Shown in pieces: positions 1-64,000 of a stretch of 64,000 bases of DNA. Where the stretch lies: NCBI RefSeq assembly GCF_039641995.1, contig NZ_CP087714.1, positions 558,001-622,000 of the forward strand. Direction: 5' to 3'. This stretch comes from Geoglobus acetivorans (GTDB lineage Archaea > Halobacteriota > Archaeoglobi > Archaeoglobales > Archaeoglobaceae). Below the pieces are notes generated by a model. The model worked only from the letters and a program-made list of their open reading frames with translations, was not told where the DNA came from and searched no databases. A program made the position numbers and the translations under genes. Numbering within the stretch: position 1 is the stretch's first letter; every line of letters starts with the position of its first letter.

Positions 1-326
1 TTGGCATACTCTATCAGCTCGAAGATGTCTTCCCTCATCAGCGGTTCTCCACCGCTGAGAAGCAAAACCGGGACCTTCATTTCTGCCAGATCATCGATGA
101 ATTCATTTGCCTCATCTGTTGTAAGCTCTCCTTTTTTCTTCGCTCCAGCATCGGCGTAGCAGTGAACGCACTTGAGGTTGCACCTTGCTGTGGTGTTCCA
201 TACGGTAACCGGAATGGGCTTCTTGCTGGCCTCAACGAGTTTTTTTGGAATCTTTTCTCTGCTACCATACGTAAGCCTTTCCGAGACAGTGATTTCTCCA
301 CCAACCATCTTGCTCAGACCGATCAT
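1..326 (-). CDS. Radical SAM protein, N-terminal part (AhbC/AhbD/NirJ-like)
   Basis: Partial: only the first 108 codons are in the window and the 3' end lies before base 1. The translation from the ATG at 326 carries a radical SAM cluster motif CNLKCVHCY (CX3CX2C) near residue 50, after TARC-type lead-in residues, followed by the SAM-binding GGEP motif (LLSGGEPLMR). This arrangement is typical of the radical SAM enzymes of the siroheme-to-heme route and related peptide-modifying enzymes (AhbC/AhbD/NirJ). The exact substrate cannot be told from this part, so the heme assignment is inference. Its ATG overlaps the stop of the upstream Fe-S gene (ATGA at 323-326), so the two are translationally coupled. 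Confidence 0.8.
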   Translation of the reverse strand, partial: MIGLSKMVGGEITVSERLTYGSREKIPKKLVEASKKPIPVTVWNTTARCNLKCVHCYADAGAKKKGELTTDEANEFIDDLAEMKVPVLLLSGGEPLMREDIFELIEYA

Positions 327-1393
327 TCTTTCAACCTCTCGGCAATGAATATGGTGATATCTTTTATATTTAATCCTCCACTACTGTTTTTCAGGTTTCT
401 GTAGCAGTAAGGGCAGGAGGTTACGACAACCTCTGCACCAGTTTTTTCGAGCTGGGCAACCCTCATGTCCCTGACAGCTCTTGAAATGTCTCTGTACGAG
501 AGCTTAACACCCCCTCCACCTCCACAGCAGAACGAACTCAAACCGTGCTGTTCGGCTTCCACCAGCATCCCAATCTTTCCGAGCACAACCCTCGGCTCTT
601 CAACCACTTTCATGTGTCTGGCGAGATGACAGGAATCGTGAAAGGCAATCCTGATGTTCTCTTTCCTCAAACCAAGTTTGTTGGCATTCTCTGCGAGAAA
701 TTCAACCATGTGCTGGACTTCTGCACCAATTTCGCCGAACTTTCGATAATCCCTTGCAATCGTTCTGTAACAACCCGGACACGATACAATTATCCTCTTT
801 GCTCCTGTTTTTTCAACAATTTCTCGCAATCTTTCAAAGTTTCTTCTTGCAAATTTTTCGCTCCCTCCCGTTCTCAGAGTTGTGGATCCGCAGCAGTATT
901 TGAACTCTATTGCAAATCTCACACCAATTCTTTCTAGAATTTTCACGCTGCTTTCGAAAATTTCACGCTCTCTCAGGAGGGACGTGCATCCCGGATAGTA
1001 CAGTATATCGACTTCCCCGGAAGGGTCGTAGGTTTCAACGTCAATTCCATAGGGATTTCCCGATCTGTCCATTTTTCTGAAAAACTCAGACAGTCTCTCA
1101 GGCACAGCACCGATTTCAACGAATCTCTTTCTTGCTGTTTCAAGCAGGTTTGTAACCTCCACACCTGATGGGCAGACAACCTCGCACATCGCACATGTCA
1201 GGCAGCTGAACGCCGATTTTATCAGCTCAGAATCGTTTTCAGCGTGGAATGAAAGGATTATTCTCCCTCTGGGACTCAGATGCTCCCACTTTGTTGCGAG
1301 GTATGTGGGGCAGTCAACAATGCACCTCCCGCACTTTGCACACCTCAAAGTCCAGACGCTTACGGATTCAGTATGTTCCCGGTGTCGAGGCAC
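323..1393 (-). CDS. Fe-S oxidoreductase with two CCG domains (GlcF/LldE/HdrD-like)
   Basis: A 356-residue protein with two N-terminal [4Fe-4S] ferredoxin motifs (CAKCGRCIVDCP near residue 18 and CLTCAMCEVVCP near 65). Two cysteine-rich CCG domains follow (YYPGCTSLL...KYCCGS near 132-170 and FHDSCHLARH...SFCCGGGGG near 246-295). This is the architecture of the electron-transfer subunit GlcF of glycolate oxidase, of LldE-type lactate oxidase subunits and of HdrD. It overlaps the end of the upstream FAD-oxidase gene by 34 nt, which strongly suggests that the two form one lactate or glycolate dehydrogenase passing electrons to quinone or another acceptor. The substrate is inferred: D-lactate use is known in Archaeoglobus. 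The ATG used lies inside the upstream gene; a later TTG start is possible. Confidence 0.88.
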   Translation of the reverse strand: MPRHREHTESVSVWTLRCAKCGRCIVDCPTYLATKWEHLSPRGRIILSFHAENDSELIKSAFSCLTCAMCEVVCPSGVEVTNLLETARKRFVEIGAVPERLSEFFRKMDRSGNPYGIDVETYDPSGEVDILYYPGCTSLLREREIFESSVKILERIGVRFAIEFKYCCGSTTLRTGGSEKFARRNFERLREIVEKTGAKRIIVSCPGCYRTIARDYRKFGEIGAEVQHMVEFLAENANKLGLRKENIRIAFHDSCHLARHMKVVEEPRVVLGKIGMLVEAEQHGLSSFCCGGGGGVKLSYRDISRAVRDMRVAQLEKTGAEVVVTSCPYCYRNLKNSSGGLNIKDITIFIAERLKE

Positions 1394-2601
1394 CTTTTCA
1401 ACCTCCTGTAAAGATCATTTTCCTTAACATCCCACCTCCTGCCAGCCCCATGCTCTCCAATTGTAGCTTCAAATTTCTCTGCAATGCTGTACAGTTCTTC
1501 AGCGAACATAAGAGAGCTGCTGAAGTCGTTCGAGACTATTGCGGGGTGGATGTTTGCCGTATCGAGATGGCCGTAGATGTAAACTTCAGCGCTGTACCTT
1601 TCTTCAAGAGAGTACACTGCACTGATGAACCCGGCCAGTTTTGAAAACGGAACAGCAAAATCCTCTGCGGCATATATTCTCGTTCCCTTTTTTGCTATCT
1701 CGACACCGAGAGTCTCTCTCATTTCCCAGAATTTCCGTTCCTCTCTGCCCTCAAGCTTTTCATACCTTATACCCAGTTTATCCATCTCTGATTCGGACGT
1801 GAAGAACTCAACGGCTATAAGTTCCTCTGCCCCCAGGTCCAGCAATTCGACACATCGGCGGTCAATGAACTCCACGGCGTCAGGCAACAGTTTTAAAATC
1901 CTTTTCAGAATGACAGGCAATTCTGAGAGTTCCGATACCCTCACAAGCGCAGTATGTCTGCACTCTGGAAGTGGCAGGGTCTTCAGGTATATGCCAGTAA
2001 TTATCCCGAATCTACCCTCACTTCCTGCAAATATGCCGGCAGCGCATTCCGGATTTCTGTGTGTTCTGGAGCCAGTGTTGATGGTCTCACCGTCCGGCAG
2101 CACCGCTTCAACTCCCGTAACGAAATTTCTTATTGAGCCATACTTCAGTCCCCTTTTCCCTCCACCGTTGTTGGCCACAAAACCCCCGATAGTTGCGATT
2201 CTGACACTCCCCGGCTCTGGGGGAAGAAATAGGCCGTGCTTTTCAAGCTCCTTTTTCAGATCGTGGATGATCGCTCCAGCCTGAACGTATGCGACCATGT
2301 CTTCCTCGTAAATTTCGATTCTGTCCATTTTCTTCATGTCCACTACAATCGAATTCGAGGGAACCGCTCCACCTGAAGTACCGGTCCCGCTACCTCTCGG
2401 TGTTACCGGAATTGAGTGGCGAGCTGCCAGTTTCAAAAGGTCGGATATCTCAGACTGGCTTTCTGGCCTTACAACTGCCAGAGCATTGCCTGTAAAAGGA
2501 CTTGCGTCTGTAGAATATGCCTTGAGGGCTGCAGTGCCGAACAGGACATCATCCTGACCAAATATGCTTATCAGCTTTTCTTCAAGCTTGGTCTCTGGCA
2601 C
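1360..2601 (-). CDS. FAD-linked oxidase, GlcD / D-lactate dehydrogenase family
   Basis: A 413-residue flavoprotein of the vanillyl-alcohol-oxidase fold. The FAD-binding PCMH domain spans about residues 30-205 with the motif TPRGSGTGTSGGAVP and, later, EPGSVRIATIGGFVANNGGGKRG given here in two halves: EPGSVRIATIGG and FVANNGGGKRG. The C-terminal oxidase domain ends in LDTGNILNP, the usual GlcD tail with the NP motif. The start is a GTG at 2601 placed about 20-30 nt after a TATA-like element, so the mRNA is probably leaderless. Together with the overlapping Fe-S subunit it should oxidise D-lactate or a similar 2-hydroxy acid to the 2-oxo acid. The length is at the short end of the family (usual GlcD about 460). 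Confidence 0.88.
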   Translation of the reverse strand: MPETKLEEKLISIFGQDDVLFGTAALKAYSTDASPFTGNALAVVRPESQSEISDLLKLAARHSIPVTPRGSGTGTSGGAVPSNSIVVDMKKMDRIEIYEEDMVAYVQAGAIIHDLKKELEKHGLFLPPEPGSVRIATIGGFVANNGGGKRGLKYGSIRNFVTGVEAVLPDGETINTGSRTHRNPECAAGIFAGSEGRFGIITGIYLKTLPLPECRHTALVRVSELSELPVILKRILKLLPDAVEFIDRRCVELLDLGAEELIAVEFFTSESEMDKLGIRYEKLEGREERKFWEMRETLGVEIAKKGTRIYAAEDFAVPFSKLAGFISAVYSLEERYSAEVYIYGHLDTANIHPAIVSNDFSSSLMFAEELYSIAEKFEATIGEHGAGRRWDVKENDLYRRLKRCLDTGNILNP

Positions 2602-2620
2602 AATAGAAACTGTATGCGGA

Positions 2621-2632
2621 ATTATAAATATT
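2621..2632 (-). promoter_or_regulatory. TATA element of the GlcD/GlcF operon
   Basis: On the minus strand the stretch reads AATATTTATAAT and lies 20-31 nt before the GTG at 2601, the normal archaeal TATA-to-start spacing for a leaderless transcript. It is the only strong AT-rich box in the 69-nt gap between this operon and tfb. Confidence 0.5.
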
Positions 2633-2670
2633 TCACTGAATGAAAAATTATACTGATTGATAGTTAAAAA

Positions 2671-3666
2671 TCAGAGTATTATCTCTATTCCAAGTTTTTC
2701 GGCCAGCTCCTTGTACCTGTTTCTGATTGTAACTTCCGTGACTCCAGCTACCTCTGCGACTTCTCTCTGGGTTCTCCTTTCTCCGCTTAGGATGGATGCG
2801 ATGTATATTGCCGCGGCGGCAACTCCGGTAGGCCCTCTACCACTCGTAAGCTCCTTCTCCTCGGCCTTCTTGATGATCTCAATCGCCTTTTTCTGAACCT
2901 CTCCGCTCAGCCCAAGGGCCGTGCAGAACCTCGGTATGTAATCTGCCGGACTTGTGGGCATAAGCTTGAGTCCCAGTTCTCTTGCGATGAACCTGTAAGT
3001 CCTTCCAACTTCCTTTCTGTCCACTCTTGAGTATGCGGCTATCTCATCAAGGGTTCTCGGAACGCCAGCCTGTCTGCATGCTGCATAGAGCGCAGCGGCA
3101 ACCACACCTTCTATACTCCTGCCCCTTACAAGGTTCTTCTCCACCGCCTTTCTGTAGATGACGGATGCAATTTCTCTGACACTCTTCGGCAGACCGAGAG
3201 CTGATGCAAGCCTGTCAAGCTCTGAAAGAGCGAAGGCAAGGTTTCTCTCGGTAGCGTTACTTATCCTTATTCTTCTCTGCCATTTTCTCAGCCTGAAGAG
3301 CTGAGCCCTGTTTCTGACCGAAATGGCCTTGCCGTAATAATCCTTGTTCGCCCAGTCTATTATCGTAGTGAGACCCTTGTCGTGTATGGTGTATGTGATG
3401 GGCGCTCCAACTCTTGCCCTCTTCTCCTTCTGCTCACTGTCGAAAGCCCTCCACTCTGGACCGGAATCGATAAACGTCTCTTCAATGACATAACCACAAT
3501 CCTGACAGAGGAATTCACCTCTTCTGTAATCCCTGATGAGCCGTGGGCTTCCACACTCGGGACAGACCTCAATTGTTTCTTCTCTTTCTACTTCCCTTCT
3601 TTCCAGTTCCTTTTCTCTTTCCTTCCTTTCGATTTCCTTTTCCCTTACCCTTTCTACCTCTACCAT
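2671..3666 (-). CDS. tfb: Transcription initiation factor TFIIB (TFB)
   Basis: A 331-residue archaeal TFB. A zinc ribbon at about residues 34-60 has C35, C38, C54 and C57 (VCPECGS...FLCQDCGYV), followed by the B-finger/linker (SGPEWRAFD) and two cyclin-like repeats (about 125-215 and 225-325). TFB bridges TBP-bound DNA (BRE) and RNA polymerase. The first 33 residues are an unusual, almost purely Glu/Arg/Lys/Val leader ([18 protein letters not shown]). A GGTGG Shine-Dalgarno-like site stands just before the ATG at 3666. The gene's first 98 nt overlap the end of gar1 in another frame, so the charged leader and the basic tail of Gar1 are encoded by the same DNA. Confidence 0.97.
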
Positions 3667-3895
3667 CTTCCACCACCGTGAAAAGAATATCCTCCTCGAT
3701 AATCCTCCTCTTGAAGGGTTTTACAACAAGAAATGGGTTCCTCACCGGGCCGATAATGTCATAAACAAAGCCAATCTTTTCCATCCTCTTGTTGTATACT
3801 GGAGAACCCTCCTTTGGGAGATAATCCGGAACTGACGATAGTATCACGTTACCCGTTTTTGATATGTGCAAAACCCTTCCTATTTTTTTTAGCAC
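3569..3895 (-). CDS. gar1: H/ACA RNP component Gar1
   Basis: A 108-residue protein with the small Gar1 beta-barrel at about residues 1-72 ([41 protein letters not shown]). Gar1 is a core protein of the H/ACA small RNPs that guide pseudouridylation of rRNA together with Cbf5, Nop10 and L7Ae. The last 35 residues are a Lys/Arg/Gly-rich basic tail likely to touch RNA. The start is a GTG at 3895, about 23 nt after a TATA-like box. The gene is co-transcribed with tfb and overlaps it by 98 nt; the gar1-tfb order is found in other euryarchaea. Confidence 0.9.
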
Positions 3896-3917
3896 AAGTC
3901 TTACTTTTCTCAGGTCG

Positions 3918-3929
3918 AATATATAAACA
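3918..3929 (-). promoter_or_regulatory. TATA element of gar1-tfb
   Basis: The minus strand reads GTTTATATATTC, 23-34 nt before the GTG start of gar1, consistent with an almost leaderless transcript and supporting that start. A second AT-rich box (AAAAAATATATCAT) lies just upstream at 3937-3950. Confidence 0.55.
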
Positions 3930-4082
3930 TTTCGAAAATGATATATTTTTTACCCGGTTCGGAATTAAAAATTTTTTGGGAATTCTTTCCGTTCCCAGGT
4001 GAAATCCTGACCCCTTCACTCCTCTACCGGGACAGTTTCTGGAGATGCATCTCAGCTGGGTGAATAATAATTAATCACCAAC

Positions 4083-4092
4083 TTTTTATATG
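4083..4092 (+). promoter_or_regulatory. TATA element of oadG-oadB
   Basis: TTTTTATATG ends 20 nt before the ATG of oadG at 4112, the spacing of a leaderless archaeal transcript. No other box is visible in the gap to gar1. Confidence 0.55.
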
Positions 4093-4111
4093 TTTTACAC
4101 GATTTCGATTC

Positions 4112-4369
4112 ATGGATCCAGCGTACGTTGTGGCGTATGGGATTCTGACGGTATTCTTTACGCTCGCAATCCTCACATTTGCTATATGGTTCCTTTCACT
4201 GCTTTTCGGGAGGGAAAGAGGTTCGAAAAAAGAGCACCCTTCTGGCAAAACTGACGTTAATCTGATTGCTGCTGCGGTCTCAGCTGTTAAAGCCTTCGAA
4301 GATGAGGGCATAACTGTGCCCGTGATAGAGAGGGAAGGAACCAGATGGAAAATGTCCTACAGGTGGTAA
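4112..4369 (+). CDS. oadG: Sodium-pump decarboxylase gamma subunit (OadG-like)
   Basis: A small 85-residue protein with one N-terminal membrane helix (about residues 6-32, AYGILTVFFTLAILTFAIWF) followed by a charged linker and a short conserved C-terminal segment (IAAAVSAVKAFEDEGITVPV). This is the architecture of the gamma subunit of the oxaloacetate/methylmalonyl-CoA/glutaconyl-CoA decarboxylase sodium pumps, which holds the membrane and soluble parts together. Its last 25 nt overlap the beta-subunit gene, the usual partner, which supports the call despite low sequence conservation of the family. Confidence 0.8.
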   Translation: MDPAYVVAYGILTVFFTLAILTFAIWFLSLLFGRERGSKKEHPSGKTDVNLIAAAVSAVKAFEDEGITVPVIEREGTRWKMSYRW

Positions 4370-5436
4370 AATTGCTGGGAGAGCTGCTGATGATTGCCAT
4401 AGCTCTGCTTCTGATTTATCTCGGCATATACAGGAAAATGGAACCTCTCTTACTTGTTCCTATAGGGTTTGGGGCAATGCTCGTTAACATCCCATCATCG
4501 GACATGGCCGTAAACGGCATCTTGGCATTATTCGTTGAATATCTGATAAAAACCGAGATAGTCCCCCTCCTGATATTTCTGGGCATTGGTGCGCTGATAG
4601 ATTTTGGGCCGCTGATAGCAAATCCGATGACCTTTCTCCTTGGTGCAGCAGCGCAGATTGGTGTCTTTGTAGCTTTCATGCTTGCAACGCTGCTCGGTTT
4701 CAATCTTGCTGAGGCTGCCAGCATAGGCATCATTGGCGGGGCGGATGGCCCCACGACAATCTATATCACCACCGCTCTCTCCCCTCATCTTCTCGCTGCA
4801 ACTGCTGTTGCGGCCTACAGCTACATGTCCCTTGTCCCGCTCATTCAGCCTCCGGTCATAAAAGCACTCACGTCCCGGGAAGAGCGTAGGATGAGAATGA
4901 AGCCATTGAGAGAGGTCTCAAAAAATGAAAAAATAGCCTTTTCAGTTGTCGTAACTCTCGTAACGGGCTCCCTCGTTCCTTCAGCTTTACCACTTGTGGG
5001 CATGCTGATGGCAGGGAACCTTTTCAGGGAGAGTGGCGTTACAGACAGACTCGCAAAAGGTGCAAGCGAGGAACTGCTGAACATAATGACCATAATCCTC
5101 GGGCTGAGCATAGGCTCGACGATGCAGGCTTCCTCGTTCCTCCGGCTTGATACACTCTTCGTTCTGACGCTCGGTGTTGTTGCGTTCGCTTCAGCAACAG
5201 CAGGCGGTGTGCTCCTCGCAAAGCTGATGAACCTGTTTTTGAGGGAGAAGATAAATCCGATGATCGGTGCTGCAGGAGTTTCAGCCGTTCCGATGTCAGC
5301 GAGGGTTGTTCAGAGGCTTGCTGCTGAGGAAGATCCAGACAACTTTGTCCTGATGCATGCAATGGGGCCGAATATTGCCGGAGTCATAGGGACTGCGGTT
5401 GTTGCCGGAGCGTTCATTCAGCTACTGGGTATGTAA
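4345..5436 (+). CDS. oadB: Sodium-pump decarboxylase beta subunit (OadB)
   Basis: A 363-residue polytopic membrane protein with about nine to eleven hydrophobic segments. It carries the family signature IGIIGGADGPTTIYIT near residue 128-143, whose Asp takes part in Na+ and proton movement coupled to carboxybiotin decarboxylation. The second signature GAAGVSAVPMSARVVQ is near residues 312-327. The subunit exports Na+ while releasing CO2 from carboxybiotin. The carboxyltransferase alpha chain and the biotin carrier are not in this window, so the substrate (oxaloacetate or methylmalonyl-CoA) is open. Its last 19 nt overlap the convergent radical SAM gene. Confidence 0.93.
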   Translation: MENVLQVVKLLGELLMIAIALLLIYLGIYRKMEPLLLVPIGFGAMLVNIPSSDMAVNGILALFVEYLIKTEIVPLLIFLGIGALIDFGPLIANPMTFLLGAAAQIGVFVAFMLATLLGFNLAEAASIGIIGGADGPTTIYITTALSPHLLAATAVAAYSYMSLVPLIQPPVIKALTSREERRMRMKPLREVSKNEKIAFSVVVTLVTGSLVPSALPLVGMLMAGNLFRESGVTDRLAKGASEELLNIMTIILGLSIGSTMQASSFLRLDTLFVLTLGVVAFASATAGGVLLAKLMNLFLREKINPMIGAAGVSAVPMSARVVQRLAAEEDPDNFVLMHAMGPNIAGVIGTAVVAGAFIQLLGM

Positions 5437-7013
5437 AAATACTTTTTGAGAACTTTGACTCTATCTCCAATAGCTTTTTCGAGATCAGATATGTTTTTTA
5501 CGGGCCTGCTCAGGGCTATTTTTGAAGCCGTTCCTTTTCCTATCCCCGGTACGGATTCGATCTGCAGGAGTGTGGCGCGGTTTATGTCTATTTTCGGCAG
5601 AGCCGTTACGCTCCTTCTCCCGTAATCTATCACTCTGGCATCCAGAATCGTGTTTCTTTCGAAGACTCCAATGAGACCGACGAGCAGCGGGTATGTTCCT
5701 GCCTGTCTTGCGTAGCTGATCTTTCCCTCCACAGCCTCGACTCTTAGATCCGTAAGCAGTCTGCCTTTTGGGACGATCTTCTCGAGCATGACTCTGTCAA
5801 AGTCTCTTCTTATTCTCTCCTTGTAAATTTTGAAATATTTCTTATGCCTTCTCACGTTCTTGTCGCCGGTTTCAGCCATTGGCGTTGACGGAAAGACCTT
5901 CACCTGTCTTAAATTGACTCTTCTAACAAGAAGGTCTCTTTCAAGCAGACTCATCAGAAATTCGTAGTTTTTCTCGAATGTTTTTTTCGTCTCACCTTTA
6001 AGGCCGAAAACGAAGTTCAATCCCGGAAGGAAGTATGGAAGGCCGTTGCGCCCAACATATCTCCCGTATCTGTTGATAAGCTGGACTGCGAAGAAAACGT
6101 CGTCGGGTGTTGCGAGCAGGTTATTCTTCTCTATAACGGCTTCATCGGCACTTTCCATACCCATTGCGGCTATATTTCCCGGTGTCTGATACACCACAAT
6201 CGTTTTGATAATCTCTCTGCTCTCTTCGGGATACTCTGCAATTGTTTTTGGATTCACGTTGTCCAGGTGGAGCGTCTTTATTTTGGGGCATTCCTTCCAT
6301 ATCGCCCGGTGGAAATTTTTCATGAATTCCGGGTCAGGTCTTGGAAACTCCTTGGAGAAATCCCCCATGTAGGTGAAGAAGTCCGTCTGGTTTCCAAGCC
6401 TGAAGTGCCTTACTCCCTGATTGTAAAGGGCTTTTATCTCTGCTATAACCATGTGCGGAGATCTCATCGACACTCTGTGGATTCTTTCTATGCAGAAGCT
6501 GCATTTTTTCCAGTAACAGCCTTTATATGTCTCTATCTCGCACACAACGTGAGGAAAATCCGGATGCTGTCTGACAACTTTTGCTCCGAGAACTGCAAAC
6601 TCGTTAACGAAATTTCTGTTCGGGTCTCTGACTTCTCCCCCAAGTTTTTCGTACAGAGTATGCTCAAAGGGAAATTGCAGAATTTCGTAGCCATCAATCT
6701 CCCCATCAAGTTCAAGTGTGATGGGTCCCACCAGGATTTTCTCCTTTTCGGGGCATACTGCGGGCAGCTCTCGCAGGGATAGTGGTTTACCACCAAGATA
6801 TTTCCCTGGGACGGCTATTCCTGCAATGACAATTATTCTATCTGCTTTTTCAAAAATTGATGGGTTTTTTCTGAACTCGTCTACTGTGGCATATTTCCAG
6901 CTCAGCCCGAGTTTTTCGAGCATTCCTGCGATATACCTCGGGTAGGGCGAGATGTAGGGAGGCACTCCCAGGCATGACGGCTCGTCTACGTAGCCGTCGA
7001 GTATTCCTATCAT
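5418..7013 (-). CDS. Radical SAM protein with C-terminal helix-hairpin-helix domain
   Basis: A 531-residue protein. About residues 1-170 look like a degenerate cobalamin-binding-like alpha/beta domain (MIGILDGYVDEPSCLGVPPY; no DxHxxG cobalamin motif seen). The radical SAM core follows; its cluster motif is GCYWKKCSFC, a CX4CX2C spacing instead of the usual CX3CX2C. The C-terminal 65 residues form a helix-hairpin-helix pair (INRATLLQIESVPGIGKGTA and ISDLEKAIGDRVKVLKKYF), typically a non-specific DNA or RNA binding unit. Similar proteins occur across archaea without an assigned reaction. The start codon at 7013 overlaps the stop of the upstream nucleotidyltransferase gene by four bases (ATGA). 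Confidence 0.88.
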   Translation of the reverse strand: MIGILDGYVDEPSCLGVPPYISPYPRYIAGMLEKLGLSWKYATVDEFRKNPSIFEKADRIIVIAGIAVPGKYLGGKPLSLRELPAVCPEKEKILVGPITLELDGEIDGYEILQFPFEHTLYEKLGGEVRDPNRNFVNEFAVLGAKVVRQHPDFPHVVCEIETYKGCYWKKCSFCIERIHRVSMRSPHMVIAEIKALYNQGVRHFRLGNQTDFFTYMGDFSKEFPRPDPEFMKNFHRAIWKECPKIKTLHLDNVNPKTIAEYPEESREIIKTIVVYQTPGNIAAMGMESADEAVIEKNNLLATPDDVFFAVQLINRYGRYVGRNGLPYFLPGLNFVFGLKGETKKTFEKNYEFLMSLLERDLLVRRVNLRQVKVFPSTPMAETGDKNVRRHKKYFKIYKERIRRDFDRVMLEKIVPKGRLLTDLRVEAVEGKISYARQAGTYPLLVGLIGVFERNTILDARVIDYGRRSVTALPKIDINRATLLQIESVPGIGKGTASKIALSRPVKNISDLEKAIGDRVKVLKKYFYIPSS

Positions 7014-8008
7014 TCTCCCCTCTGGATTTTTGCATGTCCCCCTATGATTGAGCCACTGAGCTCGAGGTTCCTGATTTCACACTTCTCGTCAATTATACTC
7101 CTCCAGACCTTCGTTTTCCTCAGTATGACGTCATCAAAGATAACCGAATCGCTGATATCACTCGCCTCAATCTCACAGTTCCTGCCTATGTATGCGTAGG
7201 GTCCGATGATACTCCTTCTCCTTATCTTCACGCCCTCTTCAATGACAACCGGCTCGATAATCTTTGACGTTCTGTCGATCTCAACATCCTCGCTGACGCT
7301 GTGTGTGAGGTACACCTTCATTGCTCCGAGATAGCTGTCCGGGTTTCCGACATCGTACCAGTTACCGTTGTCGAAAACGAACCCGTAAACCTCTCTCCTG
7401 TCAATCAGCCATGAAATGAAGTCTCCTAAGTTGTCCTTTCTCTCTCCCCTGACATAATCTCCGAGCATGTCCTTGGTCTCTCTGTCGAGCGCATAGATCC
7501 CTATGCCTGCAAGTGTGCTTTTCGGCTTCTCCGGTTTCTCTTCAAATGAAACAATTTTTTCTCCATTGAGGATGGCTATACCATACCTTCTGGCAAGATC
7601 GTAGTCTCCCACATCGTACAGGGCTATGAGCGGTTTTTTTATTTCCTCATACCGGGTTATAAAATCGTCAAGCCCGAAAGAGAATATGTTGTCTCCGGCA
7701 ATAACCAGAACCTCATCATCAAACGTGCTTGTAACCTCATGCAGCGCTCTCACCGCTCCGAGCTTTTCCTCCTCTTTTGTTGTGTTTTCTATCACAAGCT
7801 CAACGTCCTTGTCATCAGCCCATTGCTCGAAGTCATCCCTGAACCTGAGATTCGTAGAGACAATTATGTCAAAACCGAACGGTTTTATTTTCTCGTAAAT
7901 GTGATCGATTATGGTTTTTTTCCCGAGGGGAAGAAGTGGTTTGGCCTTGGTTTTGGTTATGGGCCACAGTCTCGTTGCGTATCCACCTGCCATTATCACT
8001 GCCTTCAT
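7010..8008 (-). CDS. Sugar-phosphate nucleotidyltransferase
   Basis: A 332-residue NDP-sugar pyrophosphorylase. The N-terminal Rossmann-like domain opens with MAGGYATRLWPITKTKAKPL (nucleotide-binding GGxxTRLxPxTxxxPK motif) and has the metal-site VIAGDNIFS. A left-handed beta-helix follows at about residues 245-330 (VIEEGVKIRRRSIIGPYAYI, CEIEASDISDSVIF). It transfers a nucleotidyl group to a sugar-1-phosphate, as in glucose-1-phosphate thymidylyl/uridylyl- or mannose-1-phosphate guanylyltransferases; the exact sugar cannot be told from sequence. It is the first gene of a two-gene operon with the radical SAM-HhH gene. Confidence 0.88.
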   Translation of the reverse strand: MKAVIMAGGYATRLWPITKTKAKPLLPLGKKTIIDHIYEKIKPFGFDIIVSTNLRFRDDFEQWADDKDVELVIENTTKEEEKLGAVRALHEVTSTFDDEVLVIAGDNIFSFGLDDFITRYEEIKKPLIALYDVGDYDLARRYGIAILNGEKIVSFEEKPEKPKSTLAGIGIYALDRETKDMLGDYVRGERKDNLGDFISWLIDRREVYGFVFDNGNWYDVGNPDSYLGAMKVYLTHSVSEDVEIDRTSKIIEPVVIEEGVKIRRRSIIGPYAYIGRNCEIEASDISDSVIFDDVILRKTKVWRSIIDEKCEIRNLELSGSIIGGHAKIQRGE

Positions 8009-8050
8009 TAAGCCTGTTTTGACATGATGAATTAAAAAAATATCGGAAAC

Positions 8051-8060
8051 ACATATATTG
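8051..8060. promoter_or_regulatory. TATA-like box in the divergent moaC / nucleotidyltransferase gap
   Basis: The sequence ACATATATTG lies 21-30 nt before the moaC ATG at 8081, fitting a leaderless moaC transcript. The same near-symmetric box is 43 nt before the divergent gene starting at 8008; for that gene the nearer AT tract at 8026-8040 is an equally good candidate. Confidence 0.45.
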
Positions 8061-8080
8061 TTTTTCTCATTATTTCAGCC

Positions 8081-8545
8081 ATGTTCAGCCATATCGACAG
8101 CGAGGGTAAAGCGAGAATGGTCGATGTCAGCAAAAAGGATGATGTTCTGAGAGTTGCGAGGGCAGAAGGGTACATCCTGCTCAGGAAGGAGACCATCAGA
8201 GCAATCATTGAAAACAGGGTTGCAAAGGGAAATGTGCTGAACACGGCAGTTGTTGCAGGCACACTTGCAGCCAAGAAAACTTCAGAGCTGATACCCCTCT
8301 GCCATCCCCTTCAGATAACCTCGGTGTCCATCGATTTCGAAATTTACGAGGACAGGATAAAGGCGGTCTGCGAGGTAAAATACGTGGGAAAAACTGGAGT
8401 TGAGATGGAAGCGCTTGTTGGGGTTACCAATGCACTTCTCACAGTCTGGGATATGGTTAAATCTATCGAAAAGGACGAGAACGGCCAGTATCCATTTACG
8501 AGGATAACTGACGTCCGGGTCGTTGAGAAAATTAAGGAAAAGTAA
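8081..8545 (+). CDS. moaC: Cyclic pyranopterin monophosphate synthase MoaC
   Basis: A 154-residue MoaC, the second enzyme of molybdenum/tungsten cofactor biosynthesis, which converts the MoaA product (3',8-cyclo-GTP) to cyclic pyranopterin monophosphate. Visible family motifs are MVDVSKK near the N terminus, [20 protein letters not shown], the active-site PLCHPLQI, and [20 protein letters not shown], ending in the catalytic MVKSIEKD Lys/Asp pair. The length matches the family. It stands alone here; the cofactor would serve tungsten/molybdenum enzymes such as aldehyde:ferredoxin oxidoreductases or formylmethanofuran dehydrogenase. Confidence 0.95.
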
Positions 8546-8573
8546 TTTAAATTTAGGTATGTTATTTCAGAGC

Positions 8574-9578
8574 ATGGCAAAGATTTACTATGACGGAGAT
8601 GCAGACCTGGAGCTTTTGAAGGGAAAGAATGTGGCAGTTATCGGTTATGGCAGCCAGGGGCATGCCCACGCTTTAAACCTGAAAGAGAGTGGCGTGGATG
8701 TTGTGGTTGGGCTTTATGAGGGAAGTAAAAGCTGGAAAGTGGCAGAGAAAGACGGTCTTGTGGTTAAGACAGTTGAAAAGGCCAGCGAAGAAGCGGATGT
8801 TATCATGATGCTCATCCCCGATACTGTACAGCCTGCCGTTTACAAAAAATACGTCCATGAGGCGCTCGAGGAGGGCAACATGCTGATGTTTGCTCACGGG
8901 TTCAACATTCACTACCAGCAGATAATCCCGCCAAGCTATGTTGATGTTACAATGGTGGCTCCAAAAAGCCCCGGACATATTGTGAGGAGGATGTATCAGG
9001 AGGGCAAGGGAGTTCCCGCTCTCGTTGCCGTTCACCAGGACTACAGCGGAAAGGCGCTCGATCTCGCTTTAGCTTACGCAAAAGCAATCGGGTGCACGAG
9101 GGCTGGAGTGATTGAAACCACGTTCAGGGAGGAGACCGAGACCGACCTCTTTGGAGAGCAGGTGGATCTGTGCGGTGGTGTTGCAGAACTGATCAAAGCA
9201 ACCTGGGAAACTATGGTTGAGGCGGGATATCAGCCTGAGGTGGCTTACTTTGAGGCTCTCCACGAGCTGAAGCTTATTGTGGATCTGATCTACGAGGGCG
9301 GAATCTATGCAATGTGGTATTCTGTCAGCGACACGGCAAAGTATGGTGGCATGACGAGAGGCAAGAGAATCATTAACGAATCCGTGAAGGAAGAGATGAG
9401 AAAGATCCTTAAGGAGATCCAGAGTGGCGAGTTCGCAAGGGAATGGATTCTTGAAAACATGGCAGGAAGGCCAAGCTATTCCAGACTCCTTGAAATGGAA
9501 AAGAATCATCCCATCGAAGAGGTTGGGAAGGAACTCAGGAAAATGATGCCATGGCTTAAGGGAATAGACACCGAATAA
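8574..9578 (+). CDS. ilvC: Ketol-acid reductoisomerase (class I)
   Basis: A 334-residue IlvC of branched-chain amino acid synthesis, converting acetolactate or acetohydroxybutyrate to the dihydroxy acid with NADPH and Mg2+. The dinucleotide-binding motif is [15 protein letters not shown], and the metal/substrate-binding region includes [23 protein letters not shown] and [10 protein letters not shown], near the C terminus. The ATG at 8574 ([15 protein letters not shown]) is chosen because it matches the family start and lies about 20 nt after the TTTAAATTTA box at 8546-8556; an upstream in-frame ATG inside moaC would add 17 unrelated residues. No other ilv or leu gene is adjacent. Confidence 0.96.
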
Positions 9579-9627
9579 TTTTAATTTTTAGCTGAATTTT
9601 TTCGGTAAAGCAAAACAGGGTTATGTC

Positions 9628-10080
9628 ATGCCTCTCTCATCGGATTGGCTCAGGGAATACGTCATGAGCATGGGTATTGATGCGGAGATTGTTGAGGTGG
9701 GAAAAGCTTCTACTGTAAAAGAGGCTGCGGAGGCGCTTGGGTGCAGCAGGAGGCAGATTGTAAAATCCATTGTGCTTGTTGCCGGAGATGAACCTGTTGT
9801 GGCAATTGTTGATGGTGCCTCGTCGGTTGACCTTGAGCGGGTGAGCAGCATTCTTGGTATCCCTGTCAGGATTGCGGGGAAAGATGAAGTCCTCCGGCTA
9901 ACTGGATTTCGGGCTGGCGGAGTACCTCCTATTGGACATACCTGCAAAATTATCCTTGATGAGCGGGTTCTGGAGATGGAGCGAGTTTATGGCGGTGGGG
10001 GTGACGAGGGACATTTGCTCCATATTCGCTCCCGGGACATTGTTCGGGAATGCACGGCAGTTGCGAGAATCAGGAAATAG
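9628..10080 (+). CDS. YbaK/ProX-type aminoacyl-tRNA deacylase
   Basis: A 150-residue protein of the YbaK/EbsC/ProXp family, which clears mischarged Cys-, Ala- or other aminoacyl-tRNA in trans. The family fold is visible: STVKEAAEALGCSRRQIVKS with the conserved Lys, VAIVDGASSVDL, LTGFRAGGVPPIGH (the substrate-pocket Gly-Gly-x-Pro-P loop) and IHIRSRDI-like end motif. Length and motif order are typical. Substrate specificity is not predictable. It follows ilvC with its own 49-nt gap, and converges with the winged-helix gene that ends at 10083. Confidence 0.88.
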   Translation: MPLSSDWLREYVMSMGIDAEIVEVGKASTVKEAAEALGCSRRQIVKSIVLVAGDEPVVAIVDGASSVDLERVSSILGIPVRIAGKDEVLRLTGFRAGGVPPIGHTCKIILDERVLEMERVYGGGGDEGHLLHIRSRDIVRECTAVARIRK

Positions 10081-10082
10081 CG

Positions 10083-10358
10083 TTATCTGTATTTCGTTAT
10101 TTTTCCATCTATAAAATCTTCTTCGGAAAGCCTTCTGTATATCTGGACGAGTTCAACACCCTTTTCTGTGGGAAAATAGAGTGTTTTTCCATTAACCTGC
10201 TTTTCTGAGATTAATCCCTTATCTTTTAGATATTTCAGATACTTCTCGACGAGATGAAAGTTCAGGTTGGCATTGTAAACTATCCTGGTTTTGTTTGCAC
10301 CACCATTCATTAACGTGCAGATTATGTCCACCACTATGTCGAATCTCGTACGGCGCAT
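10083..10358 (-). CDS. Small winged-helix transcriptional regulator (HTH_45-like)
   Basis: A 91-residue protein that is one winged-helix domain: DIVVDIICTLMNGGANKTRI, then VYNANLNFHLVEKYLKYLKD (recognition region), then the wing KQVNGKTLYFPTEKGVEL. This is the pattern of the archaeal HTH_45 regulators. The ATG at 10358 is preferred over an in-frame GTG nine bases upstream because of the GGTGA site five bases before it. A paralogue with the same IVYxxNLNF core lies at 10505-10741. It has its own promoter with an inverted repeat over the TATA region. It may regulate the adjacent exported-protein island (inference from position only). Confidence 0.8.
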   Translation of the reverse strand: MRRTRFDIVVDIICTLMNGGANKTRIVYNANLNFHLVEKYLKYLKDKGLISEKQVNGKTLYFPTEKGVELVQIYRRLSEEDFIDGKITKYR

Positions 10359-10381
10359 TGTATTCACCTTATATTATTTTA

Positions 10382-10405
10382 GAAGATATATTTCGAAACA
10401 TCTTC
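10382..10405. promoter_or_regulatory. Operator-like inverted repeat GAAGAT-N12-ATCTTC
   Basis: Perfect 6-bp arms 24-47 nt before the ATG of the winged-helix gene at 10358. The interval contains the TTCGAA core and the AT-rich box ATATATTTC that is the best TATA candidate, so a dimeric protein bound here would block transcription. Autorepression by the gene's own product is a reasonable guess. Confidence 0.4.
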
Positions 10406-10504
10406 GATAATTCTTTTTTCATTTTACTATGACTAATAATTTTGCTAACTCATCATAATTACTGCAATAAGTGAAACAACCCGTAAAAGACCTTTTATTC
10501 GAAT

Positions 10505-10741
10505 TCAGAACATTTCCTTGTATTTTCTTATGAATTTCAAACCTTTATCGGTGGTTTTGTAATATGTCTTTCCTTCTTTCCGATATTTCACTATGAGTTC
10601 CAATTCCGAAAGGCGGTCGATGTATCTTGTTGCTATCTTGAAGTTGAGGTTTGAACCGTAGACTATCCTGGTCTTTAAAACTTCATCCTGCGCAATTTCG
10701 AGTATGCTGACCATTATTTCAAGTTCACTTCTTTTTTTCAT
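10505..10741 (-). CDS. Small winged-helix transcriptional regulator (HTH_45-like), paralogue
   Basis: A 78-residue winged-helix protein: ELEIMVSILEIAQDEVLKTR, IVYGSNLNFKIATRYIDRLS, then the wing VKYRKEGKTYYKTTDKGLKF. It is a paralogue of the gene at 10083-10358 (shared KTRIVYxxNLNF core). The ATG at 10741 has GGTGA five bases before it; an ATG at 10747 and a GTG further up are possible. It overlaps the end of the DUF5305-type gene by 17 nt and so is cotranscribed with a component of the surface-protein island. That coupling argues that it controls that island. Confidence 0.78.
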   Translation of the reverse strand: MKKRSELEIMVSILEIAQDEVLKTRIVYGSNLNFKIATRYIDRLSELELIVKYRKEGKTYYKTTDKGLKFIRKYKEMF

Positions 10742-11738
10742 TTCCATCACCCTTTCTGTAAATGTATGCATTCCCGTTCGACATCACGGCGAGGTACTCA
10801 TCAGTTTCTATAATCGGGGATTCAAGCTCATAGGCTATTTTTCCAACGTCTTCAAGACTTCTGAGAAAAACTGTGTTTCCTGCAGTCGGAGATATCTTTC
10901 TCGCCTGTACTATCAGGGAATCGTACTTCTTTCTGAACTTCCTGTCAAGTCTGCCATTGTTTATCTTCGAGTTTATTCCTCCCATTATGAGCTCTTTGTT
11001 CAGGGTCAGTATTGCTGATGCGCTTGTAACGAGAACAGCCACAAGTACTGTCTTGATGGTGGAAGGCTTTGCATTGCCGAATGGGGTGGAGATGTAGTTC
11101 TGAACGACGACATCCCTTTCAATATTCTCGCTTTTGCTGAACTCCAGATTAGCAAACTTCAGTGTCTTTCCCACCGTCATCGAGGAAATATGCCTGTACT
11201 CGCTCCTGATTTTCTCCCCGTTGATGTTGCCCATTATGTTTACTGTAGTTTCGATTTCGACAATCGGAGTGTTGTAGTTGAGTCCTGTCTCCTTTTGAAT
11301 TCTGTCCCAGAGCTGTTTGACGTAGAAGATGTCTACAGAAATTTTTCCTGACTGCTTGCCATCAATCACGCCTTCATAGCTGTAAGGCAGTTCTTTCCTC
11401 CATTCAGGGAGAACCTTGCTTTCTGAAGGTTTCAGGTACATTCTGATTGAATAATCTCCCGTAACACCTGGAGATGCCTTAATTTCGTATTCGAGCCAGA
11501 ATCTCTTAACGAGATTTGCGAAGAATGTATCCCCTCCTCTGATGGTATCTTTATCTCCGAAGATTATGGTTGGGGAGGTTATCTCAGCAACAGGAACGAA
11601 TCTGACTTCAACCCCGAATGACCCCACTCTCTTTTTCATTTTCTCCTCGTCAGGTATGTCCCAGTAGGATATCAGGAAGTAGGCAGATAATACTGCAAGA
11701 ATCAGGAATATTTCCGTGACAATCTTTACGCGTTTCAT
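10725..11738 (-). CDS. DUF5305-type membrane protein
   Basis: A 337-residue protein with an N-terminal membrane helix (about residues 5-24, VTEIFLILAVLSAYFLISYW), a large outside beta-rich domain (about 30-220) and a second membrane helix (about 228-248, TVLVAVLVTSASAILTL). A basic cytoplasmic tail of about 90 residues follows. The layout matches the archaeal DUF5305 family, which has no known function. The ATG at 11738 is chosen because GGGGGAGGTGAGC stands directly before it; an ATG 18 nt upstream is possible. It lies next to the signal peptidase and DUF1102 genes; a role in assembly, export or anchoring of those proteins is inferred only from that context. Confidence 0.75.
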   Translation of the reverse strand: MKRVKIVTEIFLILAVLSAYFLISYWDIPDEEKMKKRVGSFGVEVRFVPVAEITSPTIIFGDKDTIRGGDTFFANLVKRFWLEYEIKASPGVTGDYSIRMYLKPSESKVLPEWRKELPYSYEGVIDGKQSGKISVDIFYVKQLWDRIQKETGLNYNTPIVEIETTVNIMGNINGEKIRSEYRHISSMTVGKTLKFANLEFSKSENIERDVVVQNYISTPFGNAKPSTIKTVLVAVLVTSASAILTLNKELIMGGINSKINNGRLDRKFRKKYDSLIVQARKISPTAGNTVFLRSLEDVGKIAYELESPIIETDEYLAVMSNGNAYIYRKGDGNEKKK

Positions 11739-11786
11739 GCTCACCTCCCCCTTCATTATTTCTGCTTCGAAACGTTATTAATGGTG

Positions 11787-11805
11787 AATAAACTGAATTA
11801 CTGAA
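11787..11805 (-). promoter_or_regulatory. Copy of the island promoter element TTCAGTAATT
   Basis: On the minus strand the element reads TTCAGTAATTCAGTTTATT; the core TTCAGTAATT ends 58 nt before the ATG at 11738. Related cores stand at nearly the same distance before two other exported-protein genes (17158-17176 and 18967-18985), and a fourth copy is at 20351-20364. Confidence 0.45.
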
Positions 11806-11817
11806 CAAAATTCAGTT

Positions 11818-12882
11818 TCACTTCAACTGGAAGTTTCTCATTTTTCGTTTGAAGAGTCCTGGCTGCATCCTTATCCTGTAGTACTTTTTCTCTCCACTGA
11901 ACATGTGGATAATCGTCAGAACAGCGAGTATTTCGAGGTCAATCATGAGTACGGGGATATATTCGTTTATTGAGAACAGTCTGTAGGCTATCTCAGGGGG
12001 CAGCAATGGAAAATACTTTGCAACAAGTATTTTTTCCTCATACAGTCTTGTCTCTATTGGGGCCTTTATGGTTACTGTGAGGGTTTTTGACTCTCCTGGC
12101 CACAGAACAAAATATTCATCTATGGCGGAATTTCCACCACCCTTTACAGCATAGATCATTGGATAGTGCAGGTTGTTGGAGACCGTCAGATTCCTCTGGA
12201 ACACCTGTCCGGGAAGCACCCATTCCTCCCTCAAACCACCTGCTGAGGTTACACCGTACTGTATCTTCTCATTTCCAATCCATATCGTTCCAGAGAATGT
12301 TGTGAGGAGCAGAAGGCTGAATGTTAGGATTAGAAAAACCTGATCTGAATGGAGTCTGAGTGATTTCCTCGATCTTCTCTTTTTTCTGCGCTTCTTGTCA
12401 CCCCCCAGCATGATTTCGGCCAAGCCTGCCAGGAAGAACACCGCCACCATCAGCGTTTTGTGGTTCCATGCGAATTCGGAAACTTCGCTTACGTAATTCC
12501 CAACCTGCGGAATCTTAACAGGTCTGTCGAGGAATGTTATCACCTTACCTGCTATAAACTCTCTTTTTACGAGATCCTTTCCGCTCTGCTGATCGGTGGC
12601 GATATTGTTGTCTCCTTTGGTTATATATCCTCCCGAAATTTCTGAAAAAATTCTGTGACAGACCCATTCTCCATTTGAGTAAAATACGATTATGTCGCCT
12701 TTTTCAAGGCTGAAAAATACGGGAGTCATGAAAATCAGGTCCCCCTTGCTCAGTGTCGGCTCCATGCTGTTTGAGGTTATATACGACACGAAAACCGGTC
12801 TGTTCATGAGAGCCCCGAGAACTGTAGAAAATGAGAAAACCAGGATTGAAATGCTTATTATGAGCGCAAGCCCTCTCCTCAT
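11818..12882 (-). CDS. Enlarged SipW/Sec11-like signal peptidase I
   Basis: A 354-residue membrane signal peptidase of family S26B. After an N-terminal membrane helix (residues 5-25) come the catalytic Ser39 in SNSMEPT, the His76 of CHRI (archaeal/ER type uses Ser-His in place of Ser-Lys) and the KGDNN motif with Asp91. Unlike ordinary archaeal signal peptidases of 150-220 residues it goes on with two more membrane helices (about 141-158 and 183-200), an outside domain (about 205-300) and a last helix (about 315-335). In bacteria a dedicated SipW peptidase processes TasA and camelysin; here the gene is the last of an operon of exported DUF1102-type proteins, overlapping the Cys-rich gene by four bases. 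It probably trims them. Confidence 0.88.
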   Translation of the reverse strand: MRRGLALIISISILVFSFSTVLGALMNRPVFVSYITSNSMEPTLSKGDLIFMTPVFFSLEKGDIIVFYSNGEWVCHRIFSEISGGYITKGDNNIATDQQSGKDLVKREFIAGKVITFLDRPVKIPQVGNYVSEVSEFAWNHKTLMVAVFFLAGLAEIMLGGDKKRRKKRRSRKSLRLHSDQVFLILTFSLLLLTTFSGTIWIGNEKIQYGVTSAGGLREEWVLPGQVFQRNLTVSNNLHYPMIYAVKGGGNSAIDEYFVLWPGESKTLTVTIKAPIETRLYEEKILVAKYFPLLPPEIAYRLFSINEYIPVLMIDLEILAVLTIIHMFSGEKKYYRIRMQPGLFKRKMRNFQLK

Positions 12883-13913
12883 GAATGACGCCCTCGGCCA
12901 TGCTTTTTGCTCCTATCGCTCCCATTACTGTCTCCGCTGCTTGTGTCACAGCAGCTATTTGAATCACAGCCTTCATCACTGCAGTTGCTGGAATCACTGC
13001 AACAGTCGTCACCGCTGCATCCATTGTCGCTACTGCATCCCTCCTCACAGCATCCGTCTGAATCACAGCAGCATTTCTCATCTGAGTAAACATCGATACA
13101 GATGGGGTTGCTCTTTACATCGTATCCAACGACTTCTGCACCATCATTCAGACAGTATGTTCCCGGAGATGTGAACTCCTGTTTGCACGCTGGGTTTTGC
13201 TTGGTCGTAACGTTTACGTCGAGCCACTCCACATCCCCGTTTTCCAGGTGTACATACCACATGATGGTGGAAGAGCCGGAATTGCCCATGCCATTGCCCA
13301 GTATTTCATATCTGCCAGATGATGGATTGATTTCAAGAATCTCGAGTTCTGCAGGTATTACATCTTTTATAACGAAGTCATCAGAATATCCTGGATTTTT
13401 CACCAGGATTCTGAAGGTCCAGTATTCCTTTTCTCCAACCTTTACGGACTCCTTTCCACTCATAAGGTGCTTTTCGATCTCGATTCTCGGACTGGAGATG
13501 TTGATTGTGCATGCATAAAGCTCTGCGGATCCATTCGCCCAGTCTGCAGATACTCTTGCTGTTATCGAATAAAACCCGGGCATCCCATAAAATGTTGCTG
13601 TAACTTCCACACTCCCGTTTGGCGGGAGGAAAAACTCACTTTCGTGATCGATACTTAACGAATCAGTATACACATAAAAAGTGGCCTCCTCTCCAAGCCT
13701 GTTTGTAATATTCAGGAGTGTGAACGTATCGCCAGATATCAGATAAAGGATTTTATTTTCGGGACACAGGCATGAAATCAGGGATTCATTCAGCTCAGTA
13801 ACATTTGCAGAAAAGTTTCTTTCAGCACCGAATTCCTTAAAATGGCTGGATGACCCGACAAGAAGCCCGAAACTGAGAGTCAGGAGTATCAGCAGGTTAA
13901 TGTATGTTTTCAT
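12879..13913 (-). CDS. Exported protein with DUF1102-like N terminus and Cys/Asp/Ser-rich tail
   Basis: A 344-residue exported protein. The signal segment (TYINLLILLTLSFGLLVGSS) runs directly into SSHFKEFGAERNFS, the same post-cleavage signature as in the neighbouring DUF1102 proteins, though the rest of that domain is not recognisable. A DUF11/CARDB-like beta domain covers about residues 155-260. The last 70 residues are extreme: 13 cysteines in about 42 residues within an Asp/Ser/Gly background (for example CCCDSDGCCEEGC), then a basic end (RSKKHGRGRHS). Possible roles are metal binding or disulfide cross-linking on the surface; neither is shown. The ATG at 13913 has GGGTG five to six bases upstream. 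No homologue of the tail is recognised. Confidence 0.82.
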   Translation of the reverse strand: MKTYINLLILLTLSFGLLVGSSSHFKEFGAERNFSANVTELNESLISCLCPENKILYLISGDTFTLLNITNRLGEEATFYVYTDSLSIDHESEFFLPPNGSVEVTATFYGMPGFYSITARVSADWANGSAELYACTINISSPRIEIEKHLMSGKESVKVGEKEYWTFRILVKNPGYSDDFVIKDVIPAELEILEINPSSGRYEILGNGMGNSGSSTIMWYVHLENGDVEWLDVNVTTKQNPACKQEFTSPGTYCLNDGAEVVGYDVKSNPICIDVYSDEKCCCDSDGCCEEGCSSDNGCSGDDCCSDSSNCSDEGCDSNSCCDTSSGDSNGSDRSKKHGRGRHS

Positions 13914-13957
13914 CTTATTCACCCTTCAAAAAAATATGGAAATGCATTTTGATCGCC

Positions 13958-15526
13958 TCATGACACCAGAATGTCTATGGTATCTATCACGATGTCGTCT
14001 GCAAGCAGTTCTATTGTTATCGTTTGAGGAGCATGCGGCTCCGGTGGAGTTATCTGAATTGAAAACGTAACCTGGCTGCCCCACGCCACATTCGTGTACT
14101 TGTCAGGAGTCCATGTAACAATCCATCCCGGTGGAGCGCTGGCCCTCAGGGTCAGGTTCCCGATTGGCTGTTCCGCAACCTCTTTTATCTTGTTTTCAAT
14201 GATTGTTGGTAAAGCGCTCAAATCTCCCTGCAGCTCGGCATAGGCGCCGTCGGTCATGTCTGCCATGTACATGAAGTTTGTTCTTGCATCATCGCTGAAC
14301 TCGTCGTCTCTGCCTGCGTAGATTGATATTATCGTCAATCCGAAGTCATTAGCAGAGTTGACGGTGTTCACGTAGTCAACATCATCTGAAGTGTTCATGA
14401 GCCAGTCGTCCCCGGGGTCTCCACCATAGTTGTTTTCGAAAACACTCAGGCCGTTTGGCATGTTGTGGGGCGGAGCGTCTCCGAGTATGACCAGTATTTT
14501 CCTTGCGTCATCTCTCCAGCTCATCTCACTCATCGCCTTGTGGATCGCATAAGCGTACGGCTCAGGCTCGTCGAGCCCATTTTTGATTTCAAGGTCGTTA
14601 ATCGCACCTGCTGCAGCGTTTATGTCGTAGGTCAGATCTGAATCCATTCTCCACGGATAGTCTCCGGGAGCTCCGTAATTTTTACCGTATGGCCATCCAT
14701 AGCCGTAGTTTTCGGAGTAGAGGTACAGTCTTGGATAATCTGCGAGGCTCGCAACACCGAATCGTGAATCCTGAATCAGAAGTCGTATGTCACTCATCAG
14801 GTCTATCGCACTGACCTTTGCCTGATTCAGCTCTTCCAGCATGCTGCCCGTTACGTCGAACATGAACACTATGTCGCCCTTGGGAGCTCTCTCCGGAAGT
14901 TCAACCCTCCATTCAAAGTTTTGCGGTACCGGTGTCGGAGTGGGTGTTGGAGTCTCTTCCGGTGTTGGTGATGGGGACGGCGTTGGGGTTGGCACAACAC
15001 CGTTGCACGGCTCTGCATGAATTCTGAGTCTTCCATCTATACTTCCAAGCTCTTTAGACTCTATAAGGAGACCGATCTCCTTCCTCTCTCCGGGAAGTAT
15101 CTGCAAAACGGTTTTCTGGGATGCGTTTAGATAGTCCTCAAGATATGTTTTGATCTCTTCAGGTTCTGAGGTTACGGTTACGTTTATGCAGACACCGTCC
15201 CACAGGTTGTTTGAAATTTCAAAGACCCTGTCGAATGCGTATTTGCTATCCGGACTGAGGCCCTCTCCCTTTCCTTCATCCCACTCTGGGTTGTTTGTGC
15301 TGAAGTCTATGTACAGCTTTCCATCCTGCCCGATATATGCATAGGGCTGGAGGGGTTTGAGGTCTATCAGTTCCTGATCGTCAGATACAACAGCGATGCT
15401 GTAGTTTCTCGTTGCAGTATATTCTGTGAATGTTGCCGTTATACCAATAACGTATGCTGATGCTATGAGGAGCATTACCAGCAGTCCTGTAAATGTCCAA
15501 ATCCTTTTTGGATTAGATTGTGGCAT
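13958..15526 (-). CDS. Exported DUF1102-VWA fusion protein (putative adhesin)
   Basis: A 522-residue exported protein. A signal helix (about residues 10-30) is followed by a DUF1102-type domain (about 32-174: ATFTEYTATRNYSI, DDQELIDLKPLQPYAYI). A Pro/Thr linker spans 179-201. A von Willebrand A domain covers about 217-425 with a MIDAS-like D224-V-T-G-S228. A C-terminal beta domain (about 447-522) ends in strands without a membrane anchor. VWA domains with MIDAS bind ligands through a metal ion and sit at the tips of many pili. As the only fusion in an array of DUF1102 proteins it could be the tip or adhesive subunit (inference). The start overlaps the upstream DUF1102 gene by 14 nt. Confidence 0.85.
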   Translation of the reverse strand: MPQSNPKRIWTFTGLLVMLLIASAYVIGITATFTEYTATRNYSIAVVSDDQELIDLKPLQPYAYIGQDGKLYIDFSTNNPEWDEGKGEGLSPDSKYAFDRVFEISNNLWDGVCINVTVTSEPEEIKTYLEDYLNASQKTVLQILPGERKEIGLLIESKELGSIDGRLRIHAEPCNGVVPTPTPSPSPTPEETPTPTPTPVPQNFEWRVELPERAPKGDIVFMFDVTGSMLEELNQAKVSAIDLMSDIRLLIQDSRFGVASLADYPRLYLYSENYGYGWPYGKNYGAPGDYPWRMDSDLTYDINAAAGAINDLEIKNGLDEPEPYAYAIHKAMSEMSWRDDARKILVILGDAPPHNMPNGLSVFENNYGGDPGDDWLMNTSDDVDYVNTVNSANDFGLTIISIYAGRDDEFSDDARTNFMYMADMTDGAYAELQGDLSALPTIIENKIKEVAEQPIGNLTLRASAPPGWIVTWTPDKYTNVAWGSQVTFSIQITPPEPHAPQTITIELLADDIVIDTIDILVS

Positions 15527-16013
15527 TGAGGGACACCCCCACCATCTGTCCGTTCCTCATATCGAATACAAAACCGACACAGGTTTCTTCCATCCATCCA
15601 AGCTGGAATATCAGGTGTTGCGTGGCAGTCTCGGGAGAATACGCTGTTGCAGATGTCGGCGCGTACATCATCACGCTGGGAGATGATGAATTCACGACGA
15701 ATGTAACTGTCTGGTTCTCCCACAGTGTGTTCTTCACGTAGAACATGCAATCAAATGCGTACAGCGTGTCGGGACTCAAACCGGCTCCGTATCCCGGATA
15801 CTTGGGATGGGACGGTGAGATATCTATGTACAGCTTTCCATCCTGCCCGATGTATGCATAGGGCTGGTTGGGGACAAGTCTGAGCAGTTCCTGGTCATCC
15901 GCAACAACCTGAACACGAAAACCCCTGTTTGCAGTGTAGTCCTTGAAATGGCTGCTGACCCCAGTTATCAATAAAAATGAAATTATTAGGACCGCTGTTA
16001 TCGCTGCTTTCAT
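15513..16013 (-). CDS. Exported DUF1102 protein (TasA/camelysin-like), copy 3
   Basis: A 166-residue secreted protein: signal helix at residues 3-19, then the family signature SSHFKDYTANRGFRVQVVAD, DDQELLRLVPNQPYAYIGQD, GAGLSPDTLYAFDCMFYVKN. Two cysteines (C89, C145) match the pairs in its two neighbours and may form a disulfide. No C-terminal membrane anchor. The ATG at 16013 is used because GAGGTG lies six bases upstream; a GTG nine bases earlier is also in frame. It lies between another DUF1102 gene (gap of 23 nt) and the VWA gene (overlap of 14 nt), so it is a middle gene of the operon. Proposed role: subunit of an extracellular fibre (inference). Confidence 0.82.
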   Translation of the reverse strand: MKAAITAVLIISFLLITGVSSHFKDYTANRGFRVQVVADDQELLRLVPNQPYAYIGQDGKLYIDISPSHPKYPGYGAGLSPDTLYAFDCMFYVKNTLWENQTVTFVVNSSSPSVMMYAPTSATAYSPETATQHLIFQLGWMEETCVGFVFDMRNGQMVGVSLNATI

Positions 16014-16036
16014 TGAAAACACCTCAAAAAATTAAG

Positions 16037-16579
16037 TTATTCCTGGTAAGGGTATGCATGCATAGTCATTTCTCCGGTGTAATCGCCCGTCTTTATGCCG
16101 GTGGTATCTATGACGAACCCTATGCACGCCTTATCTCCATTCTCGATCACAACGTGGAGGTTGGTTGTTGCGTTGGCAGGATCGGTGTTGCCCTCGTCAC
16201 TTTTATCCGAGTATATCTTCACGATTCCCTGTAGTTCGCTGGACAGATCGATGTCCATCCCTATTGTCATATTTTCTTCCCAGAGATCGTTTGAGACGCA
16301 GAAGACATCGTCGAACACGTATTTCGAGTCAGGGCTTACACCCTTTCCGTATCCCGGGTAATTCTCGTTCTCTGCGTCAAACCTGACTATGAGTTCTCCA
16401 TTGTCACTGTCAATGAATGCGTATGGCTGGTTCGGTGTCAGATCGATAAGTTCCTGGTCATCTGTTACGATAGCTATTGTGAAATTCCTTTCCGCATGGT
16501 ACATTCTGAAGTCGGCGCTAAGCCCTGAAACAAGTGCTATGGCGATGGAAAACATCACCAGGTATATTATTTTGTTCAT
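16037..16579 (-). CDS. Exported DUF1102 protein (TasA/camelysin-like), copy 2
   Basis: A 180-residue secreted protein: signal helix about residues 4-20, then SADFRMYHAERNFTIAIVTD, DDQELIDLTPNQPYAFI, GKGVSPDSKYVFDDVFCVSN and LWEENMTI. Cysteines C94 and C152 match the pairs in the flanking copies. Several N-x-S/T sites are present (for instance NMT, NAT), so surface glycosylation is possible. A GGGGTG site precedes the ATG. It is separated from the upstream copy by 14 nt and from the downstream copy by 23 nt, indicating one operon. Differences in the loop between the two Cys residues suggest the copies have diverged in exposed regions. Confidence 0.83.
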   Translation of the reverse strand: MNKIIYLVMFSIAIALVSGLSADFRMYHAERNFTIAIVTDDQELIDLTPNQPYAFIDSDNGELIVRFDAENENYPGYGKGVSPDSKYVFDDVFCVSNDLWEENMTIGMDIDLSSELQGIVKIYSDKSDEGNTDPANATTNLHVVIENGDKACIGFVIDTTGIKTGDYTGEMTMHAYPYQE

Positions 16580-16593
16580 AGGTCAGCACCCCA

Positions 16594-17109
16594 TTACTCG
16601 GCAGGTTCAGCATGTATTGTTAGCTGTCCCTCTATGCTATCTCCGGGTGATTTCCCGTCTCCATCAAAGCTCATTCCAACGCAGACTTCCTCTCCCTGTG
16701 GAACGTTGAAGTTGATAGATGTGCTTGCTTCGTCTGGGTCATTCGTGTACAGCTTGACCAGATCGTTGTTGGATGTGATCGTCACGTTTATCGTTACGTT
16801 CTCCTCCCACAGGTGGTTTGAAACGTTGAACATGCAGTCAAACGAGTACTTTGCATCCGGGCTAATTCCAAGACCACCGCCGTCAGGATAGTTGTCGTTG
16901 TTTTCGCTTATGTCGATGTACAGTTTTCCGTCATCTCCTATGTATGCATACGGCTGCCCGGGATCCAGATCAATTAATTCCTGATCGTCAGCCACGACCG
17001 CAACATGCACGCTTCTGTCGGCGTCATAGCTGGCAAAATCTGCCCCAATCCCTAAGGCAAACACAAGTGCTCCAATCAGGAGCACGACTCCCACAAGCCT
17101 TTCGAACAT
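16594..17109 (-). CDS. Exported DUF1102 protein (TasA/camelysin-like), copy 1
   Basis: The 171-residue first gene of the surface-fibre operon. A signal helix (about residues 5-22) precedes ADFASYDADRSVHVAVVAD, then DDQELIDLDPGQPYAYIGDD, GLGISPDAKYSFDCMFNVSN and HLWEENVTINV. The mature part should be a small beta sandwich; C92 and C143 may pair. Bacterial TasA/camelysin and archaeal bundling pilins begin in a comparable way just after SipW cleavage, where the new N terminus acts as donor strand. The start has GAGGTG nine to ten bases upstream, and an island promoter element about 50-70 nt upstream. Confidence 0.85.
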   Translation of the reverse strand: MFERLVGVVLLIGALVFALGIGADFASYDADRSVHVAVVADDQELIDLDPGQPYAYIGDDGKLYIDISENNDNYPDGGGLGISPDAKYSFDCMFNVSNHLWEENVTINVTITSNNDLVKLYTNDPDEASTSINFNVPQGEEVCVGMSFDGDGKSPGDSIEGQLTIHAEPAE

Positions 17110-17157
17110 TTTGCTTCACCTCGACCATTTTGTTAGAATTAATTGTGATGAACAATT

Positions 17158-17176
17158 ACTTAGTTAATTCCTGAAT
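17158..17176 (-). promoter_or_regulatory. Island promoter element before the DUF1102 operon
   Basis: On the minus strand this is ATTCAGGAATTAACTAAGT. It matches the element before the exported protein at 17797-18921 in 17 of 19 positions and stands at the same distance from the start codon (48 nt here, 45 nt there). Conserved place and sequence in otherwise unlike gaps argue for a functional core promoter or activator site. Confidence 0.5.
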
Positions 17177-17236
17177 TCTCCTCCCTTTTTTCCGGTTAAT
17201 TCGACGATAATCGCCGATTAAGTTTCTGAACTGTGA

Positions 17237-17680
17237 TTAGAAAACCTTTCTGACCTTCATTGTCTGAAGTAAAGAGCTCGTTACCAGTGCTATGGATATG
17301 ACAATTGCAAGAGTATCCATAACCAGCAGGCTTCCTGCAGCAGATATGCTGCCGAGAACCAGGTAATACTTGCTCCAGCTTATATCTCCACCCTCGACAA
17401 ATTCTATATACATCTTCACATCGTTGAGGTATCTCTCTTCGAGATGCAGCATGTTGCTCGATCTGTCGTAATATACTATTCTGGCTCTTTCGAGCTTGGG
17501 TATGTGGGTTTGCTTCAGGCTGATATAGACGCTTTTTCTGTTTCTCTTTTGAGGATCGCCCTCTTTTTCGCAGATGTATGTGATGACGTCCTCAAGGGTT
17601 GCCCGACCGTTGTTGTGCAGGAGATACCTCAGGAGGAGTTTCCTCCTTTCATTGGATATGATCGAAGTAAGACTGTTCAT
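17237..17680 (-). CDS. Membrane-tethered winged-helix regulator (DUF7344-like)
   Basis: A 147-residue protein with an N-terminal winged helix (about residues 3-85: ISNERRKLLLRYLLHNN, RKSVYISLKQTHIPKLERAR, IVYYDRSSNMLHLEERYLND) and two C-terminal membrane helices (about 103-137). The QTHIPKL-x-xARIVxYD pattern is that of the haloarchaeal DUF7344 family. The ATG at 17680 is preferred (GGTGGGG just upstream); a GTG nine bases earlier is in frame. Position between two exported-protein transcription units and two strong inverted repeats in its own promoter make it the best candidate for the local regulator (inference). Membrane anchoring would allow it to sense surface or secretion state. Confidence 0.78.
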   Translation of the reverse strand: MNSLTSIISNERRKLLLRYLLHNNGRATLEDVITYICEKEGDPQKRNRKSVYISLKQTHIPKLERARIVYYDRSSNMLHLEERYLNDVKMYIEFVEGGDISWSKYYLVLGSISAAGSLLVMDTLAIVISIALVTSSLLQTMKVRKVF

Positions 17681-17700
17681 TGTCCCCACCAGAATAGGAT

Positions 17701-17726
17701 ATAGTATTTATCATATTTAATACTAT
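17701..17726. promoter_or_regulatory. Inverted repeat ATAGTATT-N10-AATACTAT
   Basis: Perfect 8-bp arms in a 26-bp element 21-46 nt before the ATG of the membrane-tethered regulator. It covers the expected TATA/start zone (TTTATCATATTTAATAC), so binding there would control this gene. Confidence 0.5.
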
Positions 17727-17732
17727 TTTATT

Positions 17733-17755
17733 GTTACTTAACTATGTTCAGTAAC
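17733..17755. promoter_or_regulatory. 23-bp near-palindrome (arms GTTACT / AGTAAC)
   Basis: The whole 23 bp is close to its own reverse complement; only the two pairs around the AAC/GTT steps deviate (GTTACTTAAC facing GTTCAGTAAC). The right half contains TTCAGTAA, the core found before the exported-protein genes at 11787, 20351 and, slightly changed, at 17158 and 18967. It is a strong operator candidate for the regulator that starts at 17680. Confidence 0.5.
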
Positions 17756-17796
17756 AAAAAATTAACAAAAATAAAAAATTTTAATGGCTTATAATA

Positions 17797-18921
17797 TCAT
17801 GTCGGCGGCAAAACCTGAACCGGGTCGCTAACGGGGTCCATTGGCTTGCAAGGCACTATGACTGCCTGGTATTCGAGCAGTATGTATCCTGTATACTCGG
17901 TTGCTGGAGCACCGTTGGGCAGGTGCAGGCTGAAGTCTATCTTGGTGGTGTTGCACGGCCACAGCAGGTTGCTGAACCTGGTCCACTCCCATGATGGCAG
18001 CATCAGGTCTTCATCAAGGAATCTCATGTCGAAAACGTTTTCAAACTTCTTCGGTGGGTCTGTGCTGCTTGTTGCATCGGATGCGTATGCGGATACTGCT
18101 ATCGGGGTGTTACCAATGTTTCTGATTGTTGGCCTGTCTGATGTGTTCATGTCATAGTCACCGCTGACCTGCGCTCTGTAACCCACTTTCACGTTCGTGA
18201 AGTGGACTGAGTCGAAGTCCGTCTCGTAGGCAAGCATTGGTCTAACCTCGAAGTAGTTGGTGAACTTCTCTGAAGTAGCACCGTTGTTATCTGTTGCCCA
18301 TGCCTTGACCATGTACCATCCGTAAGCCTGGTGGTAGTCAATGAAAAGCTCTGCAGCATATATTCTCGCTTCATTCTGGTGGAGCTCCTCCCACAGCTCG
18401 TCTGCCTCTGCAGAAGTGAAGTAACCGGCAGCAACACCAAGCTGCAGCAAATCTTCAACAGAATATCCATTGAACACCGGAGCACTCAGATCCGGGATTC
18501 CAAGCTGGTCTCTAACGAGTTCGATCTCTTTTGCATGGACCTGGTATTTGAAGCTGCCATCTCCATATCCACATGTCGGGTGGTACACATCCACATACAC
18601 GTTTCCATTCGATATGTCTTCTATGCCGTTGGGGTCAGATACTATTACGAACGAATAGAATGTGGCGCCGTCTCCCGGAACGATGTCTCCCTGGGTGCCA
18701 AGCCTTACTGGATCGGCATCAGTGAGTATAAACTCATCATCTGTGTTTGGATCAACCCAGAGTTCCCACTTTGCCTTAATCCATGGCGGGGATCCAAGGG
18801 GGTCTGTCTCCACTGTAACGCTTATCCTCTCCTGGCTGGAATATCCATCTATGGCGTTTGCTGTTCCAATGCCAATCAGGCTCACTGCCAGCACTGCAAG
18901 CAACAAAATACTTTTTTTCAT
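17797..18921 (-). CDS. Secreted protein of unknown function
   Basis: A 374-residue protein with a clear Sec signal peptide (KKSILLLAVLAVSLIGIGTANA-type; basic residues 2-3, hydrophobic 4-18, AXA-like end at about 23). The mature part is rich in beta-type sequence and aromatic residues (PPWIKAKWELWVDPNTDDEF, WELW, HQAYGWYMVKAWATDN), with a helical insertion around residues 150-185. No membrane anchor or sorting tail is seen. It is not recognised as any family. It has its own promoter carrying the island element and an AGGAGGTG site, and lies between the regulator and another exported protein, so it probably belongs to the same surface programme. Confidence 0.78.
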   Translation of the reverse strand: MKKSILLLAVLAVSLIGIGTANAIDGYSSQERISVTVETDPLGSPPWIKAKWELWVDPNTDDEFILTDADPVRLGTQGDIVPGDGATFYSFVIVSDPNGIEDISNGNVYVDVYHPTCGYGDGSFKYQVHAKEIELVRDQLGIPDLSAPVFNGYSVEDLLQLGVAAGYFTSAEADELWEELHQNEARIYAAELFIDYHQAYGWYMVKAWATDNNGATSEKFTNYFEVRPMLAYETDFDSVHFTNVKVGYRAQVSGDYDMNTSDRPTIRNIGNTPIAVSAYASDATSSTDPPKKFENVFDMRFLDEDLMLPSWEWTRFSNLLWPCNTTKIDFSLHLPNGAPATEYTGYILLEYQAVIVPCKPMDPVSDPVQVLPPT

Positions 18922-18966
18922 GTTTTTTCACCTCCTTTTCACATATTTGTAATGATAATTCATCAT

Positions 18967-18985
18967 ACTTAGTTAATTACCGAAT
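18967..18985 (-). promoter_or_regulatory. Island promoter element before the secreted protein gene
   Basis: Minus strand ATTCGGTAATTAACTAAGT, 45 nt before the ATG at 18921, identical in 17 of 19 positions to the element at 17158-17176. Further upstream both gaps also share short blocks ATTAACCGG and CTTAATC in changed order. Confidence 0.5.
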
Positions 18986-19072
18986 AAAATCTGCAAAAAT
19001 GGAGTTATTGGCGGATTAAGGGATATAATCCACCGGTTAATGAAGATAAATTGGTGATTGACTGTGGACAAC

Positions 19073-20290
19073 TCATCGTTTCCTTCTCCCTGACAGCGAT
19101 TTGATTGCCAAAATCACGATCCCTGTGACCAGAATTGCTGAGTAGATCTCAAATCCCGGGATTTTGCTATTGTTACTGTTTTCTCTGCTGCTGTTTGATG
19201 ATTCCTGCTTTTTAATTGCTTCGCTTGTTACCTCAACAGCAATATCGCTCAGCTTTGCTATTTTACCACCGTACGCCAGCACCGGTTTGAGGGTATAGTT
19301 GCCCGGGTCGCCCATCTTCAGGTATGCGGTCAGGATCCCTGTCTGACCCTTTTCGAGCCACAGTGGATCGCTTTCTGAGAGATCTACGAACTCCGAGCCT
19401 CTATATATCTCGATCCTCATCCGTACCTCTGTATCTATTTGCCCCGTGTTTTTCACTCCCAGTTCAACTTTCGACACTTTTCCTGGCTCAATTATTTTTT
19501 CGACAGAGATGTTGAGGATCTCCATTCTTGCCGTAAGTGTTCCTTTTTCAAAAACATTGAACTTGAGCTCTTCTGTAAGAATTTCTTTCCCATCCATCAG
19601 CAATCTAAGTCTGCCAGTGTATGTTCCTTCATCTGCCCTCGAAGTGTCCCAGCTAATTTTCGCAGCTTTTATTTCCTGGGGTTTTATTTTCACAGCCGTC
19701 TGGTTCCTCCATACCTCAACGCCATCTGGATTGAAGACTGTTATCTCGACAGTAGGGTCAGCAACGACGTTTCCGTTATTGAGTAGGTCCACCTCCATTC
19801 TCGCAGGGATTCCGACTTCAGTATCATCTATTGTGAAGAGCATCAGCTTTACTGATTTTTTCTGTTCTCCCGTGACTGTGAATACCAGATTGAGGGGAGC
19901 CTTCATTCCAACACCCACTTTACCGCCTTCAGAAGAGGAGACAAAGAACACGGGGATTTTGTAATTTCCGTTGGCAGCATCTTCGGGTATTTTCAATCTC
20001 ACAATTATCTCGAAATAACCATTGGCTGGGACCTCAATCTCATCAATCACGCCCCCCGTAGTATTCAGAACCTCCACCCATTCTGAGAACTCACCCGTTT
20101 CTATTTTGAACTGGGCAGGGCTATCCTGTGTGTTGTATATTCTCGCCCTGCCCTCCACAACCTGCCCCCTCAGAAGGTCTTTAAAGTCGATGAATGACGG
20201 AGAGATTCCGATACTTATCGCTTCTACACCATAAACAAGTGCCAGCACCAGTACTGCTGAAAACAAGATTTTTACGTATGTTTTTCCCAT
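19073..20290 (-). CDS. Exported multi-domain beta protein with PGF-CTERM-like anchor
   Basis: A 405-residue exported protein: signal helix (about residues 6-24), then NEW1/CARDB-like beta-sandwich domains (about 25-140, 150-250 and 255-355) and a Ser/Asn-rich linker. The C terminus has the motif IPGFE, a hydrophobic helix (about 378-397) and the basic end SGRRKR. That tripartite C terminus is the PGF-CTERM type, which archaeosortase A cuts before lipid attachment. No archaeosortase gene is in the window. Conserved domain spacing suggests a surface scaffold or accessory protein of the island. GGGGTGA precedes the ATG. Confidence 0.78.
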   Translation of the reverse strand: MGKTYVKILFSAVLVLALVYGVEAISIGISPSFIDFKDLLRGQVVEGRARIYNTQDSPAQFKIETGEFSEWVEVLNTTGGVIDEIEVPANGYFEIIVRLKIPEDAANGNYKIPVFFVSSSEGGKVGVGMKAPLNLVFTVTGEQKKSVKLMLFTIDDTEVGIPARMEVDLLNNGNVVADPTVEITVFNPDGVEVWRNQTAVKIKPQEIKAAKISWDTSRADEGTYTGRLRLLMDGKEILTEELKFNVFEKGTLTARMEILNISVEKIIEPGKVSKVELGVKNTGQIDTEVRMRIEIYRGSEFVDLSESDPLWLEKGQTGILTAYLKMGDPGNYTLKPVLAYGGKIAKLSDIAVEVTSEAIKKQESSNSSRENSNNSKIPGFEIYSAILVTGIVILAIKSLSGRRKR

Positions 20291-20350
20291 ACAATCACCC
20301 CTTAAGGATAAATATAGAATTGAGACGGTTTATATTTGAAAATGTAAGAA

Positions 20351-20364
20351 ATTTTATTACTGAA
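20351..20364 (-). promoter_or_regulatory. Partial copy of the island promoter element
   Basis: Minus strand TTCAGTAATAAAAT, with the core ending 65 nt before the ATG at 20290. It keeps TTCAGTAAT but lacks the AACTAAGT part. A clearer TATA candidate (GAAAATATAAACC-like AT run, minus strand near 20325-20335) lies closer to the gene. Confidence 0.35.
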
Positions 20365-20469
20365 TTTAGTTTAGTTATGGCTCATTTCTTGCCGCTGCAA
20401 TCTCTCCGTCCCGGGAACAATACAGGCTTTTCCATAATGGCGCCGGAAAATTTGAGTTCGTTGGATGAT

Positions 20470-21225
20470 TCATCCGGTATGCTCCCAGAGCAGGTTGAAG
20501 AGGTGGACGTGAGGATGAATTATGCCCTCGTTCTCAGTGTAAAGTCCGTGGGGAACGCCTCCATCATCAAAATACACCATCAGAAGTTTAGAGTCATCCA
20601 CTATAAGCGTGTAGTTGCTGTATGATTCGATTTCCCTGATTTCTCCGCCAAGAGCAAGAATCTCCTCCCTGCAAACCCGTTCGAACGTTCCGAGTGCGTA
20701 GAGTTTCACACCCTCCGGGAGATACCTCTTCAGTATTTCCCGGCACTTCAGTGTGAACAGGGGCCTTTCGCCCACAAGCTTGACGCATTTTTCTGCACTC
20801 TGGATCATTTCGAGTATTCTGGCGACAATGGCTTCTTCCCCCTCAACGACCCACACGTGGGAGCCGCCTGAATCGCTCTGAACCTTTGGGGCAAGCTCTT
20901 CAATTTCGCTGATTCTATCCCTCAGCTCCTCCATTCTGGCGCTGAACTCTGCACTGAGCTGTCTGATACGGTTAACGAGTGCCCTGCGAACGCTGAGTGG
21001 TGCATACTTTTTGGGATTTGTGTGCCTGACCTGTATGAACCCCTTTCGTTCAAGTGATGAAAGCGTGTCATAAATGCGCTGCTGGGGAATTGCGGACAGC
21101 TTTGCCACCGTCCCGGCGCTCGCCTCACCAACTGAAAGAAGCACATAGTATGCTTTCGCCTCGTATGTCGTGAGTCCGTAATCTCTAAGTGCGTTAACGA
21201 AAGCCTCGTCAATTGTTATCTCCAT
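20470..21225 (-). CDS. TrmB-family transcriptional regulator
   Basis: A 251-residue regulator. The N-terminal winged helix spans about residues 8-80 (DYGLTTYEAKAYYVLLSVGE, IPQQRIYDTLSSLERKGFIQ), followed by a short coiled coil (about 82-115) and a C-terminal PLD-like effector domain (about 125-250: WVVEGEEAIVARILEMIQSA, LIVDDSKLLMVYFDDGG). TrmB proteins in archaea sense sugars or other small molecules. It is the last gene of a probable operon after the YeiH-type transporter and the universal stress protein (13-nt gap), so it may control that set. The ligand is unknown. Confidence 0.88.
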   Translation of the reverse strand: MEITIDEAFVNALRDYGLTTYEAKAYYVLLSVGEASAGTVAKLSAIPQQRIYDTLSSLERKGFIQVRHTNPKKYAPLSVRRALVNRIRQLSAEFSARMEELRDRISEIEELAPKVQSDSGGSHVWVVEGEEAIVARILEMIQSAEKCVKLVGERPLFTLKCREILKRYLPEGVKLYALGTFERVCREEILALGGEIREIESYSNYTLIVDDSKLLMVYFDDGGVPHGLYTENEGIIHPHVHLFNLLWEHTG

Positions 21226-21238
21226 CTCGAATCATTTT

Positions 21239-22057
21239 TCACTGTGTGGATGTATTTAGCCTTTTGCCTCTGACAATCAGTGTGCTCGATTTTGAAAATC
21301 TCGCAACCCGCTCGGCAACACTTCCGAGAAGAAGATGATCTATTCCACTCCTTCCGTGAGAACCGAGAACAACCAAGTCATATCCTGCAGAGATTTCTGT
21401 GATTACAGAGACGGGGTGCCCCTTCACTGAAATACACTCAGCGGAATCTCCCAGGATTTTTCTGGCCATGCTTAGGGCATGATCTCTGCGCTGCTGCAGC
21501 TCCTCGAAGAAGAGCTGGGACGATACCGGATCGGAGGTGTCCATTACGTGGACAGCGCTCACCTCGAGGGACATCTTCTTCATGATATGCTGTATCAGTT
21601 CTATTGCCAGCCGGGAATGCTCTGAACCATCTGTGGCAATCAGAACCCTCTTAGGGATTTCTGATGATCTGGCCACAAGCACGGAAGTCCCTGCATGGCG
21701 AACGATTTTCTCGGAAACGCTCCCGATGAAAACTCTTTCAAGGCCGGAGCGGTTATGAGACCCGGTTACTATCAGGTCTGCATCGACTTCTCCTGCACAC
21801 TCTACGATCTCGCTTGCGGGATGCCCCTCTCTGATGACTGAACGCACATCCGGAAACAGCTCTACCACCCTTTCAATCGCTTCATGCGCCTCATCTCTTT
21901 TTAGCTGTTCGCAGATAACTGAAACTGCGTGCAGCTCTCCTCCGAGAGCTCTTGCGAGATTCACCGCAAGGTGGACAGCTTTTTCAGAGGCGTGTGAACC
22001 ATCAGTCGCCACGAGAATTCTGGGTTTTTCTCCACCGCAAATCTGACCTGTCTCCAT
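21239..22057 (-). CDS. Tandem universal stress protein (UspA x2)
   Basis: A 272-residue protein made of two UspA domains. Domain 1 is about residues 12-140 (ILVATDGSHASEKAVHLAVN ... GSHNRSGLERVFIGSVSEKI). Domain 2 is about 142-265 (VLIATDGSEHSRLAIELIQH ... GSHGRSGIDHLLLGSVAERV). Both keep the ATP-binding G-x2-G-x9-G-S/T pattern, so nucleotide binding is expected. The ATG at 22057 has GGTGAG four bases upstream; a GTG nine bases earlier is in frame. Sits 18 nt after the YeiH-type transporter gene. Role in stress response; precise partner unknown. Confidence 0.9.
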   Translation of the reverse strand: METGQICGGEKPRILVATDGSHASEKAVHLAVNLARALGGELHAVSVICEQLKRDEAHEAIERVVELFPDVRSVIREGHPASEIVECAGEVDADLIVTGSHNRSGLERVFIGSVSEKIVRHAGTSVLVARSSEIPKRVLIATDGSEHSRLAIELIQHIMKKMSLEVSAVHVMDTSDPVSSQLFFEELQQRRDHALSMARKILGDSAECISVKGHPVSVITEISAGYDLVVLGSHGRSGIDHLLLGSVAERVARFSKSSTLIVRGKRLNTSTQ

Positions 22058-22075
22058 AACTCTCACCCGGTCTTT

Positions 22076-23077
22076 TCAGTACAGCAGTGTGGCCATCGCG
22101 TAGGAAAGGCCGGCTATGAACATCCAGGCCGCCAGTCCGACATAGAACGGCAGCATACCCACATCTTTCAGGTCTTTAAAGCTCGTGTTCAGCCCCATTG
22201 CAGCCATCGCCACTGCCAGCAGGACGTCGTCGATTCTGACCAGCATTTTCGAGATACCTCCCGGTATTATGCCGATGGAGTTTATGAATATCATGGCCAC
22301 AAATCCAAGCACGAAGTACGGGATGGGAACTGAACGGAAGCTCACACTCTCCACCTCTCTTCTCACAAACAGTATTCCGAGAATCATCGCCACCGGAGCA
22401 AGCAGAACAACTCTTGAGAGCTTTATGACTGTTGCCACATTACCGCTTGCGTCACTAACAGCATATCCGGCAGCCACAACCTGCGCAACTTCATGGATGC
22501 TTGCCCCCGCCCATACCCCGTAAAGCAGGTTTGAGAGGCCCAGTATTTTGGCCATCACAGGATAGGTGAACATGGCCACCGTACCGAAAAGTGTGACCGT
22601 GGCGATTGCGAAGGCAATATTGCGATCCCTGGCGTTTATGACCCCGCCAACCGCTATAACTGCAGACGCTCCGCAAATGCTTACCCCAGTACCGATTAGC
22701 GCTGCAAGCTCCTCTGAAACTCCTGCCCTCCTTCCAAGCCAGATGGAGAACATTAATGTCAGCGCAACGCTTGCAATGACCACGATCAGACCCCTGCCAC
22801 CTATGTGGGCTATTTCGGAGATGCTGAGCTTCAGCCCGAGCAGTATTATTGCCAGCCTCAGTACTCTTTTCAGGGAGAACTCCGCACCTGCCCTGAATAT
22901 CTCCGGAAGGCCTGTAACGTTTCTGAACACCATGCCAATTACTATGGCAAGAATGAGCGGTGAGATTGCCACATACTTGTTCACCACTCCTGCGAGAAGT
23001 ATTGCCATTGCAGCGAGTGCACCCGAGTAAGCAAGCCCCGGTGCAATCCTTATTGTCAAGTCCCTGACCTCACCCAT
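22076..23077 (-). CDS. YeiH/UPF0324-family putative anion exporter
   Basis: A 333-residue integral membrane protein with about ten hydrophobic helices, of the UPF0324/YeiH family. Diagnostic segments include SPLILAIVIGMVFRN, LIGTGVSICGASAVIAVGGV and GASIHEVAQVVAAGYAVSD. Members have been proposed as sulfate or sulfonate-related exporters, which is not proven for this one. The ATG at 23077 is chosen because GGTGATATA stands directly before it; an ATG 21 nt upstream is possible. First gene of the probable yeiH-usp-trmB operon. Confidence 0.85.
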   Translation of the reverse strand: MGEVRDLTIRIAPGLAYSGALAAMAILLAGVVNKYVAISPLILAIVIGMVFRNVTGLPEIFRAGAEFSLKRVLRLAIILLGLKLSISEIAHIGGRGLIVVIASVALTLMFSIWLGRRAGVSEELAALIGTGVSICGASAVIAVGGVINARDRNIAFAIATVTLFGTVAMFTYPVMAKILGLSNLLYGVWAGASIHEVAQVVAAGYAVSDASGNVATVIKLSRVVLLAPVAMILGILFVRREVESVSFRSVPIPYFVLGFVAMIFINSIGIIPGGISKMLVRIDDVLLAVAMAAMGLNTSFKDLKDVGMLPFYVGLAAWMFIAGLSYAMATLLY

Positions 23078-23247
23078 TATATCACCATTTAGCACCACTT
23101 TTTAATGGTGTTCACCACCTGAAAATGGTGCAATTTTTAAAGATTGTGGAGGTTCGGAAGGTTAGAAAGGGCATTGAAAAATAAAAACTTGAAATAAATT
23201 TTGAAAAAATCCTGAGACCTGAGGTTTCTCCGAACAACTGCGGTTAT

Positions 23248-24351
23248 TCAGTTCTTGCTCTCAAAGTGTTCTATAACCTCGTCTATGAGAGCATAGGAAC
23301 TTTTCACCTTGCTGACGTCTCCAAAGTAGGTCAGATTCCACACAACCACGTGTTCCACTCCGAGTTTCCTGTATTCATCAAAGGTCTGGATTATCTCTTC
23401 TGGCGTACCGCAGATGAACGCTGCTCTGGCAACTTCGTCCGGAATCCTGCTGACCGCCTCAAGGATATCGTCTCTGGTGAATTTTGTCGGGATGTAGTCC
23501 AGCAGGCCATAGTATTTTCCGAGTGGATGCCTGAGGCCCATTCTCTCATAAACCTCGTGGTGCAGCAGAAGTGCATGGATTCTGAGTATGGGAGTTTTGA
23601 GGAGCTTTTCAACCTCTTTTGGATCTTCATCTATGACGATGCTTGCGAACAGAGCCCTGGTAATCTCATCAGGCTCTCTGCCTGCGTTTTTAGCATATTT
23701 TTCAAGTTTCTCAGCTCTTTCTGCGTAGTCTTTGGGGGTGGTTGAGACCGGCAGCCACCCATCTGCATGCTCGGCTGTGAGCTTGAGCATCCTGTCTCCA
23801 TGAGCTCCAACCCATATGGGCATCTTGCCGACAGGCTTGAGGTCGAACACCGCATCCTCGAGCCTGAAGAACCTTCCTTCAAAATTGATCTTCTCCCCAT
23901 AATCGCTTTCCAGCATTATTTTCATCAGCTTTAACGCCTCTTCGAGCCTTGCAGCAGGTTTTTCAAACTCAATGCCGTACGGTACGATGTTCTCGGCCTC
24001 TCCAGCCCCTATTCCCAGAATAAACCGTCCGTTGGTGGCGTGGTTTGCGGTGACTGCCTGCTGGAGAAGAACGGCAGGATGTCTGCGAAACACCTCGGTA
24101 ACGCTGACACCAAACTGCATTTTTTCTGCTGATGATGCTGCATAGCATATCTCGCAGAACGGGTCGAAGAACATGTGACAGGATGGGTACTTCATTGCGA
24201 ATGGCGTCTCCTTCCACAGCTCGTGCGGATACCAGCCCATAAGGTGGTCTGCAAACCATAGCGAAGAATATCCCTTCCCCTCAAGTCTATTGACGGTTTT
24301 TCTTGCCTCCTCTATCGGAGGAAATGTTGGTGCTACTGTTCCGAACTCCAT
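23248..24351 (-). CDS. F420-dependent luciferase-like oxidoreductase
   Basis: A 367-residue TIM-barrel protein of the bacterial-luciferase/Mer superfamily. Visible features are GYSSLWFADHLMGWYP near residues 28-43, FGVSVTEVFRRHPAVLLQQA, GRFILGIGAGEAENIVPYG (cofactor-binding region), PIWVGAHGDRMLKLTAEHAD and HVVVWNLTYFGD. Archaeal members mostly use coenzyme F420, as methylenetetrahydromethanopterin reductase and F420-dependent alcohol dehydrogenases do; the substrate here is unknown. A GAGGTGATAGA site precedes the ATG. It stands alone, 103 nt from the MBL gene, and may act in the CoA-thioester region next to it. Confidence 0.85.
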   Translation of the reverse strand: MEFGTVAPTFPPIEEARKTVNRLEGKGYSSLWFADHLMGWYPHELWKETPFAMKYPSCHMFFDPFCEICYAASSAEKMQFGVSVTEVFRRHPAVLLQQAVTANHATNGRFILGIGAGEAENIVPYGIEFEKPAARLEEALKLMKIMLESDYGEKINFEGRFFRLEDAVFDLKPVGKMPIWVGAHGDRMLKLTAEHADGWLPVSTTPKDYAERAEKLEKYAKNAGREPDEITRALFASIVIDEDPKEVEKLLKTPILRIHALLLHHEVYERMGLRHPLGKYYGLLDYIPTKFTRDDILEAVSRIPDEVARAAFICGTPEEIIQTFDEYRKLGVEHVVVWNLTYFGDVSKVKSSYALIDEVIEHFESKN

Positions 24352-24454
24352 TCTATCACCTCATGACACGTTCAGGATTCTGCAGAATATCATTTTAAAT
24401 CGTATGCTTATTGAGACCAAACCTTTAAAAAATATAAAATTAATCTCTCCATTT

Positions 24455-25249
24455 TCACGGAAAGCTCATTCCTGCCAGAGAAGGCTCATGTCCTGGCAGA
24501 ATGTTTTTCCTTCTTGTGATAGACAGAGCCTTGTAGCAGCTATCGTACCACTCGCTCAGATCAACATGCAGACCGACCGGAGCGAAAGGAAGCGGTACAG
24601 GCCCAATCTGAATCTTGCCCCCTGATGCATCGTCTATTTCGACCGTCTCTTTCGGTGGATTCAGGTTCAGGTATGTGTATAAGTGGTCTCCCGCGACAAG
24701 ATACATTCCCTTTTCCGTCTCAACAGCGACTCCCTGAAGACCCTTTGTGTGGCCCGGAAGTGAGACGAGCTCGATTCCGTCAGCAATCCTCTTATCTCCA
24801 TCAACCAGGCAGAGGTCCATATCCTCAAGAGGCTGGAAAAGCTGCTGGTCATAGGTCAGTCTGTAGTGCAGCGGTGGATTGAATGCGCTCTCCCATTCTC
24901 TTTTCTGGACATAAATTCTGGCGTTGTGGAATAGCTGGGCGTTTGCCACGTGGTCGAAGTGCAAGTGCGTGAGGATCAGAACGTCTATTTCCTCCGGCGT
25001 AACATTCACCTGGCTGAGTGCTTCTCTGAGGCCTTTTTCTCCTCCACCCGATACCGGAAAACCGTGAACCATTCCGTTTACAGGTTCCTCGATTCCTGCA
25101 TCTATGAGAATCTTCTTTTCTCCGTCCAGATACCACACATACACAGGCCCGTTGATGAACTTCGTCATGTCTCCGAGCATCTGAATTACTCCCAACGGGG
25201 CCATAATCTCGGCCTGTTTTAATGGCTTAATCACATACATTTCATTCAC
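24455..25249 (-). CDS. Metallo-beta-lactamase-fold hydrolase
   Basis: A 264-residue MBL-fold protein with the dinuclear metal motif H95-L-H97-F-D99-H100 (LTHLHFDHVANA), the later ligand in SLPGHTKGLQG, and AGDHLYTY. It resembles lactonase/glyoxalase-II type hydrolases that open lactones or thioesters. The gene starts in an ATGA overlap (25246-25249) with the acyl-CoA ligase gene, so the two are coupled; thioester or lactone hydrolysis in the same pathway is the likely use. Length is normal for the AHL-lactonase-like branch. Confidence 0.85.
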   Translation of the reverse strand: MNEMYVIKPLKQAEIMAPLGVIQMLGDMTKFINGPVYVWYLDGEKKILIDAGIEEPVNGMVHGFPVSGGGEKGLREALSQVNVTPEEIDVLILTHLHFDHVANAQLFHNARIYVQKREWESAFNPPLHYRLTYDQQLFQPLEDMDLCLVDGDKRIADGIELVSLPGHTKGLQGVAVETEKGMYLVAGDHLYTYLNLNPPKETVEIDDASGGKIQIGPVPLPFAPVGLHVDLSEWYDSCYKALSITRRKNILPGHEPSLAGMSFP

Positions 25250-26901
25250 TCTCCTTTCTGCTTTTCTCTTTCCTGGAGAACTCTCCAGAGAATCTTACCT
25301 GCCCCGCTCTTCGGAAGCTCCTTGACAAACTCAACTATGCGGGGGTACTTGTAGGCGGCCATTTGCTCCTTTGCCCATTTTATTATTTCCTGCTCGCTAA
25401 CTCTGCCTTCATACTCGGGCTTCAGAACAACAAACGCCTTCACTTCCTCGACAACCCTGCTGTCAGGAACTCCTATGACGCAGACTTCCTTTATCGCAGG
25501 GTGCCTGTACATCACGCTTTCAACCTCTGCTGGCCACACCTTGAATCCCGCTCTGTTGATCATCCTCTTGATTCTGTCAACGATGAAGAAGTAGCCATCT
25601 TCGTCCATGTATGCTATGTCGCCCGTTCTGAAGTATTTTTTGCCTCCGATCTCAATGAATGCCTTTTCGGTCTCTTCAGGCTTGTTCCAGTATCCTTTGA
25701 AGACTTCCGGCCCTCTTATTACAAGCTCCCCCACTTCCTTTGGGGGCAGAACCTCGCCAGTTTCTGCGTCTATTATCAGGGCATCAACGCCGAAGTCCGG
25801 AATTCCGAGACACTGGAGTTTGGGGTTGCCGGGCGGATTCATGTGTGTCTGGGAAATTGTTTCGGTCAGACCGTATCCTTCCACGTATTTCAGCCCGGTT
25901 AACTGAAGTAGCTTTTCAGCAACGGCTTCAGGCATTGGGGCGCCTCCACCACCCACTGCCAGAAGAGAACTCAAATCCCGCTTTGAAATGTCCGGATCTG
26001 AAAGCAGATCGACAACCATCGTGGTTATGTTCATCCAGTGTGTGCAGCGGTACTTCTCGATGGCCTGAATTGCGGTGTTTCTGTCCCATCTTGACAGCAG
26101 CACTATTGTCGCTCCGGCGTAAATTGGGGCGAGCATGGAGTGAATCATACCCGTAACGTGGAAGTAGGGAAGGGTGGCGAGAGAAATCGATGCGGGTGTC
26201 ATGTTCCACCAGTGAACCGAGCTTAGCGTGTTGGCGATTGCCGTGGAATGTGTGTGCATGCAGCCTTTTGGCATCCCGGTTGTGCCTGCGGTGTATGGTA
26301 TCAGGGCGAGGTCATCACCGCCAACCTCAACCTCTGGAGGGTTTCTTTCTTTCAGTGCTTCGTTCCATTCTGTTGCGCTCCCCGTGTCGAACTCGGTTCG
26401 GGCAAATTCCGGAACGGGCAGCTCTGGTTCATCGGGCAGGTAGTCAGAATGGTGACCGCAGATTACATCTATGCCAAGTTTTTCTGCGATTGGGGCAATC
26501 CTCTGATAAAGCTCTGATGTGGTTGCTACCATTTTACAGCCCGAGTCCGATAGAATGTACTCCAGCTCTCTTTCGACAAGCATCGGGTTCACGGGAACAA
26601 CAGCTGCGTTTCCTCTGAGAATTCCGAAATATGCGATCACGTAGTGGGGCGAGTTCTGCATGTACACCGCCACTCTGTCTCCTTTCTGAATCCCCTTCGA
26701 CGCAAGATGGGTGCTGAACCTCTCCACCGCATCCCACAGCTCTGAATAGCTTATCCGTTTTCCATAGAAGATTATGGCATCCTTGTCAGGGTATCTCCTT
26801 GCAGAGGTTTCAAGAAACTCAAAGAGGGGCACTTCTGGATAAACCAGCTCTCTTGTCAGCATTTCTGGCCATGATTTCAGCCAGGGTTTTTCACCATCCA
26901 T
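25246..26901 (-). CDS. Acyl-CoA synthetase (AMP-forming), first copy
   Basis: A 551-residue ligase of the ANL superfamily. The P-loop motif LIPYTAGTTGMPKGCMHTHS is near residue 195-215, then YGLTETISQTHMNPPG (A4/A5), the hinge region TGDIAYMDEDGYFFIVDRIK, and the C-terminal catalytic Lys in PKSGAGKILWRVL. It activates a carboxylic acid as acyl-AMP and then acyl-CoA; medium- or long-chain fatty or aryl acids are possible. It is followed by the MBL hydrolase gene in the same operon. Transcription probably starts close to the ATG, inside a perfect inverted repeat. Confidence 0.92.
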   Translation of the reverse strand: MDGEKPWLKSWPEMLTRELVYPEVPLFEFLETSARRYPDKDAIIFYGKRISYSELWDAVERFSTHLASKGIQKGDRVAVYMQNSPHYVIAYFGILRGNAAVVPVNPMLVERELEYILSDSGCKMVATTSELYQRIAPIAEKLGIDVICGHHSDYLPDEPELPVPEFARTEFDTGSATEWNEALKERNPPEVEVGGDDLALIPYTAGTTGMPKGCMHTHSTAIANTLSSVHWWNMTPASISLATLPYFHVTGMIHSMLAPIYAGATIVLLSRWDRNTAIQAIEKYRCTHWMNITTMVVDLLSDPDISKRDLSSLLAVGGGGAPMPEAVAEKLLQLTGLKYVEGYGLTETISQTHMNPPGNPKLQCLGIPDFGVDALIIDAETGEVLPPKEVGELVIRGPEVFKGYWNKPEETEKAFIEIGGKKYFRTGDIAYMDEDGYFFIVDRIKRMINRAGFKVWPAEVESVMYRHPAIKEVCVIGVPDSRVVEEVKAFVVLKPEYEGRVSEQEIIKWAKEQMAAYKYPRIVEFVKELPKSGAGKILWRVLQEREKQKGE

Positions 26902-26935
26902 ATCGTTAAATCATGATTATTTCATATTTAACGAT
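26902..26935. promoter_or_regulatory. Operator-like inverted repeat ATCGTTAAAT-N14-ATTTAACGAT
   Basis: Perfect 10-bp arms directly abut the ligase start codon and cover its probable TATA box and transcription start. The right arm with its flank (26917-26937) matches 20 of 21 bases at 30552-30572, before the 4-hydroxybutyryl-CoA dehydratase operon. The Lrp-like regulator gene at 27131 is nearby. Confidence 0.55.
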
Positions 26936-27130
26936 TTCGATTTGGAGTTATGTTATCATAATACGAAATATTACACCTTAGAATAATAATATGATGCGAT
27001 TCTATCTGTCAAAAGACAATCATTCACTCTCTAAAGCGGTGTATGGGCATATACTGTGATTATTTTGTCCAAAGGTTCGTCAGAAGCCGTAACCGAAAAT
27101 TAGATAAACTTCTGAAGGTTTTTTCACATT

Positions 27131-27619
27131 ATGCGAAAGAATGGTCTTGATGAGATTGACAAGAAGATTGTGGAGTACATTCTTAAAGGAAAAACACAGA
27201 GCGATATTGCTAAAATGCTCGGCATAACTCTGAGGACCGTGCAGAACAGGATGAAGGCATTAGAGGATGAGGGTTATCTGATCAAGCTTAAAGAGGGATA
27301 CTGGATTGCGGATTACCAGAAACTCGGGCTGAGTTTGCTGGATGTAACCTTTCTGGATCTGGCCATGGACTCCAAGGATAAAATTGACGTGCTGATCGAG
27401 CATTTAAAGAAGCTCGATTTTGTGGAGAATGTGTTTGAGATCATGGGATCTGCATACGATCTGGGCTTTATCGTCAGATACAAGGATATTGAGGAATACA
27501 GAGAGCAGAAAAGGATTTTCCTGAAATGGCTCCGGAAAAACGGAATCAACATAAATCACATTCAGACGTTCATAGCATCCAAAACTCACAAGGATCACAG
27601 AAGGACAATCATCGTCTGA
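27131..27619 (+). CDS. Lrp/AsnC-like transcriptional regulator
   Basis: A 162-residue protein with an N-terminal HTH (about residues 5-55: DEIDKKIVEYILKGKTQSDI, AKMLGITLRTVQNRMKALED) and a C-terminal domain (about 75-150) resembling a RAM-like ligand-binding ferredoxin fold (VEHLKKLDFVENVFEIMGSA-type; actual VENVFEIMGSAYDLGFIVRY). It stands divergent from the acyl-CoA ligase operon and before a second ligase gene. Regulation of the surrounding acyl-CoA genes through the repeats at 26902 and 30552 is inferred from position. Probably leaderless (AT box near 27100-27112). Confidence 0.82.
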   Translation: MRKNGLDEIDKKIVEYILKGKTQSDIAKMLGITLRTVQNRMKALEDEGYLIKLKEGYWIADYQKLGLSLLDVTFLDLAMDSKDKIDVLIEHLKKLDFVENVFEIMGSAYDLGFIVRYKDIEEYREQKRIFLKWLRKNGININHIQTFIASKTHKDHRRTIIV

Positions 27620-27752
27620 TTTATATTTTTCTGCAAATAATTTATTCTGCAGATTGTACATGCGCCTGTTTTTTTACAGCACATCCACTCATTTTTCCGT
27701 TTCTCCCAGATGGTGTCATTATGTTCATATAATACACCAATAATTAAATTTA

Positions 27753-27783
27753 ATTTCGTAAAATGAGTAATAAAATCCGAAAT
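27753..27783. promoter_or_regulatory. Inverted repeat ATTTCG-N19-CGAAAT before the second ligase
   Basis: Six-bp arms at 27753-27758 and 27778-27783, ending 33 nt before the ATG at 27817 and next to its TATA candidate (GTTTAAGTAT, 27784-27793). Different from the ATTTAACGAT element, so it may be a site for another protein, or chance in AT-rich DNA. Confidence 0.25.
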
Positions 27784-27816
27784 GTTTAAGTATGATCAAC
27801 CATCTGACAATCTGTT

Positions 27817-29607
27817 ATGAAAGAAAATGAATATTTCGAATTGCTGAGGGAAAAATGGAGCAAAATCTGGCCACACCCGTCGCTGCCTGAGGAGCCAGTA
27901 TACCCGCTTGGAAAAGTACCCATACACGAATATCTGGAGATATATGCTGAGAAGGTGCCGTCAAAAGACTATCTGATTTACTACGGCCGGAGAATATCGT
28001 ATGGGGAGATGGATGATCTGAGCAGCAGATTTGCCAGTTACCTCGTTGAAAACGGTTTTGAGAAGGGAGACAGAGTGGCTCTCATCCTTCCCAACATGCC
28101 GCAGTTTTACATCGGGTATTTTGGCACACTTAAGGCCGGCGGAATCTGTGTCCTCCTGAACCCGATGCTCAGGGAAATAGAGCTGGAGTACTTTTTCCAG
28201 GAGTCCGGACCGAAATTTATACTGACTCTCGATGTGATTTATCCGGTGGTTGAGAGTGCAGCCAGAAAAGTATCCGGTGATATTGACATTATAGCTGCAT
28301 CTTTCAGGGAGTTCCTTCCGGAGAATCCCGAAATACCCATCCACCCGTCTATGGAATCACCAGAAAAACTGGAGGGTGTCCTGTACATCTCGGATGTTCT
28401 GGAAAACGTAACTGCGAACAGGCCAGGGGTAAAGGTTACACTCGATGATTATGCGACCATGAACTTCACCGGAGGTACAACCGGACTGCCAAAGGGGGTT
28501 TACCACAGACACCACAACGTTCTGTACACTGCTGCCAGCATATACACGTATTTCAATGCCCACCTGCTTGTCGAGCAATACGCTAATCAGCAAGTTGATT
28601 TTGAAAAATTCGTATCCGATTTATCGAAAACCGAAGTTTCACTGGCTGCAATGCCTGTCTTCTGGATTGCGGGAAACGATATGGGTGTTGTGAGTCCAAC
28701 CCTCGCCGGTTCCACAGTTGTGCTGCTCACCCGATGGGATGTTGAGGCAGCGCTGGAAGCAATTCAGAAATACGGGGTTACCACAACATTCGCCCCCTTT
28801 GATCTCTACTGGGAGATTCTGAGCCATCCGGATGTTGAAAAATACGATCTGACCTCTCTGAGAAACTGCACCGGATCGAGCTTCATCAAAGGGCTGACGA
28901 AGGAACTCAGGGAAAAATGGAAGAAGCTGACGGGAGCGATACTGAGGGAGGCTGCTTACGGTCTTACAGAGACGCACACCTTTGACACCGTTACTGCCGG
29001 GTTCCATGTAAACGATCTGGACATAGAAAGGGCGGAGAAGTACAGTGGAACCTTCTGCGGCATACCTGTTCCCGGCACACTGATAAAGATCGTTGATGAG
29101 CAGGGAAATATCGTTCCTCTGGGCAAGGAGGGTGAACTTGCTATCAAATCTCCCTCCATGGTGGACGGCTATATCGGAAGACCTGAAGAAACTGCGAAGG
29201 CGTTCAGGGATGGCTGGCTGTTCACGGGAGATGTGGCGATGTATGATGAGGATGGACTGCTGTATTATCTTTCCCGCAAGAAGTACATGCTTAAAGTTTC
29301 CGGAATAAGCGTTTACCCAACCCAGATAGAGTTCATAATGCTCCGCCACCCTGCAATCGAGCTTGTGGGAGTTGTAGGCGTGGATGATGCTGAGAAGGGG
29401 CAGGTGCCTGTAGCGTTTGTCAAGCTGAAGAAAGAGTACGCTGGAAAGGTGAGTGAGGAGGACATTCTGAAATGGTGCAGGGATAACATGGCGCCGTACA
29501 ATGTTCCAAAGACAGTAATTATCCGTGAAGAGCTTCCTCTCACGGCAACGGGCAAGGTAATCAGGGAAGAGCTGATTAAGGAGTCTGAACGGCTCAATCT
29601 GAACTGA
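27817..29607 (+). CDS. Acyl-CoA synthetase (AMP-forming), second copy
   Basis: A 596-residue ANL-superfamily ligase. The P-loop MNFTGGTTGLPKGVYHRHHN is near residues 216-235, then AAYGLTETHTFD, the GDVAMYDEDGLLYYLSRKKY hinge, and the catalytic Lys in LPLTATGKVIREEL. It differs from the copy at 25246-26901 by extra loops (for example around residues 250-275) and probably handles another acid. It begins an operon with the enoyl-CoA hydratase gene 12 nt downstream. Probably leaderless: a TATA-like run lies about 25 nt before the ATG. Confidence 0.92.
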   Translation: MKENEYFELLREKWSKIWPHPSLPEEPVYPLGKVPIHEYLEIYAEKVPSKDYLIYYGRRISYGEMDDLSSRFASYLVENGFEKGDRVALILPNMPQFYIGYFGTLKAGGICVLLNPMLREIELEYFFQESGPKFILTLDVIYPVVESAARKVSGDIDIIAASFREFLPENPEIPIHPSMESPEKLEGVLYISDVLENVTANRPGVKVTLDDYATMNFTGGTTGLPKGVYHRHHNVLYTAASIYTYFNAHLLVEQYANQQVDFEKFVSDLSKTEVSLAAMPVFWIAGNDMGVVSPTLAGSTVVLLTRWDVEAALEAIQKYGVTTTFAPFDLYWEILSHPDVEKYDLTSLRNCTGSSFIKGLTKELREKWKKLTGAILREAAYGLTETHTFDTVTAGFHVNDLDIERAEKYSGTFCGIPVPGTLIKIVDEQGNIVPLGKEGELAIKSPSMVDGYIGRPEETAKAFRDGWLFTGDVAMYDEDGLLYYLSRKKYMLKVSGISVYPTQIEFIMLRHPAIELVGVVGVDDAEKGQVPVAFVKLKKEYAGKVSEEDILKWCRDNMAPYNVPKTVIIREELPLTATGKVIREELIKESERLNLN

Positions 29608-29619
29608 TCCGATGGGGTT

Positions 29620-30432
29620 GTGAAAATGGAATGCGTTAGGGTTGAAACTCTTGATAGCGGGATAGCGAAAGTTTACCTCAACAGGCCCCAGGTAATGAAC
29701 GCGATAAACGCCAGCCTGAGGCACGAGCTTGAGGAGGTGCTGAAGGAACTTGCAGAGGATGATGGCATCAGGGTGGTCATAATAACCGGTGCGGAAGCCC
29801 AGGGGAAAAGAAAGGCTTTCTCGTCAGGCGATGATTTGAGGGAGCTGGAGTTTGACATCAATAGCCCAGATGTCCTGTCAGAGTATTACAAAAGCGTGGA
29901 TAACGTCATGAGGCTGTTCAATTTCATTGATGACTATCCCAAGCCCGTAATAGCCATGGTCAATGGAATATGCATGGGAGGAGGACTGGAGCTGGCGCTG
30001 TGCTGTGATTTTATATTTGCATCCGAGAGTGCGGTATTCGCATTCCCTGAGGCAGGCATAGGGTTCATACCTGGATGGGGAGGCACTCAGAGGCTTTCAA
30101 AGCGGATAGGCGAATCAAAAGCGAAGATGCTGATCTACACTAGCGATATCTTGGACGGAAAGAGGGCAGCAGAGCTTGGTCTGGTTGATTTCCTGACCAC
30201 TGATAGCGAACTGGAGCAAAAGACCGTCGAATTTGCCATGAAGATTGCGGAAAAAAGCCCGCTGGTAATAAAAATGGCGAAAATTGCGATAGAGCGGGGG
30301 ATGGAATCAAGTCTGAGGTCAGGGCTGTATTATGAGGTGCTGTCCCTCATGGTGTCCCTGAAGACTGAGGATCTCAGGGAGGGATTCTCTGCATTTCTTG
30401 AGAGGAGAAAGCCTGAGTTCATGGGCAGGTAA
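29620..30432 (+). CDS. Enoyl-CoA hydratase/isomerase
   Basis: A 270-residue crotonase-superfamily enzyme. The oxyanion-hole loops are visible: KRKAFSSGDDLRELEFD near residues 63-79 and CMGGGLELALCCDF near 116-129, with the acid region AFPEAGIGFIPGWGGTQRLS near 142-161 (Glu144- and Gly-rich). It hydrates or isomerises an enoyl-CoA in beta-oxidation or a related route. It follows the second ligase by 12 nt. A GTG at 29620 or the ATG at 29626 may be the start; the longer form is given. Confidence 0.92.
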   Translation: MKMECVRVETLDSGIAKVYLNRPQVMNAINASLRHELEEVLKELAEDDGIRVVIITGAEAQGKRKAFSSGDDLRELEFDINSPDVLSEYYKSVDNVMRLFNFIDDYPKPVIAMVNGICMGGGLELALCCDFIFASESAVFAFPEAGIGFIPGWGGTQRLSKRIGESKAKMLIYTSDILDGKRAAELGLVDFLTTDSELEQKTVEFAMKIAEKSPLVIKMAKIAIERGMESSLRSGLYYEVLSLMVSLKTEDLREGFSAFLERRKPEFMGR

Positions 30433-30551
30433 TGCTTTCCTGAGAAATTGCCCTTTTTAATTTTATTTAGTTTTGCCGCTAAAACCCTGAATCAGAGGTG
30501 TCCTGTGCCGGGTTTATTTTTGGTTCGTAGCCTGGTGAATATGTTGGTAAG

Positions 30552-30572
30552 TTATTTCATATTTGACGATTT
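30552..30572. promoter_or_regulatory. Second copy of the ATTTrACGAT operator-like element
   Basis: Bases 30552-30572 match 26917-26937 in 20 of 21 positions (core TTTCATATTTrACGATTT). It lies 64-84 nt before the abfD ATG, upstream of the AT box at 30600-30615, where an activator would bind. Only one arm is conserved here. Confidence 0.5.
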
Positions 30573-30635
30573 AATAACCTGATTTTTTTGATAGAATACG
30601 AAAAAATTAAATAAAATGATTAGTCAGTTTAGATT

Positions 30636-32063
30636 ATGAGGACAGTCGAGGAATACCGGAATGACCTGTACAGCATGAAGCCCAACGTGTATATTGCGGG
30701 AAAAAAGGTGAAAAGAGATGACCCCAGGCTTCGAGGCGGGTTATATGTCATGTCGAAAACATTCGAACTTGCAAACCATCCGGATTATAGGGATCTCCTG
30801 ACAACACGATCACATCTGACCGGGAAGAAGATTAACAGGTTCACACATGTCAATCAATCTGCTGAAGATCTGCTTGCAAAGCAGGAGATGACGAGAAAGC
30901 TCTGCCATCTTGTGGGGGGATGCATTCAGCGCTGTATGGGCTGCGATGCGATAAATGCTCTGTCAATCGCAACCCATGCTGCGGACATGGAGCACGGTAC
31001 TGATTACAGCCAGAGATTTGCTGACTATCTGAAGGAATTTCAGAGCAGGGACCTGACAGCTGCCTGCGCCCAGACTGATGTAAAGGGTGACAGAAGCAAA
31101 AGACCTCACGAGCAGGAAGACCCTGACATGTATCTCAGGGTTGTAGAGCAGAGAAGCGATGGTATTGTTGTCAGAGGAGCGAAAAACTGCATCACGATGT
31201 CTGCAGTTGCTGATGAGATAATTGTTGTGCCTACGAGAGCCATGACTCCTGCCGACAAGGATTACAGCGTTGCGTTTGCCGTTCCCGCAGATGCAGAGGG
31301 TGTGAAAATAATCTCAAGAACGTCCTCTCTGAGGGCTCCGGAAGAGATGGACATGCCTCAGGCAAACGTCGGGGATGATGAGGGTTTTGTAATCTTTGAC
31401 GACGTCTTCGTCCCGTGGGACAGGGTTTTTCTGTGCGGTGAGAATAAATACGCTACACTCTCAGCACACCTTTTCGCATTGTTCCACCGACACAGCTACA
31501 CGGGCTGCAAGCCGGCCACCACGGACATCGTGATGGGCTTTGGGGCTTTGATAGCCGAATACAGCAACATTTACGACAAACACAACATCCGGGAAAAACT
31601 CGTGGAGCTTGCATCGGTTGCTGAGCTTGTTTATGCTGCGGGAATTGCCTCTGCCATAAACGGGACAAAGACACCTGCCGGGACGTTTCTTCCGAACGAA
31701 ATCTATGCCAACGTTGGCAGAAGATATGCCGGGCTGAACTACTACCACGAACTGGAGATTCTCGCTGAGCTGTCAGGTGGTCTGCCTGCGGCGCTGCCCT
31801 TTGCGGAGGACTTCCTGAATCCAGAAACCAGACCGTTCATAGAGAAGTACATTAAAAGGCGGTCAGACGTTCCTGCAGAAAACGTTTACAGGTGTCTCTT
31901 TGGAATCTCTAACATACTGTGCTCGTCTTTTGGCGGTGTTCAGGCCGTTGCCGGAGTGCATGGAGGCGGTTCTCCGGTCATGGAGGACATTGCAATCTGG
32001 AGAAGCTACAACTTTGAAGAGAAGAAGGAAATAGCCAAGTATCTGACGGGAATAAAGGAGTGA
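30636..32063 (+). CDS. abfD: 4-hydroxybutyryl-CoA dehydratase / vinylacetyl-CoA isomerase
   Basis: A 475-residue flavin and [4Fe-4S] enzyme of the 4-hydroxyphenylacetate-hydroxylase fold. The four cluster ligands known from the Clostridium enzyme (Cys99, Cys103, His292, Cys299) have clear counterparts with the same spacing: C96 and C100 (GGCIQRCMGC), H284 and C291 (FHRHSYTGCKP). It catalyses the radical dehydration of 4-hydroxybutyryl-CoA to crotonyl-CoA and vinylacetyl-CoA isomerisation. In Archaeoglobales several such paralogues exist and their physiological route is not settled. An Fe-S protein gene follows by nine nt. Confidence 0.93.
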   Translation: MRTVEEYRNDLYSMKPNVYIAGKKVKRDDPRLRGGLYVMSKTFELANHPDYRDLLTTRSHLTGKKINRFTHVNQSAEDLLAKQEMTRKLCHLVGGCIQRCMGCDAINALSIATHAADMEHGTDYSQRFADYLKEFQSRDLTAACAQTDVKGDRSKRPHEQEDPDMYLRVVEQRSDGIVVRGAKNCITMSAVADEIIVVPTRAMTPADKDYSVAFAVPADAEGVKIISRTSSLRAPEEMDMPQANVGDDEGFVIFDDVFVPWDRVFLCGENKYATLSAHLFALFHRHSYTGCKPATTDIVMGFGALIAEYSNIYDKHNIREKLVELASVAELVYAAGIASAINGTKTPAGTFLPNEIYANVGRRYAGLNYYHELEILAELSGGLPAALPFAEDFLNPETRPFIEKYIKRRSDVPAENVYRCLFGISNILCSSFGGVQAVAGVHGGGSPVMEDIAIWRSYNFEEKKEIAKYLTGIKE

Positions 32064-32072
32064 GGTGGAATT

Positions 32073-33116
32073 GTGAGCCATGAAATCTTGATGAAGAGGC
32101 TGGGCTTTCCGGATTCCCGGTTGCTCAGGGGCATTCTCGAATATCTCATGACTGAGGAAGAAGCTAGGGTTGCTGCTGCTCTGCCCGGAAGTGTTGATGA
32201 GGTTGCCGAAAGGCTGGGAATGGATGCTGAAAGGGTAAGAGACATACTTGACGGTCTTTTCCACAAAGGAGTAGCCATTCCAAGGGATTTCAGGAAGAAG
32301 GACCATTACAAATTCGTGAGGGACATCATACAGCTTCACGATGCAACCATGGCTTCACGGCACATGAACGATCCGGAATTTGCCAGGCTCTGGAAGGAGT
32401 TCGGTGACAGGGAGATGAACCCTGCAGTTGGCAGAATGCTCACCGACATGGGTTTGAAGTTCTGGAGGGTTGTGCCGGCTTATGAGGCAGTAAAGGATCT
32501 GCCGGATGTGCTACCCTACGAGAACATCAGGGAGATGATAGAGGCACAGGAAAAGATTGCCGTTGTTCCATGCTCCTGCAGGAATGTTACAAGGCTTGCA
32601 TCTGACGGATGCAGCTTTACGGATGAATTCAGCACGTGGCACTGCATTCAGTTTGGGAGAGGTGCAGAATACGCCATTGCCAGAGGATCGGGCAGAGAAA
32701 TCTCTGTCGAAGAGGCTCTTCAGATTATTGCCGAGGCTGAAAGGGATGGGCTCATCCACACGTGGGCCAACACCTCGAAAATTGTAGACCCCGTTGTAAC
32801 TGTGAACTGCAACTGCTGCGGGGACTGCTGTGAGTTTTTCCTCTCGTCAAGGGCCGCAAACGTACCTCTCGGCGTGCAGCTTGAAAAAAGCAGGTATGAG
32901 GCTTACGTTGACGACGAGGCATGCACCGGATGCCAGACCTGCGTGAAGAGGTGCCACTTCAATGCGGTGGAAATGTTTTCGCCTGATGGCAGCAGGAAGC
33001 TGAAAGCCAGAGTCATTGCAGAGAAATGCTTTGGGTGCGGTGTCTGTGTGGTTGGGTGCAGGCAGAAGGCGATAAGGCTCAAGGCTGTCAGACCGCCCGA
33101 GTTCATACCGGACTAA
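32073..33116 (+). CDS. Fe-S protein with N-terminal HTH-like region and two [4Fe-4S] sites
   Basis: A 347-residue protein. Residues about 20-75 look like a winged-helix fold (PGSVDEVAERLGMDAERVRD, ILDGLFHKGVAIPR). A central region contains PCSCRN (about 167), GCSFTDEFSTWHC and CNCCGDCCEF (about 249-258), which may bind another cluster. Two [4Fe-4S] ferredoxin motifs end the protein (CTGCQTCVKRCHFNAVEM and CFGCGVCVVGCRQKAIRL). GTG start with GAGGTGG upstream. Cotranscription with abfD suggests electron supply, activation or regulation of that enzyme (inference). No defined name for the family is known to me. Confidence 0.82.
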   Translation: MSHEILMKRLGFPDSRLLRGILEYLMTEEEARVAAALPGSVDEVAERLGMDAERVRDILDGLFHKGVAIPRDFRKKDHYKFVRDIIQLHDATMASRHMNDPEFARLWKEFGDREMNPAVGRMLTDMGLKFWRVVPAYEAVKDLPDVLPYENIREMIEAQEKIAVVPCSCRNVTRLASDGCSFTDEFSTWHCIQFGRGAEYAIARGSGREISVEEALQIIAEAERDGLIHTWANTSKIVDPVVTVNCNCCGDCCEFFLSSRAANVPLGVQLEKSRYEAYVDDEACTGCQTCVKRCHFNAVEMFSPDGSRKLKARVIAEKCFGCGVCVVGCRQKAIRLKAVRPPEFIPD

Positions 33117-33276
33117 TCTTTTTTTATTACCACTGGCATGGCTCTTACAGTATCCGCACGACGTCTAAGCATCCACGATCAAAACCCCATTTTTTGACAA
33201 TCAAATCTTTGCGCTTTGTAAATGCTGCATTCGTGTATCTGCTGATATTGTCATTGAAACCTTAAAAACAGGGGTA

Positions 33277-33360
33277 TGCGGGGGGAGGGATTTGAACCCT
33301 CGGACCCCTCCGGGACCAGACCCTGAATCTGGCGCCTTTTCCTGGCTCGGCAACCCCCGC
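33277..33360 (-). tRNA. tRNA-Leu (anticodon CAG)
   Basis: On the minus strand an 84-nt class II tRNA: acceptor GCGGGGG/CCCCCGC, D arm GCCGAGCCAGG, anticodon stem CCAGA-loop TTCAGGG-TCTGG giving CAG (reads CUG, Leu), a long variable arm, the T arm GAGGGTTCAAATCCCTC and discriminator A. CCA is not encoded. Confidence 0.95.
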
Positions 33361-33526
33361 GCCGGTTGGAGTATCTGTGAGTTCGAACAGAATATAAAAA
33401 TTCTGGTATCTGGCTCGACTGATTTTGGACTATCGTAATTTAAGATTTTTCACACTCCATCAATTCCGACCTGTGGGCAGGATGCGATGGAAAAAATTTA
33501 AAAGATATTGCCATTCTCTAACATAG

Positions 33527-34024
33527 GTGATTTCATTGAGCAGGGAAATTGAGATTCTCAAGATTCTCGAAAACAATTCACGAATTTCGAGTAACGAAAT
33601 AGCTGAAATGCTCAATATGGATGTTCAGGAAGTTGAGGATATCATTAAAAAATACGAGGATGATGGCGTCATTCTGAAATACAAGACGCTCATCAACTGG
33701 GAAAAGGCCGGTGTGGAAGAAGTATATGCGATAATTGATGTCAGGGTAAACCTCAGCAGGGAGAAGGGTTACGACGATATTGCAAAAAGAATCGCCAAAT
33801 TCCCCGAGGTTCATGCTGTGAGGCTTGTGAGTGGGGAATACGATTTTCAGGTCGTTGTTAAGGGCAAATCGCTGAAGGACATATCATTTTTCATCGCCGA
33901 GAAAATCTCAACAATTCCGGAGGTCAGGGACACCAACACGCACTTTCTCCTGAGAACGTATAAGGAAGAGGGAGCGCTTCTCTTTGAAGATGAAGAAGAC
34001 AGGAGGCTTGCAATTGTCCCGTGA
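33527..34024 (+). CDS. Lrp/AsnC transcriptional regulator
   Basis: A 165-residue Lrp-family protein: HTH at about residues 5-50 (SREIEILKILENNSRISSNE, IAEMLNMDVQEVEDIIKKYE) and a RAM domain at about 65-150 (VEEVYAIIDVRVNLSREKGY, VHAVRLVSGEYDFQVVVKGK with the conserved G-x-x-D). It overlaps the aminotransferase gene, a common Lrp-aminotransferase pairing, so control of that gene by an amino acid is likely. The given GTG is near the expected start of a transcript from the AAATTTAAAA box at about 33492-33502; a TTG at 33536 with GGTGA five bases before it is an equally good start. Confidence 0.88.
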   Translation: MISLSREIEILKILENNSRISSNEIAEMLNMDVQEVEDIIKKYEDDGVILKYKTLINWEKAGVEEVYAIIDVRVNLSREKGYDDIAKRIAKFPEVHAVRLVSGEYDFQVVVKGKSLKDISFFIAEKISTIPEVRDTNTHFLLRTYKEEGALLFEDEEDRRLAIVP

Positions 34025-35159
34025 AAGATTGAACAAAAGGGTCAGAGAGCTTAAGCCCTCTGGAATCAGAAGGTTTTTTGAGCTGATAATTGGCAGGGAT
34101 GACGTTATAAGCCTGGGCGTTGGTGAACCTGATTTTCCCGTTCCTTGGAGGATCCGGGAGGAGATGATTTACAGTCTTGAGAAGGGGATTACATCCTACA
34201 CGTCAAACTACGGGCTTCTTGAATTGAGGGAGGCAATTGCCGAATACTACAGGAGATTTGAAGTAGATGTTTCTGAGGAGAACGTGTTGATAACGACGGG
34301 CGTCAGCGAGGGTATCGACCTTGCATTGCGGGCAGTGGTCAATCCGGGGGACACGGTTATCGTTCCCGAGCCGGTTTACGTTTCATACTCTCCCCTTGCA
34401 TATCTGACCGGAGCCGGGGTTGTAACCGTATCCACCTGCCCCGGTTTCAAGATTACATACGAGGACCTTGTGAAATATAAGGACAGAAATGTCAAGGTGC
34501 TGATGCTTAACTATCCGAACAACCCCACCGGTGTGAGCTATACTAGGAAAGAACTTGAAGAACTTGCTGATGCCGTGCTGGAGCTTGATTGTCTGGTCAT
34601 CTCCGATGAAATATATGCCGAACTCAGCTACAGCTTCAAACATGTATCCATTGCCTCACTGAATGGAATGGAGGACAGAACCATAATCCTGAACGGTTTT
34701 TCAAAGGGCTTTGCGATGACGGGGATGAGAGTCGGTTATGCGATAGCACCTGATGACATTCTGGAAGGCATGGTGAAGATTCATCAGTATTCCATGCTCT
34801 GTGCTCCGGTAACTGCACAGGTTGGTGCCCTGGAAGCGCTGAGAAACGGTGAGGATGAGCTTGAAATGATGCGCGCAGAGTACATAAGGAGGAGAAACTT
34901 CTTCATAAGGCGGCTGAGAGAAATGTTTGACGTCGTCATGCCAGATGGTGCGTTCTATGCTTTCCCTGACGTAAGCTCCACAGGTTTGAGCGGCATGGAG
35001 TTTGCCGAACGCCTCCTGATGGAAAAGAACGTCGCTGTGGTTCCAGGGGATGCCTTTGGTGAATGCGGAGCGAACCATGTGAGATGTGCCTATGCCGTAT
35101 CGATGGAAAAACTCAGGCTTGCGGTGGACAGAATGAAGGAGTTTGTTGAATCTCTCTGA
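34014..35159 (+). CDS. Class I/II pyridoxal-phosphate aminotransferase
   Basis: A fold-type I aminotransferase of about 381 residues. Visible are LGVGEPDFPVP, TSYTSNYGLLELREAIAEYY, MLNYPNNPTGVSYTRKEL with the PLP-facing Asn and Asp, CLVISDEIYAEL, and the Schiff-base Lys in NGFSKGFAMTGMRVGY; the C-terminal Arg for the carboxylate is in AYAVSM-type context (VRCAYAVSM). The probable start is the TTG at 34014, seven bases after AGGAGG (34001-34006); upstream ATG 33990 and TTG 33984 are in frame but lack a site. This gives an 11-nt overlap with the Lrp gene. Aspartate or alanine-type specificity is likely but not fixed. Confidence 0.9.
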   Translation: MSRERLNKRVRELKPSGIRRFFELIIGRDDVISLGVGEPDFPVPWRIREEMIYSLEKGITSYTSNYGLLELREAIAEYYRRFEVDVSEENVLITTGVSEGIDLALRAVVNPGDTVIVPEPVYVSYSPLAYLTGAGVVTVSTCPGFKITYEDLVKYKDRNVKVLMLNYPNNPTGVSYTRKELEELADAVLELDCLVISDEIYAELSYSFKHVSIASLNGMEDRTIILNGFSKGFAMTGMRVGYAIAPDDILEGMVKIHQYSMLCAPVTAQVGALEALRNGEDELEMMRAEYIRRRNFFIRRLREMFDVVMPDGAFYAFPDVSSTGLSGMEFAERLLMEKNVAVVPGDAFGECGANHVRCAYAVSMEKLRLAVDRMKEFVESL

Positions 35160-35239
35160 TTTTCAGATATGCTGAACGTCTAAATTTTTAGTTAATCCTG
35201 CGAGTAAAATATTTAATTCGTATGGAGATTCTATTGTCG

Positions 35240-35695
35240 ATGAATTTGAATGTCAGAGAACTGCAGATATTCCTGAATCTGTTGAAGTATGCTTACCTGA
35301 ACGAAAATCTGGTGGCGATCAGACTGCTCGGTCTTATCGGGACGTGTGATCGGGCTGACGATGACTTTGTTTTCAGGCTGATGGTCGATAACGAAAAGCA
35401 CAAGATTCTCCTTCAGGAGGTTCTACACGAGATCAGTTACGAGCATGACTTTGATATTTCTGATTATGAGAAAAACGTATATCTGCTTCTCGAGCTTTGG
35501 AAGGGCGAAGTGGACCGCTTTGATATCAAGGTGCTTGAAAAGCAGGCCTACAGGATATACAAGATGCTGCTCAAATTCACCGACGAGAAGCTGAGACCCC
35601 AGCTCGAGGAAGGTGTTTACGCATCCATACGAAGCAAGATTCTTGAAATCCTTGAGGATGAGGAGAGATACAGCAGGGAGCTTGAGAACATCTAA
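35240..35695 (+). CDS. Conserved helical protein, possibly ferritin-like
   Basis: A 151-residue, almost all-helical acidic protein. Four long helices can be drawn, with carboxylates and His at ferritin-like places: NEN in helix A, DNEKHKILLQEVL (E-x-x-H) in helix B, VLEKQAYRIYKML in helix C and EDEERYSREL in helix D. The last lacks the usual His, so diiron binding is uncertain. The ATG at 35240 is chosen because the AT box AAAATATTTAAT at 35206-35217 would start a transcript near 35237; an ATG at 35222 is in frame but lies before that point. Function unknown; no clear operon partner. Its end overlaps the convergent GNAT gene by four bases. Confidence 0.68.
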   Translation: MNLNVRELQIFLNLLKYAYLNENLVAIRLLGLIGTCDRADDDFVFRLMVDNEKHKILLQEVLHEISYEHDFDISDYEKNVYLLLELWKGEVDRFDIKVLEKQAYRIYKMLLKFTDEKLRPQLEEGVYASIRSKILEILEDEERYSRELENI

Positions 35696-36171
35696 ATTCT
35701 TTTGACCATTCTTATCCATCTTCCGAGCTTGCCACTTTCCCTGAATCCGTGTTTGAGGTAAAACCTTTTTGCAGGTTCGTTCTTTTCTCCCACCCACAAG
35801 CCCATCTCGTCCCGCCCCTTTTCTCTTCCGTAGTTTTCCGCCCTTATGAGGAGTTTGGAAGCGACTCCTTTTCCTCTGAGGTCTTCTCTCACAAAAAGCT
35901 CGTGGAGCTCTGCAACTATCTTTCTCTCCATTCTGCTGAACCAGCCTGAGTCACAGGCCGCAAAACCAACAGGAACGTCATCTATAACTGCCACAAAAAT
36001 ACCTTCTCTGTCTCTTCCGTGCAGCCATTTGAAGTAATCCCTGATATCTCTGGTTGTGGTGTACGCATATTCTTCGTATCCCTTGTAAGCTTCCCTGTAA
36101 AGCTCGATGAAGTAATCAATGTCACTCCTTCTCGCTCGTCTGATTTTCACAGATGGTTTTTTATTCAGCAC
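35692..36171 (-). CDS. GNAT-family N-acetyltransferase
   Basis: A 159-residue acetyltransferase: RRARRSDIDYFIELYREAYK, VAVIDDVPVGFAACDSG, then motif A LHELFVREDLRGKGVASKLL (acetyl-CoA-binding R-x-x-G-x-G/A) near residues 93-112, and motif B GLWVGEKNEPAKRFYLKHGF. It transfers an acetyl group to an amine; the substrate is unknown. GTG start at 36171; it is divergent from the M20 deacylase gene. Confidence 0.9.
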   Translation of the reverse strand: MLNKKPSVKIRRARRSDIDYFIELYREAYKGYEEYAYTTTRDIRDYFKWLHGRDREGIFVAVIDDVPVGFAACDSGWFSRMERKIVAELHELFVREDLRGKGVASKLLIRAENYGREKGRDEMGLWVGEKNEPAKRFYLKHGFRESGKLGRWIRMVKRI

Positions 36172-36188
36172 TGTTGAAAATTCTTCCG

Positions 36189-37124
36189 ATGATAAAAATT
36201 CTCGAGCAGCTCGTGAATATCGATTCCCCTTCGGGTTACGAAGAACGGATACGGAATTATGTTTCAGGACTCGTCAAAAAATACGGATTTCGTCCCGAGA
36301 TTGACGATCTCGGCAACCTTTATGTGGTGGGTGAGAGCGACCTATGGTTTGTAACACATCTCGATACTGTTGAGCGAAAGGCAGATTTTCGGCTTGATGG
36401 TGAGTACGCTTACGGTACAGGAGTTGCCGATGCAAAGGGCAGCATGGCCTCAATACTCGGCGCAATGGAATCTGCTGACAGGCTCGGGCTGAATTTCGCG
36501 TTTCTTGTTGATGAGGAGGAGGGTGGGAGTGGTTCAAAACATTTCTCAGAGTATTTCTCCGGCAGAGCAGTGGTCATGGAGCCGACAAATCTGAGCGTTG
36601 CTGAGAAACAGCTCGGAAGTGCGGAGGTTGTTTTGAAGTTTTACGGGAAACCTGTCCATGGGGCTTACTGGAATGAAGGTGTTAATGCGATTGAAAAGGC
36701 AATTGAAGCCATTATTGAGCTTAAAAGCAAGTATATGTTTTCCGTGCAGGAATTGAGGGGAGGATCCAATCTGTACGCAATCCCGGATCTGTGTGAGGTG
36801 AGACTCAGCTTCATATTTGACTTCGATGTGGATATGTTTGAAATGAGAAACGAGCTGGAGAGTCTGGATGCGGACGTTGAGTTTTCTGAGTTCTATGAGC
36901 CCATAAGGTGCGATGAAATCCCGGAAATAGAAAAATATGCTGGAGAAAAGTCTGTGATGCATTCCTGGACCGACGCCTACAATTTCAAGAAAAATGGGTG
37001 GAAAGTTACGATCTGGGGTCCGGGGGACCTCGTGGATTGCCATACTGACAGGGAAAGAATAAAGATTGATGAAATCGAAAAGGCTGCCGAAATCATTCTG
37101 AAAATAAATGAAGAGGTGGTCTGA
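36189..37124 (+). CDS. M20-family amino-acid deacylase (LysK/ArgE/DapE-like)
   Basis: A 311-residue zinc peptidase-family deacylase: NIDSPSGYEERIRNYV at the start, then the first metal motif VTHLDTV, YGTGVADAKGSMASILGAME with the bridging Asp, FLVDEEEGGSGSKH with the catalytic Glu pair, and the dimerisation insert near residues 155-245. Related archaeal enzymes remove the LysW carrier or an acetyl/succinyl group in lysine or arginine synthesis. It overlaps dapF by one base, pointing to a role in the diaminopimelate/lysine path, but DapE, LysK and ArgE cannot be told apart here. The ATG at 36189 is used; the upstream in-frame start at 36153 would run into the divergent gene. Confidence 0.85.
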   Translation: MIKILEQLVNIDSPSGYEERIRNYVSGLVKKYGFRPEIDDLGNLYVVGESDLWFVTHLDTVERKADFRLDGEYAYGTGVADAKGSMASILGAMESADRLGLNFAFLVDEEEGGSGSKHFSEYFSGRAVVMEPTNLSVAEKQLGSAEVVLKFYGKPVHGAYWNEGVNAIEKAIEAIIELKSKYMFSVQELRGGSNLYAIPDLCEVRLSFIFDFDVDMFEMRNELESLDADVEFSEFYEPIRCDEIPEIEKYAGEKSVMHSWTDAYNFKKNGWKVTIWGPGDLVDCHTDRERIKIDEIEKAAEIILKINEEVV

Positions 37125-37972
37125 TGAAGGTGAGGTTCACGAAAATGCATGGAAACGGCAACGATTTCATCCTTATCGATGAATTTTCCGGAATTGTGGT
37201 TGAGGAAGAGAAAAAGTCTGAATTTGTGAATGCTGTATGCAACAGATATTTTGGCGTTGGGGCCGACGGAGCTCTGTTTGTTCAGAAATCAGAAGTGGCT
37301 GATGCAAGGTTCCGATACTTCAACGCCGATGGTAGCGAGGCGGAGATGTGCGGTAATGGTATCAGGTGCTTTTCAAGGTATGTTGTGGAGGAAGGTTATG
37401 CTGAAAGCCCCCTCAGGGTCGAAACCCTCGCCGGAATACTTGAGCTTGAGGTATCTCAGGATAAGGATAGCTGGTGGGTCAGGGTTGACATGGGGGAGCC
37501 GAAGTTCGGCAGGGACGAGATTCCTGCAGAAGAGGACGTCTGGGGGAAGGTTTTTGAAGTTGAAGACAGGAAATTTGAGGTTTATGCTGTGAACACGGGT
37601 GTCCCTCATGCGGTCATATTTGTTGATGACCTCGATTTTGATATAATTCCCTATGCGAGGAGAATCAGGTATCACGAGCTGTTTCCGGAGGGCATAAATG
37701 TTAATTTTGCAGAGGTCATCGATGGAAGTAGAATACGGATCAGGACCTACGAAAGGGGCGTCGAGGACGAGACACTGAGCTGTGGGACGGGAAGCTGTGC
37801 TGTTGCTGTGGTGGCAAACAGGCTTGGCATTGCTGAAAAAAGTGTCGAAATCATTACTAAGGGTGGAAAGCTTAAAATTGATGTTGCGGATAGGGTTTTC
37901 ATGACAGGCGGCGCTTCGAGGGTTGCTGATGGCCATATTAACACCGGTGAGCTGAGATATGATCTTCCCTAA
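37124..37972 (+). CDS. dapF: Diaminopimelate epimerase
   Basis: A 282-residue DapF that converts LL- to meso-diaminopimelate for lysine synthesis. Both catalytic cysteines are visible: C76 in EMCGNGIRCFSRY and C220 in ETLSCGTGSCAVAV. Other hallmarks are MHGNGNDFILID at the N terminus and FPEGINVNFAEV. In Archaeoglobales there is no peptidoglycan, so the product serves lysine. The gene starts at the last base of the M20 gene's stop and overlaps the flavin TIM-barrel gene by 14 nt. Confidence 0.96.
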   Translation: MKVRFTKMHGNGNDFILIDEFSGIVVEEEKKSEFVNAVCNRYFGVGADGALFVQKSEVADARFRYFNADGSEAEMCGNGIRCFSRYVVEEGYAESPLRVETLAGILELEVSQDKDSWWVRVDMGEPKFGRDEIPAEEDVWGKVFEVEDRKFEVYAVNTGVPHAVIFVDDLDFDIIPYARRIRYHELFPEGINVNFAEVIDGSRIRIRTYERGVEDETLSCGTGSCAVAVVANRLGIAEKSVEIITKGGKLKIDVADRVFMTGGASRVADGHINTGELRYDLP

Positions 37973-38705
37973 CAGACTGGCACTTTCGGCAATGGCAGGG
38001 ATAAACGACTGGAAGTTCATCAGCAGGTTTGATGTCGGATTCGGGATACTTGGAGGTTTCAATGCCGATAAAAAGTCCAATGAGGCGGCTTTAAAGGTAG
38101 TGCAGAGAGGCAGGAAGGAATTCGTGTTTGGAAATCCAGTTAAAGAGATTGAGCACAACCTGAAAATGCTGGAAGACTTTGGAGGTATCGTGGGAATAAA
38201 CGTGAGAGCGTTCAGTGATGAAGGCTATGCTGATGTTTCAAAACTTGCAGGAGAGTATGGTGCAATACTTGAAATAAATGCTCACTGCAGGCAGAAAGAA
38301 TTTACAGAAATTGGGTGCGGACAGGCGTTGCTTTATGAGCAGGAACGTCTTGCGAAAATTGTTGAGCGAACATCAAAATTCGCTGAGGTGTCTGTAAAAA
38401 TACGAGGCGGTCTTGATATCGATTATTTGGGGCTGTCAAGCAGGATTTTCGAAAGTGGAGCGGCGATGATCCATCTGGATGCGATGATTCCTGGAGGTAA
38501 GGCGGATCTGAAACTTGTTGAGCTGATCTCCGGGCTGGGTAATGTTGTTGGAAACAATTCTGTGAGAAGTGCGGAGGATGCGAGAAAAATGATTGATGCT
38601 GGAGCCAGACTTGTCTCCATTGCAAGGGGAGTGCTTGAAGATGAAAGGATATTTGACAGGTTGCTCGAGGATGAACTTCTTGCGTCTAAGGTAGAGGTGA
38701 GATGA
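37959..38705 (+). CDS. Dihydrouridine-synthase-like flavin TIM-barrel protein
   Basis: A 248-residue TIM barrel: LSAMAGINDWKFISRF, GGFNADKKSNEAAL, VGINVRAFSDEGYADV, EINAHCRQKEFTEIGCGQAL with the catalytic-type Cys, VSVKIRGGLDIDYLGL and GNNSVRSAEDARKMIDAGA, the FMN phosphate-binding end. This is the archaeal branch related to tRNA-dihydrouridine synthase and dihydropyrimidine/dihydroorotate dehydrogenases; the RNA-binding C-terminal helices of true Dus are absent, so the substrate is not known. It lies in one overlapping run with dapF and just before gyrA. Confidence 0.8.
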   Translation: MIFPNRLALSAMAGINDWKFISRFDVGFGILGGFNADKKSNEAALKVVQRGRKEFVFGNPVKEIEHNLKMLEDFGGIVGINVRAFSDEGYADVSKLAGEYGAILEINAHCRQKEFTEIGCGQALLYEQERLAKIVERTSKFAEVSVKIRGGLDIDYLGLSSRIFESGAAMIHLDAMIPGGKADLKLVELISGLGNVVGNNSVRSAEDARKMIDAGARLVSIARGVLEDERIFDRLLEDELLASKVEVR

Positions 38706-41054
38706 ATGGAAATTGCGAGAGACATTTCTGAGGAGCTTAAAGTCTCCTATCTGGATTATGCGATGAGTGTAATTGTGGGCAGAGCCATTCCGGATGTTAG
38801 GGATGGTTTGAAACCCGTGCAGAGAAGAATTCTCTATGCAATGTATGAGATGGGACTTTACAGCAACAGACCCTACAGAAAATCGGCCAGAATCGTGGGA
38901 GATGTGCTCGGTAAGTATCACCCCCATGGCGATTCTGCAGTTTACGATGCTCTTGTTAGAATGGCACAGGACTTCAACATGCGCTACCCGCTCATTGACG
39001 GGCAGGGCAATTTCGGCAGCATTGATGGGGACGAACCGGCTGCGATGAGGTATACCGAGGCGAGGCTTACAAAATTGGCGGAAGAGATGCTTGCAGATAT
39101 TGACAAGGAAACGGTTGACTTCATCCCTAACTTTGATGCCACTCTTAAGGAACCGGTTGTTCTTCCTGCCAGGCTTCCCAACCTGCTGATTAACGGTTCA
39201 AGTGGTATTGCCGTCGGAATGGCAACGAACATGCCTCCACACAATCTGAGGGAAATCTGTGGTGCGATAATTGCATACATAGAGAACGAGGATATCACCG
39301 TCGAAGAGCTGATGGAATACGTTAAGGGTCCGGACTTCCCAACCGGGGGCATTATTGTGGGAACCGGAGGTATCAGGGATGCCTACCAAACCGGAAGGGG
39401 CAAGATTACTGTGAGGGGCAGGGCGGAAATCGAGGACAACTCGATAGTGATAAGGGAGATACCCTATCAGGTTAACAAGGCAAATCTTGTTGAAAAAATT
39501 GCAGGACTTGCGAGAGATGGGAAAATAGAGGAAATAAAGACGGTAAGAGACGAGTCCGACAGAGAAGGAATAAGAATTGTTGTCGAACTGAAAAACGGTG
39601 CAAATGCCGGAGTGGTCCTGAACAGGCTTTACAAGTACACCCAGCTTCAAACAACTTTTGGAATAATTAATCTGGCACTTGTGGACAACCAGCCGAGGGT
39701 GATGAGCCTTAAAGAACTGATCGCAGAGTTTGTCAGGCACAGGAGAGAGGTTGTGAGGAGAAGGGCAGAGTATGAACTCAGGAAAGCCGAAGAAAGGCTC
39801 CACATTGTGGAAGGTTTGAAAATAGCTATAGAAAATATTGACGAGGCCATTGAGATAATCAAGAAATCTGAAAGTACTGAGGTTGCCAAGAGAGGCCTTG
39901 TGGAAAGGTTCGAGCTTACAGAAAAGCAGGCTGAAGCCATACTTCAGATGAGGCTTCAGAGGCTCACTGCAATGGAGATTGACAGCCTTCTTAAGGAATA
40001 CAGGGAGCTGAAGGAGAAAATTGAGGAACTGAAGTCAATTCTCGCAAGCAGGAGGAAGATAGACGAAATCATAATCCGGGAAACCAGGGAAATTGCAGAA
40101 AAATACGGTGATGAAAGGAGAACCAGAATTCTTGCAGATGTCGGGGAGATAACCGAGGCGGATCTGATAGCTGAGGAGGAGAATCTTCTGATCGTGACAA
40201 AAAGCGGGTATGTCAAGAGGGTTGACCTCAAATCCTTCAGGGCGCAGGGTAGAGGCGGAGTGGGAGTTCAGGGCATAAATCTGAGGAATGAGGACGAGAT
40301 TGCCTTTCTCGGTATTGTGAACTCAGCCCACAGGCTAATTCTTTTCACGAACAAAGGCAGGGCGTACTGGATAAATGCATACGAGATACCCAAGCTTGAC
40401 AGGGTGGCAAGGGGAACGAGTCTCAGAAACATGGTCTCCATGGAAAGTGATGAGCACGTCATCTCTGCATTATCTGTGGAGGAGTTTAAAGGGGAAATTT
40501 TACTGCTGACTGCAGATGGCTATATAAAGACGGTGAAGCTTTCGGAGTTTGAAAATGCCAAGAGATCTGGAATTATTGCTGTAACGGGAGAGCCTGTTGC
40601 CGTTAAACCTGCAAGAGGGAAGGAGGTCATTATCACAACCCGGAACGGAATGCTTGTAAGGTTTGATAGGTCTGAGGTTCCAACATATGGCAGGACTGCA
40701 AAGGGTGTGAAGGCAATCAGGCTGAAAAGCGGAGATGAAATTGCATGGATGGATTGTGGTAGCGAGAGGGAGATACTGCTGCTCTCAGAGAACGGATACG
40801 GTAAACGGGTTAAAACCGGAGAGTTCAGGAAAATCTCGAGAGGTGGGCAGGGAGTCATCTGCTTTAAAGCTACATCCAAGACAGGAAAGGTTGTTTTTGC
40901 TGAATTTGTCAGGGGCAACGGGCTGTTTGCGTTCAGCAGAGACGGTAATGCGATACTTGTGAACATGGACGAGATTTCAGTGCAGGGAAGGAACACGACC
41001 GGTGTAATTGTGGCCAGAAATGGCGTTGTGAAGGCCACACAGGTGAATTTATGA
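38706..41054 (+). CDS. gyrA: DNA gyrase subunit A
   Basis: A 782-residue gyrase A, the DNA-cutting subunit. The winged-helix/tower core has [19 protein letters not shown] and the catalytic Tyr116 in AMRYTEARL. The coiled-coil gate lies at about 340-460, and a C-terminal beta-pinwheel of six blades follows from about 480. The GyrA-box is QGRGGVG at 514-520, a variant of QRRGGKG, so wrapping and negative supercoiling may still be possible. Archaeal gyrase in Archaeoglobales was acquired from bacteria. No gyrB is in the window. The gene follows the TIM-barrel gene directly, and its last four bases overlap the cupin gene. Confidence 0.96.
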
Positions 41055-41368
41055 AGCTTTTGCCTGAAAACTGGGAAGACAGAAGAAATTACAGGGTAGC
41101 CCCACTCCATTTTTTTGACAGCGGCACTTTCATTCAGCTTGTAGAGATAAAGGGCAGGGTCGGAAGGCACTATCATAAAACTCAGACTGAGGTTTTCGTC
41201 GTGGTAGAGGGAAGCGGAAAAATTGGCATTGGAGATGAGGTTCACGAGGCGAGCTGTGGAGATGTTTTTCTGTGTCAGCCCAGAACGATACATTTTGCAG
41301 AAGGAAATCTGAAAATACTGGTTTTCAAATACGATTATGTGGAAAGCGATACTGTCTGGCTTGAGTGA
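41051..41368 (+). CDS. Single-domain cupin protein
   Basis: A 105-residue cupin: [20 protein letters not shown] near residues 36-55 has the His/Glu metal-type motif (HYH...E), and the second motif is [17 protein letters not shown] near 76-93. Members of this size bind metals or small ligands; the function cannot be told. It starts inside the gyrA stop codon (ATGA), so it is translated with gyrase A, an unusual pairing. Confidence 0.85.
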
Positions 41369-41393
41369 AGCTTTGAGTCAGTCTGGCAAAGAT

Positions 41394-41403
41394 AAATTTA
41401 AAA
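41394..41403 (+). promoter_or_regulatory. TATA element of ala-dph6
   Basis: AAATTTAAAA stands 21-31 nt before the ATG at 41425, fitting a leaderless transcript for the alanine dehydrogenase gene. Confidence 0.5.
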
Positions 41404-41424
41404 TTCTGGTTTCTGATTGTATTT

Positions 41425-42387
41425 ATGGACTCCCTGATTCTTTCAAAAAGTGATGTTGAAGAGCTTTTGACGATGGATGAGTGTTTGAATGCGGTGGAAC
41501 ACGCCTTTCACCTGCATGGCACTGGAAAAACACAGATGCCTGCAAAAATATATCTCACATTTGAAAACGGAGACCTCAGGGCGATGCCCGCTTTCATTGA
41601 GGGGCATGCAGGTATAAAATGGGTTAATTCTCATCCGAGAAACAGGGAAAAAGGGTTGCCGACTGTTATGGCGATTCTCATTTACAATGATCCTGACACA
41701 GGTTTTCCACTTGCCGTGATGGATGCCACACACCTCACCAACATGAGGACCGGTGCTGCAGGAGGTATTGCTGTCAAATATCTTGCGAGGAAGGATAGCA
41801 GGACTGTGGGTTTTGTGGGCTGCGGAATGCAGGCCAGAACGCAGCTCGAGGCAATAGTCAATGTTGCTGAAATCGAGAAGGTAAAGGCCTATGATATCAG
41901 CGAAGGAACAGCGAAGGACTTTTTGAGCTTTGCTGAAAAGTTTGGGCTGGATGGTGAAGTGGTGGAAATAGACGACGCATGCAGAAGTGACATTCTGGTA
42001 ACGACAACACCCTCAAGAACGCCGGTCGTGAAAGCTGAATGGATTGAGGAAGGGACTCACATAAATGCCATAGGTGCAGACGCTCCGGGAAAGCAGGAAC
42101 TCGATCCAGAAATACTTCTCAGAGCGAGGGTTGTTGTCGATGACTACGAGCAGGCATTTCACAGTGGGGAAGTTAACGTTCCCCTGAGCGAGGGCATAAT
42201 CACCAAGGACCACATTTTCGGTACACTGGGTGAAATCGTTGCAGGCCTGAAAAAGGGCAGGGAAGATGACAGCCAGATCACTGTGTTTGATTCAACCGGA
42301 CTGGCTATTCAGGACATTGCCACAGCAAGCTTGATATACGATAGGGCTGTTAAAGCCGGAAAAGGTGTTAAGTTCAGGTTTTTCTGA
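41425..42387 (+). CDS. ala: Alanine dehydrogenase (ornithine cyclodeaminase family)
   Basis: A 320-residue member of the ornithine cyclodeaminase/mu-crystallin family. It closely resembles the characterised Archaeoglobus alanine dehydrogenase: MPAKIYLTFENGDLRAMPAF, KWVNSHPRNREKGLPTVMA, MDATHLTNMRTGAAGGIAVK, the NAD-binding VGFVGCGMQARTQLEAI, and DILVTTTPSRTPVVKAEW. It converts pyruvate and ammonia with NADH to L-alanine and back. The substrate assignment rests on family likeness. One base is shared with the dph6 start. Confidence 0.92.
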   Translation: MDSLILSKSDVEELLTMDECLNAVEHAFHLHGTGKTQMPAKIYLTFENGDLRAMPAFIEGHAGIKWVNSHPRNREKGLPTVMAILIYNDPDTGFPLAVMDATHLTNMRTGAAGGIAVKYLARKDSRTVGFVGCGMQARTQLEAIVNVAEIEKVKAYDISEGTAKDFLSFAEKFGLDGEVVEIDDACRSDILVTTTPSRTPVVKAEWIEEGTHINAIGADAPGKQELDPEILLRARVVVDDYEQAFHSGEVNVPLSEGIITKDHIFGTLGEIVAGLKKGREDDSQITVFDSTGLAIQDIATASLIYDRAVKAGKGVKFRFF

Positions 42388-43058
42388 TGAAGGTGGCGTG
42401 TTTTATTTCCGGCGGAAAGGATTCAATGCTTGCTCTTCACAGGGTGAGTGAGGAACACGAGATTGCCTGCGTAGTTTCAGTCATTTCTGAGAATCCGGAC
42501 AGCTACATGTTTCATACTGCCAATTTACCTCTGGTGGATGCAATTGCCAGCTCCCTCAAAATACCGCTTTTCAAGGTATTTGTCAGCGGAGAAGAGGAGA
42601 AAGAAGTGGATGAACTGTCAGAGCAGTTAAGGGCGCTGGACGTCGATGGTATTGTTACAGGAGCTGTAAAAAGCGAATATCAGAGGAAAAGGTTTGAAAA
42701 GGTTGCCCGGAGAATGGATGCAAGGCTCATTGCCCCGCTCTGGCACATCGATGAGAGATGCCTTCTGAAAGAGGTATCGGAAAAATTCGAAGCCATAATC
42801 GTGAAGGTCTCTGCAATGGGTCTGGACAGAACGTTTCTTGGAAAAAAGATCGACCATGAGCTTATAGAAACTCTCTCAGGACTTTCAGAAAAATATGGAA
42901 TCAATATTTCGGGAGAAGGAGGGGAATATGAAACGCTCGTTCTCAATGCTCCTCTTTTCAGGAAAAGAATAGTTATTGAAGATTTTGTGATAAACGAGCA
43001 TGACATGGTTTCCAGCATGGATGTGAAGGCATACAGGCTTGAGAACAAGGACGACTAA
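42387..43058 (+). CDS. dph6: Diphthine-ammonia ligase
   Basis: A 223-residue ATP-pyrophosphatase-fold enzyme that amidates diphthine on elongation factor 2 to diphthamide. The PP-loop SGGKDS is at residues 8-13; FHTANLPLVDAIASSLKIPL, GIVTGAVKSEYQRKRFE, APLWHIDERCLL and the family end motif GEGGEYETLVLNAPLF follow. Length equals that of stand-alone archaeal enzymes. Coupled to ala by a one-base overlap, which is probably coincidental. Confidence 0.92.
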   Translation: MKVACFISGGKDSMLALHRVSEEHEIACVVSVISENPDSYMFHTANLPLVDAIASSLKIPLFKVFVSGEEEKEVDELSEQLRALDVDGIVTGAVKSEYQRKRFEKVARRMDARLIAPLWHIDERCLLKEVSEKFEAIIVKVSAMGLDRTFLGKKIDHELIETLSGLSEKYGINISGEGGEYETLVLNAPLFRKRIVIEDFVINEHDMVSSMDVKAYRLENKDD

Positions 43059-43186
43059 ACTCCTAAATAATTTTTTGTTCATCCAGAGTTTCGGTTCTAA
43101 AGCTGAACCTAATAATGTGGAATTCGCAACGTATGGGAAATATTTTTAAATTAGTAATTCAGATTATTTAAAGAGGTGAGAGTGCT

Positions 43187-43570
43187 ATGAGCGAAAACCC
43201 TTTGTTCAGGGGTCTGAACAGACCCGGATCTTTGAATCCCGAAGATATGAATGATCTTGAGAAGAAACACACGCCCGTTATAACTGCGCCGGACAAGGTT
43301 TCAAGAGGTGAGCGGTTCGAGGTCGTCGTTGAGACGGGAGTTTACATGCGACATCCAAATGAGTACGGGCATCACTTTTCTTGGATTGAGCTTTACCTGG
43401 ATGATGTGCCTGTTGGCAGAGTCTATTTGCAGCCGGTGATTGCTGCTCCGAGAGCTGTATTTCGGCTGAATGCCGCGGAGGATTATGTTGGAAAGAGGAA
43501 ACTGGTGGCAAGAGCCTTCTGCAACCTTCACGGTACGTGGGTGAGCGAAAAGTCCATAGATATCGAATGA
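43187..43570 (+). CDS. sor: Superoxide reductase (neelaredoxin type)
   Basis: A 127-residue superoxide reductase, reducing superoxide to peroxide without releasing oxygen. All five expected iron ligands are visible: H28 (KKHTPVI), H56 and H62 (MRHPNEYGHHFSW), C112 and H115 (FCNLHGTW). The glutamate that caps the open iron site in most of these enzymes (motif EKH) is replaced: here the residues are KKH, with the Glu shifted by one (E25). The rubredoxin gene that can supply electrons lies 68 nt downstream. GAGGTGAGAG precedes the ATG, with an AT box about 40-50 nt upstream. Confidence 0.93.
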   Translation: MSENPLFRGLNRPGSLNPEDMNDLEKKHTPVITAPDKVSRGERFEVVVETGVYMRHPNEYGHHFSWIELYLDDVPVGRVYLQPVIAAPRAVFRLNAAEDYVGKRKLVARAFCNLHGTWVSEKSIDIE

Positions 43571-43638
43571 TTTTGAATTTAGATTAAACCAAATAATTTA
43601 TATCTGTCCAATATAAAATAAGGTCAGAGGTGAGATAA

Positions 43639-43800
43639 ATGGCAAAATACCAGTGCAAGGTATGCGGATATGTGTATGATGAAGCAGAGGGAGATCCGGA
43701 TAACGACATTCCGGCAGGGACGATGTGGGAGGATCTCCCAGATGACTGGGTTTGCCCTGTTTGCGGGGCAAGTAAAGAAGATTTTGAAAAAATCGAATAA
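43639..43800 (+). CDS. Rubredoxin
   Basis: A 53-residue rubredoxin, an electron carrier with one FeS4 site. Its four cysteines are in the canonical pairs [16 protein letters not shown] (C-x2-C) and [13 protein letters not shown] (C-x2-C), and the [19 protein letters not shown] stretch is typical. AGAGGTGAG precedes the ATG at a normal spacing, and an AATTTATAT box lies about 40 nt upstream. It sits between superoxide reductase and FprA and probably donates electrons to both. Confidence 0.96.
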
Positions 43801-43841
43801 GCAATTTTCCCCCATTTTTTGTTTTCCTGGAGGTGAGTATC

Positions 43842-45023
43842 ATGTATGTCGAGATAAAGCCCGGTATCTACTGGGTTGGAGCGGTGGACTGGAATATAAG
43901 GAATTTCCACGGATACATAACGAGATTTGGCACAACCTACAACGCCTATCTGATCCGGGCCGAAAAAACCGTTCTTGTGGACACTGTAAAGGCGGGCTTT
44001 GAGAACCAGCTGTTCGAGAAGCTGGACGCCCTCGGAGTTGATAATCTTGATTATCTCGTGGTCAACCATATAGAAATGGATCATGCGGGATCCGTGAAGG
44101 CAGTGATTGAAAGATATCCGGAAGTGAAGATTGTTACAAATGTAAGGGGAAAGAACGGTTTGAAGGAAGCCTACGGCATAGAGCATGACACGATTGTCGT
44201 GAAGACAGGAGATAAACTGGAAGTGGGTAAAACGCTAACATTCATCGAAACTCCTCTCGTTCACTGGCCCGATAGCATGGCCACGTACGTTGTCGAGGAT
44301 AAAGTTCTGCTTCCGAATGATGCTTTCGGAGAACACTACGCAAGTGCAGGAAGGTTTGACGATGAGTTTAGCGACGAGGAAATGGGAGTGATATTCAGGG
44401 AGTGTGCCAAGTACTATGCCAACATTGTTTTGCTGTACAGCAAGCAGGTTTCAAAGGTTCTCGGGAGTATTGAATCCATGGGGCTGGAGATAGATGTGAT
44501 CGCCCCCTCACATGGAATAATCTGGAGAAAGAGGATTCCAGAGATTGTTGAAAAATACAGAGGATGGAGCAGCGGTGAGGCTGAAGAGAGGGTTGTCATT
44601 GCCTACGATTCCATGTGGAATCACACCGAAAAAGCGGTAAAAGAGGTTGTGAGCGGAATTGAAGAGGCGGGAGTGGATTACATTATCTACAGGCTCTCGG
44701 TCTCTGATTTCACGGAAGTCATGACCGACGTAATGCTTTCCAGAGGGCTGATCGTTGGGTCTCCCACACTAAACAGAGAGCTATTTCCTTCTGTTGCGAG
44801 CTTTTTGACCTACATGAAGGGTCTGAAACCCTTTAACAAGGTTGCTGGAGCATTTGGAAGCTACGGATGGAGTGGGGAGGCGGTGGGGAAAATTGTTAAC
44901 GTCTTCAATGAACTGAAATTTGATGTTGTTGGGAGTGTGAGGTTTAAGTTCTCTCATGATGGGGCAGAAAACGATCTCAGGGAGCTTGGCAGAGCTGTGG
45001 CGGAGAGGATAAAGGAAAGCTGA
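43842..45023 (+). CDS. fprA: A-type flavoprotein (FprA-like diiron oxidase)
   Basis: A 393-residue flavodiiron protein. The N-terminal MBL-like domain has the diiron motif H76-I-E78-M-D80-H81 (VNHIEMDHAGSV), followed by the later ligands in TPLVHWPDSM, LLPNDAFGEHY and APSHGIIWRK. The C-terminal flavodoxin domain begins VVIAYDSMWNHTEKAV and ends near GSVRFKF. These enzymes reduce O2 to water (or NO to N2O) with electrons from rubredoxin or F420H2. The ATG at 43842 has GGAGGTGAG just upstream; a GTG nine bases earlier is in frame. It completes the oxygen-defence set with sor and rubredoxin. Confidence 0.94.
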   Translation: MYVEIKPGIYWVGAVDWNIRNFHGYITRFGTTYNAYLIRAEKTVLVDTVKAGFENQLFEKLDALGVDNLDYLVVNHIEMDHAGSVKAVIERYPEVKIVTNVRGKNGLKEAYGIEHDTIVVKTGDKLEVGKTLTFIETPLVHWPDSMATYVVEDKVLLPNDAFGEHYASAGRFDDEFSDEEMGVIFRECAKYYANIVLLYSKQVSKVLGSIESMGLEIDVIAPSHGIIWRKRIPEIVEKYRGWSSGEAEERVVIAYDSMWNHTEKAVKEVVSGIEEAGVDYIIYRLSVSDFTEVMTDVMLSRGLIVGSPTLNRELFPSVASFLTYMKGLKPFNKVAGAFGSYGWSGEAVGKIVNVFNELKFDVVGSVRFKFSHDGAENDLRELGRAVAERIKES

Positions 45024-45059
45024 ATCAAATTTAAAATCAGATCCCATCCCATTTTTTCC

Positions 45060-45269
45060 ATGAGGGTCATTGACCTCAGAGGTCAGAAGTGTATGAACCA
45101 CATTTTAAAGCTCGAAAATGAATTCAGGGATGCCGGCAAGGTCTTTGTGGCAATAACTGACGACGAATCAGCAATCTATGACATTCCTGTATGGGCCTCC
45201 AGCAAGGGCATTGAAATACTTGAAATCAAGAGAGAAGGAGGACTTTTGAGGTTCCTGATGAGAAAATAG
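45060..45269 (+). CDS. TusA/SirA-like sulfur-carrier family protein
   Basis: A 69-residue small alpha/beta protein of the TusA family: VIDLRGQKCMNHILKLENEF, then VAITDDESAIYDIPVWASSK, GIEILEIKREGGLLRFLMRK. The single Cys at residue 11 sits where TusA has its CPxP motif, but the prolines are missing (CMNH), so sulfur transfer is likely yet the partner differs. An AAATTTAAAAT box lies about 25 nt before the ATG (leaderless). It follows FprA by 36 nt but has its own promoter-like element. Confidence 0.82.
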   Translation: MRVIDLRGQKCMNHILKLENEFRDAGKVFVAITDDESAIYDIPVWASSKGIEILEIKREGGLLRFLMRK

Positions 45270-45421
45270 ATCCTGAAATTGCCGGTTCGGAGACATTCGG
45301 ATATCTCCCTGAAAGATATGGTGGGGCTTATGTGGCCATGAAGATGTGCTTCCCCGGAAGGGGCTGCAGACATCGAAGCATCCATAATTCTTATAAACTC
45401 AGATGTTGTGATGCGAATTGC

Positions 45422-45495
45422 GGGCCGGTAGCTCAGTTTGGGAGAGCGCCGCCTTGGCATGGCGGAGGCCTGGGGTTCAAATCCCCACCGGTCCA
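45422..45495 (+). tRNA. tRNA-Ala (anticodon GGC)
   Basis: A 74-nt tRNA: acceptor GGGCCGG/CCGGTCC with the G3-U70 wobble pair that marks tRNA-Ala, D arm GCTCAGTTTGGGAGAGC, anticodon stem CCGCC-loop TTGGCAT-GGCGG giving GGC, T arm TGGGGTTCAAATCCCCA, discriminator A. CCA is not encoded. Confidence 0.96.
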
Positions 45496-45672
45496 TTCCT
45501 TAGAAGAAGCTAATGGATGGTTTATCCATCTTAGAAACTCCAGAAGACGGTCTTCGAGGAACTGGCTGAGATTCGGGATGTATTCCCTTAAAGCTTCCAG
45601 GACATCCTTCTGAATACATGTTCTAAGGTGATAACCGGGAGTTAATGGGTGGAAAAGACAAAACAACATCAC
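45496..45672 (-). pseudogene. Possible ribbon-helix-helix antitoxin remnant
   Basis: Read on the minus strand (about 45621-45520) this stretch encodes CIQKDVLEALREYIPN followed by LSQFLEDRLLEFLRW, which resembles the core of small archaeal ribbon-helix-helix antitoxin-like proteins. No good start codon precedes the similar part, and the frame has no stop before it runs into the antisense of tRNA-Ala, so it looks like a broken gene. It may equally be chance. Nothing else is seen in the gap. Confidence 0.25.
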
Positions 45673-46062
45673 TCACTTTAAAGGATCCACCCTGACAATA
45701 CCCTCAACTTCATCAAACAGTCTGTCGGTTGAGAGTATTTTCTCCCCCTCATGAATTGCATGAGCCAGATGTATCGAATCAAAGATGTTCAGCTTTGGGT
45801 ATCTTTCAAGCAAATCAGAGGAGATCCCAAGAATCTCTTCGCTTAAAGGAAGGATCCTGACACCAAGTTCTTCGATCTTTTCATGGACTTTTATCGCCTC
45901 ACTTCTTCCAGATTCTCTGATGAGCACGATCTGACACTCCACAATTGTAATTGCCGAGGTAACAAACCCCTCATCTATTGCTTCCAGTTTCCTTTTCACG
46001 ATATCCTTGAGCCAGTCCTTTTCCTTTATTTGAGACAGGATGACGTCAGTGTCCATATACAT
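45673..46062 (-). CDS. vapC: PIN-domain toxin (VapC family)
   Basis: A 129-residue PIN ribonuclease. Acidic residues of the metal site are visible: D4 and D6 in MYMDTDVIL, E in ITIVECQIVL, D in NIFDSIHLAHA and D in LSTDRLFDEV. VapC toxins cut tRNA or rRNA. The ATG at 46062 is preferred because the family begins MYMDTD; it overlaps the antitoxin gene by 17 nt. An ATG 18 nt upstream is possible. Confidence 0.85.
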   Translation of the reverse strand: MYMDTDVILSQIKEKDWLKDIVKRKLEAIDEGFVTSAITIVECQIVLIRESGRSEAIKVHEKIEELGVRILPLSEEILGISSDLLERYPKLNIFDSIHLAHAIHEGEKILSTDRLFDEVEGIVRVDPLK

Positions 46063-46282
46063 TCCTGACTCTCCTTTCAAGCCTCTCCTTGATCATTTCG
46101 TATGCGTAATCTTCAGCCACCTCATGAGCTCCTTTCTCAAGGAGAACCACGAGTCTTGCACCGTATCTGAGAGCTTCGGATCTTGAGGAAAATACCTTTT
46201 TCTTAACAAGTTCGTCCAGTTCCTTAACCAGACCTTCAGGGAGGGAGACTGGGATTACAAGCCTTCCCTTCTCAGTTGCCAT
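46046..46282 (-). CDS. vapB: Antitoxin of the VapB type (ribbon-helix-helix)
   Basis: A 78-residue protein with an N-terminal ribbon-helix-helix fold (RLVIPVSLPEGLVKELDELV then KKKVFSSRSEALRYGARLVV) and a C-terminal tail (EDYAYEMIKERLERRVRNVY) that should wrap the PIN toxin encoded next. A small inverted repeat before the gene may be its own operator. Confidence 0.82.
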   Translation of the reverse strand: MATEKGRLVIPVSLPEGLVKELDELVKKKVFSSRSEALRYGARLVVLLEKGAHEVAEDYAYEMIKERLERRVRNVYGH

Positions 46283-46290
46283 AACTGTTA

Positions 46291-46303
46291 TTGTTATACA
46301 ATG
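46291..46303. promoter_or_regulatory. Operator-like repeat ATTGT-TAT-ACAAT before vapBC
   Basis: Perfect 5-bp arms around TAT, 8-21 nt before the antitoxin ATG at 46282, at the likely transcription start. Ribbon-helix-helix antitoxins often repress their own operon through such short palindromes. Confidence 0.35.
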
Positions 46304-46373
46304 GTATATTTAATTTGCTGATAGTGAAAAGAGGGAGAGTTAAGGGAGTAAGGTTTATCCCCAGTCGGGGAGT

Positions 46374-46616
46374 TCAACCAATAAGCTCTTTCATCAGCTC
46401 TCTTTTGCTAATCCTCAAATGTTCTGCAACATCTTTGAGAATTGAGTTCAGAGTTCCCGGTTTCAGAGGTCTGTGTTTTGGTATTGTGATGTGGTGCTCT
46501 CCATTGATGTGTATTGTCAATCTCATGTGGCTTCCTGTCTGCCTTGTTACTTCATAACCATATTTTCGGGGAAGTTTTGCAAGTTTTTCTCCATCGAGAT
46601 CTCTTGGAAGTTTCAT
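46374..46616 (-). CDS. hicA: HicA-like mRNA interferase toxin
   Basis: An 80-residue HicA/YcfA-family protein: LDGEKLAKLPRKYGYEVTRQ, then TGSHMRLTIHINGEHHITIP with the catalytic His of G-S-H, then KPGTLNSILKDVAEHLRIS. These cleave mRNA in a ribosome-independent way when free of antitoxin. Four bases overlap with the HicB gene (ATGA). An apparent gap from 46283 to 46373 holds the vapBC promoter only. Confidence 0.85.
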   Translation of the reverse strand: MKLPRDLDGEKLAKLPRKYGYEVTRQTGSHMRLTIHINGEHHITIPKHRPLKPGTLNSILKDVAEHLRISKRELMKELIG

Positions 46617-46834
46617 AATGCCAGAACCTCTTGCTTCACTATGTGGAGTCTGATGATTTTTGGCCTCTCTTCTTCATCAAAGTGACATTCAACAGCATCC
46701 TTTACCATTTCTCTCAGTTCTTCAAGGGAATCAGCTTCAGTAAAGATTGAGTGACCTAAGGCTCTTGCTACATATCCATCATCAGTTTCTTCAACGAGAA
46801 AAATGATTTCGTTAAGTTTTTTGAGTTCTTGCAT
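46613..46834 (-). CDS. hicB: HicB-like antitoxin
   Basis: A 73-residue HicB-type antitoxin: IIFLVEETDDGYVARALGHS, IFTEADSLEELREMVKDAVE, CHFDEEERPKIIRLHIV. The partial RNase-H-like fold without the C-terminal DNA-binding part is common in archaeal forms. First gene of the module, with antitoxin upstream of toxin. An AAACTTTAAAC-like box lies about 25-35 nt upstream. Confidence 0.82.
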   Translation of the reverse strand: MQELKKLNEIIFLVEETDDGYVARALGHSIFTEADSLEELREMVKDAVECHFDEEERPKIIRLHIVKQEVLAL

Positions 46835-47112
46835 AGCCCTAATTTAGTTTTAATCTGTTTAAAGTTTTTGCAGATTGTTGCTCGGCCCATCGAATGGTGG
46901 TTCAAATGCTCCTGAAACTTTTGTTAATCTCAGACAACTCTACTCGCAACTTCAGCCTTCTAAAGAATTGTATGGTCACCTGAGTTTGATGCGTATCTTC
47001 TGGAAGAATATTATTTTGGAGATTGAGTTGGTCTTCTCACCTCAAAAACTTGCCGGTAAATCCCGGACGGGGTTTTAAGTTGCCTGAATAAAAAATTAAA
47101 AAATTTGGTGTT

Positions 47113-48342
47113 TTATCTTCTCCTGCCAAGCAGGTAAATGGCTCCGAGCAATGCGGCAACCGCTCCGAGGACTTCAAATCCCGGAGTTGGTTTCTGTTTT
47201 TCTTTTGTTGGGGTCTGCTCTGGCGTTGCGGTCTTTTCCGGTGTTGGGGTGGCGGTGGCTGTTGGAGTCGGTTTTGGCTCTTCCTCCTCGAATTTGTGGG
47301 CCTTCACAGCATACTTTGCTGCCCACTCTCTGTCCTTGTCCGTGTGACAGTAGAGACAGGCGAAGTCGAGTGTCAGGTATCCACCGGCAGTGTACTTGCC
47401 ATCATCTGTGAACATGGGCGCACTCGGATCGGTGTTTATCCTGAAGAGGTGAGACCTTATGTCTCCTTCGAATTCTGCTCTCTTGACTGCCGACTTTGCG
47501 GCGAACGGCATGTGACAGTCTGTACATTCAACACCCTCTTTTGCCATCTCGCTTTCAGCAAACTCTTTTGCAACATCGCCGTGGCACTGTTCGCACTTCA
47601 TCTTTATTGCGTCGTCAACCATCGGATTCTTGACGCTCTTGTGGGGGTCATGGCACGTGATGCAGCTGAGGTCCTTGTGTGGTGAGGCAAGAAGTTCGTT
47701 GTACTGCTCGTGGTGCTTGATGAATCCGTTGCTGGCAGGTATCCTGCTTGGGTCTCCTCTAACGTGGCATTTTCCACATAGGGCACTGCTGGTATCTACC
47801 TCCGGTTTCACCTCGGTCGGGTTTGCAACATGCTCACTTGCAGGCCCATGGCATGCTTCACACTCTATACCCGGAAACGCCCATGTGCCAACAATTCCCG
47901 GTAAACCGTCCTGATGGCCATCCTCATTGTAGCCCGTGGTGTGACATTTTCCACAGTTGTAGGGTTTGGCAACCTCGTCCGGATCATACGGAACCCACTG
48001 GCCCGTTTCAAGATTGTACTGAACTGCATTGCCTGTTACAATATAACCAGTCTCGTTAACGAATCTGGTTTTCCACCATACGCCTCCGATAACGTATGTA
48101 ATGTCGTCCCAGGTGTAGCCATTCGGAAGCTCGGTTACCTTTCTTATGCCGAACTCTTCATTGCCCTGTCTTGCCTCATCAACCGGTCTGAGCTTGTAGG
48201 GGTGTCCCGTTTTCATGAAGTCTTCCCATATATCTTTGTGGCATGTTTTGCACCTGTCACTGCCGACGTACTCTGCTCCCAGCACTGGTGCAATGAGCAG
48301 GCTCAGAAAAACAGCTGCCAGAACGATTTTCATGGCATTCAT
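47113..48342 (-). CDS. Octaheme c-type cytochrome with PGF-CTERM-like surface anchor
   Basis: A 409-residue exported cytochrome. The signal peptide (residues 4-23, MKIVLAAVFLSLLIAPVLGA) is followed by eight CXXCH heme sites at C31, C130, C161, C189, C227, C250, C273 and C329, with many extra His that can serve as distal ligands. A Pro/Thr-rich stalk (about 356-385) leads to PTPGFE, a hydrophobic helix and a GRRR end, a PGF-CTERM tail for archaeosortase processing and lipid attachment. The protein should stand outside the membrane and carry electrons to an extracellular acceptor such as Fe(III) (inference). A TATATAAG-type box is about 25-35 nt upstream. No related cytochrome is next to it. 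Confidence 0.9.
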   Translation of the reverse strand: MNAMKIVLAAVFLSLLIAPVLGAEYVGSDRCKTCHKDIWEDFMKTGHPYKLRPVDEARQGNEEFGIRKVTELPNGYTWDDITYVIGGVWWKTRFVNETGYIVTGNAVQYNLETGQWVPYDPDEVAKPYNCGKCHTTGYNEDGHQDGLPGIVGTWAFPGIECEACHGPASEHVANPTEVKPEVDTSSALCGKCHVRGDPSRIPASNGFIKHHEQYNELLASPHKDLSCITCHDPHKSVKNPMVDDAIKMKCEQCHGDVAKEFAESEMAKEGVECTDCHMPFAAKSAVKRAEFEGDIRSHLFRINTDPSAPMFTDDGKYTAGGYLTLDFACLYCHTDKDREWAAKYAVKAHKFEEEEPKPTPTATATPTPEKTATPEQTPTKEKQKPTPGFEVLGAVAALLGAIYLLGRRR

Positions 48343-48423
48343 ACAAATATTTTTTAATGTCTTGAAGATATATAAGATTAATCATGATGATTCTCATGGA
48401 TGAATGATGGAGAAACTGGAGGT

Positions 48424-48948
48424 TTACAGCCTCCCGAAATATTCTTCAAGCTTTCTGTCCTTTTTGACTATTCTGAGCAGAGTTTCCTTTATTTCCTCCG
48501 GATCTGAGCTTTTAAGTCCGAAGTATATGGCAAAGTTCTTGGTGGTCCTGAGTATTGTCGATCTTCCCTTCTTCTCCTCGGTAATAAACCCCATCTCCCG
48601 GAGTTTTTTAACATGCTCGTAGCATCTGTTTCCCCTTATCTTCGCCAGTTCTGAAAGCTTTACGGGCTGTTTTATCGCAATTATGGCAAGCGTTCTTAAA
48701 ACACCTTTTTCGAGGTCCCTCTCTGTGAAATTTCTTATTATTTCGGAGTACTCCGGTTTCACTCTCATCAAATACTTTTTTCCGAGCTTCACGATTTCTA
48801 TGGATGTTTCTCTTGACGAGTAGTCTCTGATAAGCTCTTCGATTGCCTTTTCCACTTCTCCTGCCTCTGACCCGATTACCTTTGCGATTTTTGAAGGGGA
48901 TAGTGGATCCGAGGATGCGAACAGAATTGCCTCAATCTTGTCCTTCAT
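48424..48948 (-). CDS. scpB: Segregation and condensation protein ScpB
   Basis: A 174-residue kleisin-interacting winged-helix protein: KIEAILFASSDPLSPSKIAK, VIGSEAGEVEKAIEELIRDY, VLRTLAIIAIKQPVKLSELA, KIRGNRCYEHVKKLREMGFI, the two winged helices of ScpB. It binds the middle part of ScpA in the SMC complex. It overlaps scpA by 17 nt. The length is normal. Confidence 0.92.
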   Translation of the reverse strand: MKDKIEAILFASSDPLSPSKIAKVIGSEAGEVEKAIEELIRDYSSRETSIEIVKLGKKYLMRVKPEYSEIIRNFTERDLEKGVLRTLAIIAIKQPVKLSELAKIRGNRCYEHVKKLREMGFITEEKKGRSTILRTTKNFAIYFGLKSSDPEEIKETLLRIVKKDRKLEEYFGRL

Positions 48949-49666
48949 CGTTCAACCTCCTAATCTCTATGTCGGTCTCGAAGATTCTCTCCTGGTGTAT
49001 CTCGAACACCCTTCTGAATGCGAGATGAAGTATAGAAATGTACTTCGAGACGAGGTCAAAACCGGCAATCTCTCCGAGCTTCACGATGTCTCTGTTTTTC
49101 ATCATTTCCTCGATCACCGTTTTCAGCTTCTCTATACTCTCTTCAAGGTCCTCGTCATGGGGGACTTCAAGGGGATCGATCTGCACTTCCGGTTTTCTGA
49201 CCCTTCTCTTCCTCCTTGCTTTCCTCACCCTCTCTGCTGACTCCAGCTCCTTTATCAGGTCCTCAAGTGTTGTGTATCTCCTGACCCTCTTCCTTCCGGC
49301 ATCAATCAGTGCGCTTATGAGTTCATCTTCAAGAATGCTTTCGTCCAGTATCTCCTCTTCAATAAAGTCCTGAGCAATGTATGATTCGAATTCGTCTTCG
49401 GGATAGTCGTAATCCACGTACACCGGCTCTGAAAAATCCCCTTCGTAATCATTCTCTGCCTCTTCCTCCTGAATTCCGATTGCCTCCGTGGTTATGATGT
49501 CTGACTTCATCCTGACGAGGATGGCCGCATAGAGCAGAACCCTTCCTGAAATCCTCAAATCAAGCTTTTTTGCCTTCTCAAGCTCTTTGAGAAACTTGTC
49601 TGCAACATCGACTACATCTATATTCACCGGATCGATTTCGCCCTTCCTGGCAAGGTTGTAGAGCAT
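48932..49666 (-). CDS. scpA: Segregation and condensation protein ScpA (kleisin)
   Basis: A 244-residue kleisin: MLYNLARKGEIDPVNIDVVD at the N terminus binds the SMC neck; a long acidic middle (about 70-150, EEEAENDYEGDFSEPVYVDY-like) binds ScpB; the C-terminal winged helix (KLGEIAGFDLVSKYISILHL, AFRRVFEIHQERIFETDIEI) binds the SMC head. The first ATG is 49666, two bases after the smc stop. The same frame continues upstream as ESIDDPVEML, which looks like the conserved family start but has no ATG, GTG or TTG. Confidence 0.9.
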   Translation of the reverse strand: MLYNLARKGEIDPVNIDVVDVADKFLKELEKAKKLDLRISGRVLLYAAILVRMKSDIITTEAIGIQEEEAENDYEGDFSEPVYVDYDYPEDEFESYIAQDFIEEEILDESILEDELISALIDAGRKRVRRYTTLEDLIKELESAERVRKARRKRRVRKPEVQIDPLEVPHDEDLEESIEKLKTVIEEMMKNRDIVKLGEIAGFDLVSKYISILHLAFRRVFEIHQERIFETDIEIRRLNDEGQD

Positions 49667-49668
49667 CT

Positions 49669-52600
49669 CTACTGGATCATCGATGCTCTCCGTATTCCAG
49701 TTACCTGTGATATGTTGTCCCTCCCCATCGTAACTCCAACAATCGCATCAGCCTGTTCGAGCATGGGCTTTCTGAGCGATACGACAATGAACTGTGCCCT
49801 TGACGACATCTCCTTTATCATTCTTGCAAGTCTCGCAACGTTGACTCCGTCCAGGAACATATCCACCTCGTCAAATGCATAGAATGGTGCAGGCTTGTAG
49901 CGCTGAATGGCAAAAATCAGGGCAAGGGCTACAAGGCTTTTCTCTCCACCACTCATCTGCTCCAGCCTCTGGACCTGTTTGCCATACGGTCTGACCTTCA
50001 TGTAAAGACCCGAATTGAACGGGTCATCTGGATTGTCGAGATTAAGCTCACCCTCACCATTCGTGAGCTTCGCAATAACATCTTTGAAGTTCTCGTTAAT
50101 GGCATTGAACACCTCAAAAAACTTCTCCTTCTTCATTCTATCGTATCTGTCTATTCTTTCGAGTATCTCTCCTCTCTCCTTTTCAAGTTCGAGCTTTCTG
50201 GAGTATATTTCTTCCCATCTTTCCTTCACTTCTTCGTACTCTTTTATGGCCTTGAGGTTCACGTCTCCAAACCCTGAAAGCTCTCTCTCCACTTCATCAA
50301 GCTCTCTGACTGCATCCTCCCTGCTCATTCTCGGTTCAGCTTCGGGAAGCTCTGAAACCTCAGATGCGAGCTGTTGCACGACTTCTCTTCTGGCTCTGAT
50401 CTTTTCGTCGAATCCTGTAATTTCGTACTCGAGTTTACCCTCTTCCTTTTCCAGCTCCTTGATTCTTGAAAATGTCTCATCTCTTCTGGTTCTAAGTTCC
50501 CTGACCTTCGCCCCAAGCACACTCTCTCTTTCGTTAAGTTCTTCGATTTCCACTCGTAGCTCATCCATTCTGTGCCTGTTTTTCTCGATTTTATCCCTCA
50601 GCTCGTTAACGCCTGAATCAATTTCGGCAATTCTGCTCTCTTTTTCGCCTATCTCCTTTTCCAACTGTTTAATTTCGAGTTCTTTCTTTTCTATATCTCC
50701 TTCAACCTTGATCATCGCTTCTCTGGCGAGGGAGAGCCTGTTTTTTAGATTATCATGCTCTTCCGTGAGTTTGGGCAATGCACTACCCTTCAATTTTCTG
50801 TTCAGCTCATCTATTTCCTTTTCGAACATCTGTATTTCTGAATCGACTTTCTTCAGGGATTTTTCAGTATCCTGGACTTTCACACCGAGTTCTCTTCTTT
50901 CCCGCTCTTTAGAATCAATTTTTTCAATTATCTCTGATTCTCTGTGAGAAAGCCCATCAAGTCTTGCCTTCAGAAGTTTGAGATCACTTTCGGCATTTCT
51001 TAGCTTTTCGTCAGCGCTCTTTATCCTTTCATTTATCTCTCTCCACTGGTCTTCGAGTTTTCTGACCTCTCCCAGAAGGGCAGCTTTCTTGGAGTTCAGA
51101 ATTGAAATATCTTCGGAAATCTTTTTCTCCCTTTCAAGCAATTCTTTGGAGATTAACAGGCCTCTTTTCCTGTCGATGCTCCCTCCGGTTATGGCGCCAG
51201 TTTTTTCGATCAGTTCTCCATCAAGAGTAACGATTCTTTTTCCGTCCATGATTTTTTTGGCATTCTCCACAGTATCCACGACTATTGTATCTCTGAATAC
51301 GAAGTTGAATACCGGCCTGAATTTCGATTCACAGCTCACGAGATTGACAGCATAGTCTATAACCCCTTCAGCTTTCAGAACACCTTTGTTGAGGTTAACC
51401 TTCTCGAAATTCTTTCTGATCTTGTTAAGTGGGAGAAAAGTGGCTCTGCCCCCTCTGATCTGCTTCAGGTACTTGATTGCTCTTATGGCATCCTCTTCAG
51501 TCTCAACGACGATGAAGTTGAGGGCGCTGCCGGCGGCTATTTCAAGGGCCAGTGCATACTTCTCGTCAACCTCTGCAAGCTGGGCGACAACACCATAAAT
51601 TCCGGGAAGAGCTTTTTTCTCCTTTGCCTCGAGAATCAGCTCAACCGCTCTGCCAAAAGCAGCATCGTAGGCAGAAAGCTCTGCCTTAACCTTTGCAAGC
51701 TCAAGCTCCTTTTGTTTTATGTCTTCATCGATCTGGGATAGCTGATTCCTGAACTGGAAAAGTTTGCTGTCTATCTTCTGTCTTTCCTTTGTCTCTCTTG
51801 CAATCTCTCTTTCTATCTGCTCTCTTTCCGCCTCTTTTTCTTTAATTTCTTTCTTTATGGTGTCGTATTCTGCCCTTATTCTTGACAGCTCGCTATCAAG
51901 CTCTTCAATCTCGATTGTGATTCTCCTCATTCCCTCATAGAGCCTGTCTCTCTCACGCAGAAGTTCCGATCTCCTGTCCCTCAGACTTTCGAGCTGAGAT
52001 GAAATTGAAATGAGTTTATCCTTGATTTCCCTCTCCTTTCCGCCGATTTTTTCTATCTCGGCCCTGACATTTTCAATCTGAATTTCGATTGATTTCAGGT
52101 TCTCTTCCACACCCGACTTCTGGTCATACAGCCTATCAAGTTCCTTTTTCATATCTTCTAAAAGGTCGTTGAGCTTGCTTATTTCGAGAAGCAGCCTTAC
52201 TCTCTCCTGATTTAGCCTGTCAATTTCCTTGTTGAGGTAGTCTTCTTCCTTTTTCAGACTTTCAAGCTCGGCCTGACAATCTGTAATTCTTTCCTGAATC
52301 TTCCTGTACTCCTCATCTGCCGTTTCCGATATTTTTCTCGTAATCTCTTCAAGCTTCTCTTTGAGCGAGTCCTTCTCCTTCAGAATTTCGGAGATTCTGT
52401 TAATTGCACTGTCCTTCTGAGCTTCGAGCCTCTCTATCTCCTTTTCGAGTCTTTTGATTTTACCCACAAGCTCTTTCCTTCTTATTGCCTTAAGCTCCGC
52501 CTCAAGCTCTTCCTTTTTTGAGATGAGGGATTTGTATCTCAATGCGACCTCTCTGTCTTTTTCAAGCTCCCTCAACCTTGATTCGACCTCATGCAGAACA

Positions 52601-53163
52601 GCCGAAATTGTTTCGATGTTTTGCCTTACAGCTTCAAGCTCTTCAATTGCCTTTGCCTTTTTTTCCTCAAATTCAGAAATTCCGGCAATGTCGTCTATGA
52701 TTTTTCGTCTCTGCACGGGAGTCATTTCCACTATCCTTGTAACGTCTCCCTGCATCACAACGTTGTATGCATCGCTGAAAATCCCGTGTTTTTCAAGAAT
52801 CTTTACGACCTCGCCGTGACTTGCAGGTTTTCCGTTGATGTAGTAATGGCTGTAGTAATTTCTATCTGTAACCTTTATCTTCCTTGAGATTACCAGTTCG
52901 TCTCCGTCCGTCTGGAATACGAGTTCAACCTCTGCACTGTCGCTTCTTTTTCCATTTCCTGAAAATACGAGGTCTGTGAGTTTCTCTGCTCTGAGGACCT
53001 TGGATGAAGAATGCAGACCGAGGCAGAAAAGAATTGCGTCAATTATGTTGGATTTGCCGCTTCCATTCGGCCCGCTTATGACAGTAAAACCTCGTTCGAG
53101 GGGTATCTCTACCTTTTTACCAAATGATTTGAAATTCCTTATTGTTATTTTTTTTACATGCAT
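49669..53163 (-). CDS. smc: Chromosome segregation ATPase SMC
   Basis: A protein of about 1164 residues. The Walker A motif is GPNGSGKS at about 31-38 of the ATG chosen here, followed by the Q-loop region. Two long coiled coils (about 165-500 and 660-1000) flank a hinge (about 505-650, with IYGVVAQLAEVDEKYALALE and KTGAITGGSIDRKRG). The C-terminal head carries the signature MSGGEKSLVALAL and the Walker B FYAFDEVDMFLDG. SMC with ScpA and ScpB forms the ring that loops and segregates the chromosome. The ATG at 53163 fits the family start (MHVKKITIRNFKSFGK) better than the ATG 15 nt upstream. Confidence 0.97.
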   Translation of the reverse strand: MHVKKITIRNFKSFGKKVEIPLERGFTVISGPNGSGKSNIIDAILFCLGLHSSSKVLRAEKLTDLVFSGNGKRSDSAEVELVFQTDGDELVISRKIKVTDRNYYSHYYINGKPASHGEVVKILEKHGIFSDAYNVVMQGDVTRIVEMTPVQRRKIIDDIAGISEFEEKKAKAIEELEAVRQNIETISAVLHEVESRLRELEKDREVALRYKSLISKKEELEAELKAIRRKELVGKIKRLEKEIERLEAQKDSAINRISEILKEKDSLKEKLEEITRKISETADEEYRKIQERITDCQAELESLKKEEDYLNKEIDRLNQERVRLLLEISKLNDLLEDMKKELDRLYDQKSGVEENLKSIEIQIENVRAEIEKIGGKEREIKDKLISISSQLESLRDRRSELLRERDRLYEGMRRITIEIEELDSELSRIRAEYDTIKKEIKEKEAEREQIEREIARETKERQKIDSKLFQFRNQLSQIDEDIKQKELELAKVKAELSAYDAAFGRAVELILEAKEKKALPGIYGVVAQLAEVDEKYALALEIAAGSALNFIVVETEEDAIRAIKYLKQIRGGRATFLPLNKIRKNFEKVNLNKGVLKAEGVIDYAVNLVSCESKFRPVFNFVFRDTIVVDTVENAKKIMDGKRIVTLDGELIEKTGAITGGSIDRKRGLLISKELLEREKKISEDISILNSKKAALLGEVRKLEDQWREINERIKSADEKLRNAESDLKLLKARLDGLSHRESEIIEKIDSKERERRELGVKVQDTEKSLKKVDSEIQMFEKEIDELNRKLKGSALPKLTEEHDNLKNRLSLAREAMIKVEGDIEKKELEIKQLEKEIGEKESRIAEIDSGVNELRDKIEKNRHRMDELRVEIEELNERESVLGAKVRELRTRRDETFSRIKELEKEEGKLEYEITGFDEKIRARREVVQQLASEVSELPEAEPRMSREDAVRELDEVERELSGFGDVNLKAIKEYEEVKERWEEIYSRKLELEKERGEILERIDRYDRMKKEKFFEVFNAINENFKDVIAKLTNGEGELNLDNPDDPFNSGLYMKVRPYGKQVQRLEQMSGGEKSLVALALIFAIQRYKPAPFYAFDEVDMFLDGVNVARLARMIKEMSSRAQFIVVSLRKPMLEQADAIVGVTMGRDNISQVTGIRRASMIQ

Positions 53164-53167
53164 GATG

Positions 53168-53515
53168 TCAGTCAACAACTATTATTTCGTCACTGTCCTC
53201 CTTTTCCTCTGTTTCTCTACTCTCCTCTTCAGGGCTTAGAATCTCTCTGATTTCCCTTGATTTCTGTTCTCTTGTGGATAGCTCCGATTTCAGATACAGT
53301 ATCTCATCCATCAGGCTTTCCACAGTCTTGTTCAGCTCGGATACTTTTGCCTCAAGCACCCTGACCTTCTCCAGTTCTTTCCTGATTTCTGAAATGATTT
53401 CAGACTTCATTTCCTCGACATTCATTCCTGCCACCCTTTTGAGTTCTTTTATCTCCTTCTCCTTCTCGGCCAGCTTCTTTTCCAGCCTCTCAATAATCAG
53501 ATCACGCTCATTCAT
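53168..53515 (-). CDS. Coiled-coil protein of unknown function, first gene of the smc operon
   Basis: A 115-residue protein that is nearly all coiled coil (RDLIIERLEKKLAEKEKEIK, ELKRVAGMNVEEMKSEIISE, RVLEAKVSELNKTVESLMDE), with an acidic tail (EEESRETEEKEDSDEIIVVD). No family name is known to me. It ends four bases before the smc start and has a TATA-like box (AGTATATAAAC, 53540-53551) at a leaderless distance. Cotranscription suggests a partner or regulator of SMC, not proven. Confidence 0.78.
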   Translation of the reverse strand: MNERDLIIERLEKKLAEKEKEIKELKRVAGMNVEEMKSEIISEIRKELEKVRVLEAKVSELNKTVESLMDEILYLKSELSTREQKSREIREILSPEEESRETEEKEDSDEIIVVD

Positions 53516-53551
53516 CTGAATAAAAATAGATAAGGTAGTTTATATACTTTT

Positions 53552-54844
53552 TCACGGAACAAGTCTCTGCCTGTCCCTTGGGAACAGCACAGCCTCCCTG
53601 ATGTTTGGTAGCTCGAGCATGGCCATGAGAAGCCTTTCAAGACCCATGCCCCAGCCCGAGTGCGGGGGCATACCGTATCTGAACGTATCAAGATAGAATC
53701 CGAAACTTTCAGGATCAAGACCCTGCTCCTTAATTCTCTTCACAAGCAGGTCGTATGTGTGAATTCTCTGGGCACCGCTGGATATCTCAATCCATCCCTT
53801 CATGAGATCGAATGTTTTGGATATTTCAGGCTCATCCTCGTACGGCATTGCATAGAACGGCTTTGATTCTGTGGGCCAGTCAACAATGAAGTAATATCCG
53901 TCGAATTCTTCTGCTACGAATTTCAGTGCCTGTGTTGACAGATCATCTCCCCATGTAATCTCTTCTCCCTTCCTGCTTGCGATCTCAACTGCCTCGTCGT
54001 ACTTCACTCTCTCAAAAGGTGTTTCGGGCACTTCAACTCTGGCATCTATCCAGTCCAGGTATCTCTCGCACCTTTCGGCAACATTTTCGTGGATACTCTT
54101 TACAAGCTCTTCAAGATACTTCATGACTCCCTCGTGGTCTGTAAAGCTCACTTCAATGTCAACGCTTATCGCTTCATTAAGGTGTCTTACTGTGTTGTGC
54201 TCCTCTGCCCTGAATATCGGGCCGATTTCAAGGACCTTTTCGAGCCCTGCGGCCATCAGAGCCTGTTTGTAGAGCTGCGGGCTCTGGTTGAGAAATGCCT
54301 CTCTCTCGAAGTATGTTATCGGGAAAAGCTCGGTACCGCCTTCGGTTGCGGTCGATACAATCTTTGGAGTGTGAACTTCTACGAACCCGTGCCTATCGAA
54401 GAATTCCCGAATCGTCTGCACGGCAACATGCCTGATTCTGAAGATTGCCTGTATTCTCGGTTTTCTCAGATCCATGAACCTGTTGTCCAGTCTCGTATCC
54501 AGCTCTGCAGGCACCTTTTCCGTTACCTCCAGTGGGAGGGGTGCGTCAGCTTCGTTGAGTATTTCGATTTCCTGAGGTATTATCTCAAAACCATTTGGAG
54601 CTTTTTCCTCGGGTTTAACCTCACCGACCACTCTTATGACGCTCTCTCTCCTTATTTTCCTTGCTTTTTTGAAGAGTTCTCTGTCGACAACCTTCTTGGG
54701 CAGCGTTATCTGAGCAAAGCCTTCTCTGTCTCTCAGGATCAGGAAGACGAGCCCTCCAAGGTCTCTCACTTCATGAACCCATCCATATAGTTCCACATTT
54801 CCGCCGTAATCTTCCTCACCAACATCTGCTGTGTACTTTCTCAT
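53552..54844 (-). CDS. aspS: Aspartyl-tRNA synthetase (archaeal type)
   Basis: A 430-residue class IIb synthetase. The OB-fold anticodon domain is about residues 18-100 ([20 protein letters not shown]). Motif 1 lies around [14 protein letters not shown], motif 2 at [20 protein letters not shown] (Arg-type FRAE) and motif 3 at [20 protein letters not shown]. The archaeal type often charges both tRNA-Asp and tRNA-Asn, so non-discriminating use is possible. The ATG at 54844 lies six bases after GGAGGAGAG and overlaps the hisD stop; upstream starts would run into hisD. Confidence 0.95.
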
Positions 54845-56013
54845 TTCAATCTCTCCTCCACAGATTTTGCATGCCATTCAAGACCTTCAGCTCTTGCAAG
54901 TTTTGAAATTATGGTGCTGAGCTTTTCAAGCCCCTCTCTGCTTATTTCCTGATATGTCATGCTTTTCATAAATGTTTCAGCACTAACACCGGAATACATT
55001 CTGGCAAACCCTCCTGTCGGAAGGATGTGGTTTGTCCCGCTTGCGTAATCTCCTGCAGCAACGGGCGAATACCTGCCCAGAAAAACACTTCCCGCATGTC
55101 TGACCTTTTCAAAAACCTGCCAGTGGTTTTCGGTTATTATTACCAGATGCTCGGGAGCTATGCTGTTTGCAAATTCAACTGCATCTCCAATTTTTTCGAA
55201 AACCTTAATCTCGAGGATCCCCCCGGGAAACACATCTCTTACCCTTTTTTCAACTTCGCTGGCAATTTTTTTCGAGGTAGTCGCCACAAATGCCCTTGCC
55301 ATCGGGTCGTGTTCAAGCTGAGCAAGACACTCGAGAGCCACAGTTTCCGCATCTGCATTCTCGTCGGCCAGTATCATCACCTCGGAGGGACCTGCGGGCA
55401 TGTCAATTGAAACATCCTTTGAAACGATCAGCTTTGCAGCGGTAACGTAAATGTTTCCCGGGCCAGCTATTTTTTCAACCCTCTTTATAGTTTCAGTTCC
55501 GTACGCCATCGCGGCTATTGCCTGTGCCCCTCCAACCCTGTATATTTCATCGACCCCGCAGATGTCCATTGCAACGAGAGTTAATGGATGGATCTTGCCC
55601 TCAGCGTCTGGAGGAGTGCATGCCACGATTTCATCTACTCCAGCGAGGTTTGCAGGCACAGCAGACATCAGAACTGTTGAAGGGTAACTCGCCCTTCCTC
55701 CGGGTATGTAAAGTCCCGCTCTCTCAACCGGGATGTATCTTTTTCCCATTATCATGTCCCCGAAATCTATTCTGATATCTCTGTCGGGCATAGTTATGTA
55801 ATGGAACCTTTCTATGTTCTCCTTTGCCAGCTCAAGAGCATCGACGAGTTCGTCGTCGACTCTCTCATACGCCTCTTCGATTTCATCTTCCGTAACAGCT
55901 ATTCTGCTTATTTTTACACCATCAAACTTTTCCGTAAGCTCGATGAGGGCTTTATCTCCCTCTTTTTTCACCTTTTCGATAACTGGCTTTACCTTTTCGA
56001 TAAACTCATCCAT
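54841..56013 (-). CDS. hisD: Histidinol dehydrogenase
   Basis: A 390-residue HisD, which oxidises L-histidinol to L-histidine with two NAD+ in the last step of histidine synthesis. Signatures are ERAGLYIPGGRASYPSTVLM, YRVGGAQAIAAMAYGTETI, KIAGPGNIYVTAAKL (metal and NAD regions), MPAGPSEVMILADE and the zinc/catalytic His in EHDPMARAFV and ASGTNHILPTGG. The ATG at 56013 has GGGGGATT just before it; an ATG 33 nt upstream is in frame. No other his gene is nearby; it overlaps aspS and the synthetase upstream. Confidence 0.95.
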   Translation of the reverse strand: MDEFIEKVKPVIEKVKKEGDKALIELTEKFDGVKISRIAVTEDEIEEAYERVDDELVDALELAKENIERFHYITMPDRDIRIDFGDMIMGKRYIPVERAGLYIPGGRASYPSTVLMSAVPANLAGVDEIVACTPPDAEGKIHPLTLVAMDICGVDEIYRVGGAQAIAAMAYGTETIKRVEKIAGPGNIYVTAAKLIVSKDVSIDMPAGPSEVMILADENADAETVALECLAQLEHDPMARAFVATTSKKIASEVEKRVRDVFPGGILEIKVFEKIGDAVEFANSIAPEHLVIITENHWQVFEKVRHAGSVFLGRYSPVAAGDYASGTNHILPTGGFARMYSGVSAETFMKSMTYQEISREGLEKLSTIISKLARAEGLEWHAKSVEERLK

Positions 56014-56761
56014 CAAAATCCCCCGCTCTGGTCGAAAGGTGTTCATTTATTGCGATTACTGCCCTCCTTAAAATATTTCTGTTGTCGTACGCTCTAACGA
56101 TTCCCTCGATCTCCTCCTTCTCCAAGCTCATCAGCTCTTTTGCGAACTTGGTCATGTTGGGTATGGCCCTTACAACATTGTCAACTATCGTAACATCTGC
56201 CATTTGAGCTGTTCTTGACAGCGGATTCAGGTCGATGGTTATGACTTTCTTGCCGTGCTTTTTTAGAATTTCACATCTATCTCCATCTTCAAGAGGGACA
56301 AGGACAACATCTGCCCTGTAGATTCCTCTTTTATCGACCATTCGCCTCGCGGATTCAAGCCCTTCCAGAAAGGCATCGCTGTTGCTGTAAACAACGGCGC
56401 CATATTTTTCAAGTTCTTCCGCAATCTTCCTGAACCTCTCCTCAGTTCTGTAGAATATGTTCACCTCTAACGGGATGTTCAGGAGTTTGGCCAGTTCGGA
56501 GATCTCTTTCCCGACAAGCGCAGCGGTGTTGCCGTTTACCGAGATGACGGGGTGCCTGGATATTATGAGCATGGCAACTGCAGCCCTCTCAGCTTCGAGG
56601 GCAAAGTCGTGGCTGGTTTCACCAAGCAAATAATCAAAGCACTCTCCCCTCCCTTGGGCTATGAGACCTTCGGGGGCAACAAGCCCTTTCCTGAAGCCTT
56701 CAACCAGCTTCTCCCTTGTCATCAGCGAATGATATCTGGGGTGAGACTCAGGAATACGCAT
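56006..56761 (-). CDS. 4-phosphopantoate-beta-alanine ligase (archaeal phosphopantothenate synthetase)
   Basis: A 251-residue archaeal phosphopantothenate synthetase. The N-terminal IPESHPRYHSLMTREKLVEG, IAQGRGECFDYLLGETSHDF, SVNGNTAALVGKEISELA, and the conserved ITIDLNPLSRTAQMADVTIV and NVVRAIPNMTKFAKEL match the family that makes 4'-phosphopantothenate from 4-phosphopantoate, beta-alanine and ATP in CoA synthesis. The AGACTTTAAATC box is 24-34 nt upstream (leaderless). It overlaps hisD by eight bases. Confidence 0.92.
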   Translation of the reverse strand: MRIPESHPRYHSLMTREKLVEGFRKGLVAPEGLIAQGRGECFDYLLGETSHDFALEAERAAVAMLIISRHPVISVNGNTAALVGKEISELAKLLNIPLEVNIFYRTEERFRKIAEELEKYGAVVYSNSDAFLEGLESARRMVDKRGIYRADVVLVPLEDGDRCEILKKHGKKVITIDLNPLSRTAQMADVTIVDNVVRAIPNMTKFAKELMSLEKEEIEGIVRAYDNRNILRRAVIAINEHLSTRAGDFDG

Positions 56762-56784
56762 GCCCCTACCAACACCGGACAGAT

Positions 56785-57189
56785 TTAAAGTCTTTCCTGC
56801 CTGTACTTGTTCAGTATTTCACCAAGCTCCTTCCCTTCAAAGAATTTTTTTTGTGTGATTTTGTACCCCTTCTTGGTCTCCTCAAGCATTTCCAGCTCAA
56901 AAAATCTCCATTTTTCTTTTTTGATCTTTAGGGCTATAATCGGCTTTGCCCCGAACAGATTTGAGAACATCACAAGTTCTCTCAGCTTTTCGGCAGAGAT
57001 GTAAAGAGGGAGTTTCTCTCTGACCTTTACTTCTATCGCAAGAAAAATCGCCCCGTTTCCTGCGAGAATATCTGGAGATGGATACTGCATCGATCCACTG
57101 CCAGCACTTCGTATTGCCGCAAAACCTTCATCCCACAGGAGGTGTACGAGTTCCCTTTCGTAGTGCGTTCCCTTTCTTTTCATGGTCAT
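56785..57189 (-). CDS. hjc: Holliday junction resolvase Hjc
   Basis: A 134-residue archaeal resolvase of the PD-(D/E)XK fold. Active-site residues are E11 in HYERELVHLL, D40 in YPSPDILAG and E53/K55 in FLAIEVKVREKLPLY. It cuts four-way DNA junctions symmetrically as a dimer in recombination repair. The ATG at 57189 is about 25 nt after a CATTATAAAAGC box (57212-57222), so a leaderless transcript fits; an ATG six bases later is also possible. Confidence 0.94.
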   Translation of the reverse strand: MTMKRKGTHYERELVHLLWDEGFAAIRSAGSGSMQYPSPDILAGNGAIFLAIEVKVREKLPLYISAEKLRELVMFSNLFGAKPIIALKIKKEKWRFFELEMLEETKKGYKITQKKFFEGKELGEILNKYRQERL

Positions 57190-57219
57190 CAGAACTTTGT
57201 TGAGCTGGCTTTTATAATG

Positions 57220-58491
57220 TTACCTGAAGATGTGTCTGTCTTCAGCATCCATCCTTATGAGCGGTTTGGACAGGTGCCTTCTGGCCGATGGGGGCACCTC
57301 ATAGATTCCCGGTTCAAGGCCTCTCTCAACTTCAACCAGCACCTTTTCCTCAGCTTTTGTCCTGCATTTCCTGCATCTGAATCCCTTGTTCTTGCCCTCA
57401 CTTTCCATCCTTTTACCGCATTCAGGGCAGAGCGGATTCATCTCTCGGTATATCTTTGCAAGCGATTCAATCCTTATTTTTTCGAGATTAATTGTTCCGT
57501 CCTTGTAGGCTCCATAAACAATTACTCGATCCCCTTTTCGAAGCTTTCGGATGATGTTCCTGAACTGTTTTGTTGGCTCAAAGGCTGCACATTTGACTTC
57601 GCCGAATTTTGTCTCCATCATGAAGAAAACGTGCCCACCCTCAATTTCGAACGGCTCCTCGACAACCACTCCGCTGAGGATGTATGATCTGGATTCAAGA
57701 AGACTCATGATATCGTCTTCGTGTGTTAGGTGCATGTCAGTCCCCTGATTTGTGACGAATATCTGATATCTGTCTATTTTTTCGGTTTTTACAGTTTCAA
57801 ATGCTCTCAGCACGGCGTTTATGTCGTCACCCCTAATCCCAAAAAGGACAGGATCCGGGGAGCCAGGGACGCAGACAACCTCTTCATTCCCCCAGTCAAC
57901 CGTATCGAAGGTTTTTGGATAGGTCAGCAAATCCGCAAGGAAGAATGAGTCGGGATCATATTCTCTTCTTTTGCCAAATCTTTCCCTTTTCCTGTAGGCG
58001 AGGAGCTCTATTGTTGTATCCTCACACTCCGCCCCAACTGACGCCAGGGCGCCAATCAACCCCCTGCCTCTCTTGTACTTCAGATGAGGGATGAAGTATT
58101 TTCCGATAATGAACAGAGCCTCATCAAGTGAAATAACGTCTTTTATAGCTCTCTGGGAAAATGTATACAGCACATTCATGATATCGTCGTTTTCGGCGTC
58201 GATGAACACGAGTCCCGGGTCTGTGTCCTCTTCATTGAGTTCGGCAAGCTCAAGAACCGTTTCGTTGCTGAGGTCTATAACTTCAGAAATGTCTTCTGTT
58301 TCTACCAGAAACGAAACCGCACCATTGCCTCTCGTCTTAAATGGGATGTTTGGGTTGAGCCTTATAAGTCTCGGGAGACCGAGAATCCTGTTTCCTGCCT
58401 TTTCAAGTTTCTCTATCAGTATTCTCGACAGATATGTGGTGCACATCCCCTTTCTGGAGTCCGTGTCGTCTATGCCTATCCAGAACCTCAT
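57220..58491 (-). CDS. tiaS: tRNA(Ile2) 2-agmatinylcytidine synthetase TiaS
   Basis: A 423-residue TiaS, which adds agmatine to C34 of the tRNA-Ile that reads AUA, an archaea-only step. The N-terminal WIGIDDTDSRKGMCTTYLS is the ATP/agmatine domain start; the FLD-like domain and the OB fold (HVFFMMETKFGEVKCAAFEP) follow, and a zinc ribbon ends the protein (CPECGKRMESEGKNKGFRCRKC). A CCATATAAATA box is about 15-25 nt before the ATG (leaderless). The length is normal. Confidence 0.95.
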   Translation of the reverse strand: MRFWIGIDDTDSRKGMCTTYLSRILIEKLEKAGNRILGLPRLIRLNPNIPFKTRGNGAVSFLVETEDISEVIDLSNETVLELAELNEEDTDPGLVFIDAENDDIMNVLYTFSQRAIKDVISLDEALFIIGKYFIPHLKYKRGRGLIGALASVGAECEDTTIELLAYRKRERFGKRREYDPDSFFLADLLTYPKTFDTVDWGNEEVVCVPGSPDPVLFGIRGDDINAVLRAFETVKTEKIDRYQIFVTNQGTDMHLTHEDDIMSLLESRSYILSGVVVEEPFEIEGGHVFFMMETKFGEVKCAAFEPTKQFRNIIRKLRKGDRVIVYGAYKDGTINLEKIRIESLAKIYREMNPLCPECGKRMESEGKNKGFRCRKCRTKAEEKVLVEVERGLEPGIYEVPPSARRHLSKPLIRMDAEDRHIFR

Positions 58492-58530
58492 CAGGCTGGT
58501 GGTATTTATATGGGTTTAAAAAGTGTGCAG

Positions 58531-58956
58531 TCATGCTTTAACCGAATTCCTTTTTTGAGCCTGTCCCTCGAGGGCTGTGAGTCTCTCGTTGAGCCTCGCA
58601 ATCAGATCTTCAAGTTCAGCTTTCATTATTTTCAGGTCTTCCAGTTTGTCTTCAATTTCTCTGAGCTTTTCATGTGCAAGTTTCAGTGTAAACCTGATCT
58701 GCTCTGGCTCACTTACATCATACATGTCGAGAATCTGCTTGATCTCTTCAAGTGTGAACCCGAGTCTTTTACCCCTCAGAATCAGCTTCAGCCTCGCTCT
58801 GTCTCTTTTTGTGAAAATTCTGTGATTTCCCGGAGTCCTCTGAGGGTTTAAAAGACCAATTTCTTCATAATATCTGATGGTCCTCGTACTCACGTCGAGC
58901 TCTTCTGCAAGCTCCGATATTGAATAGTACTCTCTCCTTTTGTCATTAGTTGACAT
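58531..58956 (-). CDS. MerR-family transcriptional regulator
   Basis: A 141-residue MerR protein: winged helix YSISELAEELDVSTRTIRYY, EEIGLLNPQRTPGNHRIFTK, then a long dimerisation coiled coil (about 80-125). It has no effector domain with metal-binding cysteines, so it is not a metal sensor of the usual type. The ATG at 58956 is about 25 nt after AAAAAATTTATAAATTC (58976-58992); an upstream in-frame start would run through the promoter and toward tRNA-Glu. The target genes are unknown. Confidence 0.88.
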   Translation of the reverse strand: MSTNDKRREYYSISELAEELDVSTRTIRYYEEIGLLNPQRTPGNHRIFTKRDRARLKLILRGKRLGFTLEEIKQILDMYDVSEPEQIRFTLKLAHEKLREIEDKLEDLKIMKAELEDLIARLNERLTALEGQAQKRNSVKA

Positions 58957-59079
58957 ACAAATTTTTTGGAGAGAAGAATTTATAAATTTTTTCAAATCTA
59001 TCCTGATTAATATGCTCAAAACCTCTGGAAACGACTTATGCAAAAGTATTATAAACTGAGCATGGAAGTGTGCGTTTAA

Positions 59080-59155
<76 letters not shown>

Positions 59156-59156
59156 T

Positions 59157-59990
59157 TCAATATTTATTATTCAATTCTGCGAGGACCTCTCGTGCCATGT
59201 GGAAAACCCTTTTGGCGTCTCTGTTTGAAAGACCTGCTTTCTTCAGACCGTCGATGCCGGCATTCATGGCATCCTTGCAGAATATTATCCCTGACATGAC
59301 GAGTGTATCGAGAACGTGCTTGTTGACATCCAGCAGCGTTATGGGATAGAGATTTTTGGAGGTTAGCAGAAATTCGATACCTTCTCTTTTTGGATAGTTC
59401 CATCCTGTGAGCTTTACTCCTCTGCATTTGCCATATTTTTTTGCCTCATCTGAGAATTTGGTGTTGGTGAACAGCCATACACCGTCAAACTCGTCGATAT
59501 CGAGAAATCTGGCGTAGGTGTACATGACTTCCTTCAGCCCCGTGTATATCGGAATGTTGTGGAACTTGCATTCTACTAAATACCTGGTCCCATCTTTTTC
59601 GGCAATGATATCTATCTCGTGCTCCACACACTTTCCCCGTACCATCTGGTTCGTAGATGTTTTGTAGCCGTGCTCTTCCAGAAGTCTTGCAACGAATTTT
59701 TCAAACTCGTAACCTGCAGGTCCTAGTTTGTATAGGGACCCTTTCAGGTCGTATATCTTTCCACTAAACCCTTTGTGCTTTCCAAGCAGGTCGAGTACTA
59801 TGCTTAAAATTTCGTCTGTGGTTATGCCATCATAAAGCCTTTCCTCGAGTTCTTCGATAATTTTTGTTGCAGTTTTTGAATCAATTCCTGCTTTTGTTAT
59901 CGTCCTTTTTATTTTCAGGGGACTGTATTCTTCGATCCGCCCATCCCTCTTTATCACGCTTATTTTGTTCTGCTTCGTCAACACAAACAT
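59157..59990 (-). CDS. ATP-cone / Mrr-type PD-(D/E)XK nuclease
   Basis: A 277-residue protein. About residues 10-95 are an ATP-cone (SVIKRDGRIEEYSPLKIKRT, ITKAGIDSKTATKIIEELEE), as in ribonucleotide reductases and NrdR, where it senses ATP/dATP. Residues 110-225 form a Mrr-like endonuclease (AGYEFEKFVARLLEEHGYKT, then HEIDIIAEKDGTRYLVECKF with the D...ExK catalytic set). The rest ends in a short helical part with HhH-like GIDGLKKAGLSNRDAKRVF. The ATG at 59990 is preferred because the ATP-cone begins just after it; an ATG 78 nt upstream is in frame. Function unknown; nucleotide-controlled cleavage is a guess. Confidence 0.83.
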   Translation of the reverse strand: MFVLTKQNKISVIKRDGRIEEYSPLKIKRTITKAGIDSKTATKIIEELEERLYDGITTDEILSIVLDLLGKHKGFSGKIYDLKGSLYKLGPAGYEFEKFVARLLEEHGYKTSTNQMVRGKCVEHEIDIIAEKDGTRYLVECKFHNIPIYTGLKEVMYTYARFLDIDEFDGVWLFTNTKFSDEAKKYGKCRGVKLTGWNYPKREGIEFLLTSKNLYPITLLDVNKHVLDTLVMSGIIFCKDAMNAGIDGLKKAGLSNRDAKRVFHMAREVLAELNNKY

Positions 59991-60170
59991 CACCGTCAGG
60001 AGTGGAGTAATTTCCGTAACTTTTTTAATGTTTTCAGTCCAGTATGTGTGATCATAGAATATGATCATGCGGATCGAAAGCTGTAATCATTTGACCCGGA
60101 CCCCACGGAGATTGATAGCCAGCGGCTCACGGAAAAATTTTCTAAACACATACCATAGCCTTCAGGGTAA

Positions 60171-60244
60171 GGGCTCGTAGCTCAGCCAGGCAGAGCGACG
60201 GGCTTTTAACCCGTCGGTCGCGGGTTCAAATCCCGTCGAGCCCG
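60171..60244 (+). tRNA. tRNA-Lys (anticodon TTT)
   Basis: A 74-nt tRNA: acceptor GGGCTCG/CGAGCCC, D arm GCTCAGCCAGGCAGAGC, anticodon stem ACGGG-loop CTTTTAA-CCCGT giving TTT, T arm GCGGGTTCAAATCCCGT, discriminator G. It lies 27 nt before rpoH and may be in the same transcript. Confidence 0.96.
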
Positions 60245-60271
60245 CTTAACCCCTATTCAAGGAGGATGACT

Positions 60272-60502
60272 ATGAAGATCAGGCTGCAGGATCACATACT
60301 GGTTCCAAAACATGAGATTTTGAGTGAGGGGGAAGTGGAGGAGCTTCTCGAAACACTCGGTATCAGAAAGGAAGATTTACCGAAAATCAGGTCAGACGAC
60401 CCAATAGCAAAGGAAATTGGAGCTAAGAAAGGGGATGTTGTGAAAATAACGAGAGAGGACGAATATTTTGGTAAGAGTATAGCTTACAGGCTTGTGATAT
60501 GA
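60272..60502 (+). CDS. rpoH: RNA polymerase subunit H (Rpb5 C-terminal-like)
   Basis: A 76-residue subunit H: LQDHILVPKHEILSEGEVEE, LLETLGIRKEDLPKIRSDDP, IAKEIGAKKGDVVKITRED. It is the assembly subunit near the jaw of the polymerase. The ATG at 60272 lies six bases after GGAGG; another ATG at 60266 overlaps that site. It is the first gene of the rpoH-rpoB2-rpoB1-rpoA1 order, a hallmark of archaea. Confidence 0.97.
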   Translation: MKIRLQDHILVPKHEILSEGEVEELLETLGIRKEDLPKIRSDDPIAKEIGAKKGDVVKITREDEYFGKSIAYRLVI

Positions 60503-60562
60503 TTCTGGGATACTGTAATGTCGGGAGAATTGAGAAATTTTTATGGTTAGTGGGTGGTAGGT

Positions 60563-62029
60563 ATGGATAGTAGAGTTCTTGCAAGAAATTATTTCACGCA
60601 TGAAAGGCTGGTAAAGCACCAGATCGACTCATACAACAGATTCATAGATGAAGGTTTACAGCGAGTCATCGATGAGCAGGGTGTCATCGAGCTTGACATC
60701 GAGAACACGTATGTAAAGCTGGGGAAAATACAGGTTGGGAAACCAATGATAAAGGAAGCTGATGGTACTGAGACAATTCTTTACCCGTCCATCGCAAGGT
60801 TGAGGAACATGACTTACGCTGCTCCGCTCTATCTTCAGTGCTGGGTCATCGATGAAGGTAAAGAACTCGAGGAGGAATGGGTTAGAATTGGAGAATTGCC
60901 GGTGATGGTTAAATCGAAGATATGCAACCTGAACGAGGTTGATCCCGTCAGCGTGGGTGAAGACCCCTTTGATCCGGGCGGGTATTTTATCATAAATGGG
61001 ACTGAAAGGGCGCTGATGACCCTCGAGGACCTCGCCCCAAACAAAATCCTTCTCGAAAAGGAAGAGAGATACGGCGAGGAGATTGAGATTGCGAAGTGTT
61101 TCAGCCAGAGGAGAGGGTACAGGGCTTTAATCGTTGTTGAAAGGAGCAAGAGCAACACGCTGGAGGTTAGTTTTCCGCAGCTTCCCAAGCCAATTCAGTT
61201 CGTGGTGATGATGAGGGCCTTAGGCGTCGAAAGCGATCAGGAAATCGTCGAGATGGTGAGCAACGATCCTGAAATAATGAAGTTCATGCTTGAGAATGTT
61301 GAGGTTGCTGAAGTTGAGAGTCAGGAGGAAGCGATAGATTACATAGGTAAGAGGGTTGCACCGGGTCAGAGCAGAGAATACAGGTTGCAGAGGGCAGAGC
61401 AGGTTATTGATCAGTACTTCCTTCCACATATTGGAACCGAAAAGGAAGACAGAAAGGCGAAAGCCTTTTTCCTTGCGAGGATGGCTGAGGCAGTTCTGGA
61501 GCTTTATCTTGGTTACAGAAGTGAGGACGACAAGGATCATTATGCAAACAAGAGACTTAAGCTTGCTGGAGACCTTATGGAGGAAATTTTCAGAGTTGCA
61601 TTCCTTAGGCTCATGAAGGATGTCAAATACCAGCTTGAGAGAGCAAAGGTCAGGGGAAGATCGATGAAGATGTCCACTGCAGTTAGAAGTGACGTGCTTA
61701 CGGATAGAATCATGCATCCAATGGCGACCGGTAACTGGGTAGGCGGCAGGACAGGTGTTTCCCAGCTTATAGACAGACACAATTACATCTCTATCCTCTC
61801 GCAGCTCAGGAGAGTAATCTCTCCTCTTTCGAGATCTCAGCCGCATTTTGAGGCAAGAGATCTGCACCCCACTCAGTTTGGGAGGATATGTCCGAGTGAG
61901 ACTCCGGAAGGGCCAAACTGTGGTCTTGTCAAAAACTTCGCCGAGTATGCTGAAGTAAGCGTCGGTGTCGATGAGGATGAGGTTATTTCCACCCTTTACA
62001 GCCTTGGTGTGGAGAAAATTAAAGGGTGA
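60563..62029 (+). CDS. rpoB2: RNA polymerase subunit B'' (N-terminal part of Rpb2)
   Basis: A 488-residue subunit holding the lobe, protrusion and fork of the second-largest RNA polymerase subunit: HERLVKHQIDSYNRFIDEGL, KSKICNLNEVDPVSVGEDPF, FIINGTERALMTLEDLAPNK, SQRRGYRALIVVERSKSN and FGRICPSETPEGPNCGLVKN (fork) near its end. In euryarchaea of this group the B subunit is split into B'' and B'. GGTGGTAGGT precedes the ATG; a GTG nine bases earlier is in frame. rpoB1 follows six nt after. Confidence 0.97.
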   Translation: MDSRVLARNYFTHERLVKHQIDSYNRFIDEGLQRVIDEQGVIELDIENTYVKLGKIQVGKPMIKEADGTETILYPSIARLRNMTYAAPLYLQCWVIDEGKELEEEWVRIGELPVMVKSKICNLNEVDPVSVGEDPFDPGGYFIINGTERALMTLEDLAPNKILLEKEERYGEEIEIAKCFSQRRGYRALIVVERSKSNTLEVSFPQLPKPIQFVVMMRALGVESDQEIVEMVSNDPEIMKFMLENVEVAEVESQEEAIDYIGKRVAPGQSREYRLQRAEQVIDQYFLPHIGTEKEDRKAKAFFLARMAEAVLELYLGYRSEDDKDHYANKRLKLAGDLMEEIFRVAFLRLMKDVKYQLERAKVRGRSMKMSTAVRSDVLTDRIMHPMATGNWVGGRTGVSQLIDRHNYISILSQLRRVISPLSRSQPHFEARDLHPTQFGRICPSETPEGPNCGLVKNFAEYAEVSVGVDEDEVISTLYSLGVEKIKG

Positions 62030-62035
62030 TGTTTC

Positions 62036-63850
62036 ATGAAAAAATGCAGAGTTTATGTTAATGGTGCCCTTGTCGGATTTGTGGATGATGGTGGGAAACT
62101 TGCTGACCAGATACGGGATCTGAGGAGGAAGGGCAAAATAAGCAATCAGATTAACGTGGTTTATTACTCAGACTCAAACGAGGTTAGGATAAATACTGAC
62201 GCTGGAAGGGCGAGGAGACCCCTCATTGTGGTCAGAAATGGTAAACCCCTCGTAACTGATGAGGATATTGAAAAGCTGAAAAAAGGAGAGATAACTTTTG
62301 ACGACCTCGTAAGGCAGGGTAAAATTGAGTACCTCGATGCAGAGGAAGAGGAAAACGCGTACATTGCCATAAGCGAAGATGCGCTAACGGAGGAACATAC
62401 TCACCTTGAAGTTGATCCTGCACTCATTGTCGGTATCTGCACGGGCAGTCTTCCGTATCCCGAACACAACGCTTCTCCAAGAAACACAATGGGCGCTGCA
62501 ATGATAAAGCAGAGCTTGGGTTTGCCATATTCCAATCTCAAGTTCCGGGCAGATACGAGAGGACACCTTCTGCACTATCCGCAGAAGCCAATTGTTGCCA
62601 CTGACACCCAGATGGAAATAAGATTCGATGAAAGGCCTGCCGGGCAGAACTTTGTCGTTGCGGTTATAAGCTATGAGGGCTATAACATTGAGGATGCTCT
62701 TATTTTCAACAAGGCCAGCATTGAAAGAGGACTTGGCAGATCCCACTTCTTCAGAACGTATGAAGCGGAAGAGATGAGGTATCCCGGTGGACAGGAAGAC
62801 AAATTTGAGATTCCACCTTCAGACGTAAACGGTTACAGGGGTGCCGAGGCATACATGCATCTGGATGAAGATGGTCTCGTGTTTCCGGAAACCGAGGTCG
62901 GTCCGGATGACGTGCTGATCGGAAAAACCTCTCCACCAAGGTTCCTTGAGGAACCCACTGAGCTTGGCATCTCTCCACAGAAGAGGAGGGAGACATCCGT
63001 AACCATGAGAAGTAACGAAAAGGGTATTGTTGATGCCGTTTTTCTTACGATCTCTGAAAACGGACAGAAACTCACAAAGGTCAGGGTCAGGGATCAGAGA
63101 ATCCCCGAGCTTGGAGATAAGTTTGCCTCAAGGCACGGACAGAAGGGAGTTATTGGGCTGATAGTGCCCGAGGAGGACATGCCGTTCAGCGAGTCCGGCA
63201 TAGTGCCGGATATGATCGTCAACCCCCATGCAATTCCTTCGAGAATGACTGTAGGGCATGTTCTTGAGATGATCGGCGGTAAGGTCGGCAGTCTTGAGGC
63301 AAGGAGGGTTGATGGAACGGTCTTCCATGGTGAAAAAGAGGAAGACCTGAGACAGACCCTGATAAAGTACGGTTTCAGCCATACGGGTAAAGAGGTAATG
63401 TATGATGGCATCACGGGCAAGAAAATTGTTGCTGACATCTTTGTTGGTGTGATTTACTATCAGAAGCTGTATCACATGGTGTCGAGCAAGCTTCACGCAA
63501 GGAGCAGAGGGCCAGTGCAGATTCTCACAAGACAGCCAACAGAAGGTAGAGCAAGGAAGGGAGGTCTCAGGTTTGGTGAAATGGAGAGAGATGTTCTCAT
63601 TGGACACGGTGCTGCTTTGCTGCTCAAGGACAGGCTGCTCGACGAGTCTGACAAGGTTGAGGTCTGGGTGTGCAACAAGTGCGGGCATGTGGCAACCTAT
63701 GATTTCAGAAGGAGGACTCCGTACTGTACGGTTTGTGATGATGACAGCGACATCCACAGAGTGGAGATGAGCTATGCCTTCAAGCTTTTGCTCGATGAGA
63801 TGAAGTCCATGATAATCGCTCCAAGGCTCCTGCTTGGAGATAGGGCGTGA
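62036..63850 (+). CDS. rpoB1: RNA polymerase subunit B' (C-terminal part of Rpb2)
   Basis: A 604-residue subunit with the wall, hybrid-binding and clamp parts. Conserved stretches are [60 protein letters not shown] and [21 protein letters not shown] zinc site ([12 protein letters not shown] and YCTVCD) lies near residues 553-575. GGGTGAT stands six bases before the ATG. It precedes rpoA1 by nine nt. Confidence 0.98.
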
Positions 63851-63859
63851 GGTGGTTGA

Positions 63860-64000
63860 ATGATACCGAAAAGAATAAGTTCGATCAGGTTTGAAGTTTT
63901 AAGTCCAAAAGAGATAAGAAAAATGAGTGTTGTCAAGGTAATCTCACCTGAAACTTATGATGACGACGGTTTTCCCATAGAATTCGGATTGATGGACCCG
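63860..64000 (+). CDS. rpoA1: RNA polymerase subunit A', N-terminal part
   Basis: Partial: 47 codons before the window ends. The translation begins MIPKRISSIRFEVLSPKEIR and includes KVISPETYDDDGFPIEFGLM, the N-terminal clamp-core segment of archaeal RpoA1, which starts just before the first zinc site. GAGGTGG precedes the ATG. It is the expected next gene after rpoB1. Confidence 0.95.
   Translation, partial: MIPKRISSIRFEVLSPKEIRKMSVVKVISPETYDDDGFPIEFGLMDP

Follow-up and report, generated by a model that had tools for sequence, protein, structure and literature searches.

The operon at positions 11,818-17,109 of the window, by which is meant the whole 64,000-nucleotide stretch of the 1.9-Mb genome of the archaeon Geoglobus acetivorans analysed here, raises the question of whether exported proteins of the family DUF1102, encoded together with a signal peptidase, form a surface fibre of the TasA class and, if so, how such a fibre would be processed and started. 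The original prediction had read the locus as a surface-fibre operon, and this is largely supported by the match of the predicted subunit fold to AbpA and FimA and by a gene set and homology shared with the haloarchaeal Tat-fimbriae (tafi). We consider it very probable, arguing from fold, homology and gene set, that the operon makes a Sec-exported surface fibre of the TasA/tafi class, and we regard the cassette as a Sec-dependent variant of the archaeal TasA-like fibres whose gene content is closest to tafi.

All six of the reported open reading frames (ORFs) are present at 11,818-17,109 on the minus strand. Three encode DUF1102 proteins which are predicted pilin subunits: P0001 (16594..17109, 171 aa; Pfam DUF1102, E 4.6e-44), P0002 (16037..16579, 180 aa; E 2.8e-43) and P0003 (15513..16022, 169 aa, with a GTG start; E 2.1e-34). 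The others are the DUF1102-VWA fusion P0004 (13958..15526, 522 aa; E 5.6e-31), the TafC-like secreted protein P0005 with its Cys-rich tail (12879..13922; hhalign to TafC and DUF1102) and P0006 (11818..12882, 354 aa), a Sec11/SipW-type signal peptidase with a predicted extracellular Ig-like domain. The DUF1102 scores of P0001-P0004 lie between 108 and 150 bits against a cut-off of 22.2. Pfam matches and ORFs thus bear out the three DUF1102 proteins, the VWA fusion and the Cys-rich protein of the original prediction, and the 354-residue SipW/Sec11-like peptidase stands equally, as it matches the archaeal signal peptidase I model TIGR02228 at 3e-19, above the cut-off. The spacing had been misjudged: instead of gaps and overlaps of 14-44 nt, the distances from P0001 to P0006 are +14, +14, -14, +35 and -4 nt, the last being the overlap of the P0006 start with the P0005 stop. 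Each DUF1102 protein contains exactly two cysteines (P0001 C92/C143, P0002 C94/C152, P0003 C92/C148, P0004 C113/C174), placed alike in P0001-P0003, and judging from the sequences a disulphide is possible in these proteins.

The operon is real, but the cassette had been drawn too small, as it extends to the genes for the DUF5305 and DUF7344 proteins and to further flanking genes. The order on the minus strand is P0010, P0009, P0008, P0001 to P0006, P0007 and two HTH_45 genes. Downstream, 61 nt beyond P0006, lies the gene for the DUF5305 membrane protein P0007 (10725..11756; Pfam 8.7e-13), and beyond it are those for two winged-helix proteins, both probable regulators (10505..10771, Pfam HTH_45 5.9e-20; 10083..10367, 6.3e-24), again on the minus strand. 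Upstream on the same strand are encoded P0008, a DUF7344 winged-helix regulator with a C-terminal hydrophobic segment (17237..17689; Pfam 2.5e-18), P0009, a secreted protein of no known family recognised by its orthologs and a shared motif (17797..18921), and P0010, a membrane-anchored surface protein with Ig-like repeats, weak CARDB/NEW3 matches and a hydrophobic C-terminal segment (19073..20290). Orthologs of P0009 adjoin the cassette in L024, L028, L026 and L031, with P0010 beside P0009 in each. Inverted repeats at 11791-11817, upstream of the DUF5305 gene, and at 17724-17764, upstream of the DUF7344 gene, have a common core, GTTCAGTAA/TTACTGAAC, which is a possible operator.

The shared motif, AATTAACTAAGTA, occurs on the minus strand upstream of the DUF1102 operon (17157..17169) and upstream of P0009 (18966..18978). 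In its 12-bp form, ATTAACTAAGTA, it is found at these two sites and also in L024, L026, L028 and L031, with exactly two copies per genome, both within the locus, in four carriers of a P0009-bearing cassette; a fifth carrier, G209, has one mismatch in each of its two sites. The distance from a site to the start of the gene that follows, P0009 or the first DUF1102 gene, is 43-66 nt in all five carriers, and ATTAACTAAGTA is absent from the six other genomes searched, none of which is known to carry a P0009-bearing cassette. Given this pairing of sites, P0009 is probably part of the system and co-regulated with the operon through the motif, which could be either an operator or a promoter element.

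The exported proteins had been said to share the signature (S/A)xFxxY/FxAxR-N/S behind the signal helix. It is complete in four of the five, while P0003 has R-G in place of R-N/S. Of the 178 window ORFs with 80 aa or more, no other has the full signature, and relaxing it yields a single unrelated match; across 14 related loci, matches to this relaxed form are almost all on DUF1102 proteins and P0005 orthologs, and in an alignment of 23 DUF1102 proteins Y28, A30 and R32 are kept at a level of at least 90%. P0001-P0005 have no twin arginine within their first 25 residues, and export through Sec is therefore to be expected. Mature P0001 is predicted to begin at about D24, and cleavage after the small residue of the signature, as predicted, would place the Phe at P2'. 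The TasA site also has Phe at P2', and is cut by SipW but poorly by the E. coli signal peptidase (PMC10269814). Processing of the SipW/TasA kind, as originally proposed, is in keeping with this rule, since the peptidase is a dedicated one of ER type and the predicted site has an aromatic residue at P2'.

The AlphaFold2 (AF2) model of mature P0001 is all-beta with a mean pLDDT of 86. The best PDB matches in Foldseek are FimA variants (E about 1e-4) and AbpA of Pyrobaculum calidifontis (7UEG; E 1.6e-4, prob 1.00, TM 0.50/0.42), followed by the Tafi pilus of Natrinema sp. J7-2 (9P0A) at E 0.019; the TM-scores are modest, and Ig-like sandwiches resemble many folds. AF2 together with the matches to 7UEG, FimA and 9P0A nevertheless describes a beta-sandwich subunit of the pilin type, and the outcome on which the original prediction would have failed, a fold unlike the TasA-like pilins, did not occur. 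The expected likeness to known pilins holds for AbpA, but the 50 best-scoring structures listed do not include TasA. AbpA, which forms a donor-strand fibre (PMC9715654, PMC9674648), resembles DUF1102 in its beta-sandwich pilin fold and in coming from a hyperthermophile, whereas no sequence match was detected: run against the sequences of the PDB, neither the DUF1102 nor the TafC-like profile found anything significant. In the P0001 monomer model the predicted donor segment, 5-8 residues at the start of the mature chain, comes out disordered. A viral structure library gave no convincing match.

The closest likeness in gene content was found to tafi. These fimbriae of haloarchaea, described by Galeva et al. 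(iScience 2025, 28:111793), are reportedly Tat-dependent. A haloarchaeal tafi cluster (L050) contains TafA, TafC, TafE and TafF according to curated models, together with DUF5305, DUF7344 and a signal peptidase; the cassette has the corresponding set, with DUF7344, TafC- and TafF-like proteins, DUF5305 and a peptidase, and the extra domain of the peptidase and the N-terminal motif F-x2-[YV]-x-A-x-R are common to both. When mature parts were compared by hhalign, for which controls gave prob 11 or less except for P0005 against P0010 at 61, DUF1102 matched TafF at prob 97.6 and E 3e-12; haloarchaeal TafF-like proteins also exceed the DUF1102 cut-off, and P0002 weakly matches the NCBIfam TafF model (2.6e-5). 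An apparent profile likeness of DUF1102 to TafA/TafE (prob 82) was dropped as evidence because it fell to prob 11 (E 0.003) once signal peptides had been removed. None of the five exported proteins reaches the NCBIfam cut-offs for TafA, TafC, TafE or TafF (14-27 bits against 155-420). The cassette differs from tafi in that these five proteins have no twin-arginine signal, that its main subunits are DUF1102 proteins only weakly like TafA/TafE, and that it adds a VWA subunit and Cys-rich segments.

P0004 and P0005 are set apart from the three plain DUF1102 proteins by additional domains. In P0004 the DUF1102 domain is followed by a Pro/Thr linker, a VWA domain (Pfam Integrin_beta VWA, E 8.1e-7) and a NEW3-like domain (NPCBM_assoc, E 2.7e-6), the VWA part being weakly like the VWA domains of integrin beta; its domain layout makes it a candidate tip or adhesin subunit, and among the cassettes compared a full-length relative was found only in that of the closest relative, L024. 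P0005 combines a DUF1102-like N-terminal domain with a Cys-rich tail (19 Cys), and with mature parts its N-terminal portion matches DUF1102 (prob 92, E 8e-7) and the protein matches TafC (prob 82, E 1e-5); its ortholog in a second cassette of the same genome (L022) matches the NCBIfam TafC model at E 2.6e-6. The Cys-rich stretch of the TafC-like protein moves between species, being a C-terminal tail in the window, a stretch of 42 residues from residue 50 in L026 (5015-5929) and a region near residue 60 in L033 (8541-9482); such stretches possibly serve in metal binding or cross-linking.

The profile of P0006 matches human SEC11C (7p2q) at 1.1e-12. Its Ser39, His76, Asp91 and Asp97 are invariant in all nine rows of the alignment and correspond in SEC11 to the positions SM, HR and GDNN...D. 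Among 53 listed Archaeoglobales genomes, comprising same-family and same-order genomes, full-length P0006 and DUF1102 co-occur perfectly, with both in 23 and neither in 30, a pattern with a chance of 1.6e-15 were the genomes independent, which they are not. The retained Ser-His-Asp residues, the SEC11 match and this co-occurrence together describe a dedicated ER-type peptidase encoded with its subunits. Two other peptidase matches in the genome of the window are shorter and lie elsewhere, and searches of PHROGs gave only S24-like repressor matches, for the peptidase domain. That the locus has a peptidase of its own is upheld. The enlargement is not peculiar to it: full-length relatives of P0006 also occur in haloarchaea, and the larger size is therefore typical of the class and its usual form in these archaea.

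The additional part of P0006, at about residues 202-290, is modelled by AF2 with a pLDDT of about 90 and matches MSP and PapD-like folds in Foldseek at E about 0.02, a value that says little about kinship where Ig-like sandwiches are concerned. P0006 has four hydrophobic segments with basic loops, from which, by the positive-inside rule, we infer that the catalytic and the extra domain both face outside. The extra part is thus predicted to be an outside-facing Ig domain of MSP/PapD-like type, and is perhaps an assembly chaperone. A tentative extension, which we think distinctly less probable than not, is that P0006 is enzyme and assembly chaperone at once: while the signal helix is being cut, its Ig domain would hold the subunit or donate a strand to it, and a single membrane protein would thereby couple cleavage to strand exchange. 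In G034, a close relative, the second cassette (L023, 5706-6723) has its peptidase gene divided between two overlapping frames, which hold the catalytic part and the Ig domain respectively, through either a frameshift or a sequencing error.

In the mechanism we propose, the DUF1102 proteins would be exported with an N-terminal signal helix, as their sequences suggest, and P0006, given the enzyme class indicated by homology, would cleave at the predicted site behind the small residue two positions ahead of the conserved Phe. The freed N-terminal strand would then fill the groove in the beta-sandwich of the next subunit to give a head-to-tail fibre, as is suggested by the fold and by the relatives; P0005 and P0004 may take minor parts as initiator, adaptor or tip subunits, P0007 (DUF5305) may act as a membrane assembly factor, and the DUF7344 and HTH_45 proteins are putative regulators, the two sites perhaps placing P0009 under the same control. 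What computation gives here is the homology, the fold and the gene set, and from these we infer processing, strand exchange and fibres. In Bacillus, the TasA/camelysin-SipW operon likewise includes an ER-type signal peptidase of its own, the cleavage site has Phe at P2', and a minor-subunit gene overlaps that of the peptidase; in contrast to P0006, Bacillus SipW is about 190 aa long (profile length), with no room for an extra domain. Among the best structural matches of the P0001 model are FimA subunits of chaperone-usher pili, several in self-complemented form; there is, however, no usher and no outer membrane here, and nothing in the cassette is PapD-like except the additional domain predicted in P0006.

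It could be argued that the DUF1102 proteins stay monomeric or sit in a lattice at the surface, associated with an S-layer, and that the peptidase just processes an unusual signal sequence. The papers searched contain no report of a DUF1102 fibre, and P0010 and the neighbouring proteins resemble ordinary surface proteins, as such an arrangement would have it; on the other side, fold and homology agree with those of known fibre subunits and with the gene set of tafi, and camelysin in Bacillus cereus has the same layout, a single dedicated peptidase for several paralogous subunits (PMC10151520), so that we judge this unlikely. An origin in type IV pili or archaella is highly improbable, as the cassette contains no prepilin peptidase, ATPase or platform protein, its peptidase is of the Sec11 class and its subunits, according to the P0001 model, are all-beta after the signal helix, even if Archaeoglobales genomes do have type IV pilus genes elsewhere (PMC4600277).

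Curled filaments which hold iron oxides have been described in G. ahangari (PMC4600277), and these unexplained structures in the same genus might invite the suggestion that the cassette encodes them. That can scarcely be credited: the genome of G. ahangari (G043), which shares the genus of the window, has no match to DUF1102 and none to full-length P0006, and the cassette, being absent there, does not explain its filaments and is ruled out as their source. The donor-strand fibre of the TasA/tafi class is retained as the preferred reading.

Among heat-loving archaea, many Archaeoglobaceae and one genome of a sister family have kept the cassette. The second, divergent cassette of the same genome, at about 974-979 kb (L022, 4348-8673), encodes DUF7344, two DUF1102 proteins, the peptidase-Ig fusion, a TafC-like protein and DUF5305, and has no P0009, P0010 or VWA protein. 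In the peptidase tree the window copy groups weakly with the P0009-bearing cassettes and L029 (85/88, drawn open) and the L022 copy with L025 and L027 (87/87, without full support); it is likely, though short of proof, that two types of cassette go back a long way. The relevant passages of an archaeal 'dark matter' paper do not mention this locus. Another carrier of the cassette, G075, we take to be Archaeoglobus veneficus. The filaments of A. veneficus reported in a review are cytochrome wires (PMC12954529), and sheared filaments of this species have already been imaged by cryo-EM, so that existing data could test the fibre claim.

The uncharacterised family DUF1102 gains a likely role from these results, and donor-strand fibres with a dedicated signal peptidase are extended to the Archaeoglobales, with export by Sec rather than Tat. 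TasA, AbpA and tafi, hitherto studied apart, are linked through gene set, fold and sequence, and a 12-bp motif newly connects an upstream secreted protein to the DUF1102 operon. The peptidase-Ig fusion offers a testable answer to how archaeal fibres of this class start; if the chaperone reading is true, P0006 would do the job which falls to TapA beside SipW in Bacillus, or to PapD in Gram-negatives.

Follow-up and report, generated by a model that had tools for sequence, protein, structure and literature searches.

The predicted binding sites of an Lrp/AsnC-like regulator, here called REG, lie in front of the REG gene itself and of genes for the activation and breakdown of fatty and hydroxy acids, which points to a shared local switch. 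The sites were found in a 64-kb stretch of the genome of the heat-loving archaeon Geoglobus acetivorans, referred to below as the window. The model as a whole, in which a repeated sequence is a REG operator and REG shuts these promoters until a ligand releases it, appears quite probable to us. We computed the sites, their ranking, pairing and conservation, and the linkage of the genes; from these we infer binding, the sign of control, the ligand and the substrate.

Genes and predicted operators of the locus

The genes and predicted sites are listed in Table 1. LIG1 scored above the cut-off of the NCBIfam model PRK08314 (long-chain-fatty-acid--CoA ligase), and the best PDB match of the MBL-fold protein is the N-acyl homoserine lactonase AiiA (E 6e-16). 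Judged by alignment, the abfD product is a 4-hydroxybutyryl-CoA dehydratase homologue that retains the predicted ligand residues: C96, C100, H284 and C291 align with C99, C103, H292 and C299 of 1u8v, which we take to be the 4Fe-4S ligands. FDX neighbours REG in three relatives (G014, G048 and G050). In three others (G007, G012 and G013), ligase and MBL genes of the kind seen here form a single run with abfD, which supports the link of CoA activation to the dehydratase pathway proposed in the initial annotation.

Table 1. Genes and predicted REG operators, in window positions.
Feature	Coordinates	Strand	Basis
MBL-fold hydrolase, lactonase-like, overlaps LIG1 end	24455..25249	-	PF00753
LIG1, AMP-forming acyl-CoA ligase	25246..26901	-	PF00501 E 5e-101
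LIG1 operator A, core of 21-mer, over LIG1 BRE/TATA	26920..26936		PWM 10.0, rank 6
LIG1 operator B, +32 bp from A	26952..26968		PWM 10.2, rank 5
REG operator TTTCACATTATGCGAAA, 17-bp palindrome across REG start codon (predicted autoregulation)	27122..27138		PWM 24.1, rank 1
REG, Lrp/AsnC-like regulator, 162 aa	27131..27619	+	HTH_24 E 4.9e-11, predicted fold, orthologues
LIG2 operator, upstream of LIG2 BRE/TATA	27754..27770		PWM 13.6, rank 3
LIG2, second AMP-forming acyl-CoA ligase	27817..29607	+	PF00501 E 8e-75
Enoyl-CoA hydratase/isomerase	29620..30432	+	PF00378 E 3e-61
abfD operator A, core of second 21-mer, 81-65 bp before ATG	30555..30571		PWM 9.1, rank 9
abfD operator B, +32 bp from A, overlaps BRE	30587..30603		PWM 14.8, rank 2
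abfD, 4-hydroxybutyryl-CoA dehydratase / vinylacetyl-CoA isomerase homologue	30636..32063	+	PDB best 1u8v E 1e-101
FDX, 4Fe-4S protein after abfD	32073..33116	+	Fer4 domains

The sites were scored with a position weight matrix (PWM) trained on 23 REG-linked sites (REG's own and those of neighbouring promoters) from 13 genomes, all of other genera. Over the 63,984 positions of the window, the six sites of the locus took six of the nine highest ranks; none of 1000 column-permuted matrices did the same, and the best placed four. The highest-scoring pairs of sites 32 bp apart in the window were those of abfD (23.9) and LIG1 (20.2), and the next pair scored 12.6. The predicted sites thus fit the Lrp pattern, being 17 bp long and paired at 32 bp at two promoters in three genomes. 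Lrp sites are described as imperfect palindromes of 13-17 bp, clustered two or three turns apart, with autoregulation common (PMC2995911).

The REG operator is the only site in the genome that matches the palindrome without mismatch, whereas both A sites and LIG1 B are weak, with three mismatches each. Two of the six genome sites with at most one mismatch belong to this locus. Two more lie inside coding sequence (131968 and 1365551), one lies between small unnamed ORFs (870563), and one (1587927, score 13.9) is 181 bp before another HpaB-family gene. A genome-wide regulon drawn from sites with up to two mismatches was dropped as too noisy (110 sites versus 70 for the reversed control).

The shared 21-mer and conservation of the sites

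The initial annotation had noted two sequences alike in 20 of 21 bases, one before LIG1 (26917-26937, TTATTTCATATTTAACGATTT) and one upstream of the abfD TATA zone (30552-30572, TTATTTCATATTTGACGATTT), with an Lrp-like regulator gene between them. All of this was confirmed. With up to three mismatches, the 21-mer occurs in the 1.9-Mb genome at these two places only (control 0), and none of 100 dinucleotide-shuffled windows held two matches. One unrelated 86-bp repeat aside, it is the only pair in the window at 20 of 21 bases. The proposed core, ATTTrACGAT, is less special: it occurs at 10 places against three for the reversed control, so that an excess of random copies counts partly against the 10-mer and not against the 21-mer.

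The first copy had also been described as one arm of a perfect 10-bp inverted repeat. The repeat is present (26902-26911 / 26926-26935, immediately before the LIG1 ATG at 26901), but we rejected it as a conserved operator: its left arm is lost in a relative, G031, where the right part is retained and the 21-mer is kept at both promoters. The 21-mer instead supplies site A of a predicted tandem arrangement in which a second site, B, follows at +32 bp.

Among relatives scanned for the 21-mer before REG, abfD and FDX, it was present only in this genome (G000), G025 and G031. This restricted distribution initially seemed to count against REG. The palindrome at the REG start codon, however, showed that the 21-mer is a weak form of a site with wider occurrence, and its scarcity no longer speaks against REG. 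In G031, 21 of 21 bases are conserved at LIG1 and 20 of 21 at abfD, despite only 38% agreement with G000 at fourfold sites (165/437). The 63 bp between the end of the 21-mer and the abfD ATG are the same in all three genomes, even though abfD has a different neighbour in G031. The A + 32 bp + B arrangement is conserved in G031 at both promoters. The LIG1 A sequence is the same in all three genomes, with B at +32 scoring 8.3 in G025 and 10.2 in G031. The abfD B site scores 14.8 and 7.7, respectively, and the LIG2 site is the same in G025. A Mnemosynella JdFR-21 contig (L041), 99.9% identical to G031 over 3886 bp, was not counted as independent.

The palindrome at the REG start was found with at most two mismatches in 15 of 19 orthologues and was missing in G047, G048, G050 and G021; G026 and G029, which are distant, and G051, whose REG is a fragment lacking the N-terminus, are not part of these counts. 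Where present, it always includes CGA, a rare Arg codon that makes up 8 of the 260 counted in 13 window genes. Of the 14 genomes with REG next to a beta-oxidation operon, 13 have the same palindrome (at most two mismatches) in the REG-thiolase gap. Among held-out abfD operons of other genomes, 10 of 19 had a site scoring 12 or more no farther than 200 bp from their first gene, against 81 of 5700 random windows with an equally strong site; the first genes had been assigned by eye with the site matches also on display. The abfD operons of G007, G046 and G052, which have REG, and of G051, with REG seen as a fragment only, had no site of at least 9.

REG and its relatives

REG carries an N-terminal winged HTH of the Lrp type (PF13412, E 4.9e-11), although its score against the HTH_AsnC-type profile (24.0 bits) is below the cut-off of 27. 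In its AlphaFold2 model (pLDDT 87), Foldseek matched the Lrp/AsnC protein PH1519 (E 4.6e-10, probability 1.00). Over the full-length model, PH1519, AsnC and Lrp were all matched with probability 1.00, at a TM of ~0.5 and an rmsd of 11-13 that probably reflect the domain orientation. The C-terminal RAM domain (beta-alpha-beta-beta-alpha-beta) was recovered from the predicted fold only (E69-77 H79-94 E98-103 E111-117 H120-136 E141-149). PF01037 (RAM) was not found in the REG sequence at E 1e-3 and is matched by 3 of 24 family members. The recognition-helix residues RTVQNR are identical in all orthologues of at least 65% identity (19 including REG), and the family is narrowly spread (23 of 246 genomes in a phylum sample).

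REG resembles the archaeal Lrp/AsnC (feast/famine) proteins LrpA, Ptr2, Ss-LrpB, FL11 and PH1519 in fold and, as these are described in PMC2995911, in palindrome size, tandem spacing and predicted autoregulation. It differs in its divergent RAM domain and narrow spread, and also in its surroundings, where genes for acyl-CoA ligases, beta-oxidation and a dehydratase take the place of the amino-acid genes given as the usual Lrp theme (PMC10201364). By inference it does the same job as FadR of Sulfolobus acidocaldarius, a TetR-family protein with semi-palindromic operators, described as repressing a lipase/beta-oxidation cluster until acyl-CoA releases it (PMC6449355). FadR is, however, unrelated to REG in family and fold; the fold matches of REG were Lrp/AsnC and not TetR. 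MDR1 of Archaeoglobus fulgidus, a regulator from the same archaeal group that is described as blocking RNAP recruitment (PMC2995911), is metal-dependent and has other targets. Our literature search found no regulator of fatty-acid genes in Archaeoglobi. REG is apparently the first candidate beta-oxidation regulator in this group.

Proposed control of the promoters

Judging from where the sites lie, REG most likely acts as a repressor of its own gene, of LIG1 and LIG2, and of abfD. A REG dimer would read the 17-bp palindrome TTTCRYA-N3-TRYGAAA, and the near-perfect copy over its own start codon would give negative autoregulation. Weaker sites would act as tandem pairs before LIG1 and abfD, with A and B three helical turns apart on the same face, and as a single upstream site at LIG2. 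As LIG1 A covers BRE/TATA and abfD B overlaps BRE, bound REG may block TBP/TFB or polymerase, and we propose that it keeps these promoters shut. Release would be by a ligand, most likely an acyl-CoA, a hydroxyacyl-CoA or the acid; REG may sense acyl-CoA. Ligase, lactonase, dehydratase and enoyl-CoA hydratase would then be produced together and would channel fatty or 4-hydroxy acids to beta-oxidation.

The initial annotation had one regulator act on both copies, repressing one operon and activating or modulating the other. The single regulator holds up in that REG is the predicted binder and both copies score in the matrix from other genera, but not with the inverted repeat as its operator. The opposite signs are unsupported: with the LIG1 BRE/TATA covered and the stronger abfD site, B, on BRE, repression of both fits better. 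A dual REG, covering the LIG1 promoter and its own while activating abfD from the distal A site, is therefore unlikely in our estimation. The abfD A site does lie upstream of BRE/TATA at a spacing fixed in three genomes, and PMC2995911 describes activation by Ptr2, LysM and Ss-LrpB. However, protein bound at B would be expected to collide with TFB, and the same A + 32 + B module stands at LIG1 in opposite orientation with A on TATA.

We give little credence to the view that the 21-mer is mainly a minus-strand core promoter, that of LIG1, left at abfD as a relic of a divergent ligase promoter. The minus-strand LIG1 copy reads TCGAAATCGTTAAATATG, ~25-40 bp before the ATG, and in G031 the copy at abfD lies in front of a divergently oriented acyl-CoA ligase gene. 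Nothing diverges at abfD here, however, and the operator letters are kept although the BRE/TATA-like stretch is degraded (TTAAATCGTCAAATATG). The B sites at +32, the palindrome at the REG start codon and the low scores of other window promoters would also go unexplained.

Comparably improbable is another binder, either a REG paralogue (44% identity, G000:1158711-1159178) or the second Lrp-like protein of the window (33527-34024). The paralogue retains RTVQNR, so it could also bind the sites, and it adjoins a 3-hydroxyacyl-CoA dehydrogenase-like gene. Two genomes in which no close REG orthologue was found have an abfD-operon site (G004, 12.4; G045, an assembly of 220 contigs, 19.4). Yet the sites go with the start codon of REG and, in 13 of 14 genomes, with the operons next to it, and the divergent gap of the paralogue itself reaches a score of only 7.4. 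A chance repeat, for which AT-rich intergenic DNA and the 10 genomic copies of ATTTrACGAT could be cited, is already contradicted by the matrix test and by a unique 21-mer pair retained at two promoters in another genus, and has next to no standing.

Repression by REG thus remains our preferred reading. Archaeoglobales are described as oxidising long-chain fatty acids and as having beta-oxidation genes by the dozen (PMC4600277). Whether their 4-hydroxybutyryl-CoA dehydratase homologues serve carbon fixation or acid use is described as a matter of debate (PMC3949148). Our analysis supplies a defined candidate operator. By joining abfD with acyl-CoA ligases, a lactonase-like gene and beta-oxidation, the predicted REG sites favour a catabolic role for abfD.

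A predicted paired operator before LIG1 and abfD

The initial annotation described one operator-like 21-mer before both LIG1 and abfD. Both copies are present, with a single-base difference. Across the single-contig source genome (G000; 1,903,522 bases, of which the window covers 558001-622000) they form a unique pair: a third copy is absent even when 3 mismatches are allowed, and the reversed control gave 0 matches. Taken by itself, the 10-mer core is not rare (10 places versus 3 for its reversed control). The perfect 10-bp inverted repeat is also real, and its left arm is not conserved in Archaeoglobus sp. JdFR-37 (G031).

We built a symmetric 17-bp matrix from REG start sites and gap sites at 30 places in 15 genomes of other genera; 7 places exceeded 2 mismatches and were excluded, leaving 23 from 13 genomes. 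Scored over 63,984 window positions, six of its top nine matches fall in three intergenic gaps of 629 bp altogether, which none of 1000 column-permuted matrices reproduced (the best placed four there, once). The best pairs at 32-bp spacing are those before abfD (23.9) and LIG1 (20.2), and the next scores 12.6; 4 of 1000 permuted matrices also pick these two, as expected from their shared letters. These ranks and pairs show that the 21-mer is the A half of a composite element, A+32+B.

Features of the window and further candidate sites
Feature	Coordinates	Score	Rank
MBL, MBL-fold hydrolase	24455-25249 (-)
LIG1, acyl-CoA ligase	25246-26901 (-)
21-mer, LIG1 copy (core, LIG1-A)	26917-26937	10.0	6
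LIG1-B		10.2	5
REG, Lrp-like regulator	27131-27619 (+)
REG start site		24.1	1
LIG2, acyl-CoA ligase	27817-29607 (+)
LIG2 site		13.6	3
21-mer, abfD copy (core, abfD-A)	30552-30572	9.1	9
abfD-B		14.8	2
abfD, 4-hydroxybutyryl-CoA dehydratase homologue	30636-32063 (+)
FDX, 4Fe-4S protein	32073-33116 (+)
86-bp direct repeat	15306-15391 / 15823-15908
Paralogous ORFs around it	13958-17109 (-)
REG paralogue	G000:C1:1158684-1159181 (L245:2185-2682)
Site near second HpaB-family gene	G000:C1:1587927 (L220:1501)	13.9
Palindromes of G031	L199 (G031:C1:4000-9000), 2465 and 691

The relatives compared were Archaeoglobaceae, with named matching contigs from Archaeoglobus sp. JdFR-37 and Archaeoglobaceae archaeon SKYB32. 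In G025 both copies are present in unchanged gene order. In G031 the LIG1 copy matches at 21/21 bases and the abfD copy at 20/21; abfD there lies on a separate contig, next to another acyl-CoA ligase gene that diverges from it. Both genomes keep A and B at +32 at both promoters, and in all three genomes exactly 63 bp separate the 21-mer from the abfD ATG. Fourfold-degenerate sites of REG, abfD and LIG1 (the last from the near-identical contig L041) are identical between the source genome and G031 at only 165 of 437 positions, and unconstrained DNA is therefore largely scrambled between them. L041 belongs to the MAG of Ca. Mnemosynella biddleae JdFR-21 and shares 99.9% identity with L073 of JdFR-37 across 3886 bp, which probably reflects a mis-binned contig in one of these MAGs.

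Elsewhere in the window, a direct repeat of 86 bp (copies 80% identical, at a spacing of 517) is a tandem duplication within a row of paralogous genes for small, secreted-looking proteins, one of which carries a C-terminal extension.

The regulator and the palindrome on its start codon

REG has an HTH of Lrp type and, in its predicted structure, a RAM-like C-terminal domain; its best solved-structure matches (Foldseek) are Lrp/AsnC proteins, and it passed no NCBIfam family cut-off. It belongs with the Lrp/AsnC proteins, and the genes that it accompanies are unusual for them. A search of openly available literature found no regulator described for the fatty-acid genes of Archaeoglobi. Of 246 genomes sampled from the phylum, 23 carry a family member at E 1e-40 (paralogues included), namely 22 Archaeoglobaceae and G178, whose member lies on L041, the contig that duplicates part of G031. 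Orthologues of at least 65% identity occur in 19 genomes including the source, a count that leaves out the contig-end fragment of G051.

The palindrome TTTCRYANNNTRYGAAA surrounds the REG start codon with at most 2 mismatches in 15 of these 19 orthologues and is absent at that threshold from G021, G047, G048 and G050. All 15 have CGA as second codon. As this codon is rare (13 window genes use it for 8 of their 260 Arg codons), its invariance indicates constraint on the DNA in addition to the protein. REG is adjacent, in 14 genomes (G051 among them), to an operon for a thiolase, an OB-fold protein, an acyl-CoA dehydrogenase, an enoyl-CoA hydratase and a 3-hydroxyacyl-CoA dehydrogenase, identified from translation starts and, in G001, by Pfam domains. 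The palindrome recurs upstream of the thiolase gene with at most 2 mismatches in 13 of the 14, and with 3 in G002.

A REG paralogue (44% identity) with a related recognition helix is possibly a second beta-oxidation regulator: its gene diverges from one resembling 3-hydroxyacyl-CoA dehydrogenase and has an acyl-CoA synthetase-like gene after it (both named by eye). In G031, a perfect palindrome, TTTCATATTATGTGAAA, lies at L199 position 2465 between MaoC-like and MBL-like genes (named by eye); it and a 1-mismatch site at position 691 are further candidate targets of REG.

Predicted sites at abfD operons of other genomes

We then scored 19 abfD operons of other genomes, none used in training and G031 left out. 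A site scoring at least 12 lay within 200 bp upstream of the first gene in 10 of them (11 at a threshold of 10), a count open to bias because first genes were picked by eye with the matches in view. Such a site occurred in 81 of 5700 random windows of equal size; by positions, there were 11 in 3667 inside and 2 in 162,600 outside (Fisher P 4e-17). No site at either threshold was found within these 200 bp in G007, G012, G013, G032, G046, G049, G051 and G052. A close REG is missing as well from G012, G013, G032 and G049, and present in G007, G046 and G052; G004 and G045 have abfD sites, and REG was not found there. The source genome has one more HpaB-family gene, abfD-like, with a REG-type site 181 bp upstream; this site coincides with the 5' end of the divergent ORF.

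Probable mode of regulation and candidate pathway

Laid out by eye, with BRE and TATA assigned by the usual rules for archaeal promoters, the REG site lies on its own start codon, LIG1-A on BRE/TATA, abfD-B over BRE and the LIG2 site directly upstream of BRE. With start sites so placed, a leaderless REG transcript would begin on the REG site, ~25 bp downstream of TATA. The simplest reading is that REG is a repressor, which would act at predicted operators on or near promoter elements. The predicted sites resemble those of archaeal Lrp proteins, which the review PMC2995911 describes as imperfect, clustered and three turns apart; the same review reports that LrpA blocks RNAP, with promoter occlusion possible.

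The abfD product has 1u8v as its best solved relative, with 4/4 cluster-ligand residues aligned. FDX, directly after abfD, has a long part without Pfam match N-terminal to its 4Fe-4S domains, and REG lies near FDX in G014, G048 and G050. According to PMC3949148, AF0885, one of three abfD homologues of A. fulgidus, is induced 1.5-fold on H2/CO2 and the other two, AF0333 and AF1027, are not; this lends no strong support to a role in carbon fixation. The LIG1 and MBL genes overlap at their ends, the nearest relatives of the MBL protein are lactonases, and genes for a LIG1-like ligase and an MBL protein form a single run with abfD, judged from translation starts, in G007, G012 and G013. We infer a pathway in which MBL would open a lactone to a 4-hydroxy acid, LIG1 would form its CoA ester, and AbfD would yield a crotonyl-CoA-type product for beta-oxidation. 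By analogy with Sulfolobus FadR, which is released by acyl-CoAs (PMC6449355), the signal sensed by REG may be acyl-CoA-like.
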